DNA of 64,000 nt from Azospirillum cavernae (lineage in GTDB: Bacteria > Pseudomonadota > Alphaproteobacteria > Azospirillales > Azospirillaceae). The notes beneath the pieces are model-generated. The model had not been told where the DNA came from and ran no database searches. It worked only from the letters and a program-made list of their open reading frames with translations. The translations under genes and the position numbers were made by a program. Numbering within the stretch: position 1 is the first letter of the stretch; every line of letters begins with the position of its first letter. Positions 1 through 64,000 of the stretch are shown here, piece by piece. Location: assembly GCF_003590795.1 (NCBI RefSeq), contig NZ_QYUL01000002.1, positions 1,667,001-1,731,000 of the forward strand, given 5' to 3'.

Positions 1-499
1 GCGACACCGGCACCGGGTTGACCAGCGCGCCATCGACCAGCCATCGCCCGTCCAGCGGCACGGCGGGAAACAGGCCGGGCATGGCGGCGGAGGCGAGAAC
101 GGCGGGCAAAAGCGGGCCGTCGCGCAACCAGACCTCTTGCCCGGTGGACAGGTCGGTGGCGACGGCGGCGAAGGGGCGCGGCAGCTCTTCGATCCGCACG
201 TCGGTGCGCTCGTTCAAAAAGCGTTCGACCGCCTTCTCCGCCGTGACCAGACCGCCGCGCCGAAAGGTCAGGTCGATGATCCCCAGCATGCCGAGCCAGC
301 CCATGCTTTGCGCCCAGTCTTGCAGAGCGTCCAACTGGTCGGTCAGATAGGCGGCGCCGACCGCCGCCCCGATGGAGGTGCCGCACAGGATGTCTGGGCG
401 GACGCCGATCTCGTCCAGGGCGCGCAGGACGCCGATGTGCGCCCAGCCGCGCGCCGCGCCGCTGCCCAGCGCCAGACCGATCTTGATGCCGTCGCCCAT
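1..499 (-). CDS. patatin-like phospholipase family protein (partial, C-terminus off window)
   Basis: Reading leftward from an ATG at 499, the protein opens with the patatin oxyanion/glycine motif GSGAARGWAHIGVLRAL. The nucleophile elbow GTSIGA (GxSxG) follows, and then a DGA motif (LVDGALVNPVPV) that carries the dyad aspartate. All catalytic elements of the RssA/YchK-like patatin group are therefore present. These are usually small cytosolic or membrane-associated acyl hydrolases acting on phospholipids. The gene runs off the left edge after about 166 codons, so the C-terminal third is missing. The family call is secure; the physiological substrate cannot be inferred. Confidence 0.88.
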   Translation of the reverse strand, partial: MGDGIKIGLALGSGAARGWAHIGVLRALDEIGVRPDILCGTSIGAAVGAAYLTDQLDALQDWAQSMGWLGMLGIIDLTFRRGGLVTAEKAVERFLNERTDVRIEELPRPFAAVATDLSTGQEVWLRDGPLLPAVLASAAMPGLFPAVPLDGRWLVDGALVNPVPVS

Positions 500-708
500 T
501 CAGTCGCGTCTCCTTGGTTCTGGCCGCGCCCGTCTATTTGGTGGCGATGGCTGGGGGATGGAAGAGGATGCCGGATGAGAGAGTGATGCGTTTTTGCATC
601 ATGTTGCGGAAAGGATGCGGCGTGCGCGCTGGGAGCCGATTCAACAGACAGGCGGCGTGCATTTTTGCCGTAGGATATCCCCCGTAAACGCGCTGCCGGA
701 GGGGTGCG

Positions 709-852
709 ATGACCGCCCAACTGAACACCGAATTGAAGAGTTTCCGCAAGGATTGGAACCGCTGGTCGGTGGCGGAAAAACTGTGCGCGGTCACGTTGCT
801 GGTCCTTGCTGCGGCGCTGATCGGCGCGCCCGTTACGGTTGCCCTGCTCTGA
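709..852 (+). CDS. small single-span membrane protein, 47 aa
   Basis: An ATG at 709 sits about 6 nt after a strong GGAGGGG ribosome-binding sequence and opens a 47-codon frame. The N-terminal half is charged and amphipathic (TELKSFRKDWNRW). A hydrophobic helix follows (residues about 24-46, CAVTLLVLAAALIGAPVTVALL) and ends at the stop, so a cytoplasmic N-terminus with one C-terminal membrane anchor is predicted. I do not recognise the family. The good RBS and clean amphipathic-then-hydrophobic layout make it more likely real than chance. It lies alone between the leftward patatin gene and cheZ. Confidence 0.55.
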   Translation: MTAQLNTELKSFRKDWNRWSVAEKLCAVTLLVLAAALIGAPVTVALL

Positions 853-883
853 TCGGTTGGCTGCCCGCGCATTTCTTTACTGG

Positions 884-912
884 CTCTTAACCCTCGCAAA
901 CTAGGTTAAGAG
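884..912. promoter_or_regulatory. perfect 9-bp hyphenated palindrome upstream of cheZ
   Basis: CTCTTAACC (884-892) and GGTTAAGAG (904-912) are perfect inverted repeats separated by 11 nt. They lie 32 nt after the stop of the small membrane protein and about 147 nt before the cheZ start. The element could be an operator or a weak terminator hairpin; there is no T-run after it. Confidence 0.4.
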
Positions 913-1058
913 AGCTTGAACGGATCCTTGATGCCAGTGAGCGCCGCGCTGCGGCTGGAACGCGGATGGTTCCGGTCGCCGGGGGGCCAAGGGGCGGGCG
1001 GGGGTCCGGCCAACGACACGGTGATCGCCGCCGCCACGCCCTCTCGCCGGACACGCCA

Positions 1059-1772
1059 ATGACCTTTTCCGCCCAGTCTTCCGTGACGGAGCAGAAGCTC
1101 CTGAGACAGCGCCTTGACGTCGCCTTCGCCGAAGCCGCGCAACCCTTGTCGCGCGACGAGGTGACGGAGATCGTCCGGTCGATCCTGGGCAGCATGGACG
1201 GCGACATTTCCGCCACCGACCTGCGGCTTTACAAAGAGGTCGTCGACCTCGCCAAATACATTGAGAACGCCAAGCAGGAGCTGGCCTCGCTCCAGCCCGA
1301 GGAAATTCGCGACGAGCACATCCGCAGCGCCACCGACGAGTTGGACGCGGTGGTCGGCGCAACGGAAAAGGCGACCTTCGCCATTTTCGATTCGTGCGAC
1401 GCCATCAGCGCCTTGGCTGGTCAGACCGATCCCGCCGTCAGCGCCAAGCTGAACGATGAGATCACCAAGATTTTCGAGGCCTGCAACTTCCAGGACATCA
1501 CCGGGCAGCGCATCACCAAGGTGGTGCGGACGCTCAAGCACATCGAATCCAAGGTCGACATGATCGTCGCCGCCTTTGGCAGCGAGGTCCGCAAGAATTA
1601 CGCCCCGCGTTTGGCCAAGCTGGCGGCGGAAGACGCGGCGGTTCCGGTGGAAGCGGCGGCGACGCCCGCCGACGCGGCGGCGGCCGACCAAAAGCTGCTG
1701 CACGGCCCGCAACTGCCGGGCAACGCCATGGACCAGGACGAGATCGACCGCCTGCTGGCCAGTTTCGATTGA
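1059..1772 (+). CDS. cheZ: protein phosphatase CheZ
   Basis: This 237-residue protein dephosphorylates CheY-P and so terminates the chemotaxis signal at the flagellar motor. The diagnostic CheZ active-site helix is present as FQDITGQRITKVV, with the metal-coordinating Asp146 and catalytic Gln150 of the D-x3-Q pattern. Long amphipathic helices precede it, as expected for the four-helix-bundle dimer. After an Ala/Pro-rich linker (residues about 190-222) the protein ends in MDQDEIDRLLASFD, the CheY-P tether that resembles the N-terminal peptide of FliM. The ATG at 1059 is preferred because the upstream extension is Arg/Gly-rich and not protein-like. It precedes two MotB-like genes. Confidence 0.93.
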   Translation: MTFSAQSSVTEQKLLRQRLDVAFAEAAQPLSRDEVTEIVRSILGSMDGDISATDLRLYKEVVDLAKYIENAKQELASLQPEEIRDEHIRSATDELDAVVGATEKATFAIFDSCDAISALAGQTDPAVSAKLNDEITKIFEACNFQDITGQRITKVVRTLKHIESKVDMIVAAFGSEVRKNYAPRLAKLAAEDAAVPVEAAATPADAAAADQKLLHGPQLPGNAMDQDEIDRLLASFD

Positions 1773-1776
1773 CGCC

Positions 1777-2511
1777 ATGCTGGCCGGCAAACCCAGCCCA
1801 GGCGCTTCCGGCCCCTCCGCTTCGCGCCCTTTTCGGGCGGTTGTCCCGCATGTGAATCCGAACAACGGCAGCATCGTTCTGTTGCTGTCGTTGTTCCTGC
1901 TGCTGCTGGTGTTTTTCATTGTTCTGAACGCTCAATCGGTTCAGACGGTGCAAAGGGTCAAGGCGGTGGCCGCGTCTCTGGAAAAGAAATTCCCCAACTT
2001 CGTCATTGATCCCCGCCTGCGGGATGGCGGCGACGCGGTGGCCTCGCGCGCCGGAACGGTGTTCGCCGTGCAGCGGCTGGACAGCGTTGGCACGTTGTTC
2101 GCCACCGCCATCGCCGTCGCCAAGGTGGACGTCGTGTCGCCGGGCCGTCTGCTGGAGGTGCGGTTGCCCGCCGATGACCTGTTCCTTCCGGATTCCGTGG
2201 CGCTGCGCCCGGACCGCCAGGGGTTGTTGGACCGGGTGGTGGACGCGTTGCGCGAATCGCGGCAGGGCGAGCGGATGGAGTTGGACGCGCTGCTTGGCAT
2301 TGGGCCGACAGGAACGCCGAGCCAGCCGCCGGGGCCTGTCGCCCGCGCCGGGGCTTTGGCGCGCGCGCTGATCGGCGACGGCGCGCCTGCGCGCGGCGTG
2401 ACGGTTGGCATCGAGCGCGGGGATCCGGGCGGCTTGCGGCTGCTGTTCAGCCTGCGTTTGGCCGATGATCCGCCGACGCGGAAGGGTGGCGCGCGGGGGG
2501 ATCGGCGATGA
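1777..2511 (+). CDS. MotB/OmpA-like membrane protein (degenerate)
   Basis: This 244-residue protein has one strong transmembrane helix at about 32-50 after a cytoplasmic N-terminus. A periplasmic region follows that contains an OmpA-like stretch (VRLPADDLFLPDSVALRPDR, a long helix, then MELDALLG). The plan resembles MotB, but the membrane helix has no acidic residue, so it cannot serve as a proton channel. It begins 4 nt after cheZ stops and overlaps the following motB-like gene by ATGA (2508-2511), which implies translational coupling. It may be an accessory stator or peptidoglycan-binding partner. The name is inferred from architecture. Confidence 0.7.
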   Translation: MLAGKPSPGASGPSASRPFRAVVPHVNPNNGSIVLLLSLFLLLLVFFIVLNAQSVQTVQRVKAVAASLEKKFPNFVIDPRLRDGGDAVASRAGTVFAVQRLDSVGTLFATAIAVAKVDVVSPGRLLEVRLPADDLFLPDSVALRPDRQGLLDRVVDALRESRQGERMELDALLGIGPTGTPSQPPGPVARAGALARALIGDGAPARGVTVGIERGDPGGLRLLFSLRLADDPPTRKGGARGDRR

Positions 2512-3269
2512 TCCAGGTTCCCAAGATTGGCGGCGGGTCCGGGAAGGGCGGCGATCCGGGCGGGCATCGCAAAACGATGTGGCTCATCAGTTTCACCGAT
2601 CTGATTTCCTTGATGTTGGCCTTCTTCGTTCTGATGTACTCAATGAGCGAACCGGAGTCGCAGCGCTGGACCCGGTTGGCCAAAGGGCTGGCGGACACGA
2701 TTCCCGCCGCCCGGTCAACCGCGACGTCGCCGTCGGACCGGCCCGCCGACCCGCGCGCGGCCTTCAACGCTCAGGCGGTGGAGTTGCGGGCGGCGGTCGA
2801 TGTGAATTATCTGGGGGCGCTGCTGCGCAGTCAAACCACAGCCAACGCCGAGTTGGCGGCGGTGGAGGTGCGGCGGGAGGATGACCGTGTGGTGATCGGC
2901 CTGCCGGGGGAACGGATGTTCGACGCCAGCGGCGCGGTCTTCACCGACGAGGGGCGGCGCATCGTCTTCCTGTTGGGGGCGGTGGTCGGTCGCATCGGCA
3001 ACCGGATCGAGGTGGTCGGCCACGCCGAGCGCGAGGATCAGACCGGCGGCGCGGCCTGGGAACGGGCGCTGACCCGCGCGGTGGCGGTGTCCGCCGCGCT
3101 GCGGGAAACCGGCTACCGCCGCGATCTGGTGGCCCGCGCGGTGATGGCGGCGGACGAGCCGGTCCCGGTGGGAGCCGTGGCGGGCGTTGGCGCGGGCGTG
3201 ACCGTGCCGATCAACGCCACGGGGCGGGTGCGGGTGGACATTGTGGTGCGCGAGGAAGGGGCGGATTGA
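2508..3269 (+). CDS. flagellar motor protein MotB-like (OmpA family)
   Basis: The N-terminal helix WLISFTDLISLMLAFFVLMY (residues 25-44) reproduces the MotB plug/stator helix, with Asp31 at the proton-binding position. The periplasmic part carries an OmpA-type peptidoglycan-binding domain (GERMFDASGAVFTDEGRRIV, then IEVVGHAE and a WERALTRAVAVSAAL helix). The length of 253 residues fits MotB. Such proteins pair with a MotA-type subunit to form the ion-driven stator, but no motA is present in the window. It overlaps both neighbours' expression units and probably forms one operon with cheZ and the large TPR gene. Confidence 0.85.
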   Translation: MIQVPKIGGGSGKGGDPGGHRKTMWLISFTDLISLMLAFFVLMYSMSEPESQRWTRLAKGLADTIPAARSTATSPSDRPADPRAAFNAQAVELRAAVDVNYLGALLRSQTTANAELAAVEVRREDDRVVIGLPGERMFDASGAVFTDEGRRIVFLLGAVVGRIGNRIEVVGHAEREDQTGGAAWERALTRAVAVSAALRETGYRRDLVARAVMAADEPVPVGAVAGVGAGVTVPINATGRVRVDIVVREEGAD

Positions 3270-3270
3270 G

Positions 3271-6200
3271 GTGACAGGGCGGTCAGGAACGGGGCATCGG
3301 CGGTGGCTCTGCGGCTTTGTGGCGGCGGTGGCGCTGTTGGCTGTTCCAATGGCGCCCGCCCGCGCCGCCACGGTGCCGATCCGCGCCTCGGCCCACCCGG
3401 ATTTTGGCCGGATGGTCTTTGATTGGCCGTCTTCGGTGGAGTTCACCGCGCGGATCGACGGCAACCGTCTGGTCATCGCCTTCACCCAACCCATCGACGC
3501 GCCGCTGGACCGCGCGGTGGCGGCCTTGCCCGATTATCTGTCGGCGGGGCGGGTGGAGAGCGACGGCAAGACCGTCTCCTTTGACCTGAAACGCCCGGTC
3601 ACGCTGAAAAGCTTCCGCAGCGGCAAATCCTCCGTCGCCATTGACCTGACACCGGCCAGCGCCCAGGCGGCGGCGCAAGCGGCGGCCCAGCCGCCAACCC
3701 CGGCGACGCCCGCCGTTCCGGCTGCGACGCCACCCGCGCCCGCCGCCGCTGACAAGCCGGTGGCGTCGGCGGGCAAGGTGGCGGTTCGGGTGGCCGATTA
3801 CCCCGACTCCAGCCGCGTCGTTTTTGAGTGGCCGGGGCCGGTTGATTACACGATGACGCGCGACGGCGCGGCGGTGACGGTGACGTTCGACAAGGGCGGC
3901 GCGCCGGACCTCGCCCAGGCGGTCAAAACGGCGCTGCGCAACGTCCGCAACATCGAGTCCTTCCGTCAGCCCAACGGCGCGCTGGCCGTGACCTTCGTCG
4001 CGCCGCAGGATTCCGAAATCAAGGAGTCGAAGAACGGCAAGACGGTCGTCTTCGACGTGATGAACGCGGGGACGCGCAAGGGGCTTGAGGCCGCGCCCGC
4101 CGCTGGGAAACCGCCTGCCGCCAACCCGCCCGCCGCCAACCCGACCTCGCCGACGCCGCCCGGCGCGACTCCCCCCGCGACGCCCGCCGTTCAACCGCCC
4201 GCGACTCCGGCCCCCGCGAACCCAGCGACGGCGACCGCCGAGGCGAAGCCCGCCCCCGGCGCGACGCCGACCGAGGCCAAACCGCAGCCCCCGGTCGGGC
4301 CGAAAGGGCCGGTGCTGACCTTTGAGACGGGCGGTCCATCCTCCATCGCCGTCTACCCGCGCGCGGGGCAGCTTTACATCGTGTTTGATCGGCCAATGCC
4401 CATCGGCGCCGGCAAGATCACCGGCCCAGGCGCGGAGTTGATGGGCGGGGTGGAGCCGGTTCCGGCCACCGGCGGCAGCGCTTTCCGCACCAAGATCGGG
4501 CCGATGGTCTGGCCGACGGTGGAACGCCAGGGAACGACCTGGAAGATCTCCTCCTCCGCCCGTCCGGCCAACATGTCCGGCGCCAACGATCTGCGAATCG
4601 ACGCGGAGCCGGACTTCCTGTTGGGCGCGCGGCTGCTGGTGCGGGCGCCCGACGCGGCGGCGATTGTGCAGATTTCCGATCCCGACGTCGGCGACCGGGT
4701 GCAGGTGGCGCCGCTGCCCGGCCCCGGTCTGGGCGTCGCCGAATCGCACCGTTACCCCGATTTGGAGGTGATGCCGTCCTATCAGGGCGTGGTCATCCGC
4801 CCGATCTCCGACAACGTCACCGTTCGGACGGTGAAGGAGGGGGTCGAGTTGACCTCCGCCGGTGGGCTGCACATGTCGCCCGCCGCCGACGCGGGCAATC
4901 CGGCGATCGCCCAAGCCGCCGCGCCGTCCGGGGCGCCGCCGCAGCCGGTTCCCGCTCAATTGGGCGCCGCGCCCGGTCCCCCGGCGGGGTTGGCGATGGA
5001 CGGGCCGAAGACCGCGCCGCTTCAGGGCCGCCGCCTGTTCAATCTGCCCGCCTGGAAGCACGGCGATCTCGATCATTTCACCGAGGCCCGGCAGGATCTT
5101 CAGTTGGCCGTGGTCAACGCCCCGGAGTCCGAACGGGCCAAGGCGCAGTTGGATTTGGCGCGCTTTTACTTCGCCAACGCTTTTGGCCAGGAAACCTTGG
5201 GGATGCTCGACGTTCTCCAGCAGAACCAACCCGATCTGGAAGGCTGGCCGGAGTTTCGCGCCCTGCGCGGCGCGGCGCGGGTCTTGACCGGCGATCTGCC
5301 CGGGGCGGAAGCCGACCTGACGGCGCCCAGCCTGACCACCAACCCAGAGGCCGCGCTGTGGCGCGCCGCCATCGCGGCGGACAAGCGCGATTGGCCAGCG
5401 GCGATGAGCGGTTTCAAGGCCGGGTCGGCGATCCTCAACTCCTACCCCGATCCGATGATCGGCAAGCTTGGTCTGCGCGCGGCGGAAGCGGCGCTGGAAA
5501 CCGGCGACACGGCCAGCGCCAAGCGTCTGCTCGACCGGGTGCTGGAGCGCAGCGGACCGGAGTCGGAGGAGCGGCCCGACGTGCAGTATCTGCGCGGTCT
5601 CTATTACGCGCGCACCGGCGACACCGACCGCGCCCGTGAACAGCTCAAGCTGTCCTATGAGAGCCTGGATCGGCTTTACCGCGCCAAGGCCGGGTTGGCT
5701 TTGACCAATCTGGATTTGGCCGAGGGCAAAATGTCGCCGACGGCGGCGGCGGAACAGTTGGCCGGTCTGACCTTCACTTGGCGCGGCGACGATCTGGAAA
5801 TGCAAATCCGCTCGCGCATGGGCGAGGTGTTGATCGCCGGAGGAAAATACCCCGAGGGCTTCAACACGATGAAGGAAACGGCGGCCCTGGTCGCCGACAC
5901 CCCGCGCGCCGAGGCGATCACCAAGGACATGTCGCGCATCTTCGCCGATCTTTACAAGGATGGCGCCGCGCGCCTGCCGACGCTGGAAGCGTTGAAGCTC
6001 TACGACCAGTTCCGCGAACTGACGCCGGTGGGGGAGGCGGGCGACGAGATCATCCGCCAACTGGCCGAGCGGTTGATCTCCATCGATCTGCTGAACCGCG
6101 CCGCCGATCTGTTGCAGCATCAGGTCGAATTCCGCCTGTCCGGCATGGACAAGGCGCGCATGGGCACGCGGTTGGCGTCGGTCCGTTTGCTGGACAGCAA

Positions 6201-6735
6201 GCCCGAACAGGCGCTTCAAGCTCTGGAACTGTCGAATGTTCCCGGCATCCCCGCCGATCTGATGGCCGAACGCCGTTTGATGCAGGCCAAGGCGCTGGCC
6301 GAACTCAATCGCGGCGATGACGCCCTGCTGCTGTTGGCCGACGACGACAGCGCCAACGCCAATCTGCTGCGGGTGGACATCGCTTGGCGTGGCCAGAAAT
6401 GGGAGGCGGCGGCGCTGGCGCTCAGCAAGACCATCGGCCCGCCGCCGTTGCCGGGGCAGGTGTTGGAGCCGACCACCTCGCAACTGGTCTTGAATCGGGC
6501 GGTGGCGCTGGCGCTGGCGGGGGACGGCACCGGCCTCAATCTGCTGCGCAAGGATTTTGAGGCCGCGATGAAGGGCGGCCCGAACGAGGACGCTTTCCGT
6601 GTGATGACCCGACCAGAACAGGCGCTGGGGTTGATCGACGTCAGCACCATCCGCTCCCGCGTGGCGGAGGTCGACATGTTCCAGAAATTTCTGAAGAACT
6701 ACCGGGGCAAGACGGCGGCCAAGCCAACCAGTTGA
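3271..6735 (+). CDS. large exported protein with two AMIN-like beta domains and TPR repeats
   Basis: The likely GTG start at 3271 follows the motB-like stop by one base, giving 1154 residues. A signal peptide (WLCGFVAAVALLAVPMAPARA) predicts export. Two similar beta-rich modules follow (about residues 35-125 and 165-265). Each opens with a pattern such as HPDFGRMVFDWP or YPDSSRVVFEWP and ends in a KTVxFD strand, which resembles AMIN-type cell-wall-targeting domains. A long Ala/Pro linker and a third beta region come next. From about residue 600 to the end there are many TPR-like helical pairs. The coupling to motB-like genes suggests a periplasmic scaffold for motor or envelope function, which is inference. 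No enzyme motif was seen. Confidence 0.75.
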   Translation: MTGRSGTGHRRWLCGFVAAVALLAVPMAPARAATVPIRASAHPDFGRMVFDWPSSVEFTARIDGNRLVIAFTQPIDAPLDRAVAALPDYLSAGRVESDGKTVSFDLKRPVTLKSFRSGKSSVAIDLTPASAQAAAQAAAQPPTPATPAVPAATPPAPAAADKPVASAGKVAVRVADYPDSSRVVFEWPGPVDYTMTRDGAAVTVTFDKGGAPDLAQAVKTALRNVRNIESFRQPNGALAVTFVAPQDSEIKESKNGKTVVFDVMNAGTRKGLEAAPAAGKPPAANPPAANPTSPTPPGATPPATPAVQPPATPAPANPATATAEAKPAPGATPTEAKPQPPVGPKGPVLTFETGGPSSIAVYPRAGQLYIVFDRPMPIGAGKITGPGAELMGGVEPVPATGGSAFRTKIGPMVWPTVERQGTTWKISSSARPANMSGANDLRIDAEPDFLLGARLLVRAPDAAAIVQISDPDVGDRVQVAPLPGPGLGVAESHRYPDLEVMPSYQGVVIRPISDNVTVRTVKEGVELTSAGGLHMSPAADAGNPAIAQAAAPSGAPPQPVPAQLGAAPGPPAGLAMDGPKTAPLQGRRLFNLPAWKHGDLDHFTEARQDLQLAVVNAPESERAKAQLDLARFYFANAFGQETLGMLDVLQQNQPDLEGWPEFRALRGAARVLTGDLPGAEADLTAPSLTTNPEAALWRAAIAADKRDWPAAMSGFKAGSAILNSYPDPMIGKLGLRAAEAALETGDTASAKRLLDRVLERSGPESEERPDVQYLRGLYYARTGDTDRAREQLKLSYESLDRLYRAKAGLALTNLDLAEGKMSPTAAAEQLAGLTFTWRGDDLEMQIRSRMGEVLIAGGKYPEGFNTMKETAALVADTPRAEAITKDMSRIFADLYKDGAARLPTLEALKLYDQFRELTPVGEAGDEIIRQLAERLISIDLLNRAADLLQHQVEFRLSGMDKARMGTRLASVRLLDSKPEQALQALELSNVPGIPADLMAERRLMQAKALAELNRGDDALLLLADDDSANANLLRVDIAWRGQKWEAAALALSKTIGPPPLPGQVLEPTTSQLVLNRAVALALAGDGTGLNLLRKDFEAAMKGGPNEDAFRVMTRPEQALGLIDVSTIRSRVAEVDMFQKFLKNYRGKTAAKPTS

Positions 6736-6759
6736 AAGGCCAACCCGTTGATGGCGGGC

Positions 6760-6793
6760 GCTCCCTTGCCCGCGCGAGCGGGGGCAAGGGAGC
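6760..6793. terminator. 12-bp stem-loop between convergent genes
   Basis: GCTCCCTTGCCC (6760-6771) pairs perfectly with GGGCAAGGGAGC (6782-6793) across a 10-nt loop. It lies between the rightward TPR gene and the leftward kup gene, where a bidirectional terminator is expected. There is no clear T-run. Confidence 0.55.
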
Positions 6794-6804
6794 CTGCGCT
6801 TCCG

Positions 6805-8703
6805 TTACAACTGAACCTGTGTTCCCAGTTCCACCACCCGGTTCGGCGGCAGCTTGAAGAAGTCGGTGGCGCTGACCGAGGTGCGGGCCATGACGACGAA
6901 CAGCTTCTCGCGCCACAGCGCCATCTGCGAATTCATCTGCGGAATCAGCGTCTCACGGCCCAAGAAGAAGGAGGTCGCCATCACGTCGAACTCCAGCCCG
7001 AACGCCTTGCACAGCCGCAGCGCCTTGGGAATGTTCGGTTCCTGTGAGAAGCCGTAACGCACGGTGATGCGGTAGAAGCCCTCCGCCAAGCCTTCCACCA
7101 GCACGCGGTCCTTGGCGGGCACGCGCGGCACGTCGTCAACCAGCACGGTGACGAAGACCACCCGCTCGTGCAGCACCTGATTGTGCTTCAGATTGTGCAA
7201 CAGAGCGATTGGCACCGTGTTGGAACTGGACGTCATGAAGACCGCCGTTCCCTTGACCCGGTGGATGTCGGCGGATTTGGCCTGACGCCGAATGAAGGCG
7301 TCGAGCGGCAAGGATTCCTCAGCCAGACGGATGCTCAGCACGGCGCGACCGCGCCGCCACGTCGCCATCAAGCCCACCGTGATGGCGGCGATGACCAGCG
7401 GCACCCAACCGCCATGGGGGATCTTGACCGCGTTGGCGGCGAAGAAGGACAGATCCACCGCCAGGAAACCGGCCCCCAAAGTGAGGCAAAGCGGAACGCT
7501 CCAGTTCCAGCGACGGTGCGCCACGACCAGCGCCAATATGGTGGTGATAATCATGTCGCCGGTCACGGCGATGCCGTATGCCGCCGCCAGACGGCTCGAC
7601 GACTGGAAGATCACGACCAGACCGATGATGGCGATCAGCAGCCCCCAATTGGCGCGGGGGATGTAGATCTGCCCTTCTTCCTCGTTGGAGGTGTGGCGGA
7701 TGTGCAAGCGCGGGCACAGGCCAAGCTGCACTGCCTGCCGGGTTAGCGAAAAGACGCCCGAAATCACGGCTTGGCTGGCGATCACCGTGGCCATGGTGGA
7801 CAGGGCGATCAGCGGGTACAGACCCCAGTCGGGGGCCAGCAGATAGAAGGGGCTGCGCACGGCGGACGGATCGCTCAGCAACAGCGCGCATTGCCCCAGA
7901 TAATTCAGCAGCAGGGCAGGCAACACCACGCCCAGCCACGCCAATTGGATGGGGAAACGTCCGAAATGCCCCATGTCGGCGTACAGCGCCTCGCCGCCGG
8001 TCACAGCCAGCACGACCGCGCCCAGCACCAGAAAGCCGACCCAGCCGTTGGCGTGAAAGAACGCATAGGCGTAGCGGGGATCGAATGCGGCCAGCACGCT
8101 GGGTTGCTGAACCACCTGAATCAGACCCAGCCCGCCAATGGTCAGAAACCAGGCGATCATGATCGGGCCGAACAGGGCGCCGACGCGCGAGGTGCCATGG
8201 CTCTGGATGCCGAACAGCGCGATCAGGATCGCCACCGTCACCGGCACGACCACGGATTCCAGCGCCGGTTCAGCAACCTCCAACCCTTCCACCGCCGACA
8301 GCACGGACATGGCCGGGGTAATCATGCCGTCGCCGTAGAACAGCGCCGCCCCGCACAGGCCAAGCGCGGTCAGCAGCGTCAGCTTTCCCGAGGAGGTTGG
8401 TCGGGTGTGGGTGGCCAGGGCCAGAAGGGACAGGATGCCGCCCTCGCCCTTGTTGTCCGCCCGCATCACGAACAGCACGTATTTGACCGTGACGACAATG
8501 ACCAGCGCCCAGAACACCAGGGACATGATGCCCATGATGTTGGCCGGGTTCAGCTCCAGCCCATGCTCGCCGCCAAAGCATTCGCGCAGGGTGTAGAGCG
8601 GGCTGGTGCCGATGTCGCCATACACGACGCCGAGCGCGCCGAGCGTAAGCCCCGCAAGCTTGCCCGTGTCGGGCTGCGCGGTTTTCAAAATTGTGTCTGA
8701 CAT
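6805..8703 (-). CDS. kup: low-affinity potassium uptake permease Kup
   Basis: This 632-residue integral membrane protein imports K+ with protons. The N-terminus carries the family signature GALGVVYGDIGTSPLYTLRE, followed by about 12 hydrophobic spans and a cytosolic C-terminal domain (FYRITVRYGFSQEPNIP) typical of Kup/TrkD. Length and start (ATG at 8703) match the family. It stands alone between the TPR gene and fliP. No regulatory site was identified in the 185-nt gap upstream. Confidence 0.96.
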   Translation of the reverse strand: MSDTILKTAQPDTGKLAGLTLGALGVVYGDIGTSPLYTLRECFGGEHGLELNPANIMGIMSLVFWALVIVVTVKYVLFVMRADNKGEGGILSLLALATHTRPTSSGKLTLLTALGLCGAALFYGDGMITPAMSVLSAVEGLEVAEPALESVVVPVTVAILIALFGIQSHGTSRVGALFGPIMIAWFLTIGGLGLIQVVQQPSVLAAFDPRYAYAFFHANGWVGFLVLGAVVLAVTGGEALYADMGHFGRFPIQLAWLGVVLPALLLNYLGQCALLLSDPSAVRSPFYLLAPDWGLYPLIALSTMATVIASQAVISGVFSLTRQAVQLGLCPRLHIRHTSNEEEGQIYIPRANWGLLIAIIGLVVIFQSSSRLAAAYGIAVTGDMIITTILALVVAHRRWNWSVPLCLTLGAGFLAVDLSFFAANAVKIPHGGWVPLVIAAITVGLMATWRRGRAVLSIRLAEESLPLDAFIRRQAKSADIHRVKGTAVFMTSSSNTVPIALLHNLKHNQVLHERVVFVTVLVDDVPRVPAKDRVLVEGLAEGFYRITVRYGFSQEPNIPKALRLCKAFGLEFDVMATSFFLGRETLIPQMNSQMALWREKLFVVMARTSVSATDFFKLPPNRVVELGTQVQL

Positions 8704-8888
8704 GCGTGGAATGTGGTCCGTGAGTGGGACGACGAAGCCTCAACCAAGGGAGCGGCGCCACGGATTTTTCCGGGCGTTTCAGCGACCATGCCACCCGTCA
8801 TACGCGTTTCCGCAGCGCGACGCCAGCGCCGCCTTGGGCGACGGCGGGGCGGCGGCGGGCGCTGCGACGAAGTGCGCAAGGGAACCGT

Positions 8889-9680
8889 CTACAAGGTGCC
8901 GAAACTGCGGGCCAGCGACCCGGCGATCAGATACCAGCCGTCAACCAGCACGAAGAAGATGATCTTGAACGGAATCGCTACCATGGTTGGCGGCAGCATC
9001 ATCATGCCCATCGACATCAAAATGGACGACACCACCATGTCGATGATGAGAAAGGGCAGGAACAGCAGAAAGCCAATCTCGAAGCCGCGCTTGATCTCGG
9101 AAATCATGAAGGCGGGAACCAGAACATGCAGCGGTGTGTCCGATGCCTGTTCGACGTTCTGAAGGCGGGCCATGTCCAGGAACAGCCGCAAATCCTTTTC
9201 GCCAGTGTGGTGCAGCATGAAATCGCGCAAGGGCGCGGCGGTGCGCTTGAACGCCTCGACCTCGTCGATTTCTTGATTCATCAAGGGCTGGATGCCCTGG
9301 GTGTAGCAACGCTCGAACACCGGGGCCATGACGAAGAAGGTCAGGAACATCGCCAACGACATCATCACCGTGGTCGGCGGCACCTGCTGCACGCCCAAAG
9401 CCGAGCGCAGGAAGGACAGCACGATGACGATGCGGGTGAAGGCGGTCATCATGATGAGGATCGAGGGGGCCAGCGACAGGACCGTCACCAGCGCGATCAT
9501 CTGAACGATGCGGCCCGTCGCGGTGCCGCCCGCGTCGCCCAGATCAAAGGTCATGCTCTGCGCCAGCGTCGGCCCGGCGAACAGGGCGACGGCGACGCCA
9601 ACGCACAAGGCCAAAGCCAGCGCGCCGGACAGACGCCAAGCCGAGAGGGAGGGGGCTGAGAGGGGGCGGCCCGGGATCAT
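8889..9680 (-). CDS. fliP: flagellar type III export gate protein FliP
   Basis: This 263-residue component of the FliPQR export gate is identified by the motifs MTAFTRIVIVLSFLRSALG and FGIGFLL-like membrane segments (GFEIGFLLFLPFLIIDMVV). It has a cleavable-type N-terminus (LALALCVGVAVALFAGPTLAQ) and the central periplasmic loop. Its ATG overlaps the fliO stop by 4 nt (9677-9680), so the two are translationally coupled. It is the last gene of a leftward export-apparatus operon, while its gate partners fliQ and fliR lie in the divergent rightward operon. Confidence 0.97.
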   Translation of the reverse strand: MIPGRPLSAPSLSAWRLSGALALALCVGVAVALFAGPTLAQSMTFDLGDAGGTATGRIVQMIALVTVLSLAPSILIMMTAFTRIVIVLSFLRSALGVQQVPPTTVMMSLAMFLTFFVMAPVFERCYTQGIQPLMNQEIDEVEAFKRTAAPLRDFMLHHTGEKDLRLFLDMARLQNVEQASDTPLHVLVPAFMISEIKRGFEIGFLLFLPFLIIDMVVSSILMSMGMMMLPPTMVAIPFKIIFFVLVDGWYLIAGSLARSFGTL

Positions 9681-10087
9681 GGCGCTGAGGTTCCCTTATG
9701 GTCGTCCTTGTGGTCGCCATCCGGGCGCGTCGTCGCGCCATGCTCTCCGGCGCCATGGTCTCCGGCCCCATGCTCCCCAGCGGGGTGGTCGGCGCCGTGG
9801 TGGGCGTGCAGGGCGGCGTGGAAATCCTGGGCCGGGGTGCTTTCGACCACCTGATCCCCGGCGTTGCTCAACAGGATCAAATGCTCACGGTCATCCTTGC
9901 GGACCAGAACCAGGCGCCGCTTGGCGTCCAGGGCCATGACCTCGACCACGCTGAGGCGCCGGTGGCGCACGGCGCCGGTGGCCACGCCGCCCAGCCCGAT
10001 TCGACGCATCAGCCACGCCACCGCGACGATCAGCGCGATGACGAACAGAAGGGCCATGACGAAGCGGATGTATTGATCGAGATCCAT
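9677..10087 (-). CDS. fliO: flagellar biosynthesis protein FliO with His-rich tail
   Basis: This 136-residue protein has one N-terminal membrane helix (FVMALLFVIALIVAVAWLMRR) followed by the small FliO cytoplasmic domain (HRRLSVVEVMALDAKRRLVLVRKDDREHLILL). FliO helps assemble the FliP ring. The last 45 residues are odd: they are rich in His, Asp and Gly (GADHPAGEHGAGDHGAGEHG) and could bind divalent metal. The gene lies directly upstream of fliP, overlapping it, and 3 nt downstream of an unknown gene in the same operon. Confidence 0.92.
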   Translation of the reverse strand: MDLDQYIRFVMALLFVIALIVAVAWLMRRIGLGGVATGAVRHRRLSVVEVMALDAKRRLVLVRKDDREHLILLSNAGDQVVESTPAQDFHAALHAHHGADHPAGEHGAGDHGAGEHGATTRPDGDHKDDHKGTSAP

Positions 10088-10090
10088 GGG

Positions 10091-10528
10091 TCAGGTCGGC
10101 TCGTCGGGCGTGGGTGGGTGGGCGGACGGAACGGAGGGTTCGGGCGGTTGGGGCGTCGGTCCCCGGCCATAGGCGGCGGCGGCGCGATGACGGGCGCTGT
10201 GCGGGTCGCCGCGCCCGTCCAGCGCGTCGGCGATCATGTCCCGGCGTAGGATGTGCTGCGCCGTCAGCGTCGCGGCCAGCGGATCGAGCGCGGCGACCAG
10301 ATCGCCCAGCCGGCCGAGATGGGGCCGGATCTCCGCCATTGGCCGGGACATGGCGGCGGCGCAGAGCGCGGACACCCGCTCTTCCAGGCCGGACAGATCA
10401 ATGGGCACGCCGGTTTCGGCCTGCCGCTGCGCCTCGGCGACGGCGCTGGTCACGCGGGCGATGTCCTGAGCGATGCCCTGGTGAGGGCCGCTGTCGTCGG
10501 CGGGGGGCGGGGCGCCGGTCATCACCAT
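10091..10528 (-). CDS. unknown protein in flagellar export operon
   Basis: I do not recognise this 145-residue protein. It has a helical core (ARVTSAVAEAQRQAETG, then LSGLEERVSALCAAAMSRP and LGRLGDLVAALDPLAATL) and a proline-rich C-terminal tail. There is no signal peptide or membrane helix, so it should be cytosolic. Its start overlaps the end of the upstream FlhB-C-like gene by 7 nt, and fliO begins 3 nt after its stop. It is therefore firmly inside a flagellar operon. A small export chaperone of FlgN type would fit the size and helical content, but nothing in the sequence proves that. Confidence 0.6.
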   Translation of the reverse strand: MVMTGAPPPADDSGPHQGIAQDIARVTSAVAEAQRQAETGVPIDLSGLEERVSALCAAAMSRPMAEIRPHLGRLGDLVAALDPLAATLTAQHILRRDMIADALDGRGDPHSARHRAAAAYGRGPTPQPPEPSVPSAHPPTPDEPT

Positions 10529-10917
10529 GGGCCGTTGCTGTTGATGGAAGGGGCGTCGTCCGGTCCTGCGTCCAATCCGGCGTTGGCGTCAGAGCTTGGA
10601 TCCGCCGGAATGGTGCCGTTGGCACGGTAAACATATGCAAGGATTTCCGCCACCGCCGCGATGGCCTCGACCGGAATGTCGCTGTCCACCTCGATGGCCG
10701 AGAGGATTTCGACAAGGTCGGCGTCCTCGCGCACCTTCACGCCGTTGGCGAAGGCCAGCTCCAGAATCTGTTCGGCCACCGTTCCTTTGCCCGTGGCGAC
10801 GATGCGGGGCAACGACTGGGCGCCAAACTCGTACTTCAACGCCACGGCCACCGGGCGGCGCGCGGCGGGCCGGGGGGCGGAGCGAGTCGGGTTCTGATGG
10901 CGAGGGGGCGTGGACAA
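10522..10917 (-). CDS. FlhB C-terminal-domain-like protein (FhlB/YlqH type)
   Basis: The protein matches the cytoplasmic FlhB-CC fragment: AVALKYEFGAQSLPRIVATG is followed by VAEQILELAFANGVKV and VEILSAIEVDSDIPVEAI. It lacks the membrane domain and the NPTH autocleavage site found in true FlhB. Such free domains can substitute for the cleaved FlhB tail in export switching in other bacteria. The most plausible start is a TTG at 10917 behind AGGAAA (131 aa). An ATG at 11010 would add 31 atypical residues. It is the first gene of the leftward fliOP operon and is divergent from flgB. Confidence 0.82.
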   Translation of the reverse strand: MSTPPRHQNPTRSAPRPAARRPVAVALKYEFGAQSLPRIVATGKGTVAEQILELAFANGVKVREDADLVEILSAIEVDSDIPVEAIAAVAEILAYVYRANGTIPADPSSDANAGLDAGPDDAPSINSNGPW

Positions 10918-11189
10918 GCGTTTTCCTGCCGGATCGGGTGGCCTGGGGCGATGGCTTGCTGGTCGGCATCCTGGACCGGCAGGCTTAACGAAGTGTAAAG
11001 CTTGTTCCAAGGGCGTTCGGGGGAGAGCCGTCGCGGCCCCCGGCGAAACTCTGGTTTGGGCGGCTCGTCCGGGGGATCGGTCGGGCCTGATTCATCTTTC
11101 ATTAACGCAAAAGGACGACCATCATCCTTGTCGCCCAACATCCGTCCACAGCGGTTCGGATCGGGCGCGCAGCAAGCGGAACGCGGGCC

Positions 11190-11594
11190 ATGGATCTGGG
11201 AAATATCGGCCTTTTCAAGCTGATGTCGCGCAAGATGGACTGGCTGACCCAGCGTCAGGAAGTCATCTCGCAGAACATCGCCAACGCCGATTCGCCTGAA
11301 TACAAAGGCAAGGATCTGAAACCTTTCACCTTTCGCGACGCGTTGAGCGACAATCGACGGCTGGGGCCGACCGCGACGAACGCCTCGCATCTGTCGGGAA
11401 CCGTCGGGTCGGGCGGCACGGCGAAAGAGCAGCGGATTCGCGATCCCTACGAAACGGCGCCCAACGGCAACAATGTGGTCCTGGAAGACCAGATGATGCG
11501 GATGAGCGAAAACTCGATGGATTACCAGACGATCACCAACCTGTATAAAAAGCAGGTGACGATGATAAAGTCGGCGATCCGTTCCGGCGGCTGA
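11190..11594 (+). CDS. flgB: flagellar proximal rod protein FlgB
   Basis: This 134-residue rod subunit has the conserved N-terminal region RQEVISQNIANADSPEYKGK, which contains the rod/hook ANADSP motif, and the C-terminal helix MSENSMDYQTITNLYKKQ. FlgB forms the first tier of the rod together with FlgC and FliE, which follow immediately. It heads a rightward operon divergent from the fliOP operon. The 272-nt divergent gap must contain both promoters; no clear sigma-54 or sigma-28 consensus was seen. Confidence 0.97.
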   Translation: MDLGNIGLFKLMSRKMDWLTQRQEVISQNIANADSPEYKGKDLKPFTFRDALSDNRRLGPTATNASHLSGTVGSGGTAKEQRIRDPYETAPNGNNVVLEDQMMRMSENSMDYQTITNLYKKQVTMIKSAIRSGG

Positions 11595-11644
11595 TGGATT
11601 TTTGTTGCGGTGGTTGGCGCGGCATAGGGTAGGGAGGCGGCATT

Positions 11645-12055
11645 ATGGATCTCTACAAGTCGATGGCGGTCTCCGCGTCGGGCATGAAGGCGCAAGGCAC
11701 GCGCCTGAAAGTTATTTCTGAAAATCTGGCCAACGCCAACACCACGGCGGAAACGCCGGGCGATTTGCCGTACCGGCGCAAGGTCGTGACCTTCCAGAAT
11801 GTGCTGGACCGTCAGATGGACGTGGACAAGGTCAAGGTCGGCAAGATCGACGTGGACAAGGGCAACTTTCAACGCCGCTACGACCCCTCGCACCCGTCGG
11901 CGGACGCCGATGGCTATGTTCTGCTGCCCAACGTCAATTCAATGATCGAGGCGATGGACATGCGGGAGGCCCAACGCAGCTACGAAGCGAATCTGTCGGC
12001 CATCGACACCGCGCGCCAGATGCTGACCCGGACCATCGACATTCTGCGTGGTTGA
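11645..12055 (+). CDS. flgC: flagellar proximal rod protein FlgC
   Basis: This 136-residue rod subunit shows the N-terminal family motif KVISENLANANTTAETP and the C-terminal motif EAMDMREAQRSYEANLSAID typical of FlgC. It follows flgB by 50 nt with a good GGGAGG ribosome-binding sequence and precedes fliE. This is the standard flgB-flgC-fliE order of alphaproteobacterial and many other flagellar operons. Confidence 0.97.
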   Translation: MDLYKSMAVSASGMKAQGTRLKVISENLANANTTAETPGDLPYRRKVVTFQNVLDRQMDVDKVKVGKIDVDKGNFQRRYDPSHPSADADGYVLLPNVNSMIEAMDMREAQRSYEANLSAIDTARQMLTRTIDILRG

Positions 12056-12113
12056 GCGCGGTCGCGCCGCGCTCGCCGCCTCTTGAAACATCTGGAACCA
12101 CGGAAGCTTCGCC

Positions 12114-12413
12114 ATGATCAACCCCATCAACGCCGCTGCGGCCTACGCCAACACCGCCGCCCGCGCGGTCAGCCCTGGCGTTGGGGCGGCGGAAGGGCCT
12201 TCCTTTGGCGACGCGCTGGAGGAGGCGGCCAAGCAGACCATCGGCACCATGCGCAAAAGCGAAAACATGTCGGCGATGGCGGCCGTCGGGAAAGCCGATT
12301 TGAACGACGTCGTGCAGGCCGTGACCAACGCCGAAGTCACCTTGCAAACCGTCACGGCGGTGCGCGACAAGGTGTTGAGCGCGTATCAGGAAATTCTGCG
12401 CATGCCGATGTGA
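12114..12413 (+). CDS. fliE: flagellar hook-basal body adaptor FliE
   Basis: This 99-residue protein has the FliE layout: a variable N-terminus, the conserved FGDALEEAAKQTIGTMRKSE segment, and a C-terminal AVTNAEVTLQTVTAVRDKVL helix ending in AYQEILRMPM. FliE connects the MS ring and export gate to the rod. It lies between flgC and fliQ with short gaps, which supports the annotation and co-transcription. Confidence 0.96.
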   Translation: MINPINAAAAYANTAARAVSPGVGAAEGPSFGDALEEAAKQTIGTMRKSENMSAMAAVGKADLNDVVQAVTNAEVTLQTVTAVRDKVLSAYQEILRMPM

Positions 12414-12458
12414 GGGCGGCGCCATCGCAACCTCAGCCCGCGCCTATTCCGTGTCGCC

Positions 12459-12806
12459 ATGAACGAAACCGAAGTCATTGAGATCTGTCGCACCTCGATC
12501 ATCACTCTGGTGATCCTGTGCGCGCCGATTCTCATCGTCATGATGGTGGTCGGCACGGTGATTTCGGTGTTCCAGGCCGTCACCCAGATCAGCGAGCAGA
12601 CCCTGGCCATGGTGCCCAAGGTGATGATCGTCTTCGGCCTGTCGATCCTGCTGATGCCTTTCATGCTGGGTGAATTGACCGAATTCTTCCAGCGTGAGGT
12701 CGCCGACCGCATCGTCGCCATCGGCGTGGGGGCGTCGCAGAATGGCGGCGCGCCCTTCACGCCCGGCACCGGCGTGACCCCCAGCCCGGCGCCGTCCGGC
12801 GGATGA
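12459..12806 (+). CDS. fliQ: flagellar export gate protein FliQ with C-terminal extension
   Basis: Two hydrophobic hairpin helices (ITLVILCAPILIVMMVVGTV and ALVPK-like MVPKVMIVFGLSILLMPFML) joined by FQAVTQISEQTL identify FliQ. Typical FliQ is about 89 residues. This protein has 115 because of a Gly/Pro/Thr-rich tail after residue 90 ([20 protein letters not shown]). The stop overlaps the fliR start by ATGA (12803-12806), implying coupled translation and matching their fixed 4:1 gate assembly. Confidence 0.96.
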   Translation: MNETEVIEICRTSIITLVILCAPILIVMMVVGTVISVFQAVTQISEQTLAMVPKVMIVFGLSILLMPFMLGELTEFFQREVADRIVAIGVGASQNGGAPFTPGTGVTPSPAPSGG

Positions 12807-13573
12807 ATGTTCTGCAAACCCTGCTCAGCGAGCAGATCTTTGTTTGGATGATCGTGTTCGTCCGCGTCGGCGCCGCGTTCAGCGTGATGCCGACGGTCGG
12901 CGACGCCTTTGTTTCGGCGCGCACCCGCCTGCTGCTGGCGCTGGCGGTCAGCGTGGTGGTCGCGCCGGTTCTGCGCCCGCAACTGCCGCCGATTCCCGGC
13001 AACCCTTTCCAACTGACGGTTCTGATCGTCGGAGAAATGGCGGTGGGGATCTTCCTTGGGTCGGTCGGGCGGCTGCTGATGGGAACGTTGGAGGTGGCGG
13101 GAACCATCATCGCCTTGGAAACCGGCCTGTCCAACGCCCAAATCTTCAATCCGGCGATGGCGACCTCCGGATCACTGCCCGGCGCGCTGCTGGGTTGGCT
13201 GGGGCTGCTGCTGCTGTTCATCACCGACATGCATCATCTGTTGATTATGGCGGTGGTGGACAGCTACGCGACCTTTGTGCCGGGAGCGCCGATTCCCATC
13301 GACGACATGGCGAATGTGATCGGGCAACTGGTCTCCAAAACCTTTCTGCTGGGCGTGCAGATGGCCGCGCCCTTTCTCATCACCGGGCTGCTGTTCGCCT
13401 TGGCGCTCGGCCTGCTGAACAAGCTGGCGCCGCAGGTCCAGGTGTTTCAGCTTTTCACCTCGATCCAGGTGCTGTTGGGTCTGTTTATGTTTGCGTTGAC
13501 GCTGGCGGCGATGATGATGTTCTGGCTCAGCCGTTTTGAGGCGACCTTCGTTGATTTCCTGAAGCCGTTCTGA
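12803..13573 (+). CDS. fliR: flagellar export gate protein FliR
   Basis: This 256-residue polytopic protein contains the FliR motifs FVRVGAAFSVMPTVGDAF and GLLFALALGLLNKLAPQ near the C-terminus. About six hydrophobic spans match the family. FliR joins FliP and FliQ in the helical export gate and contacts FlhB, whose gene follows by 29 nt. The start codon overlaps the fliQ stop. Confidence 0.97.
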   Translation: MNVLQTLLSEQIFVWMIVFVRVGAAFSVMPTVGDAFVSARTRLLLALAVSVVVAPVLRPQLPPIPGNPFQLTVLIVGEMAVGIFLGSVGRLLMGTLEVAGTIIALETGLSNAQIFNPAMATSGSLPGALLGWLGLLLLFITDMHHLLIMAVVDSYATFVPGAPIPIDDMANVIGQLVSKTFLLGVQMAAPFLITGLLFALALGLLNKLAPQVQVFQLFTSIQVLLGLFMFALTLAAMMMFWLSRFEATFVDFLKPF

Positions 13574-13602
13574 TCGTCCCTTCACAACCATAGGAGAATC
13601 CT

Positions 13603-14682
13603 GTGTCGGAAGACGCGGACGAGTCCTCCAAAACAGAAGATCCTACGCAAAAAAAGCTCGACGAAGCCCACAAGCAGGGCAATTACGCGATGACGAAGGA
13701 GGTCGCGAATTGGTTGATGGTCGCGGCCATGCTGATTGTTCTGACGTCCGTCCTGCCAGGAACGGCGAAGGGCATGATCCTGCGGCTGAATTATTATTTT
13801 GAGAATTTGGACCAGTTCACCATGGACCGGGCGGGCGCCGGGGCGCTGCTGTTCCGGGTGATGATGGATTCGATCTGGGCCTTGTGGCTGCCGATTCTGC
13901 TGTTCGTCATCGCGGGCGTCATGTCCACCATCGGACAAACCGGCTTTCACGTCTCGTGGGAGCTGATTTCGCCGAAATTCGAGAAACTCAATCCGATCAC
14001 CGGCTTGATGAACATGTTCAAGCTGGGGAACCAGGGCGTTGAGTTGTTGAAGAGCATCGCAAAACTGGCGGTGGTCGGTGGTGTCGCCTACATGGCCTTG
14101 CAACCGATGTTCAAGGGCATTGAAAATTACATCGGCATCGACATCGCCGCGCTTATCAATCACATCGACGCTTTGGCCTATCGGCTTTTGGTTGGGGTTC
14201 TTGTGGTCCTGACGCTGCTCGCCGCCGGAGATTTCTTTTGGCAGAAGATGCAGTTCGACAAGAACATGAAAATGACCAAACAAGAGGTGAAGGACGAGCA
14301 CAAGCAGCAGGAAGGCGATCCCCACGTCAAGGGCCGCATCCGGCAGATTCGCTTCGAGCGCGCGCGCAAGCGCATGATGGCGGCGGTGCCCAGCGCCGAC
14401 GTGGTGGTGACGAACCCGACCCACTTCGCCGTCGCCTTGAAATACGACCCCAATCAGATGGGCGCGCCGCTGGTTCTGGCGAAGGGCGTCGATCAGGTCG
14501 CCTTCAAGATCCGCGAGGTCGCCGAAGCCAACAAGGTGCCGGTGATCGAAAATCCGCCGCTCGCCCGCGCGCTCTACGCCGCGTGCGACGTCGATGAGGA
14601 GGTGCCGTCGGAGCATTACCGCGCGGTGGCCGAAGTCATCACCTATGTGTTTAAACTCAAAGGTCGGTCGATGAGGGGCTGA
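13603..14682 (+). CDS. flhB: flagellar export switch protein FlhB
   Basis: The GTG start at 13603 follows an AGGAGA ribosome-binding sequence. The 359-residue product has four N-terminal membrane helices and a cytoplasmic domain. The autocleavage motif NPTH begins at Asn271 (VVVTNPTHFAVALKY). FlhB self-cleavage switches export from rod/hook to filament substrates. The cleaved tail is homologous to the free protein encoded at 10522-10917. The gene sits between fliR and cckA, as in Rhodospirillales flagellar clusters. Confidence 0.98.
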   Translation: MSEDADESSKTEDPTQKKLDEAHKQGNYAMTKEVANWLMVAAMLIVLTSVLPGTAKGMILRLNYYFENLDQFTMDRAGAGALLFRVMMDSIWALWLPILLFVIAGVMSTIGQTGFHVSWELISPKFEKLNPITGLMNMFKLGNQGVELLKSIAKLAVVGGVAYMALQPMFKGIENYIGIDIAALINHIDALAYRLLVGVLVVLTLLAAGDFFWQKMQFDKNMKMTKQEVKDEHKQQEGDPHVKGRIRQIRFERARKRMMAAVPSADVVVTNPTHFAVALKYDPNQMGAPLVLAKGVDQVAFKIREVAEANKVPVIENPPLARALYAACDVDEEVPSEHYRAVAEVITYVFKLKGRSMRG

Positions 14683-14685
14683 TGT

Positions 14686-17202
14686 GTGAGCGTTTCGGGG
14701 TGCATGGTGGTGGATAAGGCAACCTTCGGTCAGGCGACGCCGTTGGGCGCATGGCAAGCCATCCGGCCGTTGGGCGCGTTGGCGACCGCCATTTTGTATT
14801 TTGGTCTGGCTCCGGCGGGGCTGGTCGCCTTGGTTGCTGGGATGGCGCTGGACCTTTCGAGCGTCGAATGGGCAGGCGCGGCGGCGGCGGCGGCGGGTGT
14901 CGCGCTGCTGATTGGGCGCGCGGCCATCGTCGCCAGACGCTCCACGCGGTTGGGAGTGCTGCTGGGCGGCGCGCTGGAAGGGCTGCCGGCGGGGCAGCTT
15001 TTGTGCGACGGCGCCGACGGGGTGGTGTTTGCCAACAGCGCCTTTGCGTCGCTGTCCGGCTGGCGGGGAGAAGAGCCGCCGTTCGACGCGTTGGAGCGCC
15101 AATTCGCCCGCAACCCTGAAAGCGCCATGGAGTTCCGCCGTTTGACCGAGCGCGTGCGCGCCGGGTTGACCGCCGCCGTCGAACTGCCGGTTCCGGGCGA
15201 GGATGGCCGCCCGCCGGAATGGCGGCGGATTCAAGGCCAGCCGGTGAACGGCTTCCCCGGCGCCATCCATTGGCGGGTCGAGGACATCACCGCCCGGCGC
15301 GAGTTGGAACAGGTCATGCGGCGCGAGCAGGCGAAGCTGGTCGATTTCATGGAACACGCGCCCATCGGCTTTTTCTCGGTCGATCAAGACGGCCAATTTC
15401 TCTTCGTCAACAGCACTTTGGCGGATTGGTTGGGCTGCGCCCCCGGCGATCTGACCGATGGAGCCAAGCGGCTGCGCGACATTCTGGCGACTCCGCCAAG
15501 CGACGCCGCGCCCTACGACCTGTTCGAGTATGGCGGAGCTGAGCAACGCGGCGAGTTGCGGATGGTTGGGTTGCAGGGCCGTTCGTTTCAGGCGTCGGTG
15601 GCCCACAGCGTTGTGGTGGCGGAGGATGGCCACGCGGTTCACACCCGGTCGGTGGTGCGCGATCTGACCCCCGAGCATGAATGGCAAGCGGCGCTGCACC
15701 GTTCCGAGCAACGGTTCCAGCGCTTTTTTGAAGACGCGCCGATTGGCATCGCTCTGTTGGACGATGACGGGCGCTTGTCGGAATGCAACCGCGCCTTTTT
15801 GGCGCTGATCGGCAGCGAGTCGGGTTCGGTGATCGGCCGCCCGATGGCCGATATGATCGCCCCGACGGAGCGGGAGCGGGCGACCGCCCGCCTGCGTGCG
15901 GTGCTGGGAGGCGAGGATCCGGCGGCTCCGCTGGAGGTCCGGCTGCTTGGCGGGCGGGAGTTGACGGCGCAGCTCTACGCCCGGCGGCTTGGTGGGGCGG
16001 GGTTGATCCTGCACTTCATCGACATGACCGAGCGCAAGAGCCTGGAGGCGCAGTTCGCCCAGTCGCAGAAAATGCAGGCGATCGGCCAGTTGGCGGGCGG
16101 CGTCGCCCATGATTTCAACAATTTGCTGACGGCGATGATCGGCTTTTGCGATCTGCTGCTGCTGCGTCACAAGCCGGGCGATCAGTCCTTCAGCGACATC
16201 ATGCAGATCAAGCAGAACGCCAACCGCGCCGCCAATCTGGTGCGGCAGCTTCTGGCCTTCTCGCGTCAGCAAACCTTGCAACCGCGCGTCATCGCCGTCA
16301 CCGACGTGCTGGCCGAACTGGCCAATCTGCTGCGCCGCCTGATTGGCGAGACCATCGAGCTAAAGATGATTCATGGCCGCGACCTCGGGCTGGTCAAGGT
16401 CGATCAAAACCAGTTGGAGCAGGTCATCATCAATCTGGTGGTCAACGCCCGCGACGCCATGGCCGGGGGCGGGCGGTTGACCGTGGTCACGTCCAATTAC
16501 GCCGTCGCCCAGCCCGAACGGCGCGAGCATGAGACGATCCCGGCGGGCGACTATGTCTGTCTGGAGGTGATCGACACCGGCTGTGGCATCGCCCGTGAAA
16601 ATCTCCAACGCATTTTCGAGCCGTTCTACACGACCAAAGAGGTCGGATCGGGAACCGGCCTGGGCCTGTCCACCGTGTATGGCATCGTCCGGCAAACCGG
16701 CGGCTTTGTCTTCGTCGATTCGGCGTTGGGGGAGGGGACGACCTTCACCATTCTGCTGCCCCGTCATAGGGGAGAGGCGCGGTCCGTTGAGGTGGTGGAG
16801 CCGCGCGAACGGCGGGGGTACGACCTGACCGGCACCGGCACCATCCTGTTGGTGGAGGATGAGGACGCCGTGCGGGTTTTCTCCGCCCGCGCCTTGCGCA
16901 ACAAGGGCTATCAGGTGTTGGAGGCCAAGAACGGCGAGGCGGCGTTGCAGCAGATCGAAAGCGACGGCGCCAGCATCGACCTGCTCATCACCGACGTGGT
17001 GATGCCGCAGATGGATGGTCCGACCCTGGCCCGCCATGTTCGTGACCTGCGCCCGGACATGCGGGTGATCTTCATTTCTGGTTACGCCGAAGATCGGCTG
17101 GGCGAGATCGACGGGGTGAAGATCGCCCATTTTCTGCCCAAGCCCTTCTCGCTGAAGCAACTCGCCGCCAAGGTCAAAGACGTGATCCGCGAGGGGCGGT
17201 GA
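14686..17202 (+). CDS. cckA: hybrid sensor histidine kinase CckA
   Basis: This 838-residue hybrid kinase begins at GTG 14686 right after the flhB stop, with a GAGGGG ribosome-binding sequence. Two N-terminal membrane helices (about 30-75) are followed by PAS regions (about 100-210, 225-330, 345-455). The CckA-type dimerisation motif [19 protein letters not shown] places the phospho-His at 475. An HATPase follows ([37 protein letters not shown]). The receiver domain has phospho-acceptor Asp770 ([13 protein letters not shown]). In Caulobacter CckA feeds ChpT and CtrA. In Rhodospirillales this pathway mainly controls motility genes, which fits its place in the flagellar operon. Confidence 0.93.
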
Positions 17203-17263
17203 GTGGCTGGAATCGGGAATCCTGGCCAAAGGTCAGATGAGAACATCAAGGCAACATGCGGCC

Positions 17264-17291
17264 TTGCAAACAGGAACAAAAAGCGTACACT
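17264..17291 (+). promoter_or_regulatory. recA promoter with alphaproteobacterial LexA (SOS) box
   Basis: A sigma-70-like promoter reads TTGCAA (17264-17269), 16-nt spacer, TACACT (17286-17291). Inside it lies GAAC-AAAAAGC-GTAC (17274-17288), an exact match to the alphaproteobacterial LexA operator GAAC-N7-GTAC. Bound LexA would cover the spacer and the -10 element, so recA should be SOS-induced. Confidence 0.88.
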
Positions 17292-17342
17292 CTCCCTCGT
17301 TGCAAGAGCACGGACCGTATGGTCTAAGAGGGGGGATCGGGC

Positions 17343-18422
17343 ATGTCGTCCGCACAGCTTCGTTTGGTCGAGAAGGACTCCATGGACAAGCAAAAGGCGC
17401 TTGATGCCGCTCTGAGCCAGATTGAACGCGCCTTCGGCAAAGGCTCGATCATGAAACTCGGCGCCCGTGAGCATCTGGTCGAGGCGGAGGTGGTGTCCAC
17501 CGGCTCGCTTGGCCTCGACATCGCGCTGGGCATCGGCGGTTTGCCGCGTGGCCGCGTCGTCGAGATTTACGGGCCGGAAAGCTCCGGCAAAACGACGTTG
17601 GCGCTGCACGCCATCGCCCAGGCCCAAAAGGTCGGGGGAACCTGCGCCTTCATTGACGCCGAACACGCGTTGGACCCGTCTTACGCCCGCAAGCTGGGCG
17701 TGAACATCGACGAGTTGCTGATCTCGCAGCCCGACGCGGGCGAGCAGGCGCTGGAAATCGCCGACACGCTGGTGCGCTCCGGCGCCATCGACGTGCTGGT
17801 GGTCGACTCGGTGGCCGCCCTGGTGCCGCGCGCCGAACTGGAAGGCGAGATGGGCGACAGCCATGTCGGCCTGCACGCCCGCCTGATGAGCCAGGCGCTG
17901 CGCAAGCTGACCGGCTCGATCTCCAAGTCGAACTGTCTGGTCATCTTCATCAACCAGATCCGGTTGAAGATCGGCGTGATGTTCGGGAACCCGGAAACCA
18001 CGACCGGCGGCAACGCGCTGAAATTCTACGCGTCGGTTCGTCTCGACATCCGCCGCATCGGCGCGATCAAGGATCGCGAGACGGTGGTGGGCAACCAGAC
18101 CCGCGTGAAGGTGGTGAAGAACAAGATGGCCCCGCCCTTCCGCGTGGTCGAGTTCGACATCATGTATGGCGAAGGCGTGTCCAAGGTTGGCGAATTGCTG
18201 GATCTTGGCATCCAGGCCAGCGTCGTCGACAAGGCGGGCGCATGGTTCAGCTACGAAGGCACCCGGATCGGGCAGGGGCGTGAGAACGCCAAGAACTTCC
18301 TGCGCAACAACCCGGAGATGGCCGACGCCATCGAGGCCAAGATTCGCGGCAACGCCGGTCTGGTCGCCGACGCGATGATGGGCACCCCGGAAGCCGACGC
18401 CGAGGCCGCCACGCCGGAGTGA
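17343..18422 (+). CDS. recA: recombinase RecA
   Basis: This 359-residue RecA drives homologous strand exchange and LexA cleavage. The Walker A motif GPESSGKT lies at residues 77-84, and the Walker B region [10 protein letters not shown] and the L2-region sequence [25 protein letters not shown] are intact. The acidic C-terminal tail ends in [17 protein letters not shown] ribosome-binding sequence precedes the ATG at 17343; a second in-frame ATG 13 codons in (MDKQKAL) is also possible. It is expressed from the LexA-box promoter described above and is followed by a strong terminator. Confidence 0.99.
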
Positions 18423-18474
18423 CCGGCGGCGCGATCCTGCGCTTGCAACGATGCCCGCGCCTGCAACGATGATT

Positions 18475-18508
18475 AAAAACCCCGCCGTCTTGTGACGGTG
18501 GGGTTTTT
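18475..18508 (+). terminator. rho-independent terminator of recA
   Basis: A stem AAAAACCCCGCCGTC pairs with GACGGTGGGGTTTTT across a TTGT loop, with one G-T wobble, and ends in a T-run on the plus strand. It lies 53 nt after the recA stop. The A-run on the other side could also stop leftward transcription coming from rpmG. Confidence 0.9.
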
Positions 18509-18584
18509 CCTTTTGGGTCGAGGCGTGTGGCCATCGAACCCGACGCGCATCAAACAGGCCAGTCTCGCAAGCCAACCTCACAAA

Positions 18585-18615
18585 CGAAAAGGCCGCCCAA
18601 AGGGCGGCCTTTCGT
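18585..18615 (-). terminator. rho-independent terminator of rpmG
   Basis: GGCCGCCC and GGGCGGCC form a perfect 8-bp stem around an AAA loop, extended by A-T pairs (ACGAAA on the left, TTTCGT on the right). It is located about 23 nt beyond the rpmG stop on the minus strand. Confidence 0.88.
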
Positions 18616-18637
18616 GTACCCGAATTGCGGGAAAGCC

Positions 18638-18805
18638 TTACTTGATCTTGGCTTCCTTGAACTCGACGTGCTTGCGCGCCACCGGGTCGTACTTGCGGAA
18701 CGACAGCTTTTCGGTGGTCTTCTTGGGGTTCTTCTTCTTCACGTAGAAAAACCCGGTGTCAGCCGTGCTCAGCAACTTGATGAGGACGGTGTTCTGCTTG
18801 GCCAT
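18638..18805 (-). CDS. rpmG: 50S ribosomal protein L33
   Basis: The 55-residue frame reads [20 protein letters not shown], continues with [20 protein letters not shown], and ends [15 protein letters not shown]. This is a textbook bacterial L33 of the cysteine-free type. It binds 23S rRNA near the E site. It is a single-gene unit read leftward with its own terminator. It is easily missed because the longer frames on both strands overlap it. Confidence 0.97.
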
Positions 18806-18952
18806 GATCTCGATCCCGACAAAAAATCCGTGCCCGCCGGCCCGGCGGGGGCGGCGTCGTAGCGGCGGAAGATACCGTGTGACGCCGTGAAGTCAAGAGC
18901 TAAGGGAAGCGCCATTCAAGAGGAATCGCAACCGCCGCACAAGTCCCGGACT

Positions 18953-20560
18953 CTAACGCTCCGCCACGGTGTTGACGACGGCAAGAGCCGCCGCGCGCTG
19001 GTACAAAGCCGATTCGCCCAGCAGCCGCTTGGCGACTTTCAGGTCCAAATCCGGTTCGTGCTCCTTCCAGGGGCAGGACTCGCGCAGCCGGGTCAGCGCC
19101 TGCTCGTCGTCCACCGCCTTGATTCGCCAGTTGGCGATCTGGGACGGGCGGTTGCGCCCATCGCGCAATTCGGTCAGCAGCGCCGCCGAGTCGTTCTGGC
19201 CGGGGCGGCTGGTGCAAACGGTCGGCTGGACGCCCTGGCGGTGCAGCGTGTAACCGGCGGGGGTGTGGATGCGGCTCCAGGTCAGGAACAGTTCACCGTC
19301 GTTGGGCAGGCGGGTGACGGTCTGGACGCTGCCCTTGCCGTAGGACGACGCGCCGACCACCACCGCCCGTCCGGTGTCCTGCAATGCCGCCGCCACCACT
19401 TCGGCGGAGGAAGCGGAACGGCCATCGACCAGCACCACCATCGGCAGGCCGTCGGCGATGTCGTCGGGGGAGGCGTCGAAGCGCTGACGGCTGTCGGGGT
19501 GGCGGCCCTCGGTGGAAATAATGCGGCCACGCCGGATGAACAGATCGGCCACGGCGACGGCCTGATCGAGCAACCCGCCGGGGTTGCCGCGCAAGTCGAG
19601 GATCAAACCGCGCAAAGCCCGACCGCCGGGGCCTTGGCGCATCGCCGCCACGCTGTCGCGCAGGTTGGACGCGGTGGTGGCGTTGAAACGCTCCAGCTTC
19701 AGCAGGCCAATGTGGTCGGCGACGGAGACGCTGACGGTGTTGGGGACGACGCGCTCGCGGCGGATCGGCAGGCGGCGCGGCGTGCCGCCGTCGCGCGCCA
19801 CCGTCACCGTCACCTGCGTGCCGGTCGGGCCGCGCAGCCGGTCGCGCATGTCGGATTCGCTCATCCGCGCGGTCAATGCATTGTCGATGGCGAAAAGCTG
19901 GTCGCCGTCGCGCAGGCCCGCGCGGTCGGCGGGGCTGCGCGGAACGATGTCGCGCACCGTCACCCGACCGCTGTAGATGTCCAGCGACACGCCGATACCG
20001 CCATAACCTTCGCGCTGCGCCCGTTCGCTGGTCGCGCGCTGGACGCCAGTGTAGCGCGAATAACCGTCAAGATCGGCGGTCACGCCGTCGAACACGACCT
20101 GATAAACCCGCTCCGGCGTCGCTTGGGCGAGGGTGGGGGAGTAAAGCCGGGCGCGGTCGATGATCCGGGTGGTCAGGATGGCCCAGCCCGCCGAATCGCC
20201 TGCGCTCGGCGCGCCGTATTCGGCAGCCAGCGCGCCCGACACGTACAGGCGTACGGTGGTGTTCGCCCGCTCGATCTTCACCGCCGGATCAATGGCGGTC
20301 AGCCCCTTCAACCCATCGACGCCCAGCCGGTCGAAACTGACCGCTTCCAGGTAGACATCGGCGATCTTGTTGAAACCAACGGCGAAAACCTGCTCGCTGA
20401 CCGTCGCCCCTTGATTGGGCGCGGCGGCGAGTGGGTGCGCGGTGAGCGCGAGACCGGCGAGGCTGGCGGAAATGGCGAGACGGGCAGACCGGCGCAGGGC
20501 GCGCGTCAGGGTCTGAAACGGCGAAACGCGAGACGGAACCGTGCGATCGCTCTTGGCCAT
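18953..20560 (-). CDS. S41 family C-terminal-processing peptidase with PDZ domain
   Basis: The chosen ATG at 20560 gives 535 residues with a long basic N-region and a hydrophobic signal segment (ISASLAGLALTAHPLAAA), so periplasmic location is predicted. A PDZ domain (SPADRAGLRDGDQLFAIDN) is followed by the S41 core: LILDLRGNPGGLLDQAV, then the nucleophile region DGRSASSAEVVAAAL and the general-base lysine in SSYGKGSVQTV. The Ser-Lys dyad is intact. Family members process or degrade envelope proteins from their C-termini. The last 100 residues (after RPGQND) are an additional helical region of unknown role. An upstream ATG would add 54 atypical residues. Confidence 0.88.
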   Translation of the reverse strand: MAKSDRTVPSRVSPFQTLTRALRRSARLAISASLAGLALTAHPLAAAPNQGATVSEQVFAVGFNKIADVYLEAVSFDRLGVDGLKGLTAIDPAVKIERANTTVRLYVSGALAAEYGAPSAGDSAGWAILTTRIIDRARLYSPTLAQATPERVYQVVFDGVTADLDGYSRYTGVQRATSERAQREGYGGIGVSLDIYSGRVTVRDIVPRSPADRAGLRDGDQLFAIDNALTARMSESDMRDRLRGPTGTQVTVTVARDGGTPRRLPIRRERVVPNTVSVSVADHIGLLKLERFNATTASNLRDSVAAMRQGPGGRALRGLILDLRGNPGGLLDQAVAVADLFIRRGRIISTEGRHPDSRQRFDASPDDIADGLPMVVLVDGRSASSAEVVAAALQDTGRAVVVGASSYGKGSVQTVTRLPNDGELFLTWSRIHTPAGYTLHRQGVQPTVCTSRPGQNDSAALLTELRDGRNRPSQIANWRIKAVDDEQALTRLRESCPWKEHEPDLDLKVAKRLLGESALYQRAAALAVVNTVAER

Positions 20561-20798
20561 GGGGGAAACCCAAGCCTCCCTTCCCACAAAACCGGATCGG
20601 ATGGGGCGGTTCCCGATCCCGGACGCGCAACATTTAGCATCCCGATTGTGGCGTGGGCGGGACAAATTTGGGGGTGTCCCACGAATGTTACGAATTGCCA
20701 ACCGCTGTTGCGCGGAAAACACGATCCGGCGCCGCGCCCCCTGAAACGCAACGGTCTTTGGCCGTCGGTCGACCGTTGCGCCGATGCCACGCCTAGCG

Positions 20799-22949
20799 TC
20801 AGGCCGATGAGTCGGCCAGCCGGAACAGCGTGCTGCCGGTCAGCGGATCGGCCTCCACCAGGATGACCATCACCGGGGCGCTCAGGCGGTAGCGCGTCCC
20901 CGTTCGCTGGCCGACCAACGCGTGCGCCGCTTCGTCATGCTCGTAACGGTCGTCGGGCAGGGCGCTGATGGGGACAAGGCCGTCGGCGCCGCTGTCGTTC
21001 AGGCGGATGAACAGGCCAAAGCGCGTCACGCCGGACACCCGCCCGGCAAAGCGCGCGCCGACGCGGTCGGCCAGATGGGCGGCGGTGAAGCGGTCCACGG
21101 CGTCGCGCTCGGCGGTCGCCGCCCGCCGCTCGGTGGCGGACAGATGGTCGCCAATTTCGGTCAAGCGCTCCATCGCCGCGTCGTCCAACCCGCCGACGCC
21201 AAGATTGAGCGCGCGGATCAACGCCCTATGGACGATCAGATCGGCGTAGCGGCGGATCGGCGAGGTGAAATGGGCGTAGCGGGGCAGGGCCAAGCCAAAA
21301 TGGCCAATGTTGTCCGGGCTGTAGGCTGCCTGGGCTTGGGCGCGCAGGATGACTTCGCTGACCAGTTGGGAGTCCGGCGTCCCCTCCACCCGGCGCAAAA
21401 TCCGGGTGAAATGCTCCGGCTTCAACGCCTCGCCCTTGGGGAGCGTCAGGCCGATGCCGGTCAGGAAGGCGCGCAGCGTCTCCATCTTGTCCATCGACGG
21501 CCGGTCGTGGACGCGGAACAGGCCGGGCATGCTGCGGGCTTCCAAAACCTCCGCCGCCGCGACGTTGGCGGCGATCATGAACTCTTCGATCAGCCGGTGG
21601 CTGTCCAGCCGCACCCGCGTGGCGATGTCGCCGACCCGCCCGCGCTCGTCCACCACGACGCGGCGTTCGGGCAAATCAAGGTCGAGCGTGCGGCGGCGTA
21701 CGCGCGCCTCCCACAGCCGGGCGTACGCGCCGTAGAGCGGGGCGATGACCGTGTCGGCCAGCGGGCCGGTCGCGTCGTCGGCGCGGCCCTCGTGGCAATT
21801 TTGCACCTGTTCATAGGTCAACCGGGCGGCGGACCGCATGAGTCCGCGCGTCAACCGATGCCGAATCAGCGCGCCGTTGCGGTCAATCCACAGTTGGAAG
21901 GCCAGACAGGCGCGGTCCTCGTTCGGGCGCAGGGAGCACAGCCCGTTCGACAAGGCTTCCGGCAGCATCGGCACGACGCGGTCGGGGAAATAGACCGAGT
22001 TGCCGCGCTCATAGGCGGCGCGGTCCAGGGATGAACCGGGGCGCACATAGTAAGAGACGTCGGCGATGGCGACGATCAAGCGCCAGCCGTCGGGGTTGGC
22101 CGGGTCGCTGTCCGCCTCCGCCCACACCGCGTCGTCGAAATCGCGAGCGTCGGCCCCGTCGATGGTGACGAAGGGGATGGCGCGCAGATCCTCGCGACCC
22201 ACCAGCGACGGGACCGAGGCCAATTCGGCCTCGCGCAAGGCGCCATGGGGAAAGACGGTCGGCAGGCCGTGGGTGTGGATGGCGATCAGGCTGATGGCGC
22301 GCGGTTCGGCGGTGGAGCCGAAACGGTCGACGACGCGGGCTTGCGGCAGACCAAGCCGCCCGGCGGGCAGGATGTCCGCCAACACCAGATCGTCGGCCTC
22401 GGCGTCGCCCCGGTTGGACGGCAGCACGAAAAATTCGGTCCGGTTGCGGCGGTCGGTCGGCGTGATCCGCCCGCCATCCGCCGCCGGGCGGTAGACGCCC
22501 AGCACACGGGATTCGCTGGCCCCTTCGATCCGCCGGATGATTCGGGCCTCGTAAAGCCGGTCGTTGATCCGTGCCAGCTTGGCCAACAGGCGGTCGCCCA
22601 CGGACAGCGGCGGCGCGCCCTTGCGTTCGGGGAGCAGGAAAATGCGCGGCGGGGCGTCCTCGCCGGTCCAGGTCAGCGGGCGGGCCTGCGCCTCGCCATC
22701 GGAATCGACGCCGGAAATTTCCAGAACGGCGACCTCCGGCAGCGATTGCGGCGGGGCGACGCGCTTGTTGCGGCCCCGCTCAACGGCGCCGTCGGCCTCC
22801 AATTCGCGCAGCAGGTCTTTCAACTGTTCCCGGTGGTCGGAGCCGGACAGTTTGAAGGCGCGGGCGATCTCACGCTTGCCGACCGGCGTCGCGCTGGACC
22901 GGATGAGGGCAAGGACGGCGTCCTTGGTCGGAAAGCGGGAATCGGTCAC
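20799..22949 (-). CDS. rnr: ribonuclease R
   Basis: This 716-residue 3'-5' exoribonuclease starts at GTG 22949. An N-terminal winged helix (KREIARAFKLSGSDHREQLK) is followed by cold-shock-like domains. The RNB catalytic domain has the Asp cluster in TIDGADARDFDDAVW, the segment LPEALSNGLCSLRPNEDRAC, and FTSPIRRYADLIVHRAL. A C-terminal S1 domain starts at GARFAGRVSGVTRFGLFIRL. It is shorter than the E. coli enzyme because the basic C-terminal tail is absent. It degrades structured RNA and takes part in rRNA quality control. It lies upstream of the S41 peptidase, 238 nt apart. Confidence 0.96.
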   Translation of the reverse strand: MTDSRFPTKDAVLALIRSSATPVGKREIARAFKLSGSDHREQLKDLLRELEADGAVERGRNKRVAPPQSLPEVAVLEISGVDSDGEAQARPLTWTGEDAPPRIFLLPERKGAPPLSVGDRLLAKLARINDRLYEARIIRRIEGASESRVLGVYRPAADGGRITPTDRRNRTEFFVLPSNRGDAEADDLVLADILPAGRLGLPQARVVDRFGSTAEPRAISLIAIHTHGLPTVFPHGALREAELASVPSLVGREDLRAIPFVTIDGADARDFDDAVWAEADSDPANPDGWRLIVAIADVSYYVRPGSSLDRAAYERGNSVYFPDRVVPMLPEALSNGLCSLRPNEDRACLAFQLWIDRNGALIRHRLTRGLMRSAARLTYEQVQNCHEGRADDATGPLADTVIAPLYGAYARLWEARVRRRTLDLDLPERRVVVDERGRVGDIATRVRLDSHRLIEEFMIAANVAAAEVLEARSMPGLFRVHDRPSMDKMETLRAFLTGIGLTLPKGEALKPEHFTRILRRVEGTPDSQLVSEVILRAQAQAAYSPDNIGHFGLALPRYAHFTSPIRRYADLIVHRALIRALNLGVGGLDDAAMERLTEIGDHLSATERRAATAERDAVDRFTAAHLADRVGARFAGRVSGVTRFGLFIRLNDSGADGLVPISALPDDRYEHDEAAHALVGQRTGTRYRLSAPVMVILVEADPLTGSTLFRLADSSA

Positions 22950-22986
22950 GGGGGGGCCGGTGTGGGGAGTGGTTGCATCTTGGATG

Positions 22987-23088
22987 CCCCCTCCCCAGCC
23001 CTCCCCCGCGTTGCGGGAGAGGGGGCCTTATGGAGAAGCGGCGTTTGTTCCCTCTCCCGCGTCAAGCGGGGGAGGGTTAGGGAGGGGG
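22987..23088. repeat. paired-hairpin intergenic repeat (copy A)
   Basis: The 102-bp element consists of two hairpins in inverted arrangement. The left one is CCCTCCCCCGC...GCGGGAGAGGG. The right one is CCCTCTCCCGC...GCGGGGGAGGG. The outer ends (CCCCCTCCCCAGCC, and GGTTAGGGAGGGGG) also pair. It fills the gap between rnr and topA. The same element occurs at 38246-38357, and a single-hairpin relative at 42412-42443. Confidence 0.85.
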
Positions 23089-23105
23089 CTTGAGAGCCGA
23101 CGCCC

Positions 23106-25964
23106 TTACGACGCCTTCTTGCGCGCCGCCGGAGCTTTTTCCGGTTTGGCTTCAGCGGGAGCGTCCGCCGGAGCCTTGGCCTTGGTCGTCTTCGTCGCCG
23201 TCTTCGTCGCAGCTTTGGCCGGAGCCTTCTTCGCAGCGGCCTTCTTGGCCGGGGCCTTCTTCGCCGCCGTCTCGTCCGCGCCCGCGTCCGTCGTCGCCGG
23301 TTCGGCCTCCTTCGGGGCCTTGCCCTTCTTGGCGGCATCCTTAGCGACCTTGGCCTCGATCAGCTCCAACGCCTGTTCCAGCGTCACGCTGTCCGGCTCG
23401 GTCGCCTTGGGGATGGAGGCGTAGACGCTGCCATGCTTCACATAGGGGCCGAAGCGGCCCGACCCCATGGTGATCGGCTTGCCGGTCTTGGGGTGGTCGC
23501 CGAGAGTCTTCGCCGGGGCCGAGGCCTTTTTCGCCGCGCCCGCCAGCAGATCAACCGCGCGATTGATGCCGATCATCAACACGTCGTCGTCGGGCGTCAG
23601 CGACTTGTAAACGCTGCCATGCTTCAAATAGGGGCCGAAACGCCCGATGCCGGCGCTGATTTCTTCGTTGGTTTCCGGGTGGGGGCCGATGACGCGCGGC
23701 AACGCCAGCAGGCGCAGCGCGGTGTCGAGATCGACGTCGCCCGCCGCCATACCTTTGGGCAGCGACACCCGCTTGGGCTTCGGCGCCTCGTCCTTGACCT
23801 TTTTCTTGGCCTTGGGCTTTTTGCCGTCGGCGGGCTTCTCCTCAACCGCGACCGGCGCGGGCGCGGCGTCCGCCGGGGCGGGGGCCGGGCCGAGCTGGAT
23901 GTAGGCGCCGAACGGGCCGCGCCGCACGGTGACGGGCAGGCCGCTGTCGGGATCCGGCCCCAACTCGCGCGGGCCTTCCGGCAACGCGCCGCTCTCGTCG
24001 TTGGCGATGGCCAGCGGGCGGGTGTAGCGGCATTCGGGGTAGCGGGCGCAGCCGATGAAGGCTCCCATCTTGCCCAGCTTCAACCCCAGACGGCCTTCGT
24101 GGCAGACCGGGCAGACGCGCGGGTCGTGACCGCCCTCGGTCGGGGCGGGGAAGAAATGGGATCCCAGCTCCTCGTCCAGCGTGGTCAGCACCTGGGTGAT
24201 GGTCAGATCCTTGGTGCCGTTGACGGCGACGTCGAACGGCGTCCAGAACTCCCGCAGCACGGTCTTCCAGTTGATCTTGCCGTCGGAAATCTCGTCGAGC
24301 TGGTTTTCCAGATTGGCGGTGAAGTTGTATTCGACGTAGCGGTGGAAGAAATTCTCCAGGAAGGCCGTGACCAGCCGACCCCGGTCTTCCGGGAAGAAGC
24401 GCCGCTTGTCGATCCGCACATACTCGCGGTCCTGCAACACCTGAAGGATCGAGGCGTAGGTGGAGGGGCGGCCGATGCCGAGTTCTTCCAGCTTCTTGAC
24501 GAGGCTGGCTTCGGAATAGCGCGGCGGCGGTTGGGTGAAATGCTGTTCGGGGGCGATGTCGCCACGGGCCAGCGCGTCGTTCTGCTCCATGGCGGGCAGG
24601 CGGCGTTCCTGCTGGTCATCCTCGGCGCTGTCGTCGCGGTCTTCCTGATAGACCTTCAGGAAGCCGTCGAAGACGACGACGGAGCCGGTGGCGCGCAGCA
24701 CGACGTCTTTCGACGGGCTGGCGATGTCCACGGCGACCTGATCCAGCACGGCGCTTTCCATCTGGCTGGCCAGCGTGCGCTTCCAGACCAGCTCGTACAG
24801 CCGCAGCTCGTCCGATTCCAGCGCGCCGGTCAGGCTGTCCGGGCGGCGGTTGAGGTCGGTCGGGCGAATCGCCTCGTGCGCCTCTTGCGCGTTTTTGGCC
24901 GTGGTCTTGTAGACGCGCGGCTGGCCGGGGACGTAGCGCTCGCCAAACTGCTCGCCGATCACGCTGCGGGCCGACTCGATGGCCTCCTGCGACAGGCTGA
25001 CGCCGTCGGTTCGCATGTAGGTGATGAGGCCGACGGTTTCCCCGCCGATGTCGATGCCCTCATACAGCTTTTGCGCGGTGCGCATGGTGCGGGTGGCGCC
25101 GAAGCCCAGCTTGCGCGAGGCCTCTTGCTGCAAGGTCGAGGTGGTGAAGGGCGGCGACGGGTTGCGGCGGCTCTGCTTGCGCTCCACCGCCGACACGGCG
25201 AAGAGCTGCGGCTGGATGCGGGCCACGGCGGCCTCGGCGGCGGCGCGGGTCGGCAGGCCGAACTTGTCGAGCTTCTTCCCGTCCAACTGGGTCAACGAGG
25301 CGGAAAAGGCCACGCCGCCCGGCGTGGTGAAGCCGACGGCGATCGACCAATATTCTTGCGGCTTGAAGATCTCGATTTCGGATTCGCGCTCGCACACCAA
25401 CCGCAGGGCGACCGACTGCACGCGGCCAGCCGACCGCGAGCCGGGCAGCTTGCGCCACAGCACCGGCGACAGGGTGAAGCCGACCAGATAATCCAGCGCC
25501 CGCCGGGCGAGATAGGCGTCCACCAACTCCTGCGACACGGCGCGCGGGTTGGCCATCGCGGTCTGCACGGCGGATTTGGTGATCTCGTTGAAGGTGACGC
25601 GCTGGACCTCGCGGTCGTCGGACAGATGCTTTTCGCGCAGGAGTTCGGACAGATGCCAGGCGATGGCCTCCCCCTCGCGATCCGGATCGGTTGCCAGATA
25701 GATGCGGGTGGCCGATTTCACCGCCTTGGCGATTTCGTCGATGTGGCGCTTGGAGCGGTCGCCCAACTCCCAATCCATGGCGAAGTCATCATCCGGGCGC
25801 ACCGAGCCGTCGCGCGCCGGAAGGTCGCGGACATGGCCGAAGCTGGCGATGACGGTGTAATCGTCGCCCAGATATTTGTTGATGGTCTTCGCCTTGGCCG
25901 GCGATTCGACGATGACGACGTTGCTGCCCGGCAAGAGACCTGCCCTTTGCGTGTGCCTACCCAA
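23106..25964 (-). CDS. topA: DNA topoisomerase I
   Basis: This type IA topoisomerase relaxes negative supercoils. The Toprim region begins VVIVESPAKAKTINKYLGDD, and the active-site tyrosine lies in GLITYMRTDGVSL. One Cys4 zinc ribbon is visible (CPVCHEGRLGLKLG, then GCARYPECRYTRPL). Further TOP_C repeats and an Ala/Lys/Pro-rich histone-H1-like tail of about 70 residues follow. The start is uncertain: TTG at 25964 (952 aa) or TTG at 25934, which sits nearer the conserved N-terminus and behind GGGCAGG. It begins 16 nt downstream of dprA, the usual alphaproteobacterial dprA-topA pair. Confidence 0.97.
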   Translation of the reverse strand: MGRHTQRAGLLPGSNVVIVESPAKAKTINKYLGDDYTVIASFGHVRDLPARDGSVRPDDDFAMDWELGDRSKRHIDEIAKAVKSATRIYLATDPDREGEAIAWHLSELLREKHLSDDREVQRVTFNEITKSAVQTAMANPRAVSQELVDAYLARRALDYLVGFTLSPVLWRKLPGSRSAGRVQSVALRLVCERESEIEIFKPQEYWSIAVGFTTPGGVAFSASLTQLDGKKLDKFGLPTRAAAEAAVARIQPQLFAVSAVERKQSRRNPSPPFTTSTLQQEASRKLGFGATRTMRTAQKLYEGIDIGGETVGLITYMRTDGVSLSQEAIESARSVIGEQFGERYVPGQPRVYKTTAKNAQEAHEAIRPTDLNRRPDSLTGALESDELRLYELVWKRTLASQMESAVLDQVAVDIASPSKDVVLRATGSVVVFDGFLKVYQEDRDDSAEDDQQERRLPAMEQNDALARGDIAPEQHFTQPPPRYSEASLVKKLEELGIGRPSTYASILQVLQDREYVRIDKRRFFPEDRGRLVTAFLENFFHRYVEYNFTANLENQLDEISDGKINWKTVLREFWTPFDVAVNGTKDLTITQVLTTLDEELGSHFFPAPTEGGHDPRVCPVCHEGRLGLKLGKMGAFIGCARYPECRYTRPLAIANDESGALPEGPRELGPDPDSGLPVTVRRGPFGAYIQLGPAPAPADAAPAPVAVEEKPADGKKPKAKKKVKDEAPKPKRVSLPKGMAAGDVDLDTALRLLALPRVIGPHPETNEEISAGIGRFGPYLKHGSVYKSLTPDDDVLMIGINRAVDLLAGAAKKASAPAKTLGDHPKTGKPITMGSGRFGPYVKHGSVYASIPKATEPDSVTLEQALELIEAKVAKDAAKKGKAPKEAEPATTDAGADETAAKKAPAKKAAAKKAPAKAATKTATKTTKAKAPADAPAEAKPEKAPAARKKAS

Positions 25965-25979
25965 AATCGACGGCGCCGA

Positions 25980-27101
25980 TCAGATGAGAGACACCTGATG
26001 ACCGGGTTGCCGCAGGACTCGGCCGGCAAGCTCAAGTTCCAGAACCACGGTCAGCACCACCGGAGCGGACAATTGGCACCCGCGAACGAGTTCGTCAATG
26101 GTGACGGGCGTCGGGCTGAGGTTTTCCAGAACAAGGGCGCGGGCGCGAACCAACTCGGACTCGTCGGATTCGCGCGGGATGGCGGCGGCGAACAGGTCGC
26201 GTTGCCGTTCGCCCAAGCTGGGCGGCCGCAGGCTTTCCAGCGCGCGCAGCACGTCGTCGGCGCTTTCCACCAGCGCGGCCCCTTGGCGGATCAGGTTGTT
26301 GGTTCCCTGGCAACGCGGGTCGAGCGGCGATCCGGGGACGGCCATCACCTCGCGCCCCTGCTCCAGCGCCATGCGGGCGGTGATGAGCGAACCGGACTTC
26401 ATCGCCGCCTCGATCACCACGATCCCCAGCGACAGGCCGGAAATCAGCCGGTTGCGGCGGGGAAAATGGCGGGCCTGCGGCTGGGTGCCGATGGGGCTTT
26501 CGGCGATCACCACGCCCTGCGCCACGATGTCGCGGTAGAGCTTTTCATTCTCCGGCGGGTAGACGACGTCAATTCCTCCGGCGACCACGGCGGCGGTGCC
26601 GGTCGCCAGCGCGCCGACATGGGCCGCCGTGTCGATGCCGCGCGCCAGCCCGGACGCGACCAGCAGCCCGGCGGCGCCCAGATCGCGGGCCAGCGTTTCG
26701 GCGAATTTCTTGCCGTTCAGCGAGGCGTTGCGCGCGCCAACCATGGCGACGGCGCGACGGCTCAACAGGTGAGGATGACCGATGACGGAGATGATCGGCG
26801 GCGCGTCGTCCACCGCCGCCAGCGCTTCGGGGTAATCGGGTTCGCAGGACGCGATCAACCGCGCGCCGAATCGCCGGTTGGCGATGATCTCCCGCTCAAC
26901 GTCGGCCTTGCTGGCGACGCGCAGCGGTTTGACCCGCCCGCCGCGTTTGGCCAACTCCGGCAACGCCTCAAGCGCCGCGCGGGCGCTGCCGAACTGGTCG
27001 AGCAGACGGTGAAAGGTGATCGGCCCGACATTCTCGGTGCGGATCAGGCGGAGCCAGTCGAGCCGTTCGGCGTCGGAGAGGGGATGGCGCGGTTGTGTCA
27101 T
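25980..27101 (-). CDS. dprA: DNA-processing protein DprA
   Basis: This 373-residue protein binds single-stranded DNA and loads RecA. An N-terminal SAM-like helical region ([20 protein letters not shown]) precedes the Rossmann-fold DprA core with [47 protein letters not shown] and [14 protein letters not shown] winged-helix domain follows at the C-terminus ([19 protein letters not shown]). The ATG at 27101 is preferred over a TTG two codons upstream. It is co-directional with topA and divergent from the dienelactone hydrolase gene. DprA presence alone does not prove competence. Confidence 0.96.
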
Positions 27102-27259
27102 GCGCAATGGTTTTACAACCGAATTTGCGCCCGCTCAACACGCAATCGTATGATGAGTTGAGCGACGTCGCCGCATTCCGGGGGCTTGCCGCTTCCATAG
27201 TCGCGCACAATGTCACACCATCGGTGCAACCAACCAAAATCTGGGACAGGAGCCGTCTT

Positions 27260-28150
27260 ATGGACCGTATCGAATTCGACACGCGCCCGGCGATGATCGC
27301 CGACGACAGCGCGGCGGGGCTGCCCGACCTGAATCGCCGTCATTTCCTGGTCACGAGTCTGGCCGCCGGTTTCGCGGTCGCCGCCGTCACCCCGGCGCTG
27401 GCCCAGGCCATCCACACCAGCGACGAAGGGCTGGTGGCGGGCGAGGTGAAAATCCCGGTGGCCGACGGCGCCATCCCTGCCTATCGCGCCCATCCGGCGA
27501 CGGGCGGGCCGTTTCCGACGGTGCTGGTCATCCAAGAGATCTTCGGCGTCCACGAACACATCAAGGATGTCTGTCGCCGTCTGGCCAAGCTTGGCTATTA
27601 CGCCATCGCGCCGGAGATGTACGCCCGCCAGGGCGACGTCTCCAAGCTGGAGAGCATCAAGGACATCATGACTCAGGTGGTGTCGAAGGTGCCGGACGCG
27701 CAGGTCAACGGCGATCTCGACGCCGCCGTCGCCTTCGCCCGCGCCTCGGGCAAGGCCGACGTCGCGCGCTTGGGCGTCACCGGCTTTTGCTGGGGCGGTC
27801 GGGCGGTCTGGCTCTACGCCGCGCATAACCCGGCGGTCAAGGCGGGGGTGTCGTGGTACGGCCTGCTCGGCGCGCCGCCCTGGAACCCGAAGGGCACCTC
27901 GGCCATTTCGGTCGGCAAAACGGTCAAGGTTCCGGTTCTCGGCCTCTACGCCTCCAAGGACGGCTTCATTCCCAACGCCGACGTGGACGCGATGAAGGCG
28001 CAGATTCGGCGGAGCAAATCGCAGATCGTCGTCTATCAGGACGTCGATCACGGATTCAACGCCGACTACCGCCCGACCTACAACGCGTCCGCCGCCTATG
28101 ACGGCTGGCGGCGCATGCAGGAGTGGTTCAAGAGCAACGGGGTGGTCTGA
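27260..28150 (+). CDS. dienelactone hydrolase family protein, Tat-type signal
   Basis: This 296-residue alpha/beta hydrolase has the dienelactone-hydrolase triad: Cys177 in GFCWGG, Asp234 in SKDGFIP, and His264 in VDHGFNA. The conserved [18 protein letters not shown] segment lies upstream. The N-terminus carries [20 protein letters not shown] followed by PALAQA, a twin-arginine-type signal, so periplasmic export after folding is predicted. The ATG at 27260 follows GGGACAGGAG. Such enzymes open lactone rings during aromatic degradation, but this exported subgroup is of uncertain substrate, and no catabolic neighbours are present. Confidence 0.92.
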
Positions 28151-28159
28151 GCGACGGGG

Positions 28160-28190
28160 ATTCCCCCCTACATTATCTCTGGGGGGAATT
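28160..28190 (+). terminator. hairpin after dienelactone hydrolase
   Basis: ATTCCCCCC and GGGGGGAAT form a perfect 9-bp stem around a 12-nt loop, ending about 40 nt after the hydrolase stop. It probably terminates that transcript. The following 28230-28400 is unusually AT-rich for this chromosome and contains the chemoreceptor promoter region. Confidence 0.6.
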
Positions 28191-28446
28191 CTTCCGAATT
28201 GGGAGGGGAACGTCTTTGGCGATAGAGAGCGTTGATTTCGTTGTGCCTTAATGCAAACGAACCAAAGGTGAGATATAAAATTATACTTAAGGAGATCGAA
28301 AAAATCGAGACGATCAATGTTTAAGATCTTCGGGTGAACCCTAATGCGGCATTTTAAATTAACTTTAGGATTGAGGTAGATTATCTACGTATGTATTGTT
28401 GGTCAACGATTGTTGGCGGTGTGAGCGATCTGAGGAGGGGGCTGTT

Positions 28447-29925
28447 ATGTTTGGATTTTTGAAGGGAACCGACACCGATTCACGCAAGACGGTGGCCCTC
28501 CACGCCATGCGAACCAATGTGATGATCGCCGACAAGGATTTGACGATCACCTACGTCAATCCGTCTGTTTCAGCTTTGTTGAAAGAGGCGGAGGATGACA
28601 TTCGCAAGGAGTTGCCCCGTTTCAGCGTGGCGACCCTTGTCGGCAGCAACATCGACGTGTTCCATAAGAATCCCAGCCATCAGCGCGGGATGTTGGCCGC
28701 GCTGAAAACCCAGCATGTGGCGTCGATTCAGGTCGGCAGTCATCGGTTTGACCTGATCGTGACCCCCTTGATTGAGAACGGGCAGCGGCTGGGCTATGTG
28801 GTCGAATGGACCAACGCCAAGGATCGGTTGCAGAATCTCGACTATGTCGCGCAAATCGCCGCCATCAGCCGGTCTCAGGCGATGATCGAGTTCACCACCG
28901 ACGGCTTGATCGTCAGCGCCAACGACAATTTCCTGAAGGCGATGGGCTATCGTCTGGAGGAGGTGCGGGGCAAGCATCACAGCATCTTCGTCGAATCGGC
29001 CTACCAAAACAGCCGTGATTATGCGGCCTTCTGGGACAATCTGAAGCGGGGCGAGTTTCAGGCCGGTCAGTACAAGCGCATCGGCAAGGGCGGCAAGACC
29101 GTGTGGATCGAGGGCGCCTACAACCCGATCTTCGACGAAAAGGGCAAGGTTTCCAAGGTCGTCAAATTCGCGACCGATATTTCCGCCCAGATGGAGTTGC
29201 TCGCCAATCTGAAGGTGCTGATCGATAAGAATTTCGGCGAAATCGACGACGCCATCGCCCGGACCTCTGAGGAAGCGGTCTCGGCATCCAAGGCGGCGGA
29301 AGAGACCTCGCAGAATGTGCAGACGGTCGCGGCCAGCGCGGAAGAGTTGGCGGCGTCGGTTGGCGAGATCTCGCAAAGCATGAGCAAGGCGCGGTCGGCG
29401 ACGGAAAACGCCTTTGACCGCACGGTGGCGGTCGGGACCAGCACGGAAAAGCTGACCAGCGCCGCCCAGGCGATGAACGGCATCGTCGGGCTGATCCAGA
29501 ACATCGCCGGACAGATCAATTTGCTGGCGCTGAACGCCACCATCGAAGCGGCGCGCGCGGGCGAGGCGGGCAAGGGTTTTGCCGTCGTGGCGTCGGAGGT
29601 GAAGAATCTGGCCAATCAGGCGGCGCGGGCGACCGAACAGATCTCCAACGAAATCGGCGGCATTCAGGCGACCTCGGCGGAGGTGGCGGGCGCCTTGGCG
29701 GCGATCCGCGACGCGGTCAACACGGTGCGCGAACACGTCACGGTGACGGCCTCGGCGGTGGAGGAGCAAAGCGCGGTCACGCAAAGCATGTCCGCCAACA
29801 TGCAAAGCGCGTCGATGGCGGTGTCCTCAGTCTCGGCCAGCATCACTGAGATTTCGACGGCGATCCATCAGGCGGCGGACGCCGTCGTCACCACCAAGGA
29901 AGCGGCCAAGGTTCTGGTCCGATAA
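28447..29925 (+). CDS. soluble PAS-domain methyl-accepting chemotaxis protein
   Basis: This 492-residue chemoreceptor has no membrane segment. The first PAS region (residues about 15-115) begins with [20 protein letters not shown]. The second (about 130-240) contains [20 protein letters not shown] and ends in a PAC segment [12 protein letters not shown]. The MCP signalling domain carries the hairpin tip [20 protein letters not shown] and [15 protein letters not shown] cytosolic PAS sensor of redox or metabolic state that signals to CheA is the likely role. The start at 28447 is fixed by GAGGAGGGG just upstream. No cofactor can be assigned from the sequence. Confidence 0.95.
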
Positions 29926-29939
29926 CCGCCTCTCCCCAA

Positions 29940-29978
29940 GCCCGCGCGTCGGCCCAAGGATGGGCGCGACGCGCGGGC
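29940..29978. terminator. long stem-loop between convergent genes
   Basis: GCCCGCGCGTCG (29940-29951) pairs perfectly with CGACGCGCGGGC (29967-29978), and the loop itself contains a further GCCCA/TGGGC pair. It lies between the converging chemoreceptor and enoyl-CoA hydratase genes, with CTTTTCCCC following. Confidence 0.75.
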
Positions 29979-30003
29979 GGGATGGCCTTTTCCCCTTTGC
30001 GGT

Positions 30004-30801
30004 TTACCCTTTGTGGAAGACCGGCGGGCGTTTTTCAAAGAAGGCGGTGATGCCCTCCTTGGCTTCGCCATGGTGCAGCGCCTCGACGAACAGGTCGCTT
30101 TCGCGGGCGAGTTGGGTGGCGAAGCTGCCATAGGCCAGCTCCATCAGCTTTTTCGCCCGGCCCATCGCGCCGCTCGGGCCTTCGGCGATGGTTTGCGCCC
30201 AACCCACGGCCTCGTCCAGCGCGCCGCCGGGGGCGGTGACGCGGTTGACGACTCCGGCGCTGTGCAGGCGCGGGGCGGACACCGGCCCGCCGGTCAGCAT
30301 CAATTCGGCGTACAATTGCGGCGGCAAGGCGCGGGCCAGAGAGGCCGAGGCGCCGCCGTCCGCCGTCAACCCCACCTTCATGTAGGCGGTCAGGAAACGC
30401 GAATCCTCCGCCGCGACGATCAGGTCGCAGGCCAGCGCCAGCGAGAAGCCGGCCCCCGCCGCCGGGCCTTCGACCGCCGCGATGATCGGCTTGGGGCATT
30501 CGCGCATGGCGCGGACCCAGCCGTGGAAGCGTTCAATGCCGTCGCGGTTTTCCGAGCGCGAGCGGTTGCCGTGATGATACAGGTTGCTCAAATGCCCGCC
30601 GGAGCTGAAGGCGCCGTTCGCGCCGGTCAGCACGACGACGCCGATTCCGTCGTCGTGCGCCGCCTCGTCCAGCGCGTCGCGCCCGGCCGCCATCATTTTC
30701 AGACCCAGCGCGTTGCGGTTGTCCGGGTCGGTCATGGTCAGCACCATCACCCGGCCTTGCCGCTCCACCTGCATGCGGCCGGTGTCGACTCGTCCATTCA
30801 T
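30004..30801 (-). CDS. enoyl-CoA hydratase/isomerase family protein
   Basis: This 265-residue crotonase-fold protein begins at ATG 30801 behind GGGAG. The oxyanion-hole segments are visible as GANGAFSSGGHLSNLYH and EGPAAGAGFSLALACDLIVA, followed by MKVGLTADGGAS, in which the second acidic catalytic residue of true hydratases may be replaced. The C-terminus has EGITAFFEKRPPVF, typical of the family. It acts on acyl-CoA thioesters, but the exact reaction (hydratase, isomerase or hydrolase) cannot be fixed. It is a single leftward gene, divergent from the rhomboid gene. Confidence 0.92.
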   Translation of the reverse strand: MNGRVDTGRMQVERQGRVMVLTMTDPDNRNALGLKMMAAGRDALDEAAHDDGIGVVVLTGANGAFSSGGHLSNLYHHGNRSRSENRDGIERFHGWVRAMRECPKPIIAAVEGPAAGAGFSLALACDLIVAAEDSRFLTAYMKVGLTADGGASASLARALPPQLYAELMLTGGPVSAPRLHSAGVVNRVTAPGGALDEAVGWAQTIAEGPSGAMGRAKKLMELAYGSFATQLARESDLFVEALHHGEAKEGITAFFEKRPPVFHKG

Positions 30802-30987
30802 GCGCGTCACTCCCAAAAAGATCATGATCGCGGTGTATTGAATCACCGCTTGGATCGACACTGTGCCAGTGGTTGGGGTCCGCTCCAATCGTCCGAGGGG
30901 CATAGGGACGGGCGTGCGCGTGGATTTTCCGCGCATCGCCACGTTCCACGGGCTGAGGCGGATCGACGCGGGCAGGGGAGGGGCGCG

Positions 30988-31620
30988 ATGGCGGTGGAGA
31001 CCAGGGCGGCGCGGGCGGCGGTTCCGGCCTACGCCAACCGCGTGATGATTCTGACCTGCGTCGCCGCCTTCGTTTTGAATCTGCCGCCGGAGCGCTTCGC
31101 CTTTGTCCCCGCTTATTTCTTCGGAACGGTCGATCTGGCCGGACCGCTGCCGACGCTGGCGCTGTGGCGCGGGCTGTTCGGCCATCCGCTGATCCACGCC
31201 GACCCGGCGCATCTGGTCAGCAACATGCTGGCGCTGTGGCTGTTGGGCGACGCGGTGGAAAACGCGCTGGGGCATGGGCGCTATCTGGCGCTGTTCTTGG
31301 CCGGAACCGTCGCGGGGGCCTTGAGCGAAGGTTGGTTGGCGGTGGACCGCATGGCGCCCTTGATCGGGGCCAGCGGAGCGATCTGCGCGCTGATGGGGGC
31401 GTTCTTGTGGGTGCGCCCGCGCGCGCGGATGTGGGCCTTGCCCTTCCTGCGCCTTCCGGTCCTTTGGATGGTCGGGGTCTTCGCCGCGCTGAACGTCGCC
31501 ATGGTCCTGTTTCCGCCGCCCGCCGATTCACCCCTGGCCGAAGTGGGGTGGGGCGCGCACGCCGGGGGGATTCTCGCCGGTCTGCTGCTGACGCCGCTGT
31601 TGGCGCGGATCGGGCGTTGA
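30988..31620 (+). CDS. rhomboid family intramembrane serine protease
   Basis: This 210-residue membrane protein carries the rhomboid dyad: Ser129 in LIGASGAICALMGAF and His191 in WGAHAGGILAGLL. The HADPAHLVSNMLALW segment supplies the conserved H-x-N helix. About six membrane helices are predicted. Rhomboids cleave transmembrane substrates within the bilayer. The GGGGAGGGG sequence just before ATG 30988 supports this start. It precedes mtnP by 68 nt and may be co-transcribed, without an obvious functional link. Confidence 0.93.
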   Translation: MAVETRAARAAVPAYANRVMILTCVAAFVLNLPPERFAFVPAYFFGTVDLAGPLPTLALWRGLFGHPLIHADPAHLVSNMLALWLLGDAVENALGHGRYLALFLAGTVAGALSEGWLAVDRMAPLIGASGAICALMGAFLWVRPRARMWALPFLRLPVLWMVGVFAALNVAMVLFPPPADSPLAEVGWGAHAGGILAGLLLTPLLARIGR

Positions 31621-31688
31621 CGGGCATTGCCTTTGCCGCGCCCCGCCGGAATACTGCCGCCCTCGCGAACGCAAGGGGATGGGCGATC

Positions 31689-32579
31689 ATGGCGGACGAC
31701 AAAGCGGCGGTTCTGGGTGTGATCGGCGGCAGCGGGGTCTATGACATCGACGGGCTGGAAAACACCCGTTGGGTCAAGGTCGAAACGCCCTTCGGCGACC
31801 CGTCCGACGAGCTGCTGACCGGGGAATTGCACGGACAAAAGCTGGTCTTTCTGCCACGCCATGGCCGGGGCCACCGGATTCCGCCGTCGGAGCTGAATTT
31901 CCGCGCCAACATCCACGCGCTGAAGCAACTGGGCGTCACGGAAATCCTGTCGGTGTCGGCGGTTGGCTCGCTGAAGGAGCATCTGCCGCCCGGAACCTTC
32001 GTGGTGATCGACCAGTTCATCGACCGCACCTTTGCCCGCGACAAGAGCTTTTTCGGGACGGGGCTGGTGGCCCATGTCGGGTTGGGCCATCCGGTGTGCA
32101 ACCGGCTGGGCGACCTGATTGAAGAGGCGTTGCAGGAGCTGCGCGTCCCGCACCAGCGGCGCGGAACCTACATGGTGATGGAAGGCCCGCAATTCTCGAC
32201 CATCGCCGAGTCCGAGCTGTACCGCAGTTGGGGCTGCGACGTCATCGGCATGACCAACATGCCGGAAGCCAAACTGGCCCGCGAGGCGGAGATTTGTTAC
32301 GCCACCGTCGCCATGGTGACGGATTTCGATTGCTGGCACACCGAGCACGCCCATGTCAGCGTGGACGCGGTCATCAAGGTGGTGGTCGCCAACGCCGACA
32401 CGGCGCGGTCGCTGGTCGCCACGCTCGCCCCCAAGATCGCCGTGCGGGACGGGGCCTGCGCGCAGGGCTGCCACACCGCGCTCGACAACGCGATCATGAC
32501 CGCGCCCAGCCACCGCGATCCGGCGATGCTCGCCAAGCTGGACGTCATCGTCAAACGGACGCTGGGGGCGTCCGCCTGA
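31689..32579 (+). CDS. mtnP: S-methyl-5'-thioadenosine phosphorylase
   Basis: This 296-residue enzyme splits methylthioadenosine with phosphate to adenine and methylthioribose-1-phosphate, feeding methionine salvage. Family motifs include GVIGGSGVYDIDGLE, the phosphate-binding PRHGRGHRIPPSE, YMVMEGPQFSTIAES, and GMTNMPEAKLAREAEICYA. The active-site DFDCWH segment favours adenine-type purines (MTAP subfamily). Its 3' end converges with the ElaA-like gene only 8 nt away. Confidence 0.96.
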   Translation: MADDKAAVLGVIGGSGVYDIDGLENTRWVKVETPFGDPSDELLTGELHGQKLVFLPRHGRGHRIPPSELNFRANIHALKQLGVTEILSVSAVGSLKEHLPPGTFVVIDQFIDRTFARDKSFFGTGLVAHVGLGHPVCNRLGDLIEEALQELRVPHQRRGTYMVMEGPQFSTIAESELYRSWGCDVIGMTNMPEAKLAREAEICYATVAMVTDFDCWHTEHAHVSVDAVIKVVVANADTARSLVATLAPKIAVRDGACAQGCHTALDNAIMTAPSHRDPAMLAKLDVIVKRTLGASA

Positions 32580-32587
32580 GCGGTCGC

Positions 32588-33052
32588 TTAACGGCGCAGG
32601 CGCATGTCGATGTGGGGGATGCCGACGTCGTCATAGACGTCGCTGTCCCGGACAAAACCGAAGCCGCCGTAAAAGCGCTCCAGATACAGTTGCGCGCCGA
32701 TGACCACGTCGTGATCGGGCCAGCGCTCGGCCAGACAGGCCAGGGAATCGGCGACAAGCGCCCGGCCCAGCCCGGTCTTGCGCTCCGACGGCAGAACGGC
32801 CAGCCGTCCGAAGGCGGTGGTTCCGCTTTTGGCGGGATCGGGGCCGAAGACGCGGGCGCAGCCCAACGGCGCGTCGCCGCCGGGGCGGTTGGCGATCAGG
32901 TGCAGCGCCTCCGGGTCGCGTCCATCCAGGTCGGGGTAGGGCGAGGCTTGCTCGACGATCAGCACGCGCTGGCGCATCCACAGCAGGGCGTGCAGCTCGC
33001 GGGTGGACAGATCGTCGAAGCGGACGCGGCGGATGAGGGCGGGAGCGGTCAC
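32588..33052 (-). CDS. ElaA-like GNAT N-acetyltransferase
   Basis: This 154-residue protein starts at GTG 33052. The opening LSTRELHALLWMRQRVLIVE and SPYPDLDGRDPEALHL are hallmarks of the ElaA group of GNAT proteins. The acetyl-CoA-binding motif A appears as RLAVLPSERKTGLGRALVAD, and the end has FYGGFGFVRDSDVYDDVGIP. ElaA substrates are not established. The upstream gene ends 19 nt away and runs in the same direction, so the two may be co-transcribed. Confidence 0.9.
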   Translation of the reverse strand: MTAPALIRRVRFDDLSTRELHALLWMRQRVLIVEQASPYPDLDGRDPEALHLIANRPGGDAPLGCARVFGPDPAKSGTTAFGRLAVLPSERKTGLGRALVADSLACLAERWPDHDVVIGAQLYLERFYGGFGFVRDSDVYDDVGIPHIDMRLRR

Positions 33053-33070
33053 GGCGGCGGGAACCCCAGG

Positions 33071-33481
33071 TCAGGCCAACGCGTTGCGAATCAGGTAGTC
33101 GGCGATGTCCTTGGGCTTGACCTTGACGTCGGTCAGCGGTTGGTCCGGGTCCATCGCCTGGGCGACCAGCAGGCTGTTCTGCACGTTGGTCAGCGACACG
33201 CGGAAGACTCCGGCGGCCCCCTTCAGCCGGGGGTAATAGGCCGGGTCGATGGTCTTTTCCCGCCGGGCCAGCCGGGCGAAGGCCTCGTCCTCCGTCACGC
33301 CGTCCACCTCTTGGGAATGAATCAACTTCCAGTCGGTCTCGCCGCCCCAACCGGCGGCGATGGCGGCCTTCATCGCGGCCTCGTCGTCGGCGATCGCCAG
33401 CTTGTAGCTGTGTTTGCCCTGTCCGACGTCGGACGCCCATTTTGTCAGGGCGGCGCTGCGCGCCACAAAAACAATGGCCAT
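33071..33481 (-). CDS. conserved-looking protein of unknown function
   Basis: I do not recognise this 136-residue protein. It has no signal peptide or membrane span. It begins MAIVFVARSAALTKWASDVG, contains an Ala-rich helix (IADDEAAMKAAIAAGWGG) and ends with a compact charged region (DVKVKPKDIADYLIRNAL). Codon and amino-acid composition fit a genuine gene, and it is packed between the ElaA-like gene (19 nt) and the FliL-like gene (37 nt), all leftward. Function cannot be stated. Confidence 0.65.
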   Translation of the reverse strand: MAIVFVARSAALTKWASDVGQGKHSYKLAIADDEAAMKAAIAAGWGGETDWKLIHSQEVDGVTEDEAFARLARREKTIDPAYYPRLKGAAGVFRVSLTNVQNSLLVAQAMDPDQPLTDVKVKPKDIADYLIRNALA

Positions 33482-33518
33482 GGCGGAGGTTCCCCTTCTT
33501 TGCGCGGTGGTCGGGATT

Positions 33519-33938
33519 TTACTGGAAAGAGGATTGGCGGGAAATCGGCGCGATGAGGATGCGGGTGACGACGTTCTTTCCGAACATCGCGATGGCGGCC
33601 TCGTCGATCTTGCGGCGCAGGGCCGGGATGTTGGCGATGTTGCCGCGCACCACCCAACCTTCGTCGATGCCCTTGTAAATGGCGGTCAGGATCGCGTCGT
33701 GCAGGCGGGGGATGCTGACCTGGACGTCCCCCAGCCTCAGGGCGTCGCCGATTTCCAGATTGACTTCGATTTGCGTGTATTTTTCGATCCGGCCTTGCGC
33801 GTTGACGACCGGAACCATCAGCGGCTTGATGCGGACCGACGGCGGCAGATTGCCCGCCGCCCCCTCCGACGCGACGGCGGGCGTCGCAAAGCCCAGGACA
33901 ACACACAAAGCCAGCAGAAGGCCGCGCATCAAAGACAC
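33519..33938 (-). CDS. FliL-like small exported protein
   Basis: The frame gives 139 residues from GTG 33938, or three fewer from ATG 33929. An N-terminal hydrophobic segment (GLLLALCVVLGFATPAVASE) looks like a cleavable signal. The mature part resembles FliL periplasmic domains: VRIKPLMVPVVNAQGRIEKY, an EVNLEIGDAL strand, then RLHDAILTAIYKGIDEGWVV and NIPALRRKIDEAAIAMFGKN. The same plan occurs in the protein at 43578-44045, so the two are paralogues or distant homologues. FliL associates with flagellar stators. The assignment is by pattern, not by a database match. Confidence 0.65.
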   Translation of the reverse strand: MSLMRGLLLALCVVLGFATPAVASEGAAGNLPPSVRIKPLMVPVVNAQGRIEKYTQIEVNLEIGDALRLGDVQVSIPRLHDAILTAIYKGIDEGWVVRGNIANIPALRRKIDEAAIAMFGKNVVTRILIAPISRQSSFQ

Positions 33939-34086
33939 CGAAAAAGGGGAAGGATCTTCAAGGTAGCGGTCCGGATGCCGCGATTCAACAACCGTGCCGC
34001 CCTTGGGGTGATGGCGGTTGGCGGAATGAGGGGTTTCGAGTCACACTGTCGCCGCAATTGTTTGGCTGATGGTTGGGGGATGGGGC

Positions 34087-34290
34087 ATGACGGGCGCGGG
34101 TGGTGAGGTTCTGTTCGAGTTTCATCGGGTGGGAACCTATTTGAAGGTCGTCGCCATCGACGGCAAGACCGGGGTCGAGGTGTCGGTGGTTGGTCCGGCC
34201 AGCGGCAGTCTGGAGTTGCTGAAGCGGACGGCGATCAACAAGCTGCGCTATGTGCAGACCCGTGACGCCAACAAAGCCCCGTCGCGGTAG
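34087..34290 (+). CDS. small protein of unknown function (67 aa)
   Basis: This short frame reads MTGAGGEVLFEFHRVGTYLK, then VVAIDGKTGVEVSVVGPASG and SLELLKRTAINKLRYVQ. Its alternating hydrophobic strands are followed by one helix. It resembles a short conserved family found in Rhodospirillales (I believe a DUF of this type exists, from memory). The ATG at 34087 follows GGGGGATGGGG; an ATG six codons upstream is possible. It lies between the leftward FliL-like gene and the rightward Cys-containing exported protein. Confidence 0.6.
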   Translation: MTGAGGEVLFEFHRVGTYLKVVAIDGKTGVEVSVVGPASGSLELLKRTAINKLRYVQTRDANKAPSR

Positions 34291-34374
34291 ACGGTTCCCG
34301 TTTCGGCGCTGACGCCGGACGGGGGCCGCTTGGTAAGACAACGGGCGGCGAATTCGCCCAAGAGGAAGCACATC

Positions 34375-34773
34375 ATGTTGTTTCGTTCGGCCTTCAGCCC
34401 ACGGCCCGCCTTGATCGCAGCGTTCCTGTGCGCGACGGCCCTTCTGGGGCCGATGAACCCGGCGGTGGCCGCAAAGGCGACGACGGGGAACGCGGCGGCC
34501 CCGACCGCCCAGCAGCATCCGGCGGCGGCGCCGGTTCCGCCGCCTGTGTCAACCTGCGCCAAGCCGACCGCGCCGCAATGCATGGACGATGGCGTGACCT
34601 TCGCCGCGCCGGACAAGATGACAGGCTGCCAGTCGGAGGTGAAAGACTATGTCGACCGGACGATGTCCTATCTGAAATGCCTGAACGACGAGAACATCGC
34701 CGCCGGGCGTGACCTGACCCGCAACGTCGAGCGTTTCAATTGCCGCCTGTCGGGGCGCAAGGGCTGCCCCTGA
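34375..34773 (+). CDS. small exported cysteine-containing protein, unknown
   Basis: This 132-residue protein has a signal peptide (LIAAFLCATALLGPMNPAVAA) and an Ala/Pro/Gln linker. The compact C-terminal domain has six cysteines in the mature part (VSTCAKPTAPQCMDDG, MTGCQSEVK, YLKCLNDE, FNCRLSGRKGCP). Even pairing suggests a disulfide-stabilised periplasmic fold. The AGAGGAAG ribosome-binding sequence supports ATG 34375. I do not recognise a family. Confidence 0.7.
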   Translation: MLFRSAFSPRPALIAAFLCATALLGPMNPAVAAKATTGNAAAPTAQQHPAAAPVPPPVSTCAKPTAPQCMDDGVTFAAPDKMTGCQSEVKDYVDRTMSYLKCLNDENIAAGRDLTRNVERFNCRLSGRKGCP

Positions 34774-34841
34774 TCCTGGTGTGGACGGGCGTCCGAAGGA
34801 CGCGGGAGTGGATTGACGTCTGTAGTAAGGACGCGGACAAG

Positions 34842-34873
34842 AAAAAGGCCGGTCTCCCCAGGGGAAACCGGCC
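34842..34873 (-). terminator. terminator of the mucR-like gene
   Basis: On the minus strand GGCCGGTTTCCCC pairs with GGGGAGACCGGCC (one G-T wobble) around a 1-nt TG junction loop and is followed by TTTTT. It lies 23 nt past the mucR-like stop. Confidence 0.9.
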
Positions 34874-34895
34874 CACCTTATACGGACAACGCGTC

Positions 34896-35339
34896 TCAGC
34901 CGATTTTGCGGCGGGTCTGACGGCCAGAGCTGCGGCCCAAACCAATGCGCTTGGCGAATTCCGACCGCTGGGCGGCGTAGTTCGGCGCCACCATCGGGTA
35001 ATCAGCGGGCAACCCCCACCGCACACGGTATTCATCCGGCGACATGTTGTAGGTTGAACGAAGATGCCGCTTGAGCATCTTCAACTTCTTCCCGTCTTCC
35101 AGGCAAATGATGTATTCGGGCGTCACTGACTTGCGGATCGGAACGGAAGGCTTCAGCGGCTCCGCCGGCACTTCACGCGGCTGCCCATTCAGCCCGGTCA
35201 GCGACGAATAGACCGTATTGATGATGTCGGGGATTTGTTGAGCGGGCAAAACATTCTTGCTGACATACGCCGATACGATGTCGGCCGTCATCTGCAGCAG
35301 CGCATTGTCGGGTACATCGGCGCGAAGCTGGTCGCTCAT
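34896..35339 (-). CDS. mucR: MucR/Ros family transcriptional regulator
   Basis: This 147-residue regulator has the MucR layout: an N-terminal helical oligomerisation region (NALLQMTADIVSAYVSKNVL) and a C-terminal zinc-finger-like DNA-binding domain. The finger reads YIICLEDGKKLKMLKRHLRS, then TYNMSPDEYRVRWGLPADYP. Compared with the Ros finger, the second Cys is Asp, as in MucR, and the His near residue 96 of MucR is Thr, so the usual four-ligand set is incomplete. MucR proteins are H-NS-like repressors of exopolysaccharide, motility and cell-cycle genes that bind AT-rich DNA. It is a single-gene unit with a long upstream region. Confidence 0.93.
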   Translation of the reverse strand: MSDQLRADVPDNALLQMTADIVSAYVSKNVLPAQQIPDIINTVYSSLTGLNGQPREVPAEPLKPSVPIRKSVTPEYIICLEDGKKLKMLKRHLRSTYNMSPDEYRVRWGLPADYPMVAPNYAAQRSEFAKRIGLGRSSGRQTRRKIG

Positions 35340-35897
35340 TGCTCAGTGTCCTGATTTTTCATTTGTCCGTAGCAATCAAGTTGCATACCGTGATTTGGGT
35401 GTCAATATAATTTCGGCAAGACGCAAATTAGTTGCTTTTGGCGGTCAGAACTGGTGAAGCCCACGCAAATCAGCCAAGGCTGAAAAGGACGCTCGCGTCG
35501 CCGTCGTGACGGCGCTTTAAGGATCGTCTAGTAAGGTCCAGCTTTAAAAGAGCGGGTGATTTGGATGCAGCAATTGGGCGTGGCGCTCCGCCTATAACGA
35601 ATCGGCTATCTGCCTTGCTTGCGAAACGGAACAACGAAGAGGCGAGGTTTGATCGCCAATTTTCACGCTTGGGGTGATGGGGGCGCCTTGCGGCTCGACG
35701 TAGAGCTGCGGCTTTCTGGCGAGGGGTGGCATCGCCGCAGGGCAAGACCGTCGCGGTCCTGCGTCGCGTGGCGCGTCGATCCGCCGAACCGGGCTTGCGG
35801 ATGAGGCTTGCGTCCCTGTCATGGTGTGGTGGTGGCGGTTCGCGTCGATATCTGGTAGCGTGCCGACGCTTTTCGCCGCCTCTGGAGTTTTTTCCGC
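35340..35897. other. 558-nt intergenic region between mucR and rpiB
   Basis: No convincing protein-coding frame was found here. The mucR-proximal part (35340-35450) is AT-rich, with ATATAATT and on the minus strand TTGACA, and probably holds the mucR promoter. Two small hairpins follow each other: TCAGCC-A-AGGCTGA near 35470-35483 and CGCCGT-CGTG-ACGGCG near 35499-35514, the latter followed by CTTTAA. A small RNA or a terminator is possible. The rpiB promoter must lie in the right-hand part. Confidence 0.45.
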
Positions 35898-36335
35898 ATG
35901 ACCGCCCGCACCGTCGCGCTCGCCTCCGATCACGCTGGTTACGAGCTGAAGGCTCACATCGCCGCGTCGCTGACGAGCGCTGGTTATTCCGTTCTCGATT
36001 TCGGCACGAACGGTCCGGAATCGGTGGATTACCCGGATTACGCCGCCGCCGTCGCCGCCGCCGTCACCGATGGCCGGGCGGAGCGCGGCGTGCTGGTGTG
36101 CGGCAGCGGCATCGGCATCAGCATCGCCGCCAACCGCCATCCCGGCGTCCGCGCCGCGCTGGTCCACGACGTGACCACCGCGCGCCTGAGCCGCCTGCAC
36201 AACGACGCCAACGTGATCGCGCTCGGCGCGCGGGTGATCGGCCCGGAAGTCGCGAAAGATTGCGTGGACGCCTTCCTGAACACCGGGTTTGAGGGCGGGG
36301 AGCGGCACAGCCGCCGCATCGCCAAGATGGGCTGA
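35898..36335 (+). CDS. rpiB: ribose-5-phosphate isomerase B
   Basis: This 145-residue enzyme interconverts ribose-5-phosphate and ribulose-5-phosphate. Motifs are ALASDHAGYELKAHI, YPDYAAAVA, the catalytic-Cys segment GVLVCGSGIGISIAANR, and VHDVTTARLSRLHNDANV with GARVIG. The length and start match the RpiB/LacAB family. It lies 108 nt upstream of glyA, an arrangement common in Alphaproteobacteria (rpiB-glyA-nrdR-rib). Confidence 0.97.
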   Translation: MTARTVALASDHAGYELKAHIAASLTSAGYSVLDFGTNGPESVDYPDYAAAVAAAVTDGRAERGVLVCGSGIGISIAANRHPGVRAALVHDVTTARLSRLHNDANVIALGARVIGPEVAKDCVDAFLNTGFEGGERHSRRIAKMG

Positions 36336-36443
36336 CGCCCGCGCTCTGACTGGATTTGGCCCATCGGCCTCTTGCCCGGGGGCGCTTCGGCGCCGTCGGC
36401 GACACCGCAGCACACTCCGCTTTGAGATAAGGAACCGCCCGCC

Positions 36444-37745
36444 ATGACGACCACCAACGCCGCCGAGATCGGCCGTTTCTTCGCCGCGTCGCTCGCCGAG
36501 ACCGATCCTGAATTGGCCCGCGCGGTGCGCGACGAGCTGGTGCGCCAGCAGGACCAGATCGAGCTGATCGCGTCCGAAAACATCGTGTCCCAGGCGGTGC
36601 TGGAGGCGCAGGGTTCCGTTCTCACCAACAAATACGCCGAGGGTTATCCCGGCAAGCGCTATTACGGCGGCTGCGAGTTCGTGGACATTGCGGAAAACCT
36701 CGCCATCGAACGCGCCTGCAAGCTGTTCGGCTGTGAGTTCGCCAACGTCCAGCCGAACTCCGGCAGCCAGGCCAACCAGGCGGTTCTGCTGGCGCTGTTG
36801 CAGCCGGGCGATTGCGTGCTGGGCATGTCGCTGGCCGCTGGCGGCCACCTGACCCACGGCGCCGCCCCCAACATGTCGGGCAAATGGTTCAAGGCCGTGC
36901 AGTATGGCGTGCGCAAGGACGATCACCTGATCGACTTTGAGCAGGTCGAGGCGCTGGCGCGCGAGCACAAGCCCAAGCTCATCATCGCTGGCGGGTCGGC
37001 TTACCCGCGCGTGCTCGATTATGAGCGTTTCCGCGCCATCGCCGACGAGGTCGGGGCCTATCTGATGGTGGACATCGCCCATTACGCCGGTCTGATCGCT
37101 GGCGGCGTCTACCCCAACCCGTTCCCTTACGCCGACATCGCCACCACCACCACCCACAAGACCCTGCGCGGTCCGCGCGGCGGCATGGTGCTGACCAACC
37201 GCGAGGACATCGCCAAGAAGATCAATTCGGCGGTGTTCCCCGGCCTTCAGGGCGGCCCGCTGATGCACGTCATCGCCGCCAAGGCGGTGGCCTTCGCCGA
37301 GGCGCTGCGCCCTGAGTTCAAGACCTACGCCCAGGCCGTGCTGGACAACGCCCGCGTTCTGTCCTCGACCCTGATCGCCGGTGGGCTGGACATCGTGTCC
37401 GGCGGCACCGACAGCCACATCGTGCTGGTCGATCTGCGTCCAAAGAACCTGACCGGCAAGGCGGCGGAAGCCAGCCTGGAACATGCCAGCATGACCTGCA
37501 ACAAGAACGGCGTGCCGTTCGACCCGCAGAAGCCGATGATCACCTCGGGCGTCCGTCTGGGCAGCCCGGCGGCGACGACGCGCGGTTTCGGCGTCGCCGA
37601 GTTCAAACAGGTCGGCGAGATGATCGTCGAGACGCTGGACGGTCTGGCCGCCAGCAACTCCGGCGACAATGCGGCGGTTGAGGCGGCGATGCGCGAACGG
37701 GTGCGCGGCCTGTGCCGTCAGTTCCCGATCTACCCGACGCTGTAA
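36444..37745 (+). CDS. glyA: serine hydroxymethyltransferase
   Basis: This 433-residue PLP enzyme converts serine and tetrahydrofolate to glycine and methylene-THF. Conserved segments include [39 protein letters not shown], and the cofactor lysine Lys239 in [14 protein letters not shown]. It is followed after 30 nt by nrdR, and the one-carbon and nucleotide link is consistent with the cluster. A GATAAGGAA ribosome-binding region precedes the ATG. Confidence 0.98.
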
Positions 37746-37775
37746 CGCGTCACGGATCGGAAAAGGGACACCGAC

Positions 37776-38231
37776 ATGCGCTGCCCGTTCTGTGGAAACG
37801 AGGACACCCAGGTCAAGGATTCGCGACCGACGGAGGACAACTCGGCCATCCGGCGGCGGCGCTTCTGTCCCAGTTGCAGCGCGCGTTTCACCACTTTCGA
37901 GCGCGTGCAGTTGCGCGAGCTGACGGTGGTGAAGAGCGCGGGCCAGCGCGAACCCTTCGACCGTGACAAGCTGTTGCGGTCGATGCGGATCGCGCTGCGC
38001 AAGCGGCCCATCGACGCCGACCGCATCGACCGGGTGGTGAACAGCCTTGTTCGCCAGCTCGAATCGTCGGGCGAGAGCGAGATCCCGTCCAAGCAGATTG
38101 GCGAGATGATTATGGTCGCGCTGCAAACGCTCGATCAGGTCGCCTACATCCGTTACGCCTCGGTCTACAAAGACTTCCGCGAGGCGTCGGACTTCAACGA
38201 GTTCGTCGAGCAGTTGGTCCCGGACGCGTGA
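37776..38231 (+). CDS. nrdR: transcriptional repressor NrdR
   Basis: This 151-residue regulator has the zinc ribbon [17 protein letters not shown] with the second pair CPSCSARF, followed by the ATP-cone domain ([36 protein letters not shown]). NrdR binds nucleotide and represses ribonucleotide reductase genes. No NrdR-box pair was noticed in the window, so its targets lie elsewhere. It lies between glyA and the rib operon, its classic position. Confidence 0.97.
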
Positions 38232-38245
38232 GGGGAGCGGGTTTT

Positions 38246-38357
38246 CCCCCTCCCTAACCCTCCCCCGCTGGTCGCGGGAGAGGGAACTCCGATGGAACCC
38301 CGGCAAGGCTCCTGTCTCCCTCTCCCGCTGACAAGCGGGGGAGGGCTGGGGAGGGGG
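38246..38357. repeat. paired-hairpin intergenic repeat (copy B)
   Basis: The 112-bp element has the same design as copy A at 22987: CCCTCCCCCGC...GCGGGAGAGGG, a unique centre of about 35 nt, then CCCTCTCCCGC...GCGGGGGAGGG. Its right arm (GGGCTGGGGAGGGGG) is the reverse complement of copy A's left arm, so the two copies are inverted relative to each other. It separates nrdR from ribD. No FMN-riboswitch-like structure was recognised in this gap. Confidence 0.85.
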
Positions 38358-38393
38358 CAAGCCGCCTGAATAAGCGGAAGAACGGCCCAACAC

Positions 38394-39503
38394 ATGACCA
38401 CCCCCACCGACCTCCACCACATGCGCGCCGCCTTGGCGTTGGCCGCGCGCGGGCTGGGGCGGACATGGCCGAACCCGGCGGTTGGCTGCGTGCTGGTCCG
38501 CGACGGCGTGGTGGTGGGGCGTGGCTGGACCCAGCCGGGCGGACGGCCTCACGCGGAGACGGAGGCGCTGGCCCGCGCCGGAGTCTTGGCCGAAGGCGCC
38601 ACCGCTTACGTCACGCTGGAGCCTTGCAATCATTACGGCAAGACGCCGCCCTGCGCGCTCGCCTTGATTGAGGCTAAAGTCGCCCGTGTTGTCGTCGCCT
38701 GCCAGGATCCTGACCCGCGCGTGGCGGGCGGCGGCTTGGCCCGGCTGCGCGACGCTGGAATCACGGTCGCCACCGGACTGTGCGAGGCGGAAGCGCTGGC
38801 GCTGAACGAGGGTTTTTTCAACCGCATTCAACACGCCCGCCCACTCTTCACCCTGAAGCTGGCGACGACGTTGGATGGCCGCATCGCGACGCGAACCGGA
38901 GCCTCGCAATGGATCACCGGCCCGGCGGCGCGGGCGGTCGGCCATCGCTTGCGCGCCACCCACGACGCCATTCTGGTCGGCATCGGCACCGCGTTGGCCG
39001 ACGATCCCGAACTGACCTGCCGTTTGCCGGGGCTGTCGGACCGCAGTCCGGTGCGGGTGGTGGTGGACAGCCGTTTGCGTCTGCCGCCAACCTCGAAGCT
39101 CGCGACCACGGCAAGGGCTGTGCCGACCTGGGTCGTCACCGGCGCGGATCCCGATCCGGTCAAGGCCGCCGCGCTGACCGAGCATGGCGTGGAAATTCTG
39201 CCGGTCGCCACGGACTCCGCCGACCGTCCCGACCCGCTGGCGCTGGCCGCCGCGCTGTCCGAACGCGGATTGACCCGCGTGCTGGTCGAAGGCGGGGCGA
39301 CGCTGGCCGCATCGTTGTTGGGGGCCGGGCTGATCGACCGGCTGGAGTGGTTCCGCGCGGCGGCGCTGATTGGCGGCGACGGTCTGGCGGGAGTCGCGGG
39401 CTTCGGAGTCGCCACGCTCGACCAGATGGCGCGCTTTGAGCGGACGGAGCTGCGGGCGGCGGGGGCTGATCTGGTGGAAAGCTACCGTCGGCGTCTGGTT
39501 TGA
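38394..39503 (+). CDS. ribD: bifunctional riboflavin deaminase/reductase RibD
   Basis: This 369-residue enzyme performs the deamination and side-chain reduction steps of riboflavin synthesis. The N-terminal deaminase has the zinc site HAETEAL plus LEPCNHYGKTPPC. The C-terminal reductase has KLATTLDGRIATRTGASQWI and LVEGGATLAASLL. It opens the ribD-ribE-ribBA-ribH-nusB-thiL run; ribE follows after 78 nt. The ATG at 38394 matches the usual N-terminus (HHMRAALALAARGLGRTWPN). Confidence 0.97.
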   Translation: MTTPTDLHHMRAALALAARGLGRTWPNPAVGCVLVRDGVVVGRGWTQPGGRPHAETEALARAGVLAEGATAYVTLEPCNHYGKTPPCALALIEAKVARVVVACQDPDPRVAGGGLARLRDAGITVATGLCEAEALALNEGFFNRIQHARPLFTLKLATTLDGRIATRTGASQWITGPAARAVGHRLRATHDAILVGIGTALADDPELTCRLPGLSDRSPVRVVVDSRLRLPPTSKLATTARAVPTWVVTGADPDPVKAAALTEHGVEILPVATDSADRPDPLALAAALSERGLTRVLVEGGATLAASLLGAGLIDRLEWFRAAALIGGDGLAGVAGFGVATLDQMARFERTELRAAGADLVESYRRRLV

Positions 39504-39581
39504 TCGGCGCAACAGTCCGTTGCGCGCGGCGCGCCGTCGTCCCCGCTTCCCCTTCGCGTGAAACCTGCTAAATTCCCCAGC

Positions 39582-40169
39582 ATGTTCACTGGAATCATCA
39601 CCGACATCGGGCGCGTGCGGGCCGTGGAACGGCAGGGCGACACCCGCTTCACCATCGAGACCGGCTTCGACACGGAGACGATCGCGATCGGGGCGTCCAT
39701 CGCCCACAACGGCGTTTGCCTGACGGTCATCGAAAAGGGACCGGGCTGGTACGTCATCCAGGCGTCGGGGGAAACCCTGTCGAAGACCACGTTGGGCGGC
39801 TGGGACGCCGGAACGCGGATCAATCTGGAACGCGCGCTGAAGGTCGGCGACGAGCTGGGCGGGCACATCGTGTCGGGCCATGTCGATGGCGTCGGCGTGT
39901 TGGCGGCGACCAAGCCGGAGGGCGAGTCCCTGCGCCTGACCTTCGAGGCGCCGGAGTCGCTGGCCAAATACATCGCCTCCAAGGGGTCGGTCGCCATCGA
40001 CGGCGTGTCGCTGACCGTCAACGAGGTGGCGGGCAATCGCTTTGGCGTCAACATCATCCCCCACACCCAGACGGCCACGACCTTTGGCGGCTTGCGGGTT
40101 GGGGATTCGGTGAATCTGGAAATTGATATGCTCGCGCGCTACGTCGCGCGGCTTGCGGGGCAGGAATGA
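39582..40169 (+). CDS. ribE: riboflavin synthase, alpha subunit
   Basis: This 195-residue protein has two lumazine-binding barrels in tandem. The first starts MFTGIITDIGRVRAVE with ASIAHNGVCLTVIE. The second contains HIVSGHVDGVGVL and SVAIDGVSLTVNEV. It dismutates two lumazine molecules to riboflavin plus the pyrimidine. Its TGA overlaps the ribBA ATG (40166-40169), so translation is coupled. The in-frame codons upstream of 39582 are not expected in the family. Confidence 0.97.
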   Translation: MFTGIITDIGRVRAVERQGDTRFTIETGFDTETIAIGASIAHNGVCLTVIEKGPGWYVIQASGETLSKTTLGGWDAGTRINLERALKVGDELGGHIVSGHVDGVGVLAATKPEGESLRLTFEAPESLAKYIASKGSVAIDGVSLTVNEVAGNRFGVNIIPHTQTATTFGGLRVGDSVNLEIDMLARYVARLAGQE

Positions 40170-41305
40170 CGTCCGAGTTTCACAGCTACCTGTCGTCCGC
40201 CGAGGAAATCCTCGAAGAGGCGCGCCAGGGCAAGATGTTCATCCTGGTCGATGACGAAGACCGCGAGAACGAAGGCGATCTGGTCATCCCGGCGAATTGC
40301 GCCACCCCGGAAGCGGTCAATTTCATGGCCAAGCATGGCCGTGGCCTGATCTGCCTGACGATGGACCAGGCCAACATCGAACGGCTGCGCCTGCCGCTGA
40401 TGGCCCAACAGAACGCCTCGCGCCACCAAACGGCTTTCACCGTCTCGATCGAGGCGCGCGAAGGGGTGACGACCGGCATTTCCGCCGCCGACCGCGCCCG
40501 CACCATCCAGGTCGCCATCGATCCGAAATCCGGCCCGCATGACATCGCCACGCCCGGCCACATCTTCCCGCTGCTGGCGCGCGAAGGCGGGGTTCTGGTC
40601 CGCGCCGGCCACACCGAGGCGTCGGTCGACATCTCGCGCCTGTCCGGTCATCCGCCCTCGGCGGTGATCTGCGAGATCATGAACGACGACGGCACGATGG
40701 CGCGTCTGCCCGATCTGGTGCAGTTCGCCCAACTTCATGGGCTGAAGGTCGGCACCATCGCCGATCTGATCGCCTACCGCCGCCGCACCGAAACCATCGT
40801 CGAACAGCGTCTGGCCGGGTCGCTGGACAGCCGGTTCGGCGGGCGCTTCCAGACCTACATCTACACCAACAAGATCCATTACGCCGAACACATCGCGCTG
40901 GTGCGCGGCGACATATCCGGCGACGAGCCGGTGCTGGTCCGCATGCACGCGCTGTCGGTGCTCGACGACGTGCTGGGCGACCGCAATTCCGGCCGGGCCG
41001 ACGAGTTGCAGGCGTCGATGGAGCTGATCGCCAAGGAAGGGCGCGGCGTCATCGTTCTGCTGCGCGAACCGCAGCCGAACGGCCTGTCGTCGGTGCTGAA
41101 GGCGCGGCTGGAAGGGCAGGTTGGCAGCGCCCCCACCCTGCGTGATTACGGCGTCGGCGCGCAGATCCTGTTGGATCTCGGCGTCCGCTCGATGATTTTG
41201 CTGTCGAACCGGCAAAAATCGATCATCGGGTTGGAAGGCTACGGTCTGACCGTGGTCGGCCATCGACCGATCACCGCAGCCGTGACCGATGGCGGAACGG
41301 ATTGA
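40166..41305 (+). CDS. ribB: DHBP synthase RibB with degenerate GTP-cyclohydrolase-II-like domain
   Basis: The N-terminal half (about 1-205) is an intact 3,4-dihydroxy-2-butanone-4-phosphate synthase: DDEDRENEGD at 29-38, HGRGLICL, and GHIFPLLAREGGVLVRAGHTE. The C-terminal half keeps the fold of GTP cyclohydrolase II (VLVRMHALSVLDDVLGD, GRGVIVLLRE, LRDYGVGAQILLDLGVRSM). It lacks the zinc-binding Cys residues (the C...CDCG cluster) and the catalytic R in that segment. So only the DHBP synthase activity is expected, as in RibBX-type proteins, and another GTP cyclohydrolase II should exist elsewhere in the genome. Confidence 0.95.
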   Translation: MTSEFHSYLSSAEEILEEARQGKMFILVDDEDRENEGDLVIPANCATPEAVNFMAKHGRGLICLTMDQANIERLRLPLMAQQNASRHQTAFTVSIEAREGVTTGISAADRARTIQVAIDPKSGPHDIATPGHIFPLLAREGGVLVRAGHTEASVDISRLSGHPPSAVICEIMNDDGTMARLPDLVQFAQLHGLKVGTIADLIAYRRRTETIVEQRLAGSLDSRFGGRFQTYIYTNKIHYAEHIALVRGDISGDEPVLVRMHALSVLDDVLGDRNSGRADELQASMELIAKEGRGVIVLLREPQPNGLSSVLKARLEGQVGSAPTLRDYGVGAQILLDLGVRSMILLSNRQKSIIGLEGYGLTVVGHRPITAAVTDGGTD

Positions 41306-41341
41306 GGGTGAGGACCCGCTGATGGATTGGCGCCGCGCCGG

Positions 41342-41806
41342 ATGACCGACACCCCCCACATCATGGTTGTGGACGCCCGCAGCCACGAGGACATCGCCGA
41401 GGAATTGGCGCGTGGCGCCATCGGGGAGCTGACCCGCGCGGGGGCCACCCACATTCGCTATGGCGTGCCGGGGTGTCTGGAAATTCCGGCGGCGGTGCTC
41501 TACGCCATCCGGTCCATGGATTTTTTCACGGCACGCAAGCGGTTCGACGGCTATGTCGCGCTCGGCTGCGTGATCCGGGGCGAGACGACGCGGTACGACA
41601 CAATCTGCGCCGAAAGCGCGCGTGGGCTTCAGGATCTGGCGTTGCGTTACACCCTGGCGGTCGGCAACGGCATCCTGACGGTGGAAAATCGCGAACAGGC
41701 TTGGGTGCGCGCCAACGTCGGATCCAAAAATATGGGCGGGGCCGCCGCGCGGGCCTGCCTTGACATGATTGACCTGAAGCGCAAATTCCGCCTCTATCCG
41801 CGTTGA
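41342..41806 (+). CDS. ribH: 6,7-dimethyl-8-ribityllumazine synthase with altered active site
   Basis: This 154-residue protein has the lumazine synthase fold markers YGVPGCLEIPAAVLYAI, ALGCVIRGET and NGILTVENREQA. Two usual active-site residues differ. The His of the RGxTTHYD motif (His88 in Bacillus subtilis) is Arg84 here (RGETTRYD), and the aromatic residue that stacks on the pyrimidine (Phe22) is Ser14 (VDARSHED). Recalled type II (RibH2) enzymes also carry Arg at the first position, so activity may persist. Operon position between ribB and nusB strongly supports its role. The ATG at 41342 is chosen. Confidence 0.9.
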   Translation: MTDTPHIMVVDARSHEDIAEELARGAIGELTRAGATHIRYGVPGCLEIPAAVLYAIRSMDFFTARKRFDGYVALGCVIRGETTRYDTICAESARGLQDLALRYTLAVGNGILTVENREQAWVRANVGSKNMGGAAARACLDMIDLKRKFRLYPR

Positions 41807-41835
41807 TCCCTTTTTCAGTGACTGCAAAGACCATC

Positions 41836-42408
41836 ATGAGCAACGACGACGCGGCCAGCCGCGCGACACCCAAGCGCACATCCGGCAAATCCGGTGGCCG
41901 CAACCGGACCGGCGGCGGTTCCGCCAAGGCCCGCCGCAAGGCCGCCCGCCTGGGCGCGGTGCAGGCGCTGTACCAGATCGACCTGACCGGCGCGGCGGTG
42001 GAAACCGTGGTGGCTGAGTTTGTGACCCATCGCTTGGGCGAGGAAATCGACGGAACCAAATTCGTCGCCGGGGATCCGCAACTGTTTTCTGACATCGTGC
42101 GCGGGGCGATGCACCGCAAGGCCGAGGTGGACAGCGTGTTGACGGCGGCGCTTGACCCGCGCTTTCCCATCGACCGGCTGGAGTTGCTGCTCCGCGCCAT
42201 CCTGCGCGCCGGGGCTTATGAGATCGCCGTCCATCTCGACACCCACCCGCGCATCCTCATCAGCGAGTATGTGGACGTCGGCCACGCCTTCTTCGCCGGG
42301 CGCGAACCGGCGATGGTGAACGGCGTGCTCGACCATGTCGCCCGCGCCCTGCGCGCCGACGATCTGGCCAAGCCGGATCCGTCGCGCGGCGGCCCGTCGG
42401 CGGAGTGA
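41836..42408 (+). CDS. nusB: transcription antitermination factor NusB
   Basis: The 190-residue protein starts at ATG 41836 with a basic, disordered extension of about 40 residues (SGGRNRTGGGSAKARRKAAR). The helical NusB core follows: AARLGAVQALYQIDLTGAAV, DRLELLLRAILRAGAYEIAV, ILISEYVDVGHAFFAGREPA and MVNGVLDHVARALR. With NusE it binds boxA RNA and supports rRNA antitermination. The ribH-nusB-thiL order is canonical. Confidence 0.96.
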   Translation: MSNDDAASRATPKRTSGKSGGRNRTGGGSAKARRKAARLGAVQALYQIDLTGAAVETVVAEFVTHRLGEEIDGTKFVAGDPQLFSDIVRGAMHRKAEVDSVLTAALDPRFPIDRLELLLRAILRAGAYEIAVHLDTHPRILISEYVDVGHAFFAGREPAMVNGVLDHVARALRADDLAKPDPSRGGPSAE

Positions 42409-42411
42409 ACG

Positions 42412-42443
42412 TCTCCCCCCTCTTCCGTTCGCGGGGGAGGGGA
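42412..42443. repeat. single-hairpin relative of the paired-hairpin repeat (copy C)
   Basis: CTCCCCC and GGGGGAG frame a CTCTTCCGTTCGC loop in the nusB-thiL gap. The sequence resembles one half of the elements at 22987 and 38246. Confidence 0.6.
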
Positions 42444-42463
42444 TTGACTGGTTTGGCGGTTCC

Positions 42464-43462
42464 ATGACCAACGCATCGGCCCCGCTTGGGGAATTTGACC
42501 GCATCACCCGCTATTTCAAACCGTTGGCCGCCGGGTTCCCCGGCGCGCGCGGTTTGCGGGACGACGCCGCCGTGTTTGGCGTGCCGCCGGGATTCGAGCT
42601 GGTCGTCACCGCCGACGCCATGGTGGCGGGCGTGCATTTTTTCCCCGACGATTCGCCGGGTGACATCGCCGCGAAACTGCTCCGCACCAACCTCTCCGAT
42701 CTCACCGCCATGGGGGCGGAACCGCTGGCCTACACCCTGACCACGGCTCTGCCGCGCGACGTGGGCGAGGCGTGGCTTTCCGCCTTCGCCGCCGGTTTGG
42801 GGGAGGACCAAGCGCGTTTCAACATTGGTTTGGCCGGGGGCGATTCGGTGTCCACCCGTGGGCCGATCACCCTGTCGGTCACGGCCTTCGGTCTGGTTCC
42901 GGCGGGCCGCGCCTTGCCGCGCTGGGGCGGCGTGGTCGGCGACCGGCTGTTTGTCTCCGGCTGTATCGGCGACGCGGCGTTGGGGCTGGAGATCGCCTAC
43001 GACCGCTTGACGTTGGACGACGCGGCGGCGCGTGAGCATCTGTTGCGCCGGTTGCGCCGCCCCGATCCTCGCACGACTCTCGGCCCGCGCCTGATCGGTC
43101 TGGCCAGCGGCGCGTTGGACGTGTCGGACGGTCTGGTGGCCGATCTTGGACATCTCTGCGAGGAATCCGGCTGCGCGGCCCGGTTGGACGCGGCGTCCGT
43201 GCCGTTGTCCGACGCGGCGCGCGGGGTGATCGGCGACGACCCGACGCGGTTGGCGCTGGCGCTGACCGGCGGCGATGATTATGAATTGTTGTTCTCCGCC
43301 CCGGACAGGGCGACGCCCGCCCTGATGGCGCTGGCGGAGAGCCTCGGCGTGCCAATCACGGCGGTTGGTTGGCTCGAAGCCGGAGTTCCCGGAACCGTCC
43401 GCGCGCTTGACCAACGGGGGGCGCCGCTGGCTTTGCTTCGGCGTGGTTGGGATCATTTTTGA
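42464..43462 (+). CDS. thiL: thiamine-monophosphate kinase
   Basis: This 332-residue enzyme phosphorylates thiamine monophosphate to the active diphosphate. Family motifs include LRDDAAVFGVP, VTADAMVAGVHFFP, LLRTNLSDLTAMGAEP, GLAGGDSVSTRGPITLSVTA, and ALDVSDGLVADLGHL with TGGDDYELLF. It closes the rib-nusB-thiL gene run. The ATG at 42464 follows a small hairpin repeat; upstream frames belong to nusB. Confidence 0.97.
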   Translation: MTNASAPLGEFDRITRYFKPLAAGFPGARGLRDDAAVFGVPPGFELVVTADAMVAGVHFFPDDSPGDIAAKLLRTNLSDLTAMGAEPLAYTLTTALPRDVGEAWLSAFAAGLGEDQARFNIGLAGGDSVSTRGPITLSVTAFGLVPAGRALPRWGGVVGDRLFVSGCIGDAALGLEIAYDRLTLDDAAAREHLLRRLRRPDPRTTLGPRLIGLASGALDVSDGLVADLGHLCEESGCAARLDAASVPLSDAARGVIGDDPTRLALALTGGDDYELLFSAPDRATPALMALAESLGVPITAVGWLEAGVPGTVRALDQRGAPLALLRRGWDHF

Positions 43463-43577
43463 CCACTTCGGCGTTTGATGGGCGCTCGTTTGCCCGCATG
43501 GTCAATTTAAGACAATCGAAAGCAGGGGCGGGGCAGGCTGCGCCGCGCCTGAGGGCCGTGTTTCCTCCTTTCATTGG

Positions 43578-44045
43578 GTGTTCTCTGTGGTCAAGTCGCT
43601 GATTGTTCTGGTGCTGGGCATCCTGTTGCTGGGCGGCGCCGGATTCGGCGGCTGGTACATCTATTCCAATTATCTGGTTCCCCAGGAAGGCGCGGAGCCG
43701 AAAAAAGTCGAACCGCCGCCCAAGCCGCCCACCGCCTTTGTCCGCCTGCCGCCGTTGGTCGTGCCGGTGATCGGCGCGACCCGAGTCGAGCAATTCGTCA
43801 CCGTTGTGGTGACGATGGAGGTGGTTTTGGAGAAGCAGCCGATGGTTCAGGCCAACCAGGCCCGGATGAGCGACGGTTTTCTCACCGCGCTCTATGGCGC
43901 GGTCGCCGACAAGTCGGTTCTGAATGGACCATTGGTCAATATCCCTGCCGTAAAAGCAAAACTGCTTGAAGCCGCCAATAAGGTGATGGGGCCGGGGGTG
44001 GTTCTGGATGTTCTGGTTCAGGCGGTGACTCAGCGCAATCTTTAG
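43578..44045 (+). CDS. FliL-like membrane-anchored protein
   Basis: This 155-residue protein has a start at GTG 43578 or GTG 43587. It has one N-terminal membrane anchor (LIVLVLGILLLGGAGFGGWY), a Pro-rich linker (EPKKVEPPPKPP), and a FliL-type periplasmic domain (FVRLPPLVVPVIGATRVEQF, VTMEVVLEKQ, GPLVNIPAVKAKLLEAANKV). The plan and several positions match the exported protein at 33519-33938. FliL-family proteins modulate flagellar stators. It stands alone between thiL and hppA, away from the flagellar operons. Confidence 0.75.
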   Translation: MFSVVKSLIVLVLGILLLGGAGFGGWYIYSNYLVPQEGAEPKKVEPPPKPPTAFVRLPPLVVPVIGATRVEQFVTVVVTMEVVLEKQPMVQANQARMSDGFLTALYGAVADKSVLNGPLVNIPAVKAKLLEAANKVMGPGVVLDVLVQAVTQRNL

Positions 44046-44185
44046 CGCTGTTGTGCGCTGCGGTTGTCGGGGCCTCTGACGAAGGTCAGATATGACCCTG
44101 GCCAATTCGCCGCGCCATCAAGGACATGGCGGTGGTTGCAAAGATGGGCGCCCTTCGGCATCCTTTTCCCTGAGAACACTTGCGC

Positions 44186-44216
44186 CCGACTTCTCCCGTT
44201 CTTTTCCGGGAGTCGG
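44186..44216 (+). terminator. imperfect hairpin upstream of hppA
   Basis: CCGACT...CCCG pairs with CGGG...AGTCGG around a TTCTTTTC loop, about 140 nt after the FliL-like stop and before the hppA ribosome-binding sequence. It could be a terminator or leader structure. Confidence 0.4.
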
Positions 44217-44253
44217 CTTTCGCGGGCGGACCTTTCAAAAATCGGGGGATGCG

Positions 44254-46356
44254 ATGGCTTTAGCGTTCATCGTCATCATTGCCAGCGGTCTGCTTGCGCT
44301 GGCCTACGGCTATCGTGCCGGAAAAGAGGTCATGGCCGCGTCGCCGGGAACCGAGCGGATGCAGGCCATCGCCGCAGCGGTGCAGGAGGGCGCGCGCGCC
44401 TATCTGAACCGGCAATACACCACCATCGCCGTGGCGGGCGTCGTTCTGCTGTTGATCCTGGGTGCGACCTTGGGATTGCCGGTCGCCATCGGCTTTCTGA
44501 TCGGGGCGATCCTGTCCGGTCTGGCGGGCTACATCGGCATGAACGTGTCGGTGCGCGCCAACGTCCGCACCGCGCAGGCGGCGACCAACGGGCTGGCCCC
44601 AGCGCTCGACATCGCGTTCAAGTCCGGGGCGATCACCGGCATGCTTGTGGTCGGGCTGGGGCTGTTGGGCGTCGGCGGTTATTACGGCGTGTTGATGACG
44701 ATCTACCGCGTCACCGACCCCGAGCAGGTCCGCACGGTGCTGGAAGCGCTGCTGGCGCTCAGCTTCGGCGCGTCGTTGATTTCCATCTTCGCCCGGCTGG
44801 GCGGCGGCATCTTCACCAAGGGGGCCGACGTCGGCGCCGATCTGGTCGGCAAGGTCGAGGCGGGCATCCCCGAGGACGACCCGCGCAACCCGGCGGTCAT
44901 CGCCGACAATGTCGGCGACAATGTCGGCGATTGCGCCGGCATGGCCGCTGACCTGTTCGAGACCTACGCCGTGACCATCGTCGCCACCATGCTGTTGGCG
45001 GCGATCTTCTTTTCCGGCGACGTCGTCCGCTCGATGCTGGTCTATCCCTTGGTGATCGGCGCGGTCTGCATCGTCGCCTCGGTCGCCGGGACCTTCGCGG
45101 TCAAACTTGGCGCTGACAACAACATCATGAACGCGCTCTACAAGGGGTTGGCGGCGACGGCGGGCATCTCGCTGGTGTTGATCCTGCTCGTCACCGCCGT
45201 GATGTTCGGCTTCACCCGCCCGCTGGCGATGAGCAACGGGTTGACCATCACCGGCATGAATCTGTTCGTGTCGTCCCTGGTAGGGTTGGGCGTCACCGGC
45301 CTGCTGGTATGGATCACCGAATTCTACACCTCCACCGCGTTTCGCCCGGTGCGCAGCATCGCCAAGGCGTCGGAAACCGGCCATGGCACCAATGTGATCC
45401 AAGGTTTGGCGGTGTCGATGGAATCCACCGCGCTGCCGGTTCTGGTGATTTGCGCGGGCATCCTGATCGCCCATGGTCAGGCGGGGATTTTCGGCATCGG
45501 CATCGCCGCGACGACCATGCTGGCGCTGGCGGGGATGGTGGTGGCGCTCGACGCTTACGGCCCGGTGACGGACAACGCGGGCGGCATCGCCGAAATGGCC
45601 GACATGCCCAAAGAGGTCCGCGTCACCACCGACGCGCTGGACGCGGTGGGCAACACCACCAAAGCGGTGACGAAGGGCTACGCCATCGGCTCCGCCGGTC
45701 TGGCGGCGCTGGTGCTGTTCGCCGCCTATGTCCAGGATCTCGGCCATTATTTTCCCAAGGTGAAGGTCGAGTTTAAGCTGGACGATCCCTATGTCGTCGT
45801 CGGGCTGTTGATCGGCGGCTTGCTGCCCTATCTGTTCGGATCCATGGGGATGACGGCGGTCGGGCGCGCCGCCGGGTCGGTGGTGGTCGAGGTGCGCCGC
45901 CAGTTCCGCGAGATCCCCGGCATCATGGAAGGCACGGCCAAGCCCGATTACGGTCGGGCGGTGGACATGCTGACCAAGGCGGCGATTCGCGAGATGGTGA
46001 TTCCCTCGCTGCTGCCGGTGCTGGCCCCGGTGGTCCTCTATTTCGTCATCGCCGCGATTGGCGGTCAGGCGGCGGCCTTCGCCGCGCTGGGGGCCATGCT
46101 GCTGGGCACCATCGTCACCGGCATCTTCGTCGCCATCTCGATGACGTCGGGCGGCGGGGCGTGGGACAACGCCAAGAAATACATTGAAGAGGGCAACCAT
46201 GGCGGCAAGGGATCCGACGCGCACAAGGCGGCGGTGACGGGCGACACGGTCGGCGATCCGTACAAGGACACGGCTGGCCCGGCGGTCAATCCGATGATTA
46301 AGATCACCAACATCGTGGCGATCCTGCTGCTGGCGATTTTGGCCCAATTCGCCTGA
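44254..46356 (+). CDS. hppA: membrane-bound proton-pumping pyrophosphatase (K+-independent type)
   Basis: The 700-residue integral membrane enzyme couples PPi hydrolysis to H+ export. Substrate-binding acid clusters are present: [40 protein letters not shown], and [12 protein letters not shown] with [20 protein letters not shown]. The residue after GNTT is Lys470, the marker of K+-insensitive enzymes (Ala marks the K+-dependent ones). C-terminal [15 protein letters not shown] and [19 protein letters not shown] complete the active site. The start at ATG 44254 is supported by GGGGGAT upstream and the typical N-terminus. Confidence 0.97.
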
Positions 46357-46377
46357 GTTCAGGCGACGCTGAAACGG

Positions 46378-46413
46378 AAAAGGGCGGGAACCCGTGGAGG
46401 TTCCCGCCCTTTT
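46378..46413. terminator. bidirectional terminator between hppA and bamE
   Basis: AAAAGGGCGGGAAC (46378-46391) pairs perfectly with GTTCCCGCCCTTTT (46400-46413) across an 8-nt loop. With A-run and T-run at the ends it can serve both the rightward hppA and the leftward bamE transcripts. Confidence 0.93.
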
Positions 46414-46438
46414 GGCGTTGGTCGGAAGCGTCAGGCGA

Positions 46439-46924
46439 TCAGTGGCCCGGACCCTTGCTCTTGGTGTCCTTGGCGGAGAAACGCCCGACATTGCCGAGCA
46501 TCTGTTCCAGGAAGGTCATTTCGCGTCCGGCGGTCGGGGTGGACCGATCCACCATCTCGACATCCTGGCCGTTGGTCTCGTCGAGCTTCTTGATCTCGCG
46601 CACCACGCCCGCCTGGTCGAAGCGGACGATCAGCACGCGGCGCTCGACCACTTCCGGCTGGAAGAAGGCGGTCTTTTCGGTCTTCTGCCCGATGTAGTAC
46701 CAGACGTTCGGATCGAAGGTTCCGACCGAGGTCGGCGTGCCAAGCACGGCGGCGACGTCGTCGCGGCGGCTCTGGCCCGGCTGAAGCTCGGCCACGCGTT
46801 CGGGATCGGTCAAATTGCCGCGCTGGGCGGTGATCGGCGTGCAGCCGGACGCCGCCAGACCGGGGAGGATGACGGCGCCCAGCAGGGCGACGGCGCGAAA
46901 CGCGGAAGGAATCGATATCGTCAT
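46439..46924 (-). CDS. bamE: outer-membrane assembly lipoprotein BamE
   Basis: This 161-residue protein starts at ATG 46924 with a lipoprotein signal (AVALLGAVILPGLAASGC), placing the lipid on Cys of ASGC. The SmpA/OmlA domain is recognisable: LQPGQSRRDDVAAVLGTPTS, NVWYYIGQKTE, and VVERRVLIVRFDQAGVVREI. BamE is an accessory subunit of the BAM complex that inserts beta-barrel proteins. It is divergent from the bc1 chaperone gene (141 nt gap). Confidence 0.94.
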   Translation of the reverse strand: MTISIPSAFRAVALLGAVILPGLAASGCTPITAQRGNLTDPERVAELQPGQSRRDDVAAVLGTPTSVGTFDPNVWYYIGQKTEKTAFFQPEVVERRVLIVRFDQAGVVREIKKLDETNGQDVEMVDRSTPTAGREMTFLEQMLGNVGRFSAKDTKSKGPGH

Positions 46925-47065
46925 GGTGCTCAGGCTATGATGGGCCAGCGGATGGGAACGGCAAGGCCGCGCAAGGCGCGTTCGCCGGTTCCACGCTGCG
47001 GGGACCATCGCACCCGGCCCTCCGTTCTGTCAACGAAACTCCGAGTCTTCAAGAAAGCGCCAACC

Positions 47066-47635
47066 GTGTCAGACAGTCTTTTCGGGCGCCTGTTCGGGCG
47101 GTTTTCCGCCGCCGCCGCCGCCCGTCCGGTGGATGGCCTGTTCGCCGCCATCGTCGCTCAGGCGCGCCAGCCGGATTTCTACCGTGACCTTGGCGTGCCG
47201 GACACGCTGGACGGTCGATTCGATCTGGTGGCCCTGCATTGCTTTTTGACCATGCGCCGGTTGAAGGGGCAGGGGCGCGCCGCCGCCGCCCTGTCGCGGC
47301 GCCTTTATGAACGGATGATTGATGATTTCGAGAAGTCCCTGATGGAGATGGGCGTCGGCGACACCGGCATTGGGCGGCGGGTCAAAACGATGGCGCGCGG
47401 CATGGCCGGGCGGATCAAGGCCTATGACGAGGCGCTGGCCGACTCCGGCGATCACCGGCTGGAGGTGGCCTTGGACAACAACGTGTATGGCACGCTGGAG
47501 GAAACCGACCCGGCCCATCTCGCCGCCCTGACCGCCTATGTCCGGGCCGCCGCCGCGCATCTGGAAGCGCAGGCGTTGGAGTCGCTGCTGGCGGGGCGGG
47601 CGTCGTTCCCGGCGGCGGTTCAAGGGGCGGGTTAG
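47066..47635 (+). CDS. ubiquinol-cytochrome c chaperone (Cbp3/UQCC1-like)
   Basis: This 189-residue protein starts at GTG 47066. The family's core is visible: FYRDLGVPDTLDGRFDLVAL, HCFLTMRRLKGQGRAAAALS, and a segment FEKSLMEMGVGDTGIGRRVK. The mitochondrial homologue aids cytochrome b synthesis and bc1 assembly, and the bacterial role is assumed similar. The bamE / bc1-chaperone / yceD / rpmF / plsX order is typical for Alphaproteobacteria. A complex inverted-repeat element follows its stop directly. Confidence 0.93.
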   Translation: MSDSLFGRLFGRFSAAAAARPVDGLFAAIVAQARQPDFYRDLGVPDTLDGRFDLVALHCFLTMRRLKGQGRAAAALSRRLYERMIDDFEKSLMEMGVGDTGIGRRVKTMARGMAGRIKAYDEALADSGDHRLEVALDNNVYGTLEETDPAHLAALTAYVRAAAAHLEAQALESLLAGRASFPAAVQGAG

Positions 47636-47636
47636 G

Positions 47637-47813
47637 ATTTTTGTCCACAGATGAACGCAGATAAACACCGATGACGCTTCGATTCTGGCGGCGCTGCGGG
47701 CTGCCGGTGACAAAGCAAGATTTTTGATGATCGCGGCGACGCCCTGCCTGCCGAGTGACGCTCACATCTCAAAAAATCTGTGTTTATCTGTGTTCATCTG
47801 TGGACAAAAAAAT
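47637..47813. repeat. 177-bp element bounded by long inverted repeats
   Basis: The left arm at 47637-47671 (TTTTTGTCCACAGATGAACG, then CAGATAAACAC) is the near-perfect reverse complement of the right arm at 47777-47813 (GTGTTTATCTGTGTTCATCT, then GTGGACAAAAA). About 33 of 35 positions match apart from two extra Ts. The 105-bp centre has no gene. AT-rich arms contrast with the surrounding DNA. It could be a small non-autonomous mobile element or a REP-like repeat. It starts one base after the chaperone stop. Confidence 0.8.
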
Positions 47814-47967
47814 CTTTCCGTCCTCCCCGCCGACCCACGGCGAAAGTCCCGGTTCCCTCAACGTCCCTCTTGCCTTTCGGCCCGTCCGGTTGCATGTGAC
47901 TTCCTGCGCCGGAGTCGAGTCGCCCCTTGGGCGCGGCTCCGGCTTGTTTTCCAAGGACGACTCCGCC

Positions 47968-48549
47968 ATGACCGACCCCAGCGCCCTCATCCCCGCGCCG
48001 GAATTCTCGCGCAAAATCAGCGCCGACTCCGTGCGCCGCGCCCCGCTGACCGAAACCATCGAGGCCAACGAGCAGGAGCGCAAGGCGCTGGCCGAACGGT
48101 TCGAGCTGGAGTCGATCGGCCGCCTCACCGCCACCATCCGCCTGCGCGCCACGCGCGGCGGCTCAATGATCCGTGTGTCGGGGCGGTTGGAGGCCGAGGT
48201 GGTGCAGACCTGCATCATCACGCTGGACCCCGTCCCCGCCCATGTCGAGGATGAGTTCGAGGCGCTGTTCGCCCCGGAATCGCTGATCGAGGAGCCGGGC
48301 GAAGAGATTGATTTCGACCCGACCCTGTCCGACGCGGAGATTCCCGAGCCGATGCAGAACAACCGCATCGACATTGGTGAATTGACGGCGCAGCATCTGT
48401 CTTTGGCGCTCAACCCCTATCCGCAGGTGGATGGCGCGGTGTTTGAAGGATTCGACGACGGCCCGCTCGACGAGGAGGAGGCCGTCCCGGAAGAACCGGA
48501 GAAACCCAACCCGTTCGCGGCCTTGCAACGCCTGAAGCCGCGCGACTGA
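47968..48549 (+). CDS. YceD/DUF177 family protein
   Basis: This 193-residue protein starts at ATG 47968 behind AAGGACGA. It has the DUF177 pattern: an N-terminal region (EFSRKISADSVRRAPLTETI), a core strand set (LTATIRLRATRGGSMIRVSG with LEAEVVQTCIITLDPVP), and an acidic segment near the C-terminus (GELTAQHLSLALNPYPQV, then a Glu/Asp-rich tail). The family is linked to 23S rRNA accumulation. It lies upstream of rpmF, as almost always in proteobacteria. The usual second Cys of the C-x(n)-C pair is not evident. Confidence 0.92.
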   Translation: MTDPSALIPAPEFSRKISADSVRRAPLTETIEANEQERKALAERFELESIGRLTATIRLRATRGGSMIRVSGRLEAEVVQTCIITLDPVPAHVEDEFEALFAPESLIEEPGEEIDFDPTLSDAEIPEPMQNNRIDIGELTAQHLSLALNPYPQVDGAVFEGFDDGPLDEEEAVPEEPEKPNPFAALQRLKPRD

Positions 48550-48691
48550 TCCCTGTTTGGCGGAAGGCTGCCGATCATGGGTTTCCGGGTTGTTCGCGCT
48601 TGCCCTGCGGGGACATTTGCCTTATTGAATGCCGCTCGCGTTGGGCGGCCCCTGTTCGGGCCGCCTTTTACCATCAAGAGAGTTTACGGTC

Positions 48692-48880
48692 ATGGCTGTT
48701 CCGAAGAAGAAGACCTCCAAGTCGCGTCGCAACATGCGTCGTTCGCACCACGCGCTGCCGACCTCGTCCTACGCCGAGTGCACGAACTGCGGCGAGCTGA
48801 AGCGTCCGCACCATGTCTGCGGGTCTTGCGGCCATTACGACCAGCGCGAAGTGGTTCAGAGCGGCGCTGCCGCCGCTTGA
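48692..48880 (+). CDS. rpmF: 50S ribosomal protein L32
   Basis: This 62-residue protein starts [20 protein letters not shown] and has a zinc ribbon of two CxxC pairs ([20 protein letters not shown]). ATG 48692 follows AGAGAGTTTACGGTC with AAGAGAG as ribosome-binding sequence. L32 is a structural protein of the large subunit. It lies between yceD and plsX. Confidence 0.97.
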
Positions 48881-48950
48881 TCCCCGTCGCGTTGTTGCGG
48901 GTCATGATGTTCCAGGGCGTGCGCCGTCCTAGCCGGGGAGTCTGTTCGCG

Positions 48951-50003
48951 GTGAGTCAGCGCCTGACCATTGCCCTGGACGCCATGGGTGGGGATCTCGG
49001 TCCCGACATGGTGATCGCCGGGGCGGACATCGCGCGGGAACGTCATCCCGACGTGACTTTCCTGTTGTTCGGCGATTCCCAGCGAATCGAGCCGCTGTTG
49101 AATCAGCGGCCCGCGCTGAAGGCTGTTGCGGAGATCCGCCACACGCCCGACGCGGTGGCTGGGGACGCCAAGCCTGCGGTCGCTTTGCGCGCAGGGCGCC
49201 AGTCCAGCATGCGGCTCGCCATCGACGCGGTGGCGAACGGGCAGGCGGCGTGCGTCGTGTCGGCGGGAAACACCGGCGCCTTGATGGCGATGGCGAAGTT
49301 CGTGCTGAAGACGCTGCCCGGTATTGACCGGCCGGCGATCGCGTCGTTCTTCCCGACCCAACGGGGCGAGAGCATCATGCTGGATCTCGGCGCCAACGCC
49401 GAATGCCAGCCGGAGAATCTCGTCCAGTTCGCGGTGATGGGGGCGGTTTTCGCCCGCGCCGTGCTGGGGCTGCCGGAACCGACCATCGGCGTTCTGAACA
49501 TCGGTTCGGAAGACATGAAGGGCAACGAGGTGGTGCGCGCGGCGGCGGCGACGCTGCGCGAGATGCCGTTGCCCGGCCGTTTCCACGGCTTTGTCGAGGG
49601 CAACGACATTGGTTTGGGCACGGTGGACGTGGTCGTGACCGACGGCTTCACCGGCAACGTCGCCCTGAAAACCGCCGAGGGCACGGCCAAGCTGTTTGCC
49701 GAGTTTCTGCGGCGGACGTTCGAGTCGTCGCTGTTGGCGCGCATCGGCTATCTGTTGGCGCGCGGGGCGTTCAAACGCTTCAAGCAGCGCATCGACCCGC
49801 GCCGCTACAACGGCGCCATGTTTTTGGGATTGCGCGGCGTCTGCGTGAAGAGCCATGGCGGCACCGACGCCATCGGCTTCGCCAACGCGGTGGCCGTGGC
49901 GATCAATCTGGCGGCGCACGGTTTCAACGAGCGCATCAAGGAAGAGATGAGCCGCGTCGCCGACGCGCACCCTCTTCCCGACACGAAGGCGGCGGCGGGC
50001 TGA
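48951..50003 (+). CDS. plsX: phosphate acyltransferase PlsX
   Basis: This 350-residue enzyme makes acyl-phosphate from acyl-ACP, the first step of PlsX/PlsY phospholipid synthesis. It starts at GTG 48951, with GGGGAG 9 nt upstream. Family motifs are IALDAMGGDLGPDMVIAGA, ACVVSAGNTGALMAMAKFVL, GFVEGNDIGLGTVDVVVTDG and FLGLRGVCVKSHGGTDAIGF. fabH follows after 3 nt, so both are in the lipid-initiation operon with rpmF. Confidence 0.97.
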   Translation: MSQRLTIALDAMGGDLGPDMVIAGADIARERHPDVTFLLFGDSQRIEPLLNQRPALKAVAEIRHTPDAVAGDAKPAVALRAGRQSSMRLAIDAVANGQAACVVSAGNTGALMAMAKFVLKTLPGIDRPAIASFFPTQRGESIMLDLGANAECQPENLVQFAVMGAVFARAVLGLPEPTIGVLNIGSEDMKGNEVVRAAAATLREMPLPGRFHGFVEGNDIGLGTVDVVVTDGFTGNVALKTAEGTAKLFAEFLRRTFESSLLARIGYLLARGAFKRFKQRIDPRRYNGAMFLGLRGVCVKSHGGTDAIGFANAVAVAINLAAHGFNERIKEEMSRVADAHPLPDTKAAAG

Positions 50004-50006
50004 ATC

Positions 50007-50978
50007 ATGGTCAAGCGTTCCCGAGTTCTGGGCTGTGGCACGTATTTGCCGGCCAACGTCGTCACCAACCGTGACCTGGAACAGCGGGTGGACACCACCG
50101 ACGAGTGGATTGTCCAACGCACCGGGATCCAGTCGCGCCACCTCGCCGCTGACGGCGAGATGACGTCCGATCTGGCCATCGGCGCCGCGACTCGCGCGCT
50201 GGAGCATGCCGGGGTTCCGGCCAGCAGCATCGACTGCATCATTCTGGCGACCACCACCCCCGACAACACCTTCCCGGCGACGGCGACCAAGGTGCAGGCG
50301 GCGCTTGGCACGGTTGGCTTCGCCATGGACATCCAGGCGGTGTGCGCCGGATTCGTCTACGCTTTGTCGGTGGCCGACAATTTCATCCGGGGCGGGCAGG
50401 CCCGCCGGGCGCTGGTGATCGGCGCCGAAACCTTCTCGCGCATTCTCGACTGGAACGACCGCACCACCTGCGTGCTGTTCGGCGACGGCGCGGGCGCGGT
50501 GGTGCTGGAAGGCTACGACGCCAAGGGCGATACGAGCGACCGGGGCGTGCTGTCCACCCATCTGCATTCCGACGGTCGGCAGTATGACCTGCTTTACGTC
50601 GATGGCGGCCCGTCCTCCACCCAGACCGTCGGCCATGTCCGCATGCACGGACAGGAGATTTTCCGCCACGCCGTCAGCAAGCTGTCGGGCGTGGTGGAGG
50701 AGGCGCTGGTCGCCAACGGGCTGGAAGTCTCGGACATTGATTGGATGGTTCCCCATCAGGCGAACCGCCGCATCATCGACGGGCTGGCCCGCAAGATGAA
50801 GCTGGCCCCGGAGAAGGTGGTGCTGACCGTCGATCACCACGGCAACACCTCGGCGGCGTCGATTCCGCTGGCCTTGGGCGAGGCGGTGGCCGATGGGCGG
50901 ATCAAGCGCGGCGATCTGGTGCTGATGGAAGCCATCGGCGGCGGCCTGACCTGGGGGTCGGCGCTGGTCCGTTGGTAA
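50007..50978 (+). CDS. fabH: beta-ketoacyl-ACP synthase III
   Basis: This 323-residue enzyme starts fatty-acid synthesis by condensing acetyl-CoA with malonyl-ACP. The catalytic triad is visible: Cys113 in [12 protein letters not shown], His in [18 protein letters not shown], and Asn in [15 protein letters not shown]. The length, N-terminus ([19 protein letters not shown]) and position after plsX agree with FabH. Confidence 0.98.
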
Positions 50979-51134
50979 GGGTCCGCTGGTAAGTCTGTTC
51001 AGCCCTTTTGCATACGCCTGCGGATTGTTGCAACGCGAGAGCGTTGACGGCTAAGCCCTTGCCAAGCTTTTGAATTGACGGACCTTCTTCGGTCGGATTA
51101 CCGTCTTCCCACTGGTTGCGGGGGGAGACGATCC

Positions 51135-51467
51135 ATGACCCAGAACACCGTCACGCGCGCCCAACTCAGCGAAGCCGTCTATCAAGAAGTCGGTTTGTCG
51201 CGCAACGAATCCGCCGATCTGGTGGAAACCATTCTCGATGAAATTTCCGACGCGCTGGCGCGCGGCGAAATGGTGAAGATCTCATCCTTCGGCAGCTTCC
51301 AGGTCCGCCAGAAGGGTGAGCGCATTGGCCGCAACCCCAAGACCGGGGAAGAGGTGCCGATCCTGCCGCGCCGTGTTCTGGTGTTCCGCGCCAGCCATGT
51401 GCTGAAAAACCGCATCAACGAGCTTCAGGACGCGGTGGACGCGGCCAACGCGCGGGCGGCCTCCTGA
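51135..51467 (+). CDS. ihfA: integration host factor, alpha subunit
   Basis: The 110-residue protein starts at ATG 51135 with GGGGGAGA upstream. It is a DNABII protein with [40 protein letters not shown] and the DNA-bending arm [20 protein letters not shown]. IhfA pairs with IhfB to bend DNA at promoters and recombination sites. Location after fabH and before the MerR gene is the canonical context. Confidence 0.97.
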
Positions 51468-51491
51468 TGAGGCCAGCGCGGCGTTGACGCC

Positions 51492-51962
51492 ATGAAGTCG
51501 GCGACGGCCTTCCGCACCATCAGCGAGGTCGCGACCGACCTGAGGGTGCCGCAGCATGTCCTGCGTTTTTGGGAAACCAAATTCCCGCAGATCCGCCCGC
51601 TGAAGCGCGGCGGCGGGCGACGCTATTACCGGCCCGAGGATGTGGAGCTGCTGCGGCGAATCCAGGCGCTGCTGTATGAGGAACGCTACACCATCAAGGG
51701 CGTCCAGCGGCTGTTGAAGGAAGGCCGCACGGCGAATCCAACCCCGCCGCTTCCCGAAGATTCCGAAGACGAGACCGGGCCGGACGGGGCGGGGGAGGGC
51801 GTTCCCGCACCCGAACCGATGGACCCGAACGACGCGCCGGAGGATGAGCCGCCGGGGCTGCCCAGCGATCTGCGCCATGATCTGCTGATGGTTTTGGACG
51901 AGTTGAAGGCGCTGCGCGGGGTGTTGGCGCGGCTGTCGGGGCGGGATGAAAAAAACATCTAA
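51492..51962 (+). CDS. MerR family transcriptional regulator
   Basis: The 156-residue protein has an N-terminal MerR winged helix: [40 protein letters not shown] and [21 protein letters not shown] Pro/Asp/Glu-rich linker (residues about 78-122) leads to a short helix ([20 protein letters not shown]). There are no metal-binding cysteines, so the effector is unknown. This gene almost always follows ihfA in Alphaproteobacteria. A tRNA promoter starts just after its stop. Confidence 0.93.
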
Positions 51963-51979
51963 AATCGTTACGGGAATGG

Positions 51980-52008
51980 TTGCATCGCCAAAAGGCCGCC
52001 GCTATAGT
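51980..52008 (+). promoter_or_regulatory. sigma-70-type promoter for tRNA-Pro
   Basis: TTGCAT (51980-51985), a 17-nt spacer, and TATAGT (52003-52008) form a good housekeeping promoter. Transcription should begin near 52015, at the inverted repeat that precedes the tRNA. Confidence 0.75.
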
Positions 52009-52055
52009 CCCGTTCCCGTTCGGAACCAAGCCGCAGCTTGCTGCGGCGTGAGTAA

Positions 52056-52132
52056 CGGAGCGTAGCGCAGCCTGGTAGCGCATCAGACTGGGGGTCTGAG
52101 GGTCGCAGGTTCGAATCCTGTCGCTCCGACCA
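52056..52132 (+). tRNA. tRNA-Pro (anticodon GGG)
   Basis: The 77-nt gene folds as a canonical cloverleaf. The acceptor stem CGGAGCG pairs with CGCTCCG, with discriminator A and an encoded CCA. The anticodon stem TCAGA/TCTGA holds the loop CTGGGGG, which gives anticodon GGG. The T-arm has GGTTCGAATCC. It decodes CCC and CCU. The accessory phosphoesterase-STAND gene begins about 200 nt downstream, and tRNA genes are common island insertion points. Confidence 0.98.
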
Positions 52133-52143
52133 GTTCCGAACGG

Positions 52144-52178
52144 AAAAAGCCCTGAAGCCTTTGGCTTCGGGGCTTTTT
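52144..52178 (+). terminator. terminator of tRNA-Pro
   Basis: AAAAAGCCC-T-GAAGCC pairs with GGCTTC-G-GGGCTTTTT around a TTT loop, with a T-run at the end, 12 nt after the tRNA. Confidence 0.92.
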
Positions 52179-52334
52179 GCTGCGCGCGAGCGGCGCGGCG
52201 CGGGTTGATTTCCGCTGTCACGTTCAACCACAATGGCGCGTTCCTGATCGTCCTTGCGCGCGGCGCGCAGCCCGGCGGTTGGTGTTCGGGCGCTCCGGTC
52301 CAGGGGCCGGGGTGGTTGCACGCGAAGGGCGGTC

Positions 52335-55300
52335 ATGAAGGCGCGTTGGCTTCACATTTCGGATTTCCATTTCGCGGGCGGGGATCCCTATGACCGGAAC
52401 GTCGTGCTGAACGCGCTGGTCGCGTCCCTACGGCGTTTCCAGGACCAGAGGCATGGGGCCGATCTGGTGTTCGCCACCGGCGACATCGCACAAAAGGGGC
52501 AGGCCAGCGAATACGCCGCCGCGACCGGATTTTTCGACGCGGTGCTGAAAGAGCTTGGGTTGGGGCGGGAGCGGCTGTTCGTCGTTCCCGGCAATCACGA
52601 TGTGGATCGACGGCAAGGCAGCCGCCTTTTGCGAACGCTGGCGACGCGGGAGGATGCGGACGAGCATTTCGCCCCGGACATCGGAAACCCGCACATCACC
52701 TTGAAACAAAATGCGTTTCTGACGTGGTACAACCAGTATTTCAACGGAATTCGGGTCTTTCCCGAACGCACCACCTGCGGGCCGGTGGAGGCGGTGGATT
52801 TGCCGGGCGGTCGCGTCGGCGTGTTGCCGATCAACAGCGCCCTGTTTTGTCAGGATGAGAAGGATCACGCCAAGCTGTGGGTTGGCCGCCGTTGCCTGGA
52901 CGACGGGATTCGGGCGCTGGCGGGCTTGACCCCCAAACCGGCGCTGACGGTGGCCTTGCTGCATCACCCGCTGACTTGGCTGCACCCGGTGGAGCAGAGC
53001 AACATCAAGGCGATCTTGCAGCGCGACGTTGACGTTGTCTTGCGCGGACACATGCATGAAAGCGATGTGGACGACGTCGCCGGAGTGGCCGGGCGGGCGT
53101 TGCACATCGCGGCGGGAGCGACCTTTCAAAGTCGGCGTTGGCCGAACCGGGCCTTTTTCGCCAGCCTGGAGAATGGGCAGGTCGAGCTGTTTCCGATTCG
53201 CTACGAGGATAGCCCGCAAGAGGCGTGGACGCTCGACACCAGCCTGTTTCCTGGCCCTGGCTATCGCCGAGGCTTTCCCATTCCAAGCTTGTCCACGCCG
53301 ACCTCCCCGCCGCCGCTTCCACCACCTCCGCCGCCGCCGTCCTTGGCGGCGCCGCGCACCAACATTCCGGCGTTGCGGAAGCTGACGCTGGTTGGGCGGG
53401 ATGGGCTGTTGGCGCAGGTCAGCGCGGCGTTGGGCGCGCCGGAGCGGGATTCGGTGTTGGTGCTGCGCGGGGCGCCGGGGGTGGGGAAAAGCGAGTTGGC
53501 CCGCGAATACGCGCGGCGCAACGCCCACCGCTACCCCGGCGGCGCGTTCGTGATCGAGGCGGGCGGGCGGGCCATCGCGGTTGGCTTGGCCGAAATCGGG
53601 CGGGCGCATCTGGACATGAGCTTTCCGCCCGATCTGCCGCTGGACGACCAGGGCGTGCGGGTGGCCCGCGCGTTGCGCGCGGCGCCCTGTCTGCTGATTT
53701 TTGACAATGTCGTGGCGGTGGACGATATCCTCCCCTGGCTGCCGCCCGCCGGAACGCCCGGCCACACGCTGTTGACCTCGCTGCTGGATTCCTGGGGCGC
53801 GGTCGCCCCCGATCTGGCCGTTCAACCGCTGTCGGACGCCGACGCGCTGACATTGGTCGAACAGCTCGCCGGGGCGGAGATCGCCCGCAGCCATGGGGCG
53901 GCGCTGCTGCGGCAGGCTGGGGGGCTGCCGGTGCAACTGGTCCCGGCCTCCGCCACGCTGAAGAAGGAGGCGGAGCGTGGGCGGTTGGACGTCGTCGGCC
54001 TGTCGCTGGAGCCGTCAACGGAGCGGAGCTTCAGCGGGGTGTATCGGTTGCTGGAGCCGTCGGCGCAACTGCTGCTGCACGCGGCGGCCCGTTTGGAGTC
54101 GCAGGCCATCGCCAGCGATGCGCTGGCCGAGCATCTGACCACCGGGGCGGGCTGGACCGAGGCGATGTTCCGCCGACACCTCACCGCCTGTCTGGATCTG
54201 CATCTGCTGGACGGCGCGGCGACGCTGCGGATGCACCAACTCTTCGCCGCCTTCCTCAACGCGCAACCCGTGGCCCCAGCCCTGGCCGATTCGTTCCAGC
54301 GCGTCGTCGCGGCCCAGGCCCGCGCGTTGGTCGCGGTGGCGGATGAGGTGACGGACCAGCCGAACCGGGCGGATTTGGCGGCGCGCCTGTTCCTGTTCCA
54401 GCCGGACGCCGCGCGCTGGACCGTTTCGGGGGCGGTGCTGACGGCGGATGACGCCTTTGCGGTTGGCCGGGCGCTCTACGAGATTGGCCGGTTTGAGGAG
54501 GCTTTGGCGTGGGAGATGTGGGCGGTCGAGAACGCCGACCAGGAGGCTTCGGACGATCCGGTGGATCATGAGAGGAAGGGGGAGGGGTTCCACAATGTCG
54601 GCGGTTCCCTGTCCCGTCTTGGGCGGTACGCCGCCGCGCAGAACTGGTTTGAGCGGGCGGTTGCGGAGAAGGAGCAAGGCGACGCCCATGGCCGCGTCGA
54701 TCATAAGAGCCTTGGCAGCAGCCTGCACGAAGTGGGCATTTGCCTGTCCCGTCTTGGTCGCTATGCCGCCGCGCAAGAGTGGTTTGAGCGGGCGGTTGCG
54801 GAGGCGGAGCAAGGCGACGTCCATGGCCGCGTCGATCATGCGTACCTTGGCCGTAGCCTGCACCAAGTGGGCATGTGCCTGTTGGGTCTTGGTCAGCCCG
54901 CCGCCGCGCAAGAGTGGTTTGAGCGGGCGGTTGCGGAGACGGAGCAAGGCGACGTCCATGGTCGCGTCGATCATGCGAGCCTTGGCCGTAGCCAGCAACA
55001 AGTGGGCAAGTGTCTGTCGCATCTTGGTCAGCCCGCCGCCGCGCAAGAGTGGTTTGAGCGGGCGGTTGCGGAGAAGGAGCAAGGCGACGTTCATGGCCGC
55101 ATCGATCATGAGAGCCTTGGCAAGAGCTTGCATGAAGTGGGCAACTGTCTGTTTCGTCTTGGTCAGCCCGCCGCCGCGCAAGAGTGGTTTGAGCGTGCGG
55201 TTGCGGAGACGGAGCAAGGCGACGTCCATGGCCGCGTCGATCACCAAAGCCTCGCCATCAGCCTGGAGTCGGTCGGCGTCTGCCTGTCGGAGCTTGATCG

Positions 55301-55376
55301 ACCCGACGAGGCGCAAGTCTGGTTCGCGCGGGCGGAGGCGGAGAATGCTATTCCCAACGAACCCGGCGTTCGGTGA
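52335..55376 (+). CDS. metallophosphoesterase - NB-ARC (STAND) NTPase - TPR protein, NLR-like
   Basis: This 1013-residue three-part protein starts at ATG 52335. Residues 1-290 form a calcineurin-like phosphoesterase with all metal motifs: D10-x-H12 (HISDFHF), GD 49-50, GNHD at 86-89, HH at 210-211, and GHMH at 238-241. A Pro-rich linker follows (318-341). Residues 350-560 are an NB-ARC/STAND NTPase with Walker A GAPGVGKS (Lys385), Walker B LLIFDN (Asp457) and GLP (530-532). A winged-helix-like region comes next. From about 710 to the end there is a TPR array, its last six units being 45 residues each and nearly identical. The effector-NTPase-sensor layout is that of bacterial NLR-like defence proteins. 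Partners and trigger are unknown. Confidence 0.9.
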   Translation: MKARWLHISDFHFAGGDPYDRNVVLNALVASLRRFQDQRHGADLVFATGDIAQKGQASEYAAATGFFDAVLKELGLGRERLFVVPGNHDVDRRQGSRLLRTLATREDADEHFAPDIGNPHITLKQNAFLTWYNQYFNGIRVFPERTTCGPVEAVDLPGGRVGVLPINSALFCQDEKDHAKLWVGRRCLDDGIRALAGLTPKPALTVALLHHPLTWLHPVEQSNIKAILQRDVDVVLRGHMHESDVDDVAGVAGRALHIAAGATFQSRRWPNRAFFASLENGQVELFPIRYEDSPQEAWTLDTSLFPGPGYRRGFPIPSLSTPTSPPPLPPPPPPPSLAAPRTNIPALRKLTLVGRDGLLAQVSAALGAPERDSVLVLRGAPGVGKSELAREYARRNAHRYPGGAFVIEAGGRAIAVGLAEIGRAHLDMSFPPDLPLDDQGVRVARALRAAPCLLIFDNVVAVDDILPWLPPAGTPGHTLLTSLLDSWGAVAPDLAVQPLSDADALTLVEQLAGAEIARSHGAALLRQAGGLPVQLVPASATLKKEAERGRLDVVGLSLEPSTERSFSGVYRLLEPSAQLLLHAAARLESQAIASDALAEHLTTGAGWTEAMFRRHLTACLDLHLLDGAATLRMHQLFAAFLNAQPVAPALADSFQRVVAAQARALVAVADEVTDQPNRADLAARLFLFQPDAARWTVSGAVLTADDAFAVGRALYEIGRFEEALAWEMWAVENADQEASDDPVDHERKGEGFHNVGGSLSRLGRYAAAQNWFERAVAEKEQGDAHGRVDHKSLGSSLHEVGICLSRLGRYAAAQEWFERAVAEAEQGDVHGRVDHAYLGRSLHQVGMCLLGLGQPAAAQEWFERAVAETEQGDVHGRVDHASLGRSQQQVGKCLSHLGQPAAAQEWFERAVAEKEQGDVHGRIDHESLGKSLHEVGNCLFRLGQPAAAQEWFERAVAETEQGDVHGRVDHQSLAISLESVGVCLSELDRPDEAQVWFARAEAENAIPNEPGVR
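54560..55370 (+). repeat. tandem 135-bp repeats encoding TPR units
   Basis: Six consecutive units have a period of exactly 135 bp. The TGG codon of the WFERAVAE-type motif falls at 54645, 54780, 54915, 55050, 55185 and 55320. The middle units are nearly identical in DNA (for example GCCGCCGCGCAAGAGTGG), including third positions, while the first and last are more diverged. The array encodes the C-terminal TPR sensor of the NLR-like protein. Confidence 0.95.
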
Positions 55377-55608
55377 GACGCGCGCGGGCGGGCGCTTGAC
55401 GGGGTGGGGGTGTTTTCAGCCGGGGAAGGGGTGTTTCCGCGACGGCGGGTCCGTTGGGGCGGGTTGGTTTGGCGGCGTCTTGTTCCCCGTGCGGGGGGCA
55501 GGTTCGGATGGGCGCGCGGCCCTGAGAGCTGTTGGGTCGGTTTTGACAGACGTGAATTTCAAGCGCATGACTCAGTTTGCAGGTGCAGTGATCCGTTGGA
55601 GCATCGAG

Positions 55609-56319
55609 ATGAGCAAACATCGACCGCCGCCGATTTCTTGGCCCAGCAACAGCCCTGGCAAGGCGTCCGCCGTGCAGGAAAAAGGACCGGGTGGTCAGGC
55701 GCCGGTCTCGCCGCCAAGACATTCACCCCATGGCGGACCGGCCCAGGTGATACAGCGCTTTTTCAATGACCCGGCAATGGACGTCGAAATGGAGGATTCT
55801 GGGGTCATCGCCCAGCGACTGGCTCAGGAACCACGCCACACGGTGCATGGGGGCGGTCTGCGATTTCGCTACGCCCACACAGGCACTTTTTCAAAATCAA
55901 AATACATTATTTTGGCTCCAAGCAAATCAATTGTCACAAACGGCCATGGGGAGTGTCGAAAGCACCGCGTCAATGTGTTTATGAACGATGTTTACACCAA
56001 AATGTACATCACGTACGAAATACAATATTATAAGGACCCCAACAAATTCCCGGTCGTGTTTCTTATGCACATTGAAACCAAGGGGCACGGATACGATGAT
56101 TTGAAGGGGGTGGGGGCGTTGCTGGTTTTCGCGATGTGCAAGGACATTGTGGATCGCCATCTCTCCGACATCGAAGTTGCGTTGCCCGCCGCCGATCAAC
56201 GCGGTTTTTACGCCCATATGGGATTCGACACGTCGGTGATGGGACAGGCGCCCGGCAAGGCGATGACGGTCTTTCAGAAATCCCGAACCTCCGCGATCAG
56301 CCATTGGCTTCCGGCGTAA
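55609..56319 (+). CDS. GNAT-like domain protein with proline-rich N-terminus
   Basis: This 236-residue protein is not firmly recognised. ATG 55609 follows GGAG by 7 nt. The first 60 residues are Pro/Gly/Ser-rich and end in AQVIQRFFND. The C-terminal half looks like an acetyltransferase fold: IETKGHGYDDLKGVGALLVF (compare GNAT motif A), a helix, then IEVALPAADQRGFYAHMGFD, typical of the GNAT end. The coding DNA from about 55870 to 56120 is clearly richer in A+T than neighbours, suggesting recent acquisition. It lies 232 nt after the NLR-like gene on the same strand. An AQVIQR-type segment recalls DUF4157-type secreted toxin preambles, a weak resemblance. Confidence 0.6.
   Translation: MSKHRPPPISWPSNSPGKASAVQEKGPGGQAPVSPPRHSPHGGPAQVIQRFFNDPAMDVEMEDSGVIAQRLAQEPRHTVHGGGLRFRYAHTGTFSKSKYIILAPSKSIVTNGHGECRKHRVNVFMNDVYTKMYITYEIQYYKDPNKFPVVFLMHIETKGHGYDDLKGVGALLVFAMCKDIVDRHLSDIEVALPAADQRGFYAHMGFDTSVMGQAPGKAMTVFQKSRTSAISHWLPA
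55860..56130. other. AT-rich compositional island
   Basis: This stretch has runs such as TTTTTCAAAATCAAAATACA and ACGAAATACAATATTATAAG, in contrast to the very high GC of the chromosome. It lies within the GNAT-like gene. A second AT-rich stretch at 56790-56840 occurs upstream of the XRE gene. Together they mark the region after tRNA-Pro as foreign or fast-evolving. Confidence 0.8.
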
Positions 56320-56421
56320 ATCCGTCGTCGGCTTCGCCACCTGGCGTTTGACGCAGACGCCTCAAGACTCGCGATGACGGGGGATGCCGTTCGACAGCGG
56401 GCTGACCTGCTCAACCACGTT

Positions 56422-56607
56422 TCAGCGCAGGTCGATGCCCGCTTGGCGCAGGGTGCGGGTGAGGGCGGCGACGATGTCGGGGTCAACCTCGCCCGTTCCG
56501 TAATCAAAGTTGATTACGGCGTACCACGGAACCCCGGCTTTGCTCGCCAGCATCCGTGTCGACCAGCCAAGGCGCAAGCGTGCCGCTTGGCACTGCGTCC
56601 CGGTCAT
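56422..56607 (-). CDS. solo XRE-family helix-turn-helix regulator
   Basis: This 61-residue protein starts at ATG 56607 and reads MTGTQCQAARLRLGWSTRML, then ASKAGVPWYAVINFDYGTGE, then VDPDIVAALTRTLRQAGIDL. This is the pattern of short XRE proteins (xxARxLLGWSQxxLAxxAGV, with ...LExAGI at the end) commonly found in accessory or prophage-type regions. It opposes the GNAT-like gene and could control the locus. An imperfect palindrome at 56789 is a candidate operator. An upstream start would add 24 residues. Confidence 0.8.
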   Translation of the reverse strand: MTGTQCQAARLRLGWSTRMLASKAGVPWYAVINFDYGTGEVDPDIVAALTRTLRQAGIDLR

Positions 56608-56788
56608 GTTCGTCGACTCCACACGTAGCGTTGCCTGATGGCGGGCGGGGTTGGGTTGACCCAGGGGATGGCGAATCACGTCTGGCTCAATTCAAAACCG
56701 AACGCCGGTCAGCTTGAAGAATGCAGAAATCAGCCTTGCTTGTCATGTATCGGATTGTTGCAACTTTGCGCGGCCTGCCCTGAACAGA

Positions 56789-56803
56789 TGTCATAGTACG
56801 ACA
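56789..56803. promoter_or_regulatory. 15-bp imperfect palindrome upstream of XRE gene
   Basis: TGTCATAGTACGACA reads almost the same on both strands (TGTC-N7-GACA with further symmetry inside). It sits in the AT-rich part of the 264-nt gap between the XRE gene and the gene ending at 56872. It is a candidate operator; binding is not shown. Confidence 0.4.
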
Positions 56804-56871
56804 AATCATTAAAATTAAATTGAAAATCGAAACATGGGGGCCGGAGAAAGGGGCCGAGGATTGCCGCCTTG

Positions 56872-58020
56872 TCATGTGTTTTTCTGGGCCGCGCCCACGC
56901 AGGCCAAGAGGTTGGCCAACGCCCGCGCCTGAACGGCCAGAGGTTGTTGATCGCCGTCATTGGGCGGGCTGGGGGCCGGGCCGGGGGGCGGCGGGGCTGG
57001 GTTTTCCGCCAGCACGCTGTGAAAACGGGCGGCGATGGCGTGGGCGTGGTGGCGCAACACCTGTTCCAGCATGGCGAATTCCGGCGGTTTGGACGATCCC
57101 AAGCGGGCGCAGAACTGATGCAGAAGAGTCAACTGTTCCAGGGCCGACACCGCCAGACTGGGCGTCACGTCGGTCCGTCCGGCGGCCTTGCCAGCGATGC
57201 GGGCCAGCAGGTTGGCCAAGGCGTTCAGGGTCTTGCCGAAGGCCCGCAGGGCGGCTTCGTCCTCGGCGATGACGAAGGCGGTGCGCTCCTCCTCCCCATC
57301 GCGCAGGGCGTCGAGCAGGCGCAGGGCGACGGTCAGCAGATGATCGGTCTGCGACACCACGGCGACGTTGTCGTACAGGGTCAGCAGATCGGGCTTGCTG
57401 ATGAAGGCGCGGATGGTCTCGGCGGAGCGCATCAGCGTCAAACGGCTGAGACGGCGGGCGTGCTCCGACAGGCTCGCCAACCCGGATTGGTGGCCGAGGA
57501 TCTCCAGAACCCAGCGCACCGCCTCGATCCGCAGCAGGTCAAAGGCGATGCTGCGCAGGTCGGGGCCGTCGGGCGTGTCGAGCAGGACGCGCAGATGGTC
57601 GGTCGATTGCCGGGCGCTGTCGACCAGCGCGGACACGACCTCGTCCACCCGCGCGCGCAGCGGCGTGCGGGCGTCGCCGTGCCGAGCGAGCAGGGCGGCC
57701 AGCGCCTCGGCGGTCGTCACCGCGTCGGGCGCTCCGACGGCGGGATCGGCGATCACCGCGCGCAGATGGCGGCAGAGCGCGGCGGCGGCGAGCGCTTCCA
57801 GCGCCGGGCCATATTGGGCCAGCAGATGGGCGCGGCGGTCGGCGGGGCTGTAGGCGGCCAGAACGTCCAGCGGCAGTTCATGGCCCTTCGGGTTGGGCGG
57901 CAGGGGCAGGGCGACGGCCTGCGCGCGGATGGCGGCGGCGTCCGCCACGGTGGCGGCGCGACCGAGAGCGCCAGCCAGCGCCGCCCAGGCGGCGAGCGGC
58001 GGCGCGCGTTCGTCGGTCAT
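56872..58020 (-). CDS. helical protein of unknown function, partner of ATP-binding kinase
   Basis: I do not recognise this 382-residue protein. It is Ala/Leu-rich and largely helical without membrane spans (SIAFDLLRIEAVRWVLEILG, LTLMRSAETIRAFISKPDLL, ALRAFGKTLNALANLLARIA). It ends with a Pro/Gly-rich linker and a short helix. Its ATG overlaps the stop of the RsbW-like gene (58017-58020), so translation is coupled and the two products probably work together. It may be a target or scaffold for that kinase, which is inference from the overlap. Confidence 0.65.
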   Translation of the reverse strand: MTDERAPPLAAWAALAGALGRAATVADAAAIRAQAVALPLPPNPKGHELPLDVLAAYSPADRRAHLLAQYGPALEALAAAALCRHLRAVIADPAVGAPDAVTTAEALAALLARHGDARTPLRARVDEVVSALVDSARQSTDHLRVLLDTPDGPDLRSIAFDLLRIEAVRWVLEILGHQSGLASLSEHARRLSRLTLMRSAETIRAFISKPDLLTLYDNVAVVSQTDHLLTVALRLLDALRDGEEERTAFVIAEDEAALRAFGKTLNALANLLARIAGKAAGRTDVTPSLAVSALEQLTLLHQFCARLGSSKPPEFAMLEQVLRHHAHAIAARFHSVLAENPAPPPPGPAPSPPNDGDQQPLAVQARALANLLACVGAAQKNT

Positions 58021-58457
58021 GCGGGGCGCCCGGCCAGAAATTTGGTCAGCCGCACCAGATTGCGGCCAGCGTCGCGCCGGTAGTCGGCACGGTCCATCGT
58101 CTGCTTGACCAGAAACACGCCCAGCCCGCCGATGGGCCGGTCCTCGACGTCGCTGGTCAGATCGGGGGCGGCGACCTCGGTGAAGGGATCGAAGGGGGCG
58201 GCTTTATCCTCGATCTCCACCTGAAGGGTCGCGTCGTCGCAGCCAAGCCGCACGGTGATCGCGCGCGCAGGCGCGCTGGTCGCGTCGGCGTAGCCGTAGG
58301 TCACGATGTTGGTGATGAGTTCATCCAGGCAGAGATTGAGCTTGAACGCGATGTCGGGCGGCAGCCCGTTGCGGTCGGCGAAGTCATCCACCGTTTCGGC
58401 CAACCGCGCCAACTCGCTGAGGTCGGCGCGCAGATCCAGTTCGAGCTGGTCGCTCAT
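58017..58457 (-). CDS. RsbW-like ATP-binding protein (anti-sigma/serine kinase type)
   Basis: The 146-residue protein starts at ATG 58457 and is a stand-alone GHKL ATPase of the RsbW/SpoIIAB type. It has FKLNLCLDELITNIVTYGYA (N box with Glu and Asn), LQVEIEDKAAPFDP (G1 box) and RPIGGLGVFLVKQTMDRADY (G2 box). Such proteins phosphorylate anti-anti-sigma proteins or bind sigma factors in partner-switching. No sigma or STAS gene lies in the window, and the tightly coupled neighbour is unknown. A long in-frame upstream extension is Arg/Pro-rich and rejected. Confidence 0.9.
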   Translation of the reverse strand: MSDQLELDLRADLSELARLAETVDDFADRNGLPPDIAFKLNLCLDELITNIVTYGYADATSAPARAITVRLGCDDATLQVEIEDKAAPFDPFTEVAAPDLTSDVEDRPIGGLGVFLVKQTMDRADYRRDAGRNLVRLTKFLAGRPA

Positions 58458-58828
58458 GCGGTGTTGTCTCCGGCGCCTTGGCGTGATGGCGCGCTCTGCG
58501 TTGAGCCGGGGGGTGGTTTGTATGTGATGATCGGCGGGTTTCCGAACAAGCTCAATTCCTTTTGTCGCTTCGCGGCTTCCGGGGCGGGGCGGTTGGCCGG
58601 GAAAGATGGTCATCGGGGCGGGAAGGGCGCACAGTGACAAAACCGCGACCGGCCCGACCCAGAGGTTGAAGGGGCGGCGAGGCCCGCCCAGATTCCCGAT
58701 GGCGGTCCTGATGGCGCGGGCGACGCGCGTGGAGCGCGTCGCGGCCATGGAATGAAGCGCCGATGGCGGGTGTTTGCGGGTGTGGCCGCCCTGTGGCGGG
58801 GCGCCGGGAAACGGGGAGTGTTGACGCC
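58458..58828. other. 371-nt divergent intergenic region
   Basis: No gene was found between the leftward RsbW-like gene and the rightward Sel1 gene. It should contain both promoters. The only clear structure is a perfect 9-bp hairpin, GCGACGCGC-GTGGA-GCGCGTCGC (58721-58743). No sure promoter consensus was seen. Confidence 0.6.
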
Positions 58829-59662
58829 ATGCCGACGATCTGGACGGAAGCGATCTTGACTCAAGCGAGTTGGACCCAGGCGATCTGGACGCGGATGAAG
58901 GCCAGGATGGGGGACGCCGCCGCGCAGCACGCGGTCGCCGAAGCCCTGCGCGTGGTCGATGTCGCGGCGGCGGTTCCCTGGTATCGCCAAGCCGCGCGCG
59001 GCGGGCATGTCGGCGCGCAGACGATGCTGGCCTTTCTGCTGGCGAACGGCATCGGGGCGCGGGCGAACCCGCGCGCCGCCGTCGCCTGGTATCGCCGGGC
59101 GGCGCTGATGGGCGATGTCGGCGCGCAAAACAATTTGGGCTACATGCTGGAACAGGGGGCCGGGGCGCCGCGCGACGCCGCGCGGGCGGCGGGTTGGTAT
59201 CGGCTGGCCGCGCTTCAGCGCTCGGCGACGGCTCAGGTGAATTTGGCCCTGCTGCTGCTGGACGGGCGCGGCGTGGAACGGGACGAGGCGCAGGCGGTTG
59301 CATGGCTGCGTCTGGCGGCGGCGCAGGGGCATCCGGCGGGGCAGGTCCGGCTTGGCCTGTGCCTGCGCGAAGGGGTGGGGGTCGAGCGTGACCCAGTGGA
59401 GGCCGCGCGCTGGCTGCGCGCCGCCGCCGAGCAGGGCGATCAGGAGGCGCTGGCCGCGCTGGCGGGTTTGACGGCCGAGGAGGCCAATCACGCGCCGACG
59501 GCCGATCAACCGGCGCTGGCTCAACCGGCGCTGGCGGATTGCTCGGGCGATGAGGACGCGGAGAGGGGGCAACCCTCGGCGGATTGGCCGAGCGCCGATT
59601 GGCCACCCGCCTGGACAAAAGGCGAGGCTGTGGGTGGGCGGGCCTGGGTGGAGACGGTGTAA
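58829..59662 (+). CDS. Sel1-repeat protein
   Basis: The 277-residue protein starts at ATG 58829 behind GGGGAG. It contains about five Sel1-type 36-residue units, for example YRQAARGGHVGAQTMLAFLL, YRRAALMGDVGAQNNLGYML and LRLAAAQGHPAGQVRLGLCL. No signal peptide is seen, so it should be a cytosolic scaffold. The N-terminus has four imperfect pentapeptide steps (TEAIL, TQASW, TQAIW, TRMKA), and the C-terminus has duplicated PALAQPALA and PSADWPSADW. Sel1 proteins mediate protein contacts in signalling. The next operon starts 220 nt later. Confidence 0.9.
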   Translation: MPTIWTEAILTQASWTQAIWTRMKARMGDAAAQHAVAEALRVVDVAAAVPWYRQAARGGHVGAQTMLAFLLANGIGARANPRAAVAWYRRAALMGDVGAQNNLGYMLEQGAGAPRDAARAAGWYRLAALQRSATAQVNLALLLLDGRGVERDEAQAVAWLRLAAAQGHPAGQVRLGLCLREGVGVERDPVEAARWLRAAAEQGDQEALAALAGLTAEEANHAPTADQPALAQPALADCSGDEDAERGQPSADWPSADWPPAWTKGEAVGGRAWVETV

Positions 59663-59706
59663 CCCGGCCCGGTGGTTTCTTTGGTTTTTCTTTCAATTCA
59701 GAGATG

Positions 59707-59738
59707 TTTTGTCCAAATCGCCAAAGATTTAAACAAAA
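59707..59738. promoter_or_regulatory. 32-bp hyphenated palindrome upstream of sensor/MFS operon
   Basis: TTTTGT-CC-AAATC, a 6-nt GCCAAA centre, then GATTT-AA-ACAAAA make an 11-bp inverted repeat interrupted by one mismatch pair. It is in an AT-rich patch 145-176 nt before the sensor gene start and 45 nt after the Sel1 stop. It could be an operator or a terminator; no T-run follows. Confidence 0.5.
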
Positions 59739-59882
59739 TTTGTCAGCGGTTGGGGCGCGCCACCATCTTGTTTTACCGCTGCAAACCCCCGATCATGGTC
59801 CTATGACCGCTGGATCGGGCGGATGGCAAAGGGGTGGTGGAACCGTGGCTTTTGCGATGGGAACGTGTCCGGGAGCCGCCGC

Positions 59883-60632
59883 ATGATCGTGGGCGGTGGT
59901 TTGGCGTTGCGCACCGGGGCCGTGATCGCGGCGACGGTGGCGCTGGCGGTTTTGCTGTCGGTCATTCTGGCCGGGCTGAAATTTGAACAAAAGCTCCGCG
60001 ACATCACCAGTTCACGCCTGTGGGTGGTCGCCGACGAGATGCGGCGGCGGGTTGAGTATGGGCTGACGCTGGGGCTGGATCTGTCGGAACTGGTCGATGT
60101 CCAGTCGCAGGTCGAACGGGCGGCGTCGGGCGCGGAAATTCTGGGCGTCGAGGTGGTGGACGACTCGCGGCGCGTGCTGTTCGCCGCCGACCGCGCCGCC
60201 ATCGGCCAGCCCACCCCGATTCATTGGGGGCTGGAAAGCGGGCTGGTTGGCGACGGCGTTCATCAGCAGATCGTCGGCGACGCGCTGATACTGGGCGCGC
60301 CCGTCCACAACAGCTTCGGCCAAGCGGTCGGCGAAGTGATCCTGCGCTCCTCTCTGGGCGGGTTGCGCGGGCGGATCGCCAAGGTCGAGGCGGAGTTGGC
60401 GAACGGAACCTTCATTCTGGACGCCGTGACCGGCCTGGTTACGCTGATCGCCGCGTTCCTGACGGTGCGCTATGGCGCGGTCCAGTTCCGGCGGGGAACC
60501 GCCCCGTCGGTGATCGCCCCCCACAGCGCGGTGCGCCAGCGGTTGGGCCATGGCGTCGCCGTGGCCGATCAAGCGATGGCGGAGCTGGAGCGCGACCTTG
60601 ATTCATTGACCCTGCGGGAGGCCAAGTCATGA
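59883..60632 (+). CDS. membrane sensor-like protein without output domain
   Basis: The preferred ATG at 59883 (GGGAG upstream) gives 249 residues; an ATG at 59823 would add 20. A first membrane helix (AVIAATVALAVLLSVILAGL) and a second (LVTLIAAFLTVRYGAVQF) flank a periplasmic domain of about 150 residues (WVVADEMRRRVEYGLTLGLD, AEILGVEVVDDSRRVLFAAD). The layout and sequence pattern match the sensor part of the next gene. No kinase, cyclase or methyl-accepting domain is present; a short helical tail (VADQAMAELERDLDSLTLRE) ends it. Its stop overlaps the next start by ATGA. Confidence 0.75.
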   Translation: MIVGGGLALRTGAVIAATVALAVLLSVILAGLKFEQKLRDITSSRLWVVADEMRRRVEYGLTLGLDLSELVDVQSQVERAASGAEILGVEVVDDSRRVLFAADRAAIGQPTPIHWGLESGLVGDGVHQQIVGDALILGAPVHNSFGQAVGEVILRSSLGGLRGRIAKVEAELANGTFILDAVTGLVTLIAAFLTVRYGAVQFRRGTAPSVIAPHSAVRQRLGHGVAVADQAMAELERDLDSLTLREAKS

Positions 60633-62821
60633 CGACGCCCGGCAAGCCCGCCCCCAAGCCCGCCCCCAAGCCCGCCCCCAAGCCTGCCCCCAAACCCGCC
60701 CATGACCCCATCGGCGCGCTGATTCTGCGCCTGACCATCGTCACCGTCGGGGTGTTGCTGATCGCGGCTGGAACCGCGTCCTGGCTGTCGCTGCGCAGCT
60801 TCGACCCGCTGTTTCAGCCCGAATTGGCGCGCAAGGCTCAGACGGTTGGCGAGTTGCTGACCACCCAGGTCAATCGCGGTTTGGCGGTTCAGATTCCGTT
60901 GAACCGCATGCCCGGCCTTGGCCCCCTGGTGGAGGAGGAGGAGGAGCGGCACGCCGACATCGCTTATGTCGCCATCACCGATCCGTCGGGCCAGATCGTC
61001 GCGGCGGCTGGCGCGCCGCTGGTTGGGCTGAAGGCGATGGCGCCGGGCCGGGTGAGCGGTTCCGACGATGGCCGTCTGGTGGATGGATTCATCGACGTCA
61101 TCCACCCGTTGGGCGACGCGCTCAGCCCGTCGGGCTGGCTGCATGTCGGGGTGGACAGCGCTTATCTGGCCAAGGCGTCGACCAATCTGATGCTGGACGT
61201 GCTGTCCGTCGTCATCGTCGCCGTCCTGTTGATTTTTGAGATTTTGCAACTGGTGGTGAATCTGGCGATGCGGCGGGCGCTGGCCCTGCGTCTGCTCGCC
61301 GACCGGGCGGAGGATGGCGATTTCCGCGCCGATCTGCCGCCCAACACCGCCCGCGCGGGCGGCGAGCCGGACGGTTCGGCGGCGGAAAACGCCGACGTTC
61401 GCGGTTTGCTCGACGGGGTGAACGCGCGTTACGCGGCGTTGAGCGCGCGGGTCGCCGACGCCGTGCGCCGGTTCGGTCCCGACGACGCCCGCGTCAAGCG
61501 GGCGCAAGACGGGCTGGCGGCGCTGTCCGCCCGCTTCCGCTTCCGCGATCCGGAACGCCAAGCCTCCGGCGCGCCCGAACCGGCGCCGCTCAATCTGGTG
61601 TTCCTGCGGTTGCCGGTCTTCCTGTTCTGCTTGTCGGAAGAATTGTCGCGCCCGTTCCTGCCCGCCTACGCCGCGTCTTTCGCCAGCGAATTGCCGTGGC
61701 TGACGCCCGATGTGGTGGTCAGCCTGCCGATCACCCTGTTCATGCTGATGTGGGCGGTGTCGCAGCCCAGCGGCGCCCGTTTTTCCGAACGGGTGGGGCG
61801 GTCGCGCTCCTTCCTGGTCGGGGCGCTGCTCGGCTCGCTTGGCCTTGCCATGACGGCCTTCGCCTCGTCGTTGCTGGCCCTGATCGTTTGGCGTTGCGTG
61901 ACGGCGCTGGGCTATGGGCTGGTGCTCATCACCGCGCAAGGCATCGTCATCGACCACACCACCGCGCGCAACCGGGCGGGCGGCATGGCGATGTTCATCG
62001 GCGCCCTGCTGGCGGCGGGCGTGTGCGGGCCGGTCAGCGGCGGGATGATCGCCGATCTGGCGGGCTTCCGCGCCACCTTCCTGCTGGGGGCCGGGTTGGC
62101 GTTGTCGTCCGGGCTGGCGGTGTGCGTCCTGTTGCTGCGTGGCCGGTCCAGCCCGGCGCGGACGGCGGCGACGGCGACGGCGACGGCGGCGGCGGCGCGT
62201 CCGGCGATGGGCAGCGCCCTGCCGCTGTGCCGGGATCTGCGCTTTCCGGTGCTGATGCTGCTCAGCGCCATTCCCACGAAGATCGCTTCCACCGCTTTTC
62301 TGTTCTGTCTGGTGCCGCTGCTGCTGACCGCCGACGGCGCGACGAAGGCGGAAATCGGGCGGGTGCAGATGATGTATTTCGTCGCCTGCATCGTGGTGTC
62401 GCCGCTGGCCGCCACCCTGTCGGATCGCTGGCAGATGCGGCGCGGTTTCATCGCCCTGGGCGGATTGGGCACTTTGCTCAGTTGCGTGCCGATTGTGGCG
62501 ACCCACGCCCTGTGGGGGCCGCCGCTGGCCATCGCGTTCTTCGGTCTGTCCCAGGCGCTGATCGCCGCGCCGCAATTCACCCTGGTGTCGCAGATCGCGC
62601 GGGAAGGCGGTTTGCCGGAAACGGCGGCCATCGGCTGGTATCGCCTGATCGAGCGGTTGGGCGGCGCGATTGGTCCGGTGGCGGCGATGACCATCGCCGT
62701 CCTCACCTCCTACCGCGAGGCGATGCTGGGCATTGGTTTGCTGTGCGGGGGAAGCGCCCTGCTTTTCTGGATGTTGTTCACCGTGCGCAAGACGCCGGTC
62801 GCCCGCCCGCAGGAGGCCTGA
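60629..62821 (+). CDS. sensor-like periplasmic domain fused to an MFS transporter
   Basis: This 730-residue protein begins with PAPK repeats (residues about 5-24). A membrane helix (LIVRL-like LRLTIVTVGVLLIAAGTASW) is followed by a periplasmic domain of about 140 residues (QVNRGLAVQIPLNRMPGLGP, ADIAYVAITDPSGQIVAAAG) and a second helix (VLSVVIVAVLLIFEILQLVV). A cytosolic helical linker (ARYAALSARVADAVRRFGPD) then leads to a complete MFS permease from about residue 330, with motif-A-like GARFSERVGRSRSFLVGALL and LSDRWQMRRGFIALGG. Permeases normally lack such sensors, so ligand-controlled transport is possible. The substrate is unknown. Confidence 0.88.
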   Translation: MTTPGKPAPKPAPKPAPKPAPKPAHDPIGALILRLTIVTVGVLLIAAGTASWLSLRSFDPLFQPELARKAQTVGELLTTQVNRGLAVQIPLNRMPGLGPLVEEEEERHADIAYVAITDPSGQIVAAAGAPLVGLKAMAPGRVSGSDDGRLVDGFIDVIHPLGDALSPSGWLHVGVDSAYLAKASTNLMLDVLSVVIVAVLLIFEILQLVVNLAMRRALALRLLADRAEDGDFRADLPPNTARAGGEPDGSAAENADVRGLLDGVNARYAALSARVADAVRRFGPDDARVKRAQDGLAALSARFRFRDPERQASGAPEPAPLNLVFLRLPVFLFCLSEELSRPFLPAYAASFASELPWLTPDVVVSLPITLFMLMWAVSQPSGARFSERVGRSRSFLVGALLGSLGLAMTAFASSLLALIVWRCVTALGYGLVLITAQGIVIDHTTARNRAGGMAMFIGALLAAGVCGPVSGGMIADLAGFRATFLLGAGLALSSGLAVCVLLLRGRSSPARTAATATATAAAARPAMGSALPLCRDLRFPVLMLLSAIPTKIASTAFLFCLVPLLLTADGATKAEIGRVQMMYFVACIVVSPLAATLSDRWQMRRGFIALGGLGTLLSCVPIVATHALWGPPLAIAFFGLSQALIAAPQFTLVSQIAREGGLPETAAIGWYRLIERLGGAIGPVAAMTIAVLTSYREAMLGIGLLCGGSALLFWMLFTVRKTPVARPQEA
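60644..60701 (+). repeat. 12-bp tandem microrepeat coding (PAPK)n
   Basis: AAGCCCGCCCCC-type 12-bp units repeat about 4.5 times, encoding a PAPK tract at the N-terminus of the MFS fusion. Changes of whole units would keep the frame. Confidence 0.9.
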
Positions 62822-62824
62822 GCC

Positions 62825-63940
62825 ATGACCCGTGACGCCATCCCCGGTGACGCCATCCCTGGTGATGCCATGACCACCGACCTTACGGCTCTGTCCAACG
62901 CGTTGCAGGATCGTCCAAGCCGCCGCCGCTTTCTCAGCATGGCCGGGGCGGGCGGTTTGGCCTTGTCCGGGGTCGTTCCGGGGGCGGCGCTGGCCGCCGC
63001 CGCTCCAGACAAGATCTTTCGCATCACCATGGTTCTTGGCCGGGGTGAAAGCGACAACGAGTTTGGCTTTAAGGATTATCTGGCCCGTCGGGGACTGAAG
63101 GTCGAATACAGCGTCCGCAACACCGGCGGCGACACGTCCTTGATGCCGTCGATCATCGAGGAGATCAAGGACACCCGCCCGGACCTGATTTACAGTTGGG
63201 GGACGCCGCAGACCCGCGCGCTGGTCGGCCCCTACGACGCCACCGATCTTACGCCCTATGTGACGGACATCCCGGTGGTCTTCACCTTCGTCGCCGCGCC
63301 GATCGACGCCAAGATCGTCGCCAATCTGGAGCGATCCAACCGCAACGTGACGGGAACCGTTCACATCGCGCCGATTCCGGTTCAGGTGAACACCATCCTG
63401 GCCTACCGCCCGATCAAGCGGCTGGGCGTGCTCTACAACCCGCAGGAACGCAACTCCATCCTGACCCTGGAAGGGCTGCGGGTGGAAACGGCGCAGCGCG
63501 GGCTGGAGCTGTTGGAGGAACCCGTGCCGCTCGACGCGCAGGGCGAACCGATGCCCAGCGCCCTGCCGCTTCTGATGAACCGTTTGGTCCAACGCGGGGC
63601 GGAAATGCTCTACATCGGCCCTGACACCTTCATCGCCTTTCGCAACCGGAAATTTGTGGCGGAGGAGGCGTTGCGCCTGCATCTGCCGACCTTCTCGGCC
63701 ACCGAATTGATCGTGCGCACGGACAAGGCGATGCTGGCGCTGGCCAGCAGCGCGTATGGCATTGGCCGTTTCACCGCCTTCAAGGCGGCGCAAATCCTGA
63801 TGGACGGGGTCAAGCCCGGCGACATTCCGGTCGAAACTCTGAAACGCTTTTCGGTTATCATCAACATGCCGACGGTGCGGGCGCTGGAATATTACCCGCC
63901 CATCGGTCTTCTGAATTTTGCGGAGATCGTCGAGGCATGA
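62825..63940 (+). CDS. ABC-type substrate-binding-like protein (Tat signal)
   Basis: The 371-residue protein starts at ATG 62825, or possibly ATG 62870 (MTTDLTAL). The N-terminus has three DAIPG-type repeats, then a Tat-like signal (PSRRRFLSMAGAGGLALSGV). The mature part follows the ABC_sub_bind family: IIEEIKDTRPDLIYSWGTPQ, IPVVFTFVAAPIDAKIVANL, NVTGTVHIAPIPVQ, RLGVLYNPQERNSILTLEGL and NMPTVRALEYYPPIG at the end. No permease or ATPase is encoded here, so it may deliver ligand to the periplasmic sensors of the two preceding genes. The operon overlap with the next gene is 4 nt. Confidence 0.88.
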   Translation: MTRDAIPGDAIPGDAMTTDLTALSNALQDRPSRRRFLSMAGAGGLALSGVVPGAALAAAAPDKIFRITMVLGRGESDNEFGFKDYLARRGLKVEYSVRNTGGDTSLMPSIIEEIKDTRPDLIYSWGTPQTRALVGPYDATDLTPYVTDIPVVFTFVAAPIDAKIVANLERSNRNVTGTVHIAPIPVQVNTILAYRPIKRLGVLYNPQERNSILTLEGLRVETAQRGLELLEEPVPLDAQGEPMPSALPLLMNRLVQRGAEMLYIGPDTFIAFRNRKFVAEEALRLHLPTFSATELIVRTDKAMLALASSAYGIGRFTAFKAAQILMDGVKPGDIPVETLKRFSVIINMPTVRALEYYPPIGLLNFAEIVEA

Positions 63941-64000
63941 CCCGCAAGACATCGGCGTTTGCGCCCGTGGGCGCCTTTCCGTTGCACGGGGAGGCGGCGC
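63937..64000 (+). CDS. start of next gene, cut by window end
   Basis: ATG 63937 overlaps the preceding stop (ATGA) and the frame stays open for 21 codons (MTRKTSAFAPVGAFPLHGEA). It belongs to the sensor/MFS operon. Nothing about its product can be said, though a signalling output (kinase, phosphatase or cyclase) would be expected from the operon logic. Confidence 0.5.
   Translation, partial: MTRKTSAFAPVGAFPLHGEAA

Follow-up and report, generated by a model that had tools for sequence, protein, structure and literature searches.

The riboflavin operon of the window

The window, a stretch of 64,000 nucleotides of Azospirillum cavernae, carries on its plus strand an operon with the order ribD, riboflavin synthase, ribBA, ribH and nusB, as read from the list of open reading frames (ORFs). 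ribD (38394..39503), the riboflavin synthase alpha chain gene (39558..40169) and ribBA (40166..41305) have the bounds of the listed ORFs and lie upstream of ribH (41342..41806); nusB (41836..42408) lies downstream, and for its start we took the first ATG in frame within the listed ORF 41803-42408. The names of the four genes around ribH are those that we presume from family features and, for ribBA, also from its position. A scan of the window at Rfam gathering scores gave one tRNA only. An open frame of 562 amino acids runs antisense to ribBA and ribH (40139-41827, minus strand) and is probably a by-product of the high G+C content. Elsewhere in the same genome, a second gene (L284; G000 C2:498988-499563) encodes a protein 49% identical to residues 15-206 of RibBA.

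Translation of 41342-41806 gives a 154-aa protein with the motifs VVDARSHED and RGETTRYD. We numbered this protein by alignment against segments of RibH from Bacillus subtilis and RibH1 from Brucella, and positions below are those of B. subtilis unless stated otherwise. Ser14 (AGC, 41381..41383, plus strand) is aligned to Phe22, Arg84 (CGG, 41591..41593, plus strand) to His88, and Met131 (ATG, 41732..41734, plus strand) to Lys135. The first-pass annotation, made from the letters of the window, had reported Arg at the His88 site and Ser at the site of the Phe that stacks on the pyrimidine; translation and alignment agree with it on both. The residue set of functional type I enzymes (an aromatic residue at 22, His88 and Lys135) is replaced by S, R and M; in addition, His15 of the window protein stands where Tyr usually follows the Phe. 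Arg127 and Thr86 are retained.

The window RibH contains the lumazine synthase domain (Pfam PF00885, 132.5 bits; cut-off 26.7), and it scored below the cut-offs of both best-matching NCBIfam lumazine synthase equivalogs (159.5 vs 174 and 82.9 vs 84.6), whereas a relative with His88 (L003) scored above both (183.4 and 103.5). It is a type I lumazine synthase by descent: in the tree it falls in the type I branch, in keeping with the earlier judgement that the rest of its sequence looks type I. A structure model (input P0001 and 36 third-type relatives) had a pLDDT of 90.4 and matched Brucella RibH1 (PDB 2o6h, 2f59) with a TM of 0.9 at 50-51% identity. The active site of lumazine synthase lies between subunits; the model is a single chain, so the pocket was left out of our conclusions. 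The window protein thus resembles Brucella RibH1, a type I enzyme, in fold, tree branch, place in the rib operon, Arg127 and RGET, but differs from it in the replacement of Phe22, His88 and Lys135 and in falling below both equivalog cut-offs. With type II enzymes (the kind of Brucella RibH2) it shares the Arg aligned at the His88 site. That type II proteins have Arg there had been stated in the first-pass annotation, and it holds in three type II proteins of the same family (L268-L270, GGIYRHDF); these proteins, however, have Trp at 22, His after the Arg and a tree branch of their own. Membership of the window RibH in type II was ruled out by the Ser at 22, the R-Y pair at 88-89 and the placement in the type I branch.

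A second lumazine synthase gene of a third type

As suspected in the first-pass annotation, the genome of the window (G000; 6.46 Mb, 9 contigs) encodes another RibH: contig C5 carries a further PF00885 gene (L002/L069; 134 aa as listed), whose protein is highly divergent from the operon RibH. Judged from its sequence, this protein is of a third type, neither type I nor type II. In an unrooted tree of 94 rows and 142 columns (42 of its 91 inner branches drawn open), the third type formed a clade with a support of 100 (SH-aLRT) that includes copies of two archaeal genomes (L095 and L147). The split that parts it, together with the archaeal enzymes, from types I and II had a support of 98, and its own stem was long, at 2.25 changes per column. 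The Azospirillum copies (with that of genome G114) and the copies of Telmatospirillum and g10 are on different branches; therefore, the third type was likely acquired at least two times in these Alphaproteobacteria.

Phe14, His78, Arg118 and Arg120 of the third type are invariant in all 15 rows of alignment A1, made from 15 of the 28 copies found in the genus. Employing A1, we scanned named genomes by pattern, a search that is not exhaustive, and obtained 77 third-type loci, of which 19 are in Azospirillum; the others are mainly from Uhrbacteria and other Patescibacteria, Gammaproteobacteria and other Proteobacteria and Acidobacteria, with three from Telmatospirillum and two from archaea. The third type is scarce in the class: of 385 genomes sampled, six have it, and two of the six are from Azospirillum. 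One distant copy (L145/L171, genome G076) has Asn for the active-site His (GETKNG), and G076 has no other PF00885 match.

That the third type acts as a lumazine synthase is supported indirectly, because it is the sole PF00885 gene found in 52 of 57 other genomes (28/33 and 24/24; most of these are metagenome-assembled, with completeness not given) and because a riboflavin synthase gene lies within 400 bases of it at 20 of 58 loci outside Azospirillum. The product of one such adjoining gene was tested and has the Pfam domain Lum_binding. The two third-type copies that we scanned miss the NCBIfam cut-offs.

The second gene is on a separate contig in the genome of the window, beside a BenE transporter gene and a gene whose protein has no Pfam match, and on a plasmid in Azospirillum ramasamyi, beside genes for two hypothetical proteins and a PAS histidine kinase. 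In these two regions there is no riboflavin gene beside it, and the context gave no lead on regulation. A plasmid record of Azospirillum lipoferum 4B likewise contains a match to the third type. In 13 loci scanned at Rfam gathering scores, an FMN riboswitch was absent and the matches were to tRNA, 5S rRNA and a xanthine riboswitch. The latter (L135 8605-8663, minus strand) is about 3 kb from the third-type gene of Telmatospirillum siberiense. A metagenome-assembled Rhodospirillum genome (G047) with operon-type and third-type genes has a third, partial PF00885 match (C84:112174-112440, 49.9 bits).

Loss of active-site residues in Azospirillum and its family

The operon ribH is present in all 45 Azospirillum genomes, and 28 of them also have the second gene. 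In the 17 single-gene genomes, Phe22 and His88 are kept without exception. At position 88, the 28 two-gene genomes show Arg in 22, Gln in two and Ala in one, and three (G010, G027 and G028) are intact. The 22 Arg-type genomes have V (17), S (3), A (1) or L (1) at position 22 and M (16) or T (6) at position 135. A sequencing error at 41591-41593, which the first-pass annotation had named as a possible source of the Arg, is excluded by its presence in 22 of the 45 genomes.

The family was sampled with 82 genomes of 13 genera (the family search and the order search gave the same set); the third-type gene occurs in 37 of them, and the operon gene could be read in 81, the exception being G108, which has no full gene. 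In the 45 family genomes with the operon gene and without the third type, Phe22 and His88 are always kept and Lys135 is kept in 44 (it is lost in G113). The other objection raised beforehand, that the same residues might be common in active orthologues, fails here. Among the 37 genomes with the third type, 28 have another residue in place of His88 (R 22, Q 4, A 1, L 1), and 24 of these have lost Phe22 as well; Lys135 is lost in 30 of the 36 operon copies. Phe22 and His88 are both kept in 8 of the 37; the second gene alone thus does not force decay. Arg127 is present in all 82 aligned rows (B. subtilis included) and Glu-Thr at 85-86 in all 81 operon copies. The three type II copies mentioned above come from genomes of genus code g11 that have no third type and have intact type I operon residues.

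In G108, which has the third-type gene only, a 45-codon remnant of ribH lies between ribBA and nusB (L281 1352-1489, minus strand). The remnant is identical to the C-terminus of the window RibH at 19 of 33 positions (E 2e-10), and against RibH of its genus mate G109 it gave a local score of 101, whereas none of 500 shuffles exceeded 40. The operon gene of G109 has kept both Phe22 and His88, and the third type is absent from this genome.

Outside the family, seven genomes have both kinds of gene (5 of 33 in one set and 2 of 4 in another). His88 is kept in four of these, replaced by Tyr in two Telmatospirillum genomes, and missing with its motif in G290; Lys135 is replaced in six and is not readable in G290. 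The operon-type RibH of G290, a small alphaproteobacterial genome with the third type, is very degenerate (L297, 1438 onward; the RGETTH motif is gone), and its genus mate G159 has the third type only.

Tests that allow for kinship

With kinship ignored, residue loss was associated with third-type presence at p 3e-15 (Fisher's test). In a tree based on the flanking genes ribBA and nusB, the 22 Arg-type genomes form one clade, in which no other residue occurs at position 88. Losses are at separate places on this tree: in G013, in G016, in G043 together with the Arg clade, in G114, in G120, in G121 and, as a deletion, in G108. Parsimony on the same tree gave seven changes, namely five losses and two returns to His. 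Returns to His are unlikely, and without them there are about seven losses, so the number is uncertain. Lineages with the third type make up 0.33 of the branch length, and all five losses would fall on them by chance with a probability of about 0.004. An independent-pairs test, which is stricter but had too few pairs to reach significance, gave about 3 to 0 in the expected direction, with none against and a median p of 0.25.

The Arg-type operon gene is under purifying selection

Based on pairwise Nei-Gojobori estimates (own script; only pairs with dS of 0.1 to 1; pairs are non-independent), the dN/dS of the operon gene in the 22 Arg-type genomes was 0.10 both as the median and as the ratio of sums (227 of 231 pairs). 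In the same genomes, the medians (ratios of sums) were 0.17 (0.21) for the third-type gene, 0.13 (0.14) for ribBA and 0.21 (0.22) for nusB; for the operon gene of His-type genomes of the genus, the value was 0.07 (0.13; 149 of 190 pairs). We defined a conserved column as one with the same residue in at least 44 of the 45 single-gene genomes. Of 63 such columns, there are seven (19, 22, 23, 88, 90, 92 and 135) at which a majority of the Arg clade has another residue, and in the other 56 the family residue is kept in at least half of the clade. None of the 22 Arg-type genomes has an internal stop in the operon-gene match. The Arg-type operon gene is under strong purifying selection, and because of this low dN/dS its product looks like a maintained pseudoenzyme or a very slow enzyme and not like the product of a dying gene.

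A probable takeover of catalysis by the third type

The explanation that we consider likely is that the third-type enzyme took over catalysis and thereby freed the active site of the operon RibH, the Arg-type protein being kept as a pseudoenzyme or a very slow enzyme. An enzyme related to those of archaea and of the Burkholderia flavophos cluster would have been acquired elsewhere in the genome and, as we infer, would have taken over the formation of 6,7-dimethyl-8-ribityllumazine. Released from catalysis, the operon RibH would then have lost its active site, whose residues were replaced differently in several lineages, and in one lineage its gene was deleted. In the Azospirillum clade of the window, the operon protein is strongly conserved and would have been kept folded, with Arg127 and the RGETT loop retained. 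A protein that has lost much or all of its chemistry and yet is kept likely has a role that needs the fold, Arg127 and the RGETT loop; this job would most likely be non-catalytic, with the protein binding a ligand or serving riboflavin synthesis as an assembly partner. Counting against the takeover are the 8 of 37 third-type genomes whose operon gene has Phe22 and His88 intact, the retention of His88 in four of the seven two-gene genomes outside the family, and the loss of Lys135 in G113, which lacks the third type.

In its furthest form, the explanation makes the Arg-type RibH a pseudoenzyme proper, a shell that has ceased to make lumazine and is selected for some new role, its catalysis outsourced to an enzyme of another type, and this outsourcing repeated several times; we put this forward tentatively and think it somewhat doubtful. 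Such a protein may bind ligands or partners, in mixed assemblies with the third type, as a scaffold for riboflavin synthase or as a sink for substrate-like inhibitors. A sink is conceivable, since according to the flavophos preprint (PMC12871164) protection against this inhibitor persisted in two low-activity B. subtilis mutants, R127T and H88K/K131N, perhaps because they sequester it. An open-access literature search gave, among the matches listed, no paper joining lumazine synthase and Azospirillum and nothing on point for a pseudoenzyme.

Replacements of His88 in B. subtilis lumazine synthase reportedly lower its activity and need not abolish it, and for this reason a slow enzyme has to be taken seriously as a rival. 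The Arg-type RibH could still be working, slowly or with Arg serving for His, and the two enzymes could share the work by condition like RibH1 and RibH2 of Brucella; we hold this to be possible and less than probable, and it overlaps in part with the takeover, which permits a very slow enzyme. Arg stands at the same site in type II proteins, and the Brucella type II enzyme is active, if at a low level, so Arg need not abolish activity; Brucella keeps two low-activity enzymes (both points from PMC2828483). In the same direction point the Arg127 and Glu-Thr common to all operon copies, the low dN/dS, and the uniformity of Arg across the 22-genome clade while position 22 drifts, a hint that Arg is useful. 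Against continued activity, the ligand-site positions 22, 88 and 135 were lost together, with S, V, A and L at 22; the Trp at 22 and the His after Arg that accompany Arg in type II are both absent from the window RibH; and no family genome without the third type has lost residue 22 or 88. The double mutant H88K/K131N of B. subtilis is also called very low in activity in the flavophos preprint (PMC12871164). Of the first-pass interpretation, the second RibH exists and residue loss is tied to its presence across the family; the operon protein may be slow, inactive or a physical partner of the second enzyme. That the operon gene is simply decaying, redundant and heading for deletion, is improbable. 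The 45-aa remnant of G108 would be the end point of such decay, the very degenerate copy of G290 beside its third type outside the family fits it, and His88 has several different replacements. A relic, however, would sit poorly with the absence of internal stops in the 22 Arg-type genomes, with a dN/dS of about 0.10 that is below those of its three companion genes, and with the family residue being kept in most of the conserved columns.

The third type might also have been a resistance copy against an inhibitor of lumazine synthase such as flavophos and have spread by such selection. This concerns the acquisition and does not exclude the takeover; we regard it as quite improbable. It draws on BsfB, a lumazine synthase homologue that confers flavophos resistance when expressed in Escherichia coli (PMC12871164). 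Burkholderia stagnalis has a relative of the second copy found in the window genome (59.5% identical across 88% of the query). This relative adjoins a PEP mutase gene and is separated by a gene for a hypothetical protein from a 3-keto-5-aminohexanoate cleavage gene, as in the flavophos cluster, and it is on the strand opposite to these. Because its context matches the cluster in the preprint (PMC12871164), we infer that this plasmid gene is bsfB, although its translation has Tyr at the Phe22 position and BsfB is said there to have Phe22. BsfB and the second gene product are of the same clade (support 100), but in the one annotated region from Azospirillum none of the 19 features is named as a phosphonate gene, and the second gene appears to encode the main enzyme. 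Selection by an inhibitor is further opposed by the third type being the sole enzyme found in 52 of 57 other genomes and by the resistance that housekeeping enzymes of other species conferred too in the same preprint (PMC12871164); it would account for the acquisition and not for the residue loss.

The takeover would apparently make this family a repeated natural experiment, with the active site of a vitamin enzyme being lost only in the presence of a substitute. Its stages are visible side by side: operon enzymes intact beside the substitute, residues lost, and the gene deleted. Both genes would receive the same enzyme annotation, though one product is probably that enzyme no longer. With the retained protein, one could ask what uses the lumazine synthase fold has apart from catalysis. 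Because the substitute groups with a protein of the flavophos cluster, the case is also relevant to lumazine synthase as a target of antibiotics.

Like the third type, archaeal lumazine synthases are separated from types I and II in the tree (support 98), and the two groups have in common a GPxxxxxQxxxR motif near the C-terminus; the third type differs in having its own long stem, and it is itself present in the two archaeal genomes of L095 and L147. Of 60 genomes sampled from the phylum to which a Poseidoniaceae archaeon belongs, 3 have a bacterial-like type I lumazine synthase as their sole PF00885 match (L298, L299 and L300).
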